Assembly: GCA_027083715.1 (NCBI GenBank)
Contig: JALWNR010000534.1
Coordinates: 1 to 12,963 of the forward strand
DNA length: 12,963 nt
Source: Bacteroidales bacterium
GTDB lineage: Bacteria > Bacteroidota > Bacteroidia > Bacteroidales > NBLH01
Direction: 5' to 3'
Translations under genes and position numbers: made by a program
Shown here: positions 1 to 12,963 of the stretch, one piece after another
Layout of the letters: each line of letters begins with the position of its first letter
Numbering within the stretch: position 1 is the stretch's first letter
Notes under the pieces: model-generated
The model's database searches: none
What the model was told of the DNA's origin: nothing
What the model saw: only the letters and a program-made list of their open reading frames with translations

Positions 1-40
1 TAAATAGATACTGCTATTCTTATTAAAAATTTTATATCAA

Positions 41-931
41 TTAGTATTCCCAAAGATCTTGCTCAAAATTAAAAATACTTTCTTTGATACGTTCAGCTTC
101 AAGCAATGATTCCAAACCAATTGTATATTCACTTATGGCACGGTTATTATATGCATTTGACTCCTGAACAATATAACTCGAAAAATAGCGCTTAAAGAAA
201 ATATCATCAAACGAGTTTCTTTCAGCGTCATTATAAGGATTAAAAACCTCATGACTGGCTAAAATTTTTCTGGCTTCCGGAAAATATACCCAAAACAACT
301 TAGTTCTTTTTATTTCTTCCATATCCACTGTTCCTCCTCCTTCAACATCTTCTTCCTCAGCCCCTTCTCTTATCGACTCTCTGATTGGACAAATTCCAAT
401 TATACGAACATCCAGAACAGAACGTTGTTTATCAAAAAACCACAACTCTTTAACTAAAAAAGATTTTACCTCCTTTGCCCGGATTTCACCTTCTACAACT
501 TGCGGAATCATTTCACCGGTATTAATATCTTCAACCCAAATTGTATCTGTCTGTGCATCAAAACGCTCTTCAATTTCCTTAACGGTCATTACGGTAGCAA
601 ACTCATCACCCGGAGTTTCATCATAAGCTGTTAGCCCCTGATTACGAACACCCCACAAAAGCAAATCAATTAAACTCATGCGGTCTCCTATTGGAGATTC
701 CGGATAATATAAAGGGTGATTCATCTTTTCACGCAAAGGAATCATCCTCCAAATAGTTTTTGACCACATCACATCAGCCTCACGCAAATACTGATAAGGC
801 ACTGGTTTTCTGTTTAAGGTTTTCTCTTTAACATAAACTCCATTCAAAACATCTTGTGCATTAATAAAATCAGGAATAAGCACAAAAAAAGTCAGCAGAA
901 TGATGATTAATCCTTTTGTTTTCATTATCAT
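41..931 (-). CDS. gldN: Gliding motility / T9SS ring protein GldN (PorN)
   Basis: GldN is the periplasmic partner of the lipoprotein GldK; together they form the large ring under the outer membrane that is part of the type IX secretion system. The 296-aa product starts with a signal peptide (hydrophobic stretch 7-19, likely cleavage after A25, INA|QD). A family-like N-terminal region follows (VLNGVYVKEKTLNRKPVPYQ near 28-47, then ADVMWSKTIWRMIPLREKMN near 52-71). Family-like motifs also include KELWFFDKQRSVLDVRIIGI at 161-180, FWVYFPEAR at 213-221 and the C-terminal EQDLWEY. An acidic, glycine-containing loop sits at 189-207. The start is ATG at 931; an in-frame ATG two codons later (925) is equally possible. 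It is the last gene of porP-gldKLMN, 74 bp after gldM, with two hairpins in the gap. Identification is by recognised family sequence and gene order. Confidence 0.95.
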   Translation of the reverse strand: MIMKTKGLIIILLTFFVLIPDFINAQDVLNGVYVKEKTLNRKPVPYQYLREADVMWSKTIWRMIPLREKMNHPLYYPESPIGDRMSLIDLLLWGVRNQGLTAYDETPGDEFATVMTVKEIEERFDAQTDTIWVEDINTGEMIPQVVEGEIRAKEVKSFLVKELWFFDKQRSVLDVRIIGICPIRESIREGAEEEDVEGGGTVDMEEIKRTKLFWVYFPEARKILASHEVFNPYNDAERNSFDDIFFKRYFSSYIVQESNAYNNRAISEYTIGLESLLEAERIKESIFNFEQDLWEY

Positions 932-942
932 TTTTTTAATTA

Positions 943-957
943 AACTCTTATAGAGTT
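943..957 (-). promoter_or_regulatory. Small hairpin just upstream of gldN
   Basis: A perfect 6-bp inverted repeat (AACTCT / AGAGTT) with a 3-nt loop ends 12 nt before the gldN ATG. On the coding strand it is followed by TTTAATTAAAAAAATG, so it lacks a strong T-run and is not a convincing terminator. In the RNA it could affect loading of ribosomes on gldN or act as an mRNA stability element. The sequence shows only the pairing; the role is inferred. Confidence 0.4.
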
Positions 958-962
958 ATAAC

Positions 963-994
963 GTAGAGTAGCAAAGAATATTTCGCCACTCTAC
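963..994 (-). promoter_or_regulatory. Stem-loop in the gldM-gldN spacer
   Basis: Perfect 7-bp arms (GTAGAGT at 963-969 and ACTCTAC at 988-994) continue after one mismatch with two more G-C pairs, leaving a 12-nt AT-rich loop. It stands immediately upstream of the second hairpin at 943-957, so the whole gldM-gldN spacer can fold into two tandem stems. There is no T-run after it on the gldN strand. It may be an RNA processing, stability or attenuation element within the operon; this is inferred. Confidence 0.45.
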
Positions 995-1005
995 AATATA
1001 AATCA

Positions 1006-2556
1006 TTATTTTACTCTTAGTACCAAAGTTCCTAAATCGCGTTTTGAACCATCAGGACCAACAGCCTGTATATCTTCAAAATACACTTTTTTCCCAGAAG
1101 GAATTTTTCTAAGCTGAGAACGTATTGTACCGAAACTATTACTTTTAACAATTTTTTCTTTCGTAAATCCTTTATCTGTATAAGAAAGTTTAAAGCTAAC
1201 CACTCTAAACTTTAAATTAAAATCAAAGTTTTTTAAAACAGCTTTAATTCCAGATTGAGCTGCCAGCCAACCTCTTGATACAGAACCTTTACGTTTATCA
1301 CCAATATATGCTACAGGGTCTGGTACTCTTTTTACACGAAACTCTTTACGCCCCATGCTTTTCTTTCCGCTTTCAGTATCAATACTGGCAGATATATAAA
1401 CTTTTCCTGTTCTTTTTACTCTTACCACATACCCTTTTCCTTTTTTCCTGATACTTCCATTAGAAATAGCTACATGTATTTTGTTAGGATCAATACCGGG
1501 AACGGATACATCTACCGGATTATCCACCCCAATGTAAAATACATTCATTTTTGTTGGAGAAACAACTAAAGCAGCCTCGCCAACAGTATAAGTACTGGTA
1601 AATGGGAATTTTAAAATTTGTTTTGTCTGCGGATGTACCATTTCAATAACACCGCCCCAAGTTTTTACTCCTGGCGAGGAAGTGTTACCTGTAAAAATAC
1701 CTTTCCCGTTTTTAACAGGTAAGGTAGAACCACCATTTAATCTAATCACAGGATCAACAGTGGAGTCAGATGCAGCAATAAATACCTGAGCTGTATAAGG
1801 CTGTCCTTTCAAAACATAGTTCGTAGGCGCATTTACAATGGCTTCTATTTTATTAAATTTAAAGGATCCTGCATCAATTTGGCTAAATAAATAACCCAAT
1901 ACATCCGATTCTGCATTACGGATATCTGCCTGCATTTTAGACATTAAGGTAATAACACCCGCCATAGGCAAATGCTCAAAATTAGCAACTTCCCACGGAA
2001 CTTTTTCACCTCCTTGTCCTTTAATATCATCAGTACTTAAATTTTGCTTAAGTGTTTTAATCAAAGGGGCATTTTCCGGTTTATCTTCAACCAAATTAAT
2101 TAAAAAATCACGATATGCAGCAATTTCTTCTTTAAGAATTGTAGCTCGCATTTTTCCATCTACTCTTTCCGTAATCATAATTTGACCCGGAACATTTGTA
2201 TCGTCCTTTCTTAGAATACTGTCCGGACGACCATCCGGTCCGTCAGCAGTTCGTACAATCAAATATTTTAATGAGTCTATATCAACATATAATTTATTTG
2301 ATTCTGCACCAACCTTATCCGCTTTATTTTTCCAAGCCTTTGTTTTAGCAGGATTTTCTTTCACTGCAGCCTCAAATTTGGAATATATATCTCCATTCTT
2401 ACTGATTGTATTCTCCGTTGTAGCTCTTAAACTGTTATCAATTAAAATAAAAGCATTAAGAACTTCGGCAGAAACATTCAGCGCAAGCAAGGCAGTAAGT
2501 ACCAGGTACATCATACCAATCATCTTTTGCCTTGGTGTTTCTTTTCCGTGTCCCAT
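1006..2556 (-). CDS. gldM: T9SS motor protein GldM (PorM), periplasmic stator/rotor arm
   Basis: GldM pairs with GldL to form the inner-membrane, proton-motive-force-driven motor of the type IX secretion / gliding machinery. Its long periplasmic part reaches the GldK/GldN ring. The 516-aa product has the hallmark N terminus: MGHGKETPRQKMIGMMYLVL, with TPRQKM at 7-12, one transmembrane helix at about 12-33, then SAEVLNAF. R9 occupies the same position as the arginine known in Flavobacterium GldM to face the conserved GldL glutamate inside the membrane. The rest is periplasmic, ending in the GldM C-terminal domain (about 440-516, including VYFEDIQAVGPDGSKRDLGT). The start ATG at 2554-2556 gives exactly the family N terminus. 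It lies 40 bp after gldL and 74 bp before gldN. Length is normal for the family and no damage is seen. Confidence 0.97.
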   Translation of the reverse strand: MGHGKETPRQKMIGMMYLVLTALLALNVSAEVLNAFILIDNSLRATTENTISKNGDIYSKFEAAVKENPAKTKAWKNKADKVGAESNKLYVDIDSLKYLIVRTADGPDGRPDSILRKDDTNVPGQIMITERVDGKMRATILKEEIAAYRDFLINLVEDKPENAPLIKTLKQNLSTDDIKGQGGEKVPWEVANFEHLPMAGVITLMSKMQADIRNAESDVLGYLFSQIDAGSFKFNKIEAIVNAPTNYVLKGQPYTAQVFIAASDSTVDPVIRLNGGSTLPVKNGKGIFTGNTSSPGVKTWGGVIEMVHPQTKQILKFPFTSTYTVGEAALVVSPTKMNVFYIGVDNPVDVSVPGIDPNKIHVAISNGSIRKKGKGYVVRVKRTGKVYISASIDTESGKKSMGRKEFRVKRVPDPVAYIGDKRKGSVSRGWLAAQSGIKAVLKNFDFNLKFRVVSFKLSYTDKGFTKEKIVKSNSFGTIRSQLRKIPSGKKVYFEDIQAVGPDGSKRDLGTLVLRVK

Positions 2557-2596
2557 AATTAGTCCTTTTTTTGATTAAAAATTAAAAATAAGTAAA

Positions 2597-3490
2597 TTAA
2601 TCATTAACATTTACATTCATTGCTGCAAGCATATTTCCGTAAATGTTATTCAAGGCTTCTAATCTGGCACCAAGTTTCTTAATTTCCGAATGGTATTTTG
2701 CAGATTGTGTTACTGAACCATTCAAATCTTCCATCATCTTATCCAAATCAGCATCACTTAGCTGAAGTTCAAAAATGGCATTTAAAGCAGTAAGGTTTTT
2801 ATTTAAAGTATTCACTTGTTCTGAGTACACTTGATTTCCTTCTTTCAAAGCAGTAAAATCAATATCCATACTATCAGCCAAGCGTTCGTATGCAGCAACA
2901 ACGTTTCCATTCTTTTCTGAAACTTCTTGTGCAGTTTTTGAGAATGTATCGGAAAGATTTTCAACTGAATAGCTTAAAGATTCAGCTGATTGTTTTGAAA
3001 CTTCACCAAATTCAGTAACAGAATTTGCGGCTGTTTTTACTTTTTCAGAAAATTCTTTAGTAGCAATGGTTGCATCGGAAATATCCGAAATCTGCTCTAC
3101 TTTTTCAGTAAGGTTGCTTAATCCATCGCCTAATTTGGCAAATAAATCAGCTCCTCCAGATTTTTCAAGCATTTCATCAAATTTAGCCAACGCTTCGCCA
3201 GAAGTTTTCGGGCCTGATGTTGAAGCAAATTCAACCTCATCATCTTCGTCTAAACCGGCTAATTGAGGATAAACCAATGTCCAGTCTAATTCTTCATGTA
3301 ACGGTTCAAAAGCAGAAAAGAAGAAAATAATTGCTTCTGTTCCTAATCCCGCCATAAGCATATAGTTTGCACCCGGCCAGTGAAGAATTTTAAAAAGTGC
3401 ACCAATAATTACCACTGATGCTCCTATTCCGTATAATTTGGCCATAAAGTTTTTCCATCCGTGACTTTGTGTTATTTGAGCAAGTCCCAT
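2597..3490 (-). CDS. gldL: T9SS inner-membrane motor protein GldL (PorL)
   Basis: GldL is the cytoplasmic-membrane proton-channel half of the GldLM motor that energises type IX secretion and gliding. The 297-aa product has two transmembrane helices, about 20-37 (YGIGASVVIIGALFKILHW) and 43-61, followed by FEPLHEELDWTLVYPQL, a GldL signature. Y20, K34, H37, E52 and E62 match the membrane-embedded or membrane-proximal residues I recall from Flavobacterium johnsoniae GldL (Y13, K27, H30, E49, E59). The remaining ~200 residues are cytoplasmic and rich in heptad-like helical segments (about 100-297). The protein is longer than the ~215-aa Flavobacterium form and closer to the ~300-aa PorL of Porphyromonas. 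Start ATG is at 3488-3490. It lies 87 bp after gldK, and no promoter-like box was found in that AT-rich gap, so co-transcription is likely. Confidence 0.97.
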   Translation of the reverse strand: MGLAQITQSHGWKNFMAKLYGIGASVVIIGALFKILHWPGANYMLMAGLGTEAIIFFFSAFEPLHEELDWTLVYPQLAGLDEDDEVEFASTSGPKTSGEALAKFDEMLEKSGGADLFAKLGDGLSNLTEKVEQISDISDATIATKEFSEKVKTAANSVTEFGEVSKQSAESLSYSVENLSDTFSKTAQEVSEKNGNVVAAYERLADSMDIDFTALKEGNQVYSEQVNTLNKNLTALNAIFELQLSDADLDKMMEDLNGSVTQSAKYHSEIKKLGARLEALNNIYGNMLAAMNVNVND

Positions 3491-3577
3491 ATCTAAATAG
3501 TTTTTAAATTAATAAATGAATTGATTTTTGAAGCTAAATATAAAAAAAAAGCTATTAAATAAAAAAATTATCGTATT

Positions 3578-4996
3578 TTAATTAAATTTACTAAAATCCC
3601 AATCAGCACCATCACGTCCCATAAATGAACGAACACAACGGAATCCAACATAAGATTTAGCAGTGTCTTGATATTCATAAGTACGTGTACTTACTTGCAA
3701 ATAATATCCGATATCTTTCCACGAACCGCCACGAATAACTTTTCTTTTTAATACCGGAGGGTCATCTGCTAATGCATTATAAACATAATCAGGGTTTAAA
3801 TCGTGCGTGAAGCTGTATGCTGATTCATCAAAAGCATTTGATGTCCATTCAGCTACGTTACCGGCCATATCATACAATCCCCACTCGTTTGGAGAAAATA
3901 ATGCCACTTCAATGGTTTCATTAGCTCCATCGCTGCCATAATTCCCTCTTAAAGGCTTAAAGTTAGCAATAAAACATCCTGTATTATTACGAGTATAAGG
4001 TCCTCCCCAAGGATACATAGATAACATTAAACCTCCGCGAGCTGCATATTCCCATTCTGCTTCTGTAGGAAGGCGATAATCTTCAAATGGTGGTTGTCCG
4101 TGTTTGTCCATGTAAATACGCATAATCTGTGTTCTCCAAATACAAAAAGCATTGGCTTGCTTCCAGTTTACTCCTACAACAGGGTAATTGTCAAATGCCG
4201 GATGCCAGAAATATTTTTTAGCATAAGGCTCATTATAAGAATAGGTATAATCTGCCATCCATACTAATGTATCAGGATATACATTTATACGAGCAGACAT
4301 TACAAATGACGAACGATCTTTTATGGCTTCTTTTTCTCCTTTACTATTAATGATTTCGCCATTATATTCACCACCGGTAAAATCTTCGTTAAAATTATAA
4401 CGATTTGATTTTTTGGCAGCCTGTTTTAAATCTACCCAATAATATTCGTAAATCAGTTTACGGGTATCCACTTCCTTTCTTCTGTAAAAACGTTCATTAA
4501 CAGGTAAGAAAATATCGCTAATAGCATCCTGATATTCTTCATCTTCACTATTCCAATAAATTTCTTTTTCCCAATTTAGGTAACAAGTTTTTGGATCATC
4601 ATGATCATAACCCGGATGGGCAACTTCTTCATTAATTTTAGCTTTATAATCCTCACCATCCACTTCAATTTCGTTTTCAACAAGCATTCGTCGAACGATT
4701 GAGTCGCGTACCCAATATACAAATTGTCTATATTCATTATTGGTTATTTCAGTAATATCCATCCAAAAAGGATCAATAGAAACTGTTTTTGATTGTGCCG
4801 TCATTGCAAAAGGCACATCCTCATCATTTGGTCCCATAATAAATGAACCCATTGGAATAAATGCCATTCCATAAGGATCGGGTTCATAAAACTCTTTTCT
4901 GTCGGGTACACCCACCAGTTCACCAACAGGACCTGTGTTTTTATTGCAGCTGGTAATCATTAAAACTACCAAACTAAAAAGAATCAATTTTTTCAT
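3578..4996 (-). CDS. gldK: T9SS ring lipoprotein GldK (PorK), FGE-sulfatase fold
   Basis: GldK is the outer-membrane lipoprotein that assembles with GldN into the periplasmic ring of the type IX secretion system. From the ATG at 4994-4996 the product is 472 aa. It has a lipoprotein signal peptide MKKLILFSLVVLMITSC, lipobox ITSC, modified cysteine C17. The FGE-sulfatase/SUMF1-like domain is split: N-terminal part with GMAFIPMGSFIMG (43-55) and MDITEITNNEYRQFV (79-93), an insertion of about 170 residues (94-266), then YPVVGVNW (271-278), RLPTEAEWEYAARGG (308-322), YDMAGNVAEWT (375-385), RGGSW (422-426) and GFRC (451-454). The cysteine pair of true formylglycine-generating enzymes after RGGS is missing, as expected for a structural GldK. 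An upstream in-frame ATG at 5023 (nine extra residues, MAMKLRFVD) is possible; I prefer 4996 because it gives a standard lipoprotein signal. Confidence 0.95.
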   Translation of the reverse strand: MKKLILFSLVVLMITSCNKNTGPVGELVGVPDRKEFYEPDPYGMAFIPMGSFIMGPNDEDVPFAMTAQSKTVSIDPFWMDITEITNNEYRQFVYWVRDSIVRRMLVENEIEVDGEDYKAKINEEVAHPGYDHDDPKTCYLNWEKEIYWNSEDEEYQDAISDIFLPVNERFYRRKEVDTRKLIYEYYWVDLKQAAKKSNRYNFNEDFTGGEYNGEIINSKGEKEAIKDRSSFVMSARINVYPDTLVWMADYTYSYNEPYAKKYFWHPAFDNYPVVGVNWKQANAFCIWRTQIMRIYMDKHGQPPFEDYRLPTEAEWEYAARGGLMLSMYPWGGPYTRNNTGCFIANFKPLRGNYGSDGANETIEVALFSPNEWGLYDMAGNVAEWTSNAFDESAYSFTHDLNPDYVYNALADDPPVLKRKVIRGGSWKDIGYYLQVSTRTYEYQDTAKSYVGFRCVRSFMGRDGADWDFSKFN

Positions 4997-5033
4997 ATCA
5001 ACAAACCTTAATTTCATTGCCAATGCTGTTTAA

Positions 5034-5966
5034 TTATAAAAATCTAACACTTTTGTACTTTTGCGGTGCTTTATCAAAGCCTAAGCTGAAACAATATCCC
5101 AGCATTACTTCATGGCTTCCACCATTTGTACTAATTAATTTTGAGAAATTCAAGCCGTAAGCATAACCGAGCCGAATTCCGTTGAACAATTCAATACCTG
5201 CCATAATATCAATTGCATCAATTGTCCTATATGTAACGCCACCCCAGAATTTTTTATTGTATGTTGCCGTAAGATTTATTGTAATTTGTGCCGAGGCAGC
5301 ATCTGATTTAATTAATAAATTAGGCGATAAATCAAGACTTCCGTCCATTATCTGCCAATTATATCCAGCCATTAGATAATAATGTCTTTTTAAAAAAGAT
5401 TGTTCAGAACTAATCAGGTTTAACTTAGGTTCAGTCAGATGTGTTGCAGAGAGTCCGATATAAAAATCTCCGGCAAGATAAGTTAAGCCAAAAGACAAGT
5501 CAAACACCATACTATTATCCTTTTCGGCAGGAATAGCCGGATCTGAATTTGCCGGAGCATCAGGAGGAGTCCAGCTTCCATCGAAAGCAATATTGTAAAA
5601 CCCTGCATCAACACCAAAACTTAATTTATTATTTCCTAAATTAGCAAAATAGGCATATTGTAAACCTAATTGGAAGTTATTTTCAAAGCCTAAACGATCA
5701 TCCATAACAGAGATCCCTACTCCACTTTGAGTACCAAAAATATTTAAAGGCATATTGGCATTTAATGCAGTTGTTTTAGGTGCTCCTTCAAATCCCACCC
5801 ATTGCTGGCGGTTTATTATACCTACACAAATATCACCTTGGCTGCCTGCAAAAGCCGGATTAATTTCTACTTTATCAAAAAATATATGACTAAAAACCGG
5901 ATCTTGTTGTGCAATTATATTTGTCAGGCTGCTTAATAATATAATTATTAATAATGCCCGTTTCAT
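5034..5966 (-). CDS. porP: PorP/SprF family type IX secretion outer-membrane protein
   Basis: PorP/SprF proteins are outer-membrane beta-barrels of the type IX secretion system that connect the GldK/GldN ring to secreted proteins carrying a C-terminal sorting domain. From ATG 5964-5966 the protein is 310 aa, with a signal peptide MKRALLIIILLSSLTNIIA|QQ. The family signature follows: QDPVFSHIFFDKVEINPAFA, then RQQWVGFEGAPKTT. Repeated amphipathic strands such as SGVGISVMDDRLGFE, NLGNNKLSFGVDAGFYNIAF and SFGLTYLAGDFYIGLSATHL are typical of a barrel, and the end YKSVRFL fits the family. The frame extends upstream to a TTG (5999), adding 11 residues before the signal peptide. I reject that start because the promoter candidate at 5997-6028 overlaps it. 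It heads the operon, 37 bp before gldK, the porPKLMN order of Porphyromonas. Which substrate it serves cannot be read here. Confidence 0.93.
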   Translation of the reverse strand: MKRALLIIILLSSLTNIIAQQDPVFSHIFFDKVEINPAFAGSQGDICVGIINRQQWVGFEGAPKTTALNANMPLNIFGTQSGVGISVMDDRLGFENNFQLGLQYAYFANLGNNKLSFGVDAGFYNIAFDGSWTPPDAPANSDPAIPAEKDNSMVFDLSFGLTYLAGDFYIGLSATHLTEPKLNLISSEQSFLKRHYYLMAGYNWQIMDGSLDLSPNLLIKSDAASAQITINLTATYNKKFWGGVTYRTIDAIDIMAGIELFNGIRLGYAYGLNFSKLISTNGGSHEVMLGYCFSLGFDKAPQKYKSVRFL

Positions 5967-5996
5967 AAATATATAATATGTTTTAGTTAATCTAAG

Positions 5997-6028
5997 CAAA
6001 GTAAATAAAATTTTTTAATGATTGCAAA
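5997..6028 (-). promoter_or_regulatory. Candidate promoter of the porP-gldKLMN operon
   Basis: On the minus strand, TTTG (6025-6028) is followed after 20 bp by TTACTTTG (5997-6004). This is one mismatch from the Bacteroidota -7 consensus TAnnTTTG with a -33 TTG at the usual distance. Transcription would begin near 5990, giving a leader of about 25 nt before the ATG at 5966. No comparable box was seen in the gaps inside the operon. Pattern match only. Confidence 0.5.
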
Positions 6029-6121
6029 CAACAAAGAGTTTATTAAATTTTATTTAATATGATAACAATATATGTGCCATATTGAAAATTGCAAATGTGC
6101 TTATTCATATATTTTATACGC

Positions 6122-6148
6122 AAAAAAAGCTAAAATGTTGCTTTTTTT
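6122..6148 (-). terminator. Candidate terminator after the arginase-family gene
   Basis: A 9-bp perfect stem (AAAAAAAGC / GCTTTTTTT) with a 9-nt loop begins 18 nt past the stop codon at 6167. On the gene strand it runs into a stretch of seven T. Only two pairs are G-C, so the stem is weak, but the A-run / stem / T-run layout is typical of terminators in AT-rich genomes. It separates this gene from the porP promoter about 95 bp further on. The symmetry would also allow it to work on the other strand, where no gene reads into it. Confidence 0.5.
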
Positions 6149-6166
6149 TCCTTATTAATGAGTTGA

Positions 6167-7327
6167 TTATCTCATTTTTTGTAAGTTTCTTATCCAACGC
6201 TCAGGTATTTCCTGTTCACAAGCTAATTTATAATCATGATAAGAACATGCGATTATCTTTTTTTTCTGAGGGTGTTTTGGATCGGGAACTTCCATCCACC
6301 AACGGTCATTGTCAATGTTTCTATAAAATATAAGATTTTGCTCTTTACTATCGAAATTTACAATGTATTTAGTGTACTTTTTGAGTCCTCCCGCCGGATA
6401 GTCCTGATACCTGTTTGTAAGACCATCAATAAAATACCAGATAATTTGTGCACAAAGATTAACGGTTTGATTATTTACATCAAATTTAGGATTAACATTA
6501 TATATACCAAAAGAAGTTAATTTATCGCTCAATCCTGCATATCGTGCCAACTGACAAATTTCTTCACCATAGAAACCGTTAGCCGAAGGGTCATGAAAAG
6601 CAGGAGCTTCGGATTGTTTTACTGCACTAATATCAAGGCTAACCATATCTGCATCACGAAATATTGGTTCTGACTCCTTTAATCTGGCACGAACATTCCC
6701 CAAACGAAGTGCATCAAAATTTAATTTATTGATTAATTTTTTTTCTTCTTTATTTACATAATATGCCTGATAACCTATGTTGGTATAATTAAACAGATAT
6801 TCTCCATGACGAAGAATTATATAGCCAATATGACTATTTTCGTCAAAATCATCGGTAATGTATCCTATATCAAAACGAGCATCAATATTAACAATGTTGA
6901 TTTGTTTTTTGAGTTCTTTATATGCCAGAAAGTTTCCATAGGTTAAATCTTGACTTCCGCCGATAATAAGCGGTACAATATTTAATTTGATAAGTTCGGC
7001 TATTACATGACCCAAAGCAATATAGGTATCATTTAATGTTTTTCCCCGTTTTAAATTTCCTAAATCGACAATGTGTGCGTTCTCTGGTTGATTAAGTCGA
7101 TAAAATTTTTCCCTGATAATATCCGGCGCATCAGCAGTTCCTTTATTGGGTGTAATTCGTTCTTCGGGTACTCCCAAAATAGCAATTTTGTAGTTATCCA
7201 AATTTGTTATCGGCTCATTTTTTGTGTTTTTATCAATATGGTATGATGCGTATTGATTGTTTTTTATTTTTTGACTGATATTTAGTTTATCTAAATCAAT
7301 TTTATCGAAATATGCAAGTAATTCCAT
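6167..7327 (-). CDS. Arginase/formimidoylglutamase-family protein, predicted metal-site-deficient pseudoenzyme
   Basis: The 386-aa product has the ureohydrolase (arginase, agmatinase, formimidoylglutamase) fold by motif order, but its metal site is altered. Where active members have GG[DE]H it has GGSQ (123-126, His to Gln126). DAHxD is DARFD (149-153, His to Arg151). SxDxD is SLDIS (230-234, second Asp to Ser234). D149, D153 and D232 remain. The downstream SEAPA region and YGEEI still align with the family. Beyond the fold is a C-terminal extension (about 306-386) with DRWWMEVP, ACSYHDY and PERW. Homologues annotated formimidoylglutamase are, to my memory, found beside gldK in other Bacteroidota with the same GGSQD motif. 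I infer a non-catalytic or repurposed role, possibly linked to the neighbouring T9SS, not histidine breakdown. The frame opens with TTG at 7333, but ATG at 7325-7327 is the better start. A promoter (7363-7393) and terminator (6122-6148) suggest separate transcription. Confidence 0.85.
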   Translation of the reverse strand: MELLAYFDKIDLDKLNISQKIKNNQYASYHIDKNTKNEPITNLDNYKIAILGVPEERITPNKGTADAPDIIREKFYRLNQPENAHIVDLGNLKRGKTLNDTYIALGHVIAELIKLNIVPLIIGGSQDLTYGNFLAYKELKKQINIVNIDARFDIGYITDDFDENSHIGYIILRHGEYLFNYTNIGYQAYYVNKEEKKLINKLNFDALRLGNVRARLKESEPIFRDADMVSLDISAVKQSEAPAFHDPSANGFYGEEICQLARYAGLSDKLTSFGIYNVNPKFDVNNQTVNLCAQIIWYFIDGLTNRYQDYPAGGLKKYTKYIVNFDSKEQNLIFYRNIDNDRWWMEVPDPKHPQKKKIIACSYHDYKLACEQEIPERWIRNLQKMR

Positions 7328-7337
7328 TACCAAATAA

Positions 7338-7370
7338 TATATTTGTGCTATTTATAATAGTACAAATATA
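7338..7370. repeat. Inverted repeat over the -7 region of the arginase-family gene
   Basis: TATATTTGT (7338-7346) and ACAAATATA (7362-7370) are perfect 9-bp inverted arms. After one mismatched (G/T) position the repeat continues with CTAT / ATAG (7348-7351 and 7357-7360) around a 5-nt centre. The right arm contains the -7 box of the candidate promoter and the left arm lies in the predicted 5' leader, so it is placed like a repressor operator or a leader hairpin. Palindromes made mostly of A and T can arise by chance. Confidence 0.4.
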
Positions 7371-7393
7371 AAGTATGAGAGACAAAATTGCAA
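7363..7393 (-). promoter_or_regulatory. Candidate promoter of the arginase-family gene
   Basis: On the minus strand, TTG (7391-7393) is followed after 20 bp by TATATTTG (7363-7370), an exact match to TAnnTTTG. Transcription would start near 7357, about 30 nt before the ATG at 7327. The same -7 octamer is used in front of the PBP gene. The -33 TTG lies inside the left arm of the inverted repeat 7387-7439 and the -7 box inside the palindrome 7338-7370. Confidence 0.55.
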
Positions 7394-7439
7394 GTTAAAT
7401 TAGATTTAATAGATTAAACCGTAGGTAGTAACTTGCAAT
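7387..7439. repeat. 11-bp inverted repeat between topA and the arginase-family gene
   Basis: ATTGCAAGTTA (7387-7397) and TAACTTGCAAT (7429-7439) are perfect inverted arms around a 31-bp spacer. The spacer itself contains TTTAAT-AG-ATTAAA (7405-7418). One arm carries the -33 TTG of the arginase-family promoter candidate. As RNA from the topA side it could form a long hairpin followed by TTTTG, a weak terminator-like end. As DNA it could be a paired binding site. The pairing is seen; the function is not known. Confidence 0.4.
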
Positions 7440-7482
7440 CTTTAATTTTTCACAATTATCGATTACCTATCAAATAAGATAC

Positions 7483-7512
7483 AATTTCAATTTTATTCCG
7501 GAAATTGAAATT
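7483..7512. repeat. 11-bp inverted repeat downstream of topA
   Basis: AATTTCAATTT (7483-7493) and AAATTGAAATT (7502-7512) are perfect inverted arms with an 8-nt spacer. The site lies 82 bp past the topA stop. No T-run follows on the topA strand, so it is not a classical rho-independent terminator. It may instead stabilise the 3' end of the topA transcript. It is AT-rich, so chance is a real alternative. Confidence 0.35.
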
Positions 7513-7594
7513 TTAAAGATGAAGAATTATCAAAAGCAAAAAAATTATATGGTATCAAGTATGAAAATTAGCAGAAACTCATTAAAACATTAAT

Positions 7595-10108
7595 TTATTT
7601 TTTTGATTTTTTCTTTTTGGAACTTCCTGTTTCCATCTCAACAATTTTTAAACAATCATCTAAACTAAGTTTTTCGGCATCCACATTTTTATCTAAGCGA
7701 AAATATTTTGTTTTATATTTAATACAAGGTCTTCCCCAACGATCTTTAATAACACGAATATCTTGATTTTCAGCAAATTCTTTTATTGTTTTTTTCTTAT
7801 CGGCTTCGCGCTTAGCTTTAATAAGTTCAATGGCTCTATCTAGGGTAATACTAAGGGGATCGTCAGTTTTTTTCAAAGAAACAAATTTTCCGTCATGACG
7901 CACATAAGGACCAAAACGTCCCACCCCAATTACCACTACTTTATCTTCAAATTTACCAAGTGTACGGGGCAATGCAAAAAGTTTTAAGGCTGCTTCCAAG
8001 TCCAAAGTATCAACACTCATTCCTGCAAGAAGGCTAGCATATTTCGGCTTTTCTTTATCACCGGAACTACCAATTTGCACCATAGGTCCGTATCTTCCAA
8101 CACGAACAAAAACAGGTTTTCCGCTTTCGGGGTCATCACCTAAATAGCGACCTTCTTTATTGTTTTTTAACAAGTCAAGAGCATCTTCCAAAGTAATGGT
8201 TTCTATAAGTTGATTTTTATTGAGGCTTGCAAACTCAGGTTTATCACCATTTTGAGCATCACCAAGTTGAACAATGGCACCATAACGTCCCATTCTTGCT
8301 AACACGACTTTTCCTGTTTCAGGGTCTTTACCAAGAATTTTTTCACCACTACCCCGTTCAGATTTTTCAAGAGTTTCTTCAACTTTCGGGTGAAATGCTT
8401 TATAGAACCTGTCAATCATTTTTGTCCATTCTAACTTACCCAGAGAAATTTCATCAAACTGTTTTTCAACCTTTGCAGTAAAATTATAATCCATTATTGT
8501 CTCAAAATATTTCAGAAGAAAATCATTGACAATCATGCCAATATCTGTTGGGAACAGTTTGGCTTTTTCTTTATTGAAAATTTCTGTTTTCTGCATTTTT
8601 TGAACTTTGTTTGCAGATAAAGTGTATTGAGTAAATATACGTTCAAAGCCCTCACGATCTTCTTTAACAACATATCCTCGCTTTTGAATGGTGGAAATAA
8701 CCGGAGCATAGGTTGATGGGCGTCCGATACCTAATTCTTCTAACTTTTTAACCAAACTGGCCTCGGTATATCTTGGAGCACTTTTTGAAAAACGTTGAAT
8801 TGCATCAATTTTTTGCATATTCAAATGTGCATCCACATTAAGCTCCGGTAGGCTTCCTTTTGCTGCATCGCCATTTTCATCATCAGATGATTCAATATAT
8901 ACTTTTAAGAATCCTTCAAATTTTATACGCTCACCTGAGGCCACAAACTGTCCGGAGCAAGACGATGCTTTAATAAAAATATTTGTTTTTTCAATTTGAG
9001 CTTCACTCATTTGCGAAGCTATAGTTCTTTTCCATATCAGTTCATACAAACGCTTTTCTTGATAAGTACCCTCAATTTGTCTATTTTGCATATAGGAAGG
9101 GCGTATGGCTTCGTGTGCTTCTTGGGCACCTTTTATTTTTGATTTATATGTCCGTTGTTTATGATATTTATCTCCAAACTCATTAACAATTTGATTTTTA
9201 ATAGCCTTTAATGCATCGTTTGATAAATTTACAGAATCAGTACGCATGTAGGTTATTTTTCCCGATTCATACAATCTTTGCGCAACCGACATGGTTTGTG
9301 AAACTGAAAAGCCTAATTTACGACTTGCCTCTTGCTGTAATGTAGATGTAGTAAAAGGAGCAGCAGGAGAACGTTTTGCCGGTTTACGTTCAATATCGGT
9401 AATTTTATATTCGGAAGTTTTACATTTATTTAAAAACTCTTCTACTTCTTTTTCGGTTTTTAATTTATTTTCAAAATCAGCTGTAAGCTGAACTGATTTA
9501 TTTCCTGAGGGTATTTCAAAAAGAGCAATTACTTTAAAATCTGACTCGGGTTTAAAATTTAATATTTCACGCTCACGCTCAACAATTAGCCTTACTGCAA
9601 CCGATTGAACACGCCCAGCCGATAAAGAAGGTTTTACTTTTTTCCATAAAACAGGCGATAGTTCAAAACCTACCAAACGGTCTAAAATTCTGCGTGCTTG
9701 TTGTGCAGCCACCAAATTTTGATCAATTTTACGTGGATTTTTTATTGCACTAAGAATAGCATCCTTAGTAATTTCATGAAAAACAATACGTTTTGTTTGA
9801 TTTTCATTTAGTTTGAGTGTATCGTACAAATGCCAAGCTATGGCTTCTCCTTCACGGTCTTCATCAGAAGCCAACCAAACAATTTCAGACTGTTTAGCCA
9901 GCTTTTTAAGTTCTGCAACAATTTTTTTCTTTTCGGGACTAACTATATATTTTGGTTGATATTTGTTTTTAATATCAATGCCTAGATCTTTTTTAACCAA
10001 ATCACGGATATGTCCGTTACTGGATTTTACCAAAAAATCTTTGCCTAAAAATTTTTCAATTGTTTTTGCTTTTGCAGGAGACTCTACTATAACTAAGTTT
10101 GATTTCAT
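7595..10108 (-). CDS. topA: DNA topoisomerase I (type IA)
   Basis: This enzyme relaxes negatively supercoiled DNA by cutting and rejoining one strand through a 5'-phosphotyrosine. The 837-aa product has the TOPRIM domain first: E9 in NLVIVESPAKAKTIEKFLG, then the acidic triad D82, D84, E86 in ASDEDREGE. The topoisomerase core follows, with QQARRILDRLVGFELSPVLW (136-155) and SAGRVQSVAVRLIVERERE. The catalytic tyrosine is Y287 in GKITYMRTDSVNLS. The C-terminal third holds topoisomerase C-terminal repeats, each with a V(x)MGRYG / VRVGRYG / IGVGRFGPYV core. It ends in a lysine-rich tail (KKKKSKK). No CxxC zinc-ribbon motifs are present, so this is the zinc-free C-terminal type. Start ATG is at 10106-10108. 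It is divergent from the PBP gene, has a candidate promoter at 10121-10152, and is separated from the next gene by about 270 bp holding two inverted repeats. Confidence 0.97.
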   Translation of the reverse strand: MKSNLVIVESPAKAKTIEKFLGKDFLVKSSNGHIRDLVKKDLGIDIKNKYQPKYIVSPEKKKIVAELKKLAKQSEIVWLASDEDREGEAIAWHLYDTLKLNENQTKRIVFHEITKDAILSAIKNPRKIDQNLVAAQQARRILDRLVGFELSPVLWKKVKPSLSAGRVQSVAVRLIVEREREILNFKPESDFKVIALFEIPSGNKSVQLTADFENKLKTEKEVEEFLNKCKTSEYKITDIERKPAKRSPAAPFTTSTLQQEASRKLGFSVSQTMSVAQRLYESGKITYMRTDSVNLSNDALKAIKNQIVNEFGDKYHKQRTYKSKIKGAQEAHEAIRPSYMQNRQIEGTYQEKRLYELIWKRTIASQMSEAQIEKTNIFIKASSCSGQFVASGERIKFEGFLKVYIESSDDENGDAAKGSLPELNVDAHLNMQKIDAIQRFSKSAPRYTEASLVKKLEELGIGRPSTYAPVISTIQKRGYVVKEDREGFERIFTQYTLSANKVQKMQKTEIFNKEKAKLFPTDIGMIVNDFLLKYFETIMDYNFTAKVEKQFDEISLGKLEWTKMIDRFYKAFHPKVEETLEKSERGSGEKILGKDPETGKVVLARMGRYGAIVQLGDAQNGDKPEFASLNKNQLIETITLEDALDLLKNNKEGRYLGDDPESGKPVFVRVGRYGPMVQIGSSGDKEKPKYASLLAGMSVDTLDLEAALKLFALPRTLGKFEDKVVVIGVGRFGPYVRHDGKFVSLKKTDDPLSITLDRAIELIKAKREADKKKTIKEFAENQDIRVIKDRWGRPCIKYKTKYFRLDKNVDAEKLSLDDCLKIVEMETGSSKKKKSKK

Positions 10109-10120
10109 ACTTTATCTTAT

Positions 10121-10152
10121 CAAAATGTAAAAGAAAATATCTTTTTATCAAA
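10121..10152 (-). promoter_or_regulatory. Candidate topA promoter
   Basis: On the minus strand, TTTG (10149-10152) is followed after 19 bp by TACATTTTG (10121-10129). This resembles TAnnTTTG but with three instead of two bases between TA and TTTG. Transcription would start near 10115, leaving a very short leader of under 10 nt before the ATG at 10108. The spacing supports it; the non-standard -7 box lowers confidence. Confidence 0.4.
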
Positions 10153-10162
10153 ATATTACTTC

Positions 10163-10194
10163 CTGATGCTTATACCTTATAATATAAGCATCAG
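10163..10194. repeat. Perfect 12-bp inverted repeat upstream of topA
   Basis: CTGATGCTTATA (10163-10174) and TATAAGCATCAG (10183-10194) match exactly as inverted arms with an 8-nt spacer (CCTTATAA). It is the longest perfect inverted repeat I found and includes G/C positions, so it is less easily explained by base composition than the others. It lies about 10 bp upstream of the candidate topA -33 element, with its centre near -62 relative to the predicted start: a place typical of activator sites. Neither strand has a T-run after it, so it is not a simple terminator. Confidence 0.55.
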
Positions 10195-10425
10195 AAAATT
10201 TCACAAAATAAAGCATTTAGCAGGCAAAGTTCAAATTTTTTTCTAAAAATCAGATTTATAAGCTCCTAGATTATTATGTACCAGTCTGTATATCAATGCA
10301 AAACAAATACAATGCTTGTGAAAAATAAAATTTTGATTTATCTATAAATATTTTTTAGAATTTAACAAAGTGATTTTTCGCATTTGTAACTTGAATCTAC
10401 AGTTTTATAATTATTTTAATCATGC

Positions 10426-10457
10426 TTGTTTCATAACAGTTTTTATTTTTATATTTG
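10426..10457 (+). promoter_or_regulatory. Candidate promoter of the class A PBP gene
   Basis: TTG (10426-10428) is followed after 21 bp by TATATTTG (10450-10457), an exact match to the Bacteroidota -7 consensus TAnnTTTG. Transcription would start near 10463, giving a leader of about 15 nt before the ATG at 10479. No Shine-Dalgarno sequence is visible in that leader, as is usual for the phylum. Confidence 0.6.
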
Positions 10458-10478
10458 CAAGAAAAGTTTACATAACTT

Positions 10479-12884
10479 ATGGAACAAACGACATCAAAAT
10501 TTACAAAGAAAGCAGTAAAAATATGGTGGGTGCTTGCATTAAGTCCCGTATTTTTTATTGCGGTTTTGTTTACACTGATTGCTAGCGGAAATTTATGGTT
10601 TTTACCTGAGAACATGAGGTTTATGCCTACATTTGAGGAGCTGGAAAATCCGGAAAGCAATTTAGCAGCAGAAATAATATCGGCAGATCAGCAGTTGCTT
10701 GGAAAATATTATCGTGAAAACAGAACAGTAGTACAATTTGATAATTTATCGCCTATTTTGGTAAATGCATTGGTTGCTACGGAAGATATACGTTTCTATG
10801 AACATTCAGGTATTGATCCAAGAGGATTGGGACGAGTTTTGTTTAAAACAGTTATTTTAGGACAAAAAAATGCAGGGGGAGGAAGTACTATTACTCAGCA
10901 ATTAGCAAAAAACTTATTTCCAAGAGATAAAACTAAGCGATCAAAATTGGCAAAAATATTTGTAATGGTAATGACCAAATTTAAAGAATGGGTTATTGCT
11001 GTTAAATTAGAACGAAACTATACAAAAGAAGAAATTCTGGCAATGTATTTAAATACAGTTGAGTTTGGAAGCCAAGCATTTGGAATTAAAGCAGCCGCAA
11101 GAACCTTTTTTGATAAATCACCGGATTCATTACGTTTAGAAGAAGCTGCCGTTTTGGTAGGTTTATTAAAAGCACCTACTTGGTACAGTCCCATAAGAAA
11201 CCCTGAACGTTCGAAAAAAAGAAGAAATGTTGTTTTGGGGCAAATGTATAAATATGGATTTATAAGCAAAGAGGTTTATGATTCAACTAAGGCATTGCCA
11301 TTGGTTACCCACTATAGTGTGGCATCTCATACCAGTGGTATTGCAACATATTTCAGAGAGTATTTAAGAAAAATTATGACAGCCCAAAAACCTGAAAGAA
11401 AGAATTATGCCTCTTGGCTAAGCCAAAAATTTTACGAAGATTCATTGAGTTGGGCAAATAATCCACTATATGGCTGGTGCAATAAAAATATAAAACCCAA
11501 TGGAAAAGCTTACGATTTATACAGTGACGGATTAAAAATTTACACCACCATAAACTCCCGAATGCAAAAATATGCTGAAAATGCTGTGAAAGAGCATATG
11601 GGAGGCTATTTACAACCACTGTTTGATAAAGAAAAGAAACGCTCACGAAAAGCACCTTTTGATTGGAAAATGAGCAATAAACAAATCCACAGAATACTTT
11701 ATCTGTCGATGTTGAGAAGTGAACGTTACCGAGTTTTAAAAGAAGCCGGAGCAGATTCAGCAATTATCATAAAAAACTTTAAAACACCGGTAAGAATGCA
11801 AGTATTTTCATGGAAAGGCGACATTGACACTACAATGACTCCCTGGGATTCTATCCGTTATTATAAGAAATTTTTACATGCCGGAGTTATGTCTATGGAA
11901 CCACAAACAGGCTATGTAAGAGCATATATAGGTGATATAAATTTCAAACACTTTAAGTTTGATAATGTAATGATTGCTAAACGTCAGGTAGGTTCAACTT
12001 TTAAACCAATTATTTATACTGTGGCAATGATGCCTGGTGGTTTTTCACCCTGTCATAGAATACCCAATGTTCCGGTTAGTTTTATTGCTCCAAACGAAGA
12101 AGGCGAAGAAGCTGAATATACACCCAGATTTTCCAAATCAAAATTTGATGGGCAAATGATCCCATTGCGTATGGGCTTAGCATTATCACTAAATCAAGTA
12201 TCGGCATGGATAATGAAACAATATAATCCCGGAACATTTGTTCGTCTTGCTCATAAAATGGGCATTGTTAGCGAAATACCCGAGGTGTATTCTATATGCG
12301 TTGGTGCTGCTGAAATTAAACTGGCAGAAATGGTTGCCGCTTATGATACCTATGTAAATAAAGGGGTACAGGTTGAACCGGTTTTTGTTACGCGAATTGA
12401 GGATCAGTATGGAAATATTGTAGCAACATTTAAACCTAAAAAGCATGAAGTAATCAGTGAACAAACTGCCTATAAAATGATTGATTTAATGAAAGGTGTT
12501 GTTGATTACGGGACTAGTACACGCTTACGTTATAGATATAACTTTAAAAATGAAATTGCTGGTAAAACAGGCACAACCAACGATAATTCTGATGGTTGGT
12601 TTATCGGTATGGTACCCAATTTGGTAACCGGAATTTGGGTTGGAGGAGAAGAGCGCAGCATACGTTTTGATAACGGGGCGTACGGACAAGGTGCAAATAT
12701 GGCTTTGCCAATTTGGGCACTTTATATGCAACAAGTGTATGCCGATGAAAGTTTACAAATAAGCAAAGCAAATTTTGAAATACCTCCGGGAATAGACTTA
12801 AATCAACTGGATTGTTCAAAATATAGAGAAACCGGTTCTGATAATCCGGAAGACTTTAATAATCCGGAAAATGATATTTATTAA
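10479..12884 (+). CDS. Class A penicillin-binding protein (PBP1A-type glycosyltransferase/transpeptidase)
   Basis: This bifunctional enzyme polymerises lipid II into glycan strands and crosslinks the peptides of peptidoglycan on the outer face of the inner membrane. The 801-aa protein has a short cytoplasmic N terminus, one transmembrane anchor (about 15-38), and a GT51 glycosyltransferase domain. The GT51 domain shows catalytic E102 in ATEDIRFYEHSGID, GGGSTITQQLAKNLF (133-147) and KLERNYTKEEILAMYLNTVE (176-195). After a linker of roughly 200 residues comes the transpeptidase domain with all three motifs: SxxK at S506-K509 (GSTFKP), SxN at S570-N572 (SLN) and KTG at 696-698. The tail after about 775 is acidic and rich in Asn/Pro. 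Start ATG is at 10479, 21 bp after the promoter -7 box; an intrinsic terminator follows the stop. It is a single-gene unit divergent from topA. Calling it mrcA/ponA specifically would be over-precise. Confidence 0.95.
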   Translation: MEQTTSKFTKKAVKIWWVLALSPVFFIAVLFTLIASGNLWFLPENMRFMPTFEELENPESNLAAEIISADQQLLGKYYRENRTVVQFDNLSPILVNALVATEDIRFYEHSGIDPRGLGRVLFKTVILGQKNAGGGSTITQQLAKNLFPRDKTKRSKLAKIFVMVMTKFKEWVIAVKLERNYTKEEILAMYLNTVEFGSQAFGIKAAARTFFDKSPDSLRLEEAAVLVGLLKAPTWYSPIRNPERSKKRRNVVLGQMYKYGFISKEVYDSTKALPLVTHYSVASHTSGIATYFREYLRKIMTAQKPERKNYASWLSQKFYEDSLSWANNPLYGWCNKNIKPNGKAYDLYSDGLKIYTTINSRMQKYAENAVKEHMGGYLQPLFDKEKKRSRKAPFDWKMSNKQIHRILYLSMLRSERYRVLKEAGADSAIIIKNFKTPVRMQVFSWKGDIDTTMTPWDSIRYYKKFLHAGVMSMEPQTGYVRAYIGDINFKHFKFDNVMIAKRQVGSTFKPIIYTVAMMPGGFSPCHRIPNVPVSFIAPNEEGEEAEYTPRFSKSKFDGQMIPLRMGLALSLNQVSAWIMKQYNPGTFVRLAHKMGIVSEIPEVYSICVGAAEIKLAEMVAAYDTYVNKGVQVEPVFVTRIEDQYGNIVATFKPKKHEVISEQTAYKMIDLMKGVVDYGTSTRLRYRYNFKNEIAGKTGTTNDNSDGWFIGMVPNLVTGIWVGGEERSIRFDNGAYGQGANMALPIWALYMQQVYADESLQISKANFEIPPGIDLNQLDCSKYRETGSDNPEDFNNPENDIY

Positions 12885-12889
12885 TTTTT

Positions 12890-12918
12890 ATAGCCGCTAA
12901 AGCGGCTATTTTTATTTT
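12890..12918 (+). terminator. Rho-independent terminator of the PBP gene
   Basis: ATAGCCGC (12890-12897) pairs perfectly with GCGGCTAT (12902-12909) around a 4-nt loop, beginning 5 nt after the stop codon. The stem has five G-C pairs in an otherwise AT-rich context and is followed by TTTTTATTTT. This is the strongest terminator in the window. The 45 bases after it (12919-12963) show nothing recognisable. Confidence 0.9.
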
Positions 12919-12963
12919 CAGATACTTCTTTTTTAAAAAATATTATTATTTTTAAGAAATTTA

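Follow-up and report, generated by a model that had tools for sequence, protein, structure and literature searches.

A ureohydrolase-like gene between topA and the T9SS genes

The stretch of DNA analysed here (12,963 nt, referred to as the window) stems from contig JALWNR010000534.1 of a Bacteroidales bacterium (GCA_027083715.1). It contains a gene (ARG) for a protein of the arginase/ureohydrolase superfamily, which was matched by PF00491 with 83.5 bits (gathering cut-off 22) and is predicted to adopt the three-layer alpha/beta/alpha ureohydrolase fold. The seven other main open reading frames (ORFs) of the window encode proteins of the type IX secretion system (T9SS), a topoisomerase I and a PBP1a, the last of which lies beyond topA on the opposite strand (Table 1). 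No second arginase-fold gene was found among the scanned neighbours in the window.

Table 1 Genes of the window and features of the ureohydrolase-like protein
Feature	Position	Strand	Remark
Pseudo-ureohydrolase (pseudo-formimidoylglutamase), 386 aa, ARG	6167..7327	(-)	ATG at 7327; PF00491 match
Q126, at the Mn-A His position (GGxH)	6950..6952	(-)	Family: Q in 102/157, H in 18/157
D149-x-R151-x-D153	6869..6883	(-)	Bridging Asp and Mn-A Asp retained, Mn-B His replaced by Arg
D232-x-S234	6626..6634	(-)	Bridging Asp retained, Mn-B Asp replaced by Ser
N277	6497..6499	(-)	Glu in 21/21 HutG-like ORFs and 74/152 full-length family ORFs
Family-specific segment, residues 208-224 (R208, E220, R224)	6656..6706	(-)	Counts in family and HutG-like ORFs given in the text
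C-terminal extension, residues 306-386 (RWWMEVP...C..HDYKLAC..EIPERW)	6170..6412	(-)	Predicted beta4-alpha2
topA (DNA topoisomerase I), upstream neighbour	7595..10108	(-)	Profile match
porP/sprF-like T9SS membrane protein	5034..5999	(-)	Profile match
gldK/porK	3578..5023	(-)	TIGR03525, 582 bits
gldL/porL	2597..3490	(-)	Profile match
gldM/porM	1006..2556	(-)	Profile match
gldN/porN	41..931	(-)	Profile match

Active ureohydrolases of this superfamily bind Mn at six positions, and the original prediction had claimed that three of these ligands, including both histidines, are replaced in the window protein. To define equivalent positions, the protein was aligned with a paralogue from its own genome (L001) and with 20 other ORFs of the phylum that resemble formimidoylglutamase (HutG). 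The six positions turned out to be Q126, D149, R151, D153, D232 and S234, of which three are canonical; the replacements Q126, R151 and S234 were thus confirmed and both ligand histidines are among them. The assignment of the six ligands to Mn-A and Mn-B follows that of arginase.

Loss of the metal ligands across the family

Scoring the six ligand positions in homologues, as had been suggested, revealed that the loss is a trait of the family. In total, 157 family ORFs were compared (loci L003-L060, L062-L099 and L121-L180 plus the window); 152 of them are full length, five are not, and six are gapped at a ligand position. No canonical ligand was left in 3 ORFs, one in 28, two in 9, three in 99 and four in 18, and not a single one of the 157 had five or six. 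After removal of the six gapped rows, zero to four ligands were counted in 1, 26, 7, 99 and 18 of 151 ORFs, and a set of 179 rows (the window, 58 loci and 120 database proteins, the latter used solely here) likewise had no member with more than four. The HutG-like outgroup carried the complete set H,D,H,D,D,D in 15 of 21 ORFs and a single substitution in the other six, namely Asn for the first His (L104, L108, L109 and L114), Cys for Asp (L001) and Asn for Asp (L101).

The loss is uneven in that the private ligands of Mn-B are nearly always gone and the Asp residues on the Mn-A side mostly stay. D149, D153 and D232 were found in 132, 118 and 132 of the 157 family ORFs, respectively; H151 was present in 5 and D234 in 10, and the two never occurred together. 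Ranked by conservation among all 386 positions, D149, D232 and D153 came 40th, 44th and 61st, so that the remaining acidic ligands are still relatively well conserved; Q126 ranked 102nd, and positions 234 and 151, which vary freely, were 223rd and 301st. Furthermore, a substrate motif, SG[STA]x[FY], which is located after the DAHxD strand and was defined here from the outgroup ORFs, is present in 21/21 HutG-like ORFs and in 0/157 family ORFs, the window included. Judged by sequence, a two-metal site as in active enzymes cannot form, with the Mn-B ligands lost and the Mn-A His mostly replaced by Gln. The original prediction had also pointed to a GGSQD motif in homologues beside gldK. The Gln motif does recur there, but it is a trait of the family and not tied to linkage: of 37 gldK-linked members, counting the window, 29 had Q126, as did 16 of the 22 other members from L003-L060. 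In seven Bacteroidales loci (L014, L015, L020, L022, L023, L027 and L056) the GG motif reads GSSED or GNSED and D232 is replaced by Asn, which leaves D149 as the sole ligand of the six; the topA-porP-gldK neighbourhood is kept in these loci.

Relatives of the window protein do carry formimidoylglutamase as a source name, as had been foreseen, and the doubt cast on that label proved justified. The HutG model TIGR01227 matched the window protein with 100.7 bits and the equivalog cut-off of 229.15 was not reached. A second PF00491 protein of the same genome, the paralogue L001 (191 bits), is encoded on another contig (C58); it is HutG-like, contains the SG[STA]x[FY] motif and has the ligands H,D,H,D,C,D. 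The Cys of L001 (TVCTDVF) stands at the bridging-Asp position 232, which is Asp in all 20 other outgroup ORFs. Since the genome also has a match to HutH above the cut-off, the window gene is presumably not needed for histidine breakdown. That it codes for a formimidoylglutamase which is still active, as the labels of its relatives would have it, is very improbable, given a score of less than half of the TIGR01227 cut-off, the loss of the Mn-B ligands, the substrate motif and Glu277, and a better HutG candidate within the same genome.

The retained acidic ligands speak against a pseudoenzyme and have to be weighed. The trio D149/D153/D232 is present in 113/157 family ORFs, together with Q, H, N or E at position 126 in 111, and 15/157 have the complete Mn-A set including His. 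Asn at the first His position, as seen in 4/21 HutG-like ORFs, is presumably compatible with Mn binding in the formiminoglutamase of Trypanosoma cruzi, of which we take N114 to be this position and the wild type to be active; an N114H variant of this enzyme is named in the title of PDB entry 4myn. The protein could thus be a mononuclear metalloenzyme in which the Mn-A half-site (Q/H126, D149, D153, D232) binds one metal for another reaction and a basic residue at position 151, found as Lys or Arg in 69/157, replaces the charge of Mn-B. We consider this unlikely because 44/157 ORFs are without the Asp trio (a few of them due to gaps) although the remainder of the sequence is conserved, because position 151 takes 17 residue types across the family, and because diverged members lose the site: it reads R,T,T,G,D,S in L158 and S,S,A,S,D,N in L159.

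Family-specific residues and a C-terminal domain

The residues E220, W297, Q187, G251 and G90 show little or no variation among the 152 full-length family ORFs. R208 was found in 149, E220 in 152, R224 in 151 and F334 in 150 of them and, towards the C-terminus, W343 in 144, W344 in 146, C361 in 149, Y366 in 145 and P375 in 141. None of the 21 HutG-like ORFs has R208, R224 or the C-terminal residues; E220 was found in one of them and W297 in four. E220, W297, R224, R208, F334 and C361 are among the ten most conserved positions. The ten-residue signature R208/E220/R224/W297/F334/W343/W344/C361/Y366/P375 is intact in L158 and L159, which have only one of the six ligands left, and L157 has kept six of the ten residues. 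The branches of L158, L157, L129 and L123 are very long, with 1.67 to 3 changes per column; the arginase-like core of these ORFs is hardly recognisable, but they largely retain the R/E/R/W and C-terminal signature.

The C-terminal signature residues lie in an extension (residues 306-386) of which at most five residues (0-5) have a counterpart in the 21 HutG-like ORFs. It is present in all full-length family ORFs except L051, which is located at a contig end, and its predicted secondary structure is beta-beta-beta-beta-alpha-alpha. A comparison of the domain with the PDB gave no confident match; an SH3-like identity was considered, but the sequence matches were too weak to be used. In a tree of 52 of the 157 family ORFs and the 21 HutG-like ORFs, the two groups were separated with a support of 100/100 and a branch length of 1.35. 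The median dN/dS was 0.036 and the maximum 0.151 in 28 pairs with defined dS, out of 40 pairs tested from 61 close pairs, the pairs being overlapping. The family is under strong purifying selection. The original prediction that the gene is not decaying was borne out, and loss of the ligands throughout the family under strong constraint supports its proposal of a conserved pseudoenzyme.

Taken together, the family is most likely a Bacteroidia-wide pseudo-ureohydrolase family that is related to formimidoylglutamase and functions as a non-catalytic binding protein; the window protein itself is probably such a binding protein. It would act in the cytoplasm (no signal peptide was evident by eye) and would bind through the residues of the segment 208-224, W297 and the C-terminal domain; the conserved residues are expected to cluster on one surface. 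The old active-site pocket may serve as a ligand pocket at most.

HutG (TIGR01227; 4mxr, 3m1r, 1xfk) is the nearest characterised neighbour of the family in sequence and fold, with which it shares the ureohydrolase fold over residues 23-307, the GG motif and the DxxxD strand. The family differs in that it lacks the Mn-B ligands and the SG[STA]x[FY] motif, does not keep E277, has an extra C-terminal domain and forms a separate clade; instead of the six-residue binuclear Mn site of HutG, from which 6/21 outgroup ORFs also deviate by one substitution, three of six residues are found in the window protein. A precedent for a pseudoenzyme within the superfamily is MetCb which, according to PMC11271267, is the metal-free arginase-fold pseudo-subunit of the metformin hydrolase MetCaCb, has five of the six ligands changed and is needed by MetCa. 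Like MetCb, the window protein combines an intact arginase fold with the loss of metal ligands and of the binuclear site, and is apparently retained as a binding partner. It could accordingly be a non-catalytic subunit needed to complete an active ureohydrolase, in this case the HutG of its own genome: L001 is present as a possible partner, and 92 of 99 genomes had at least two PF00491 matches. This is quite unlikely, though. The metCb gene adjoins that of its active partner MetCa, but the neighbours here are topA and T9SS genes, with no catalytic arginase-fold gene adjacent to ARG and L001 on another contig. Moreover, in two genomes (G099 and G424) the pseudo-arginase gene is the sole PF00491 match and, therefore, an active arginase-fold partner seems not to be obligatory, albeit within the limits of PF00491: two other genomes (G296 and G297) had one PF00491 match each that was not at the family level and the family alignment did find the gene there, so a divergent partner could have been missed in G099 and G424 as well. 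Divergent members such as those of G296 and G297 seem to escape annotation that relies on PF00491 alone.

An arginase-like protein of Trypanosoma brucei has reportedly evolved the arginase fold without a binuclear Mn cluster, as the title of a 2015 report by Hai et al. has it, and we take PDB entries 4rhi-4rhq, which were matched by the window protein, to be this protein. Like the Bacteroidia family it has the arginase fold and no binuclear Mn cluster, but it is eukaryotic and derived from arginase, in contrast to a HutG-like lineage that extends across the Bacteroidia. Since arginase-fold pseudoenzymes are already known, the kind of protein is not new. In the open-licence PMC literature searched, PMC10936215 included, no description was found of a HutG-like lineage that spans the class, carries a C-terminal extension and is encoded beside the T9SS operon.

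Linkage to topA and gldK and distribution of the gene

The gene order topA-ARG-porP-gldKLMN recurs. Among the 130 Bacteroidia genomes with the places of both genes among the matches listed (150 places for each gene), gldK was located downstream on the same strand within 2.8 kb in 89; the two genes were farther apart on one contig in 3 and on different contigs in 38 of the remaining 41, some of which may be assembly breaks. The gene is thus linked to gldKLMN, though not universally. Linkage to topA was about as frequent. After exclusion of 19 of 58 loci that were too short for this count, 39 long loci were left, of which 23 had topA and gldK, 3 topA only, 4 gldK only and 9 neither (topA in 26/39, gldK in 27/39). 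Where gldK does not adjoin the gene, inspection of ten loci by eye revealed no other T9SS gene. At one Bacteroidales locus (L007, 3728-6001) with no match to topA or gldK, there is a one-base overlap between the start of the gene and the stop of a PBP1a-like gene. Ten loci from GldK-positive genomes without the gene were also inspected. Two of these (L181 and L183), both from T9SS-positive genomes, keep PBP1a-topA-porP-gldK with the gene missing between topA and porP, the gap between the porP and topA matches being about 220 bp and 60 bp; the other eight had no topA match within the stretch.

The distribution of the gene was determined with thresholds of E <= 1e-18 in 198 Bacteroidia genomes, 1e-40 in 199 Bacteroidales genomes and 1e-20 in 296 genomes of the phylum; GldK, GldM and GldD were scored as absent if there was no match at the thresholds used. 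The family is large: 6862 of 7999 proteins scored were matched at E <= 0.001, not all of which belong to it. In the Bacteroidia, the gene was found in 185 and GldK in 186 genomes: both in 180, the gene alone in 5, GldK alone in 6 and neither in 7. Of the 185 positives, G378 (E 9.7e-26) and G452 (E 5.2e-34) could each be a HutG gene or a fragment. In the phylum sample 111 genomes were matched, but the matches outside the Bacteroidia stop at model position 323 or before, and all 19 examined (L101-L119) were HutG-like. In the Bacteroidales, for which a completeness of at least 95% was requested (the window genome has 92%), 139 genomes had the gene and 186 had GldK: both were found in 137, the gene alone in 2, GldK alone in 49 and neither in 11. 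Fisher's test for gene versus GldK gave p = 4e-5 for the Bacteroidales; this value, like a second Fisher p of 6e-7, ignores relatedness.

Two Bacteroidales genomes have the gene alone. One of them, G659, is a draft assembly, and GldK is present in G528 and G603, which belong to its family. The other, G634, had neither a GldK nor a GldM match (374.4 bits in the window genome, used as control) and is the best natural counter-example to a role in T9SS only. It is a complete, single-contig genome of 2.7 Mb and its pseudo-arginase (L140) has kept the signature residues. The 11 Bacteroidales genomes with neither gene belong to the families f2 (3), f115 (2), f175, f178, f189, f191 and f195 (2). GldK-positive genomes without the gene also occur in f175, f178, f189, f191 and f2 (G443), the families of 7 of these 11 genomes, so that co-loss cannot be counted as independent evidence. 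Loss of the gene may often precede loss of the T9SS, and co-loss supports a joint function only weakly. GldD was found in 173/199 Bacteroidales, in 134/139 genomes with the gene and in 39/49 GldK-positive genomes without it and, therefore, gliding genes do not account for the absences.

These data bear on a special case of the non-catalytic binding protein, a cytoplasmic accessory or regulatory protein of the T9SS or the gliding motor, which would either bind a GldKLMN/PorP-related factor or make the expression or assembly of the T9SS respond to a metabolite signal. Such a link had been raised in the original prediction, and gene order favours it, with gldK close downstream in 89/130 genomes; so does co-occurrence, as only 5 and 6 of 198 Bacteroidia have one gene without the other and 137 of 139 gene-positive Bacteroidales have GldK. 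The other observations speak against this link: topA is as closely linked, loci without gldK next to the gene showed no other T9SS gene, L181 and L183 keep the neighbourhood without the gene, G634 has the gene without GldK or GldM, the families that include genomes without GldK also include GldK-positive genomes without the gene, and GldD does not explain the absences. With 49/186 GldK-positive Bacteroidales and 6/186 GldK-positive Bacteroidia in which it was unmatched, the gene is not present in essentially all T9SS-positive genomes, as would be expected of a core component. A role in the T9SS is plausible, mainly because of gene order, but less likely than not. As partners of the binding protein, the products of porP and gldKLMN would be the first candidates, at a similar level of doubt. 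No mutant data on the gene were found in the open-licence PMC literature searched.

Detected in 185/198 Bacteroidia genomes, the gene is strongly constrained and often lies beside the T9SS core. In a more far-reaching and rather doubtful scenario, a class-wide lineage would have recruited an enzyme of histidine degradation to the T9SS or gliding machinery as a non-catalytic component in the cytoplasm (an assembly factor, a motor regulator or a metabolite sensor) by addition of a C-terminal domain; tight constraint would then have been maintained as the old active site eroded. Among the members listed, several go by formiminoglutamase, formimidoylglutamase or arginase as source names; since the family looks catalytically dead, metabolic models that count the gene as an enzyme of histidine degradation would be wrong.
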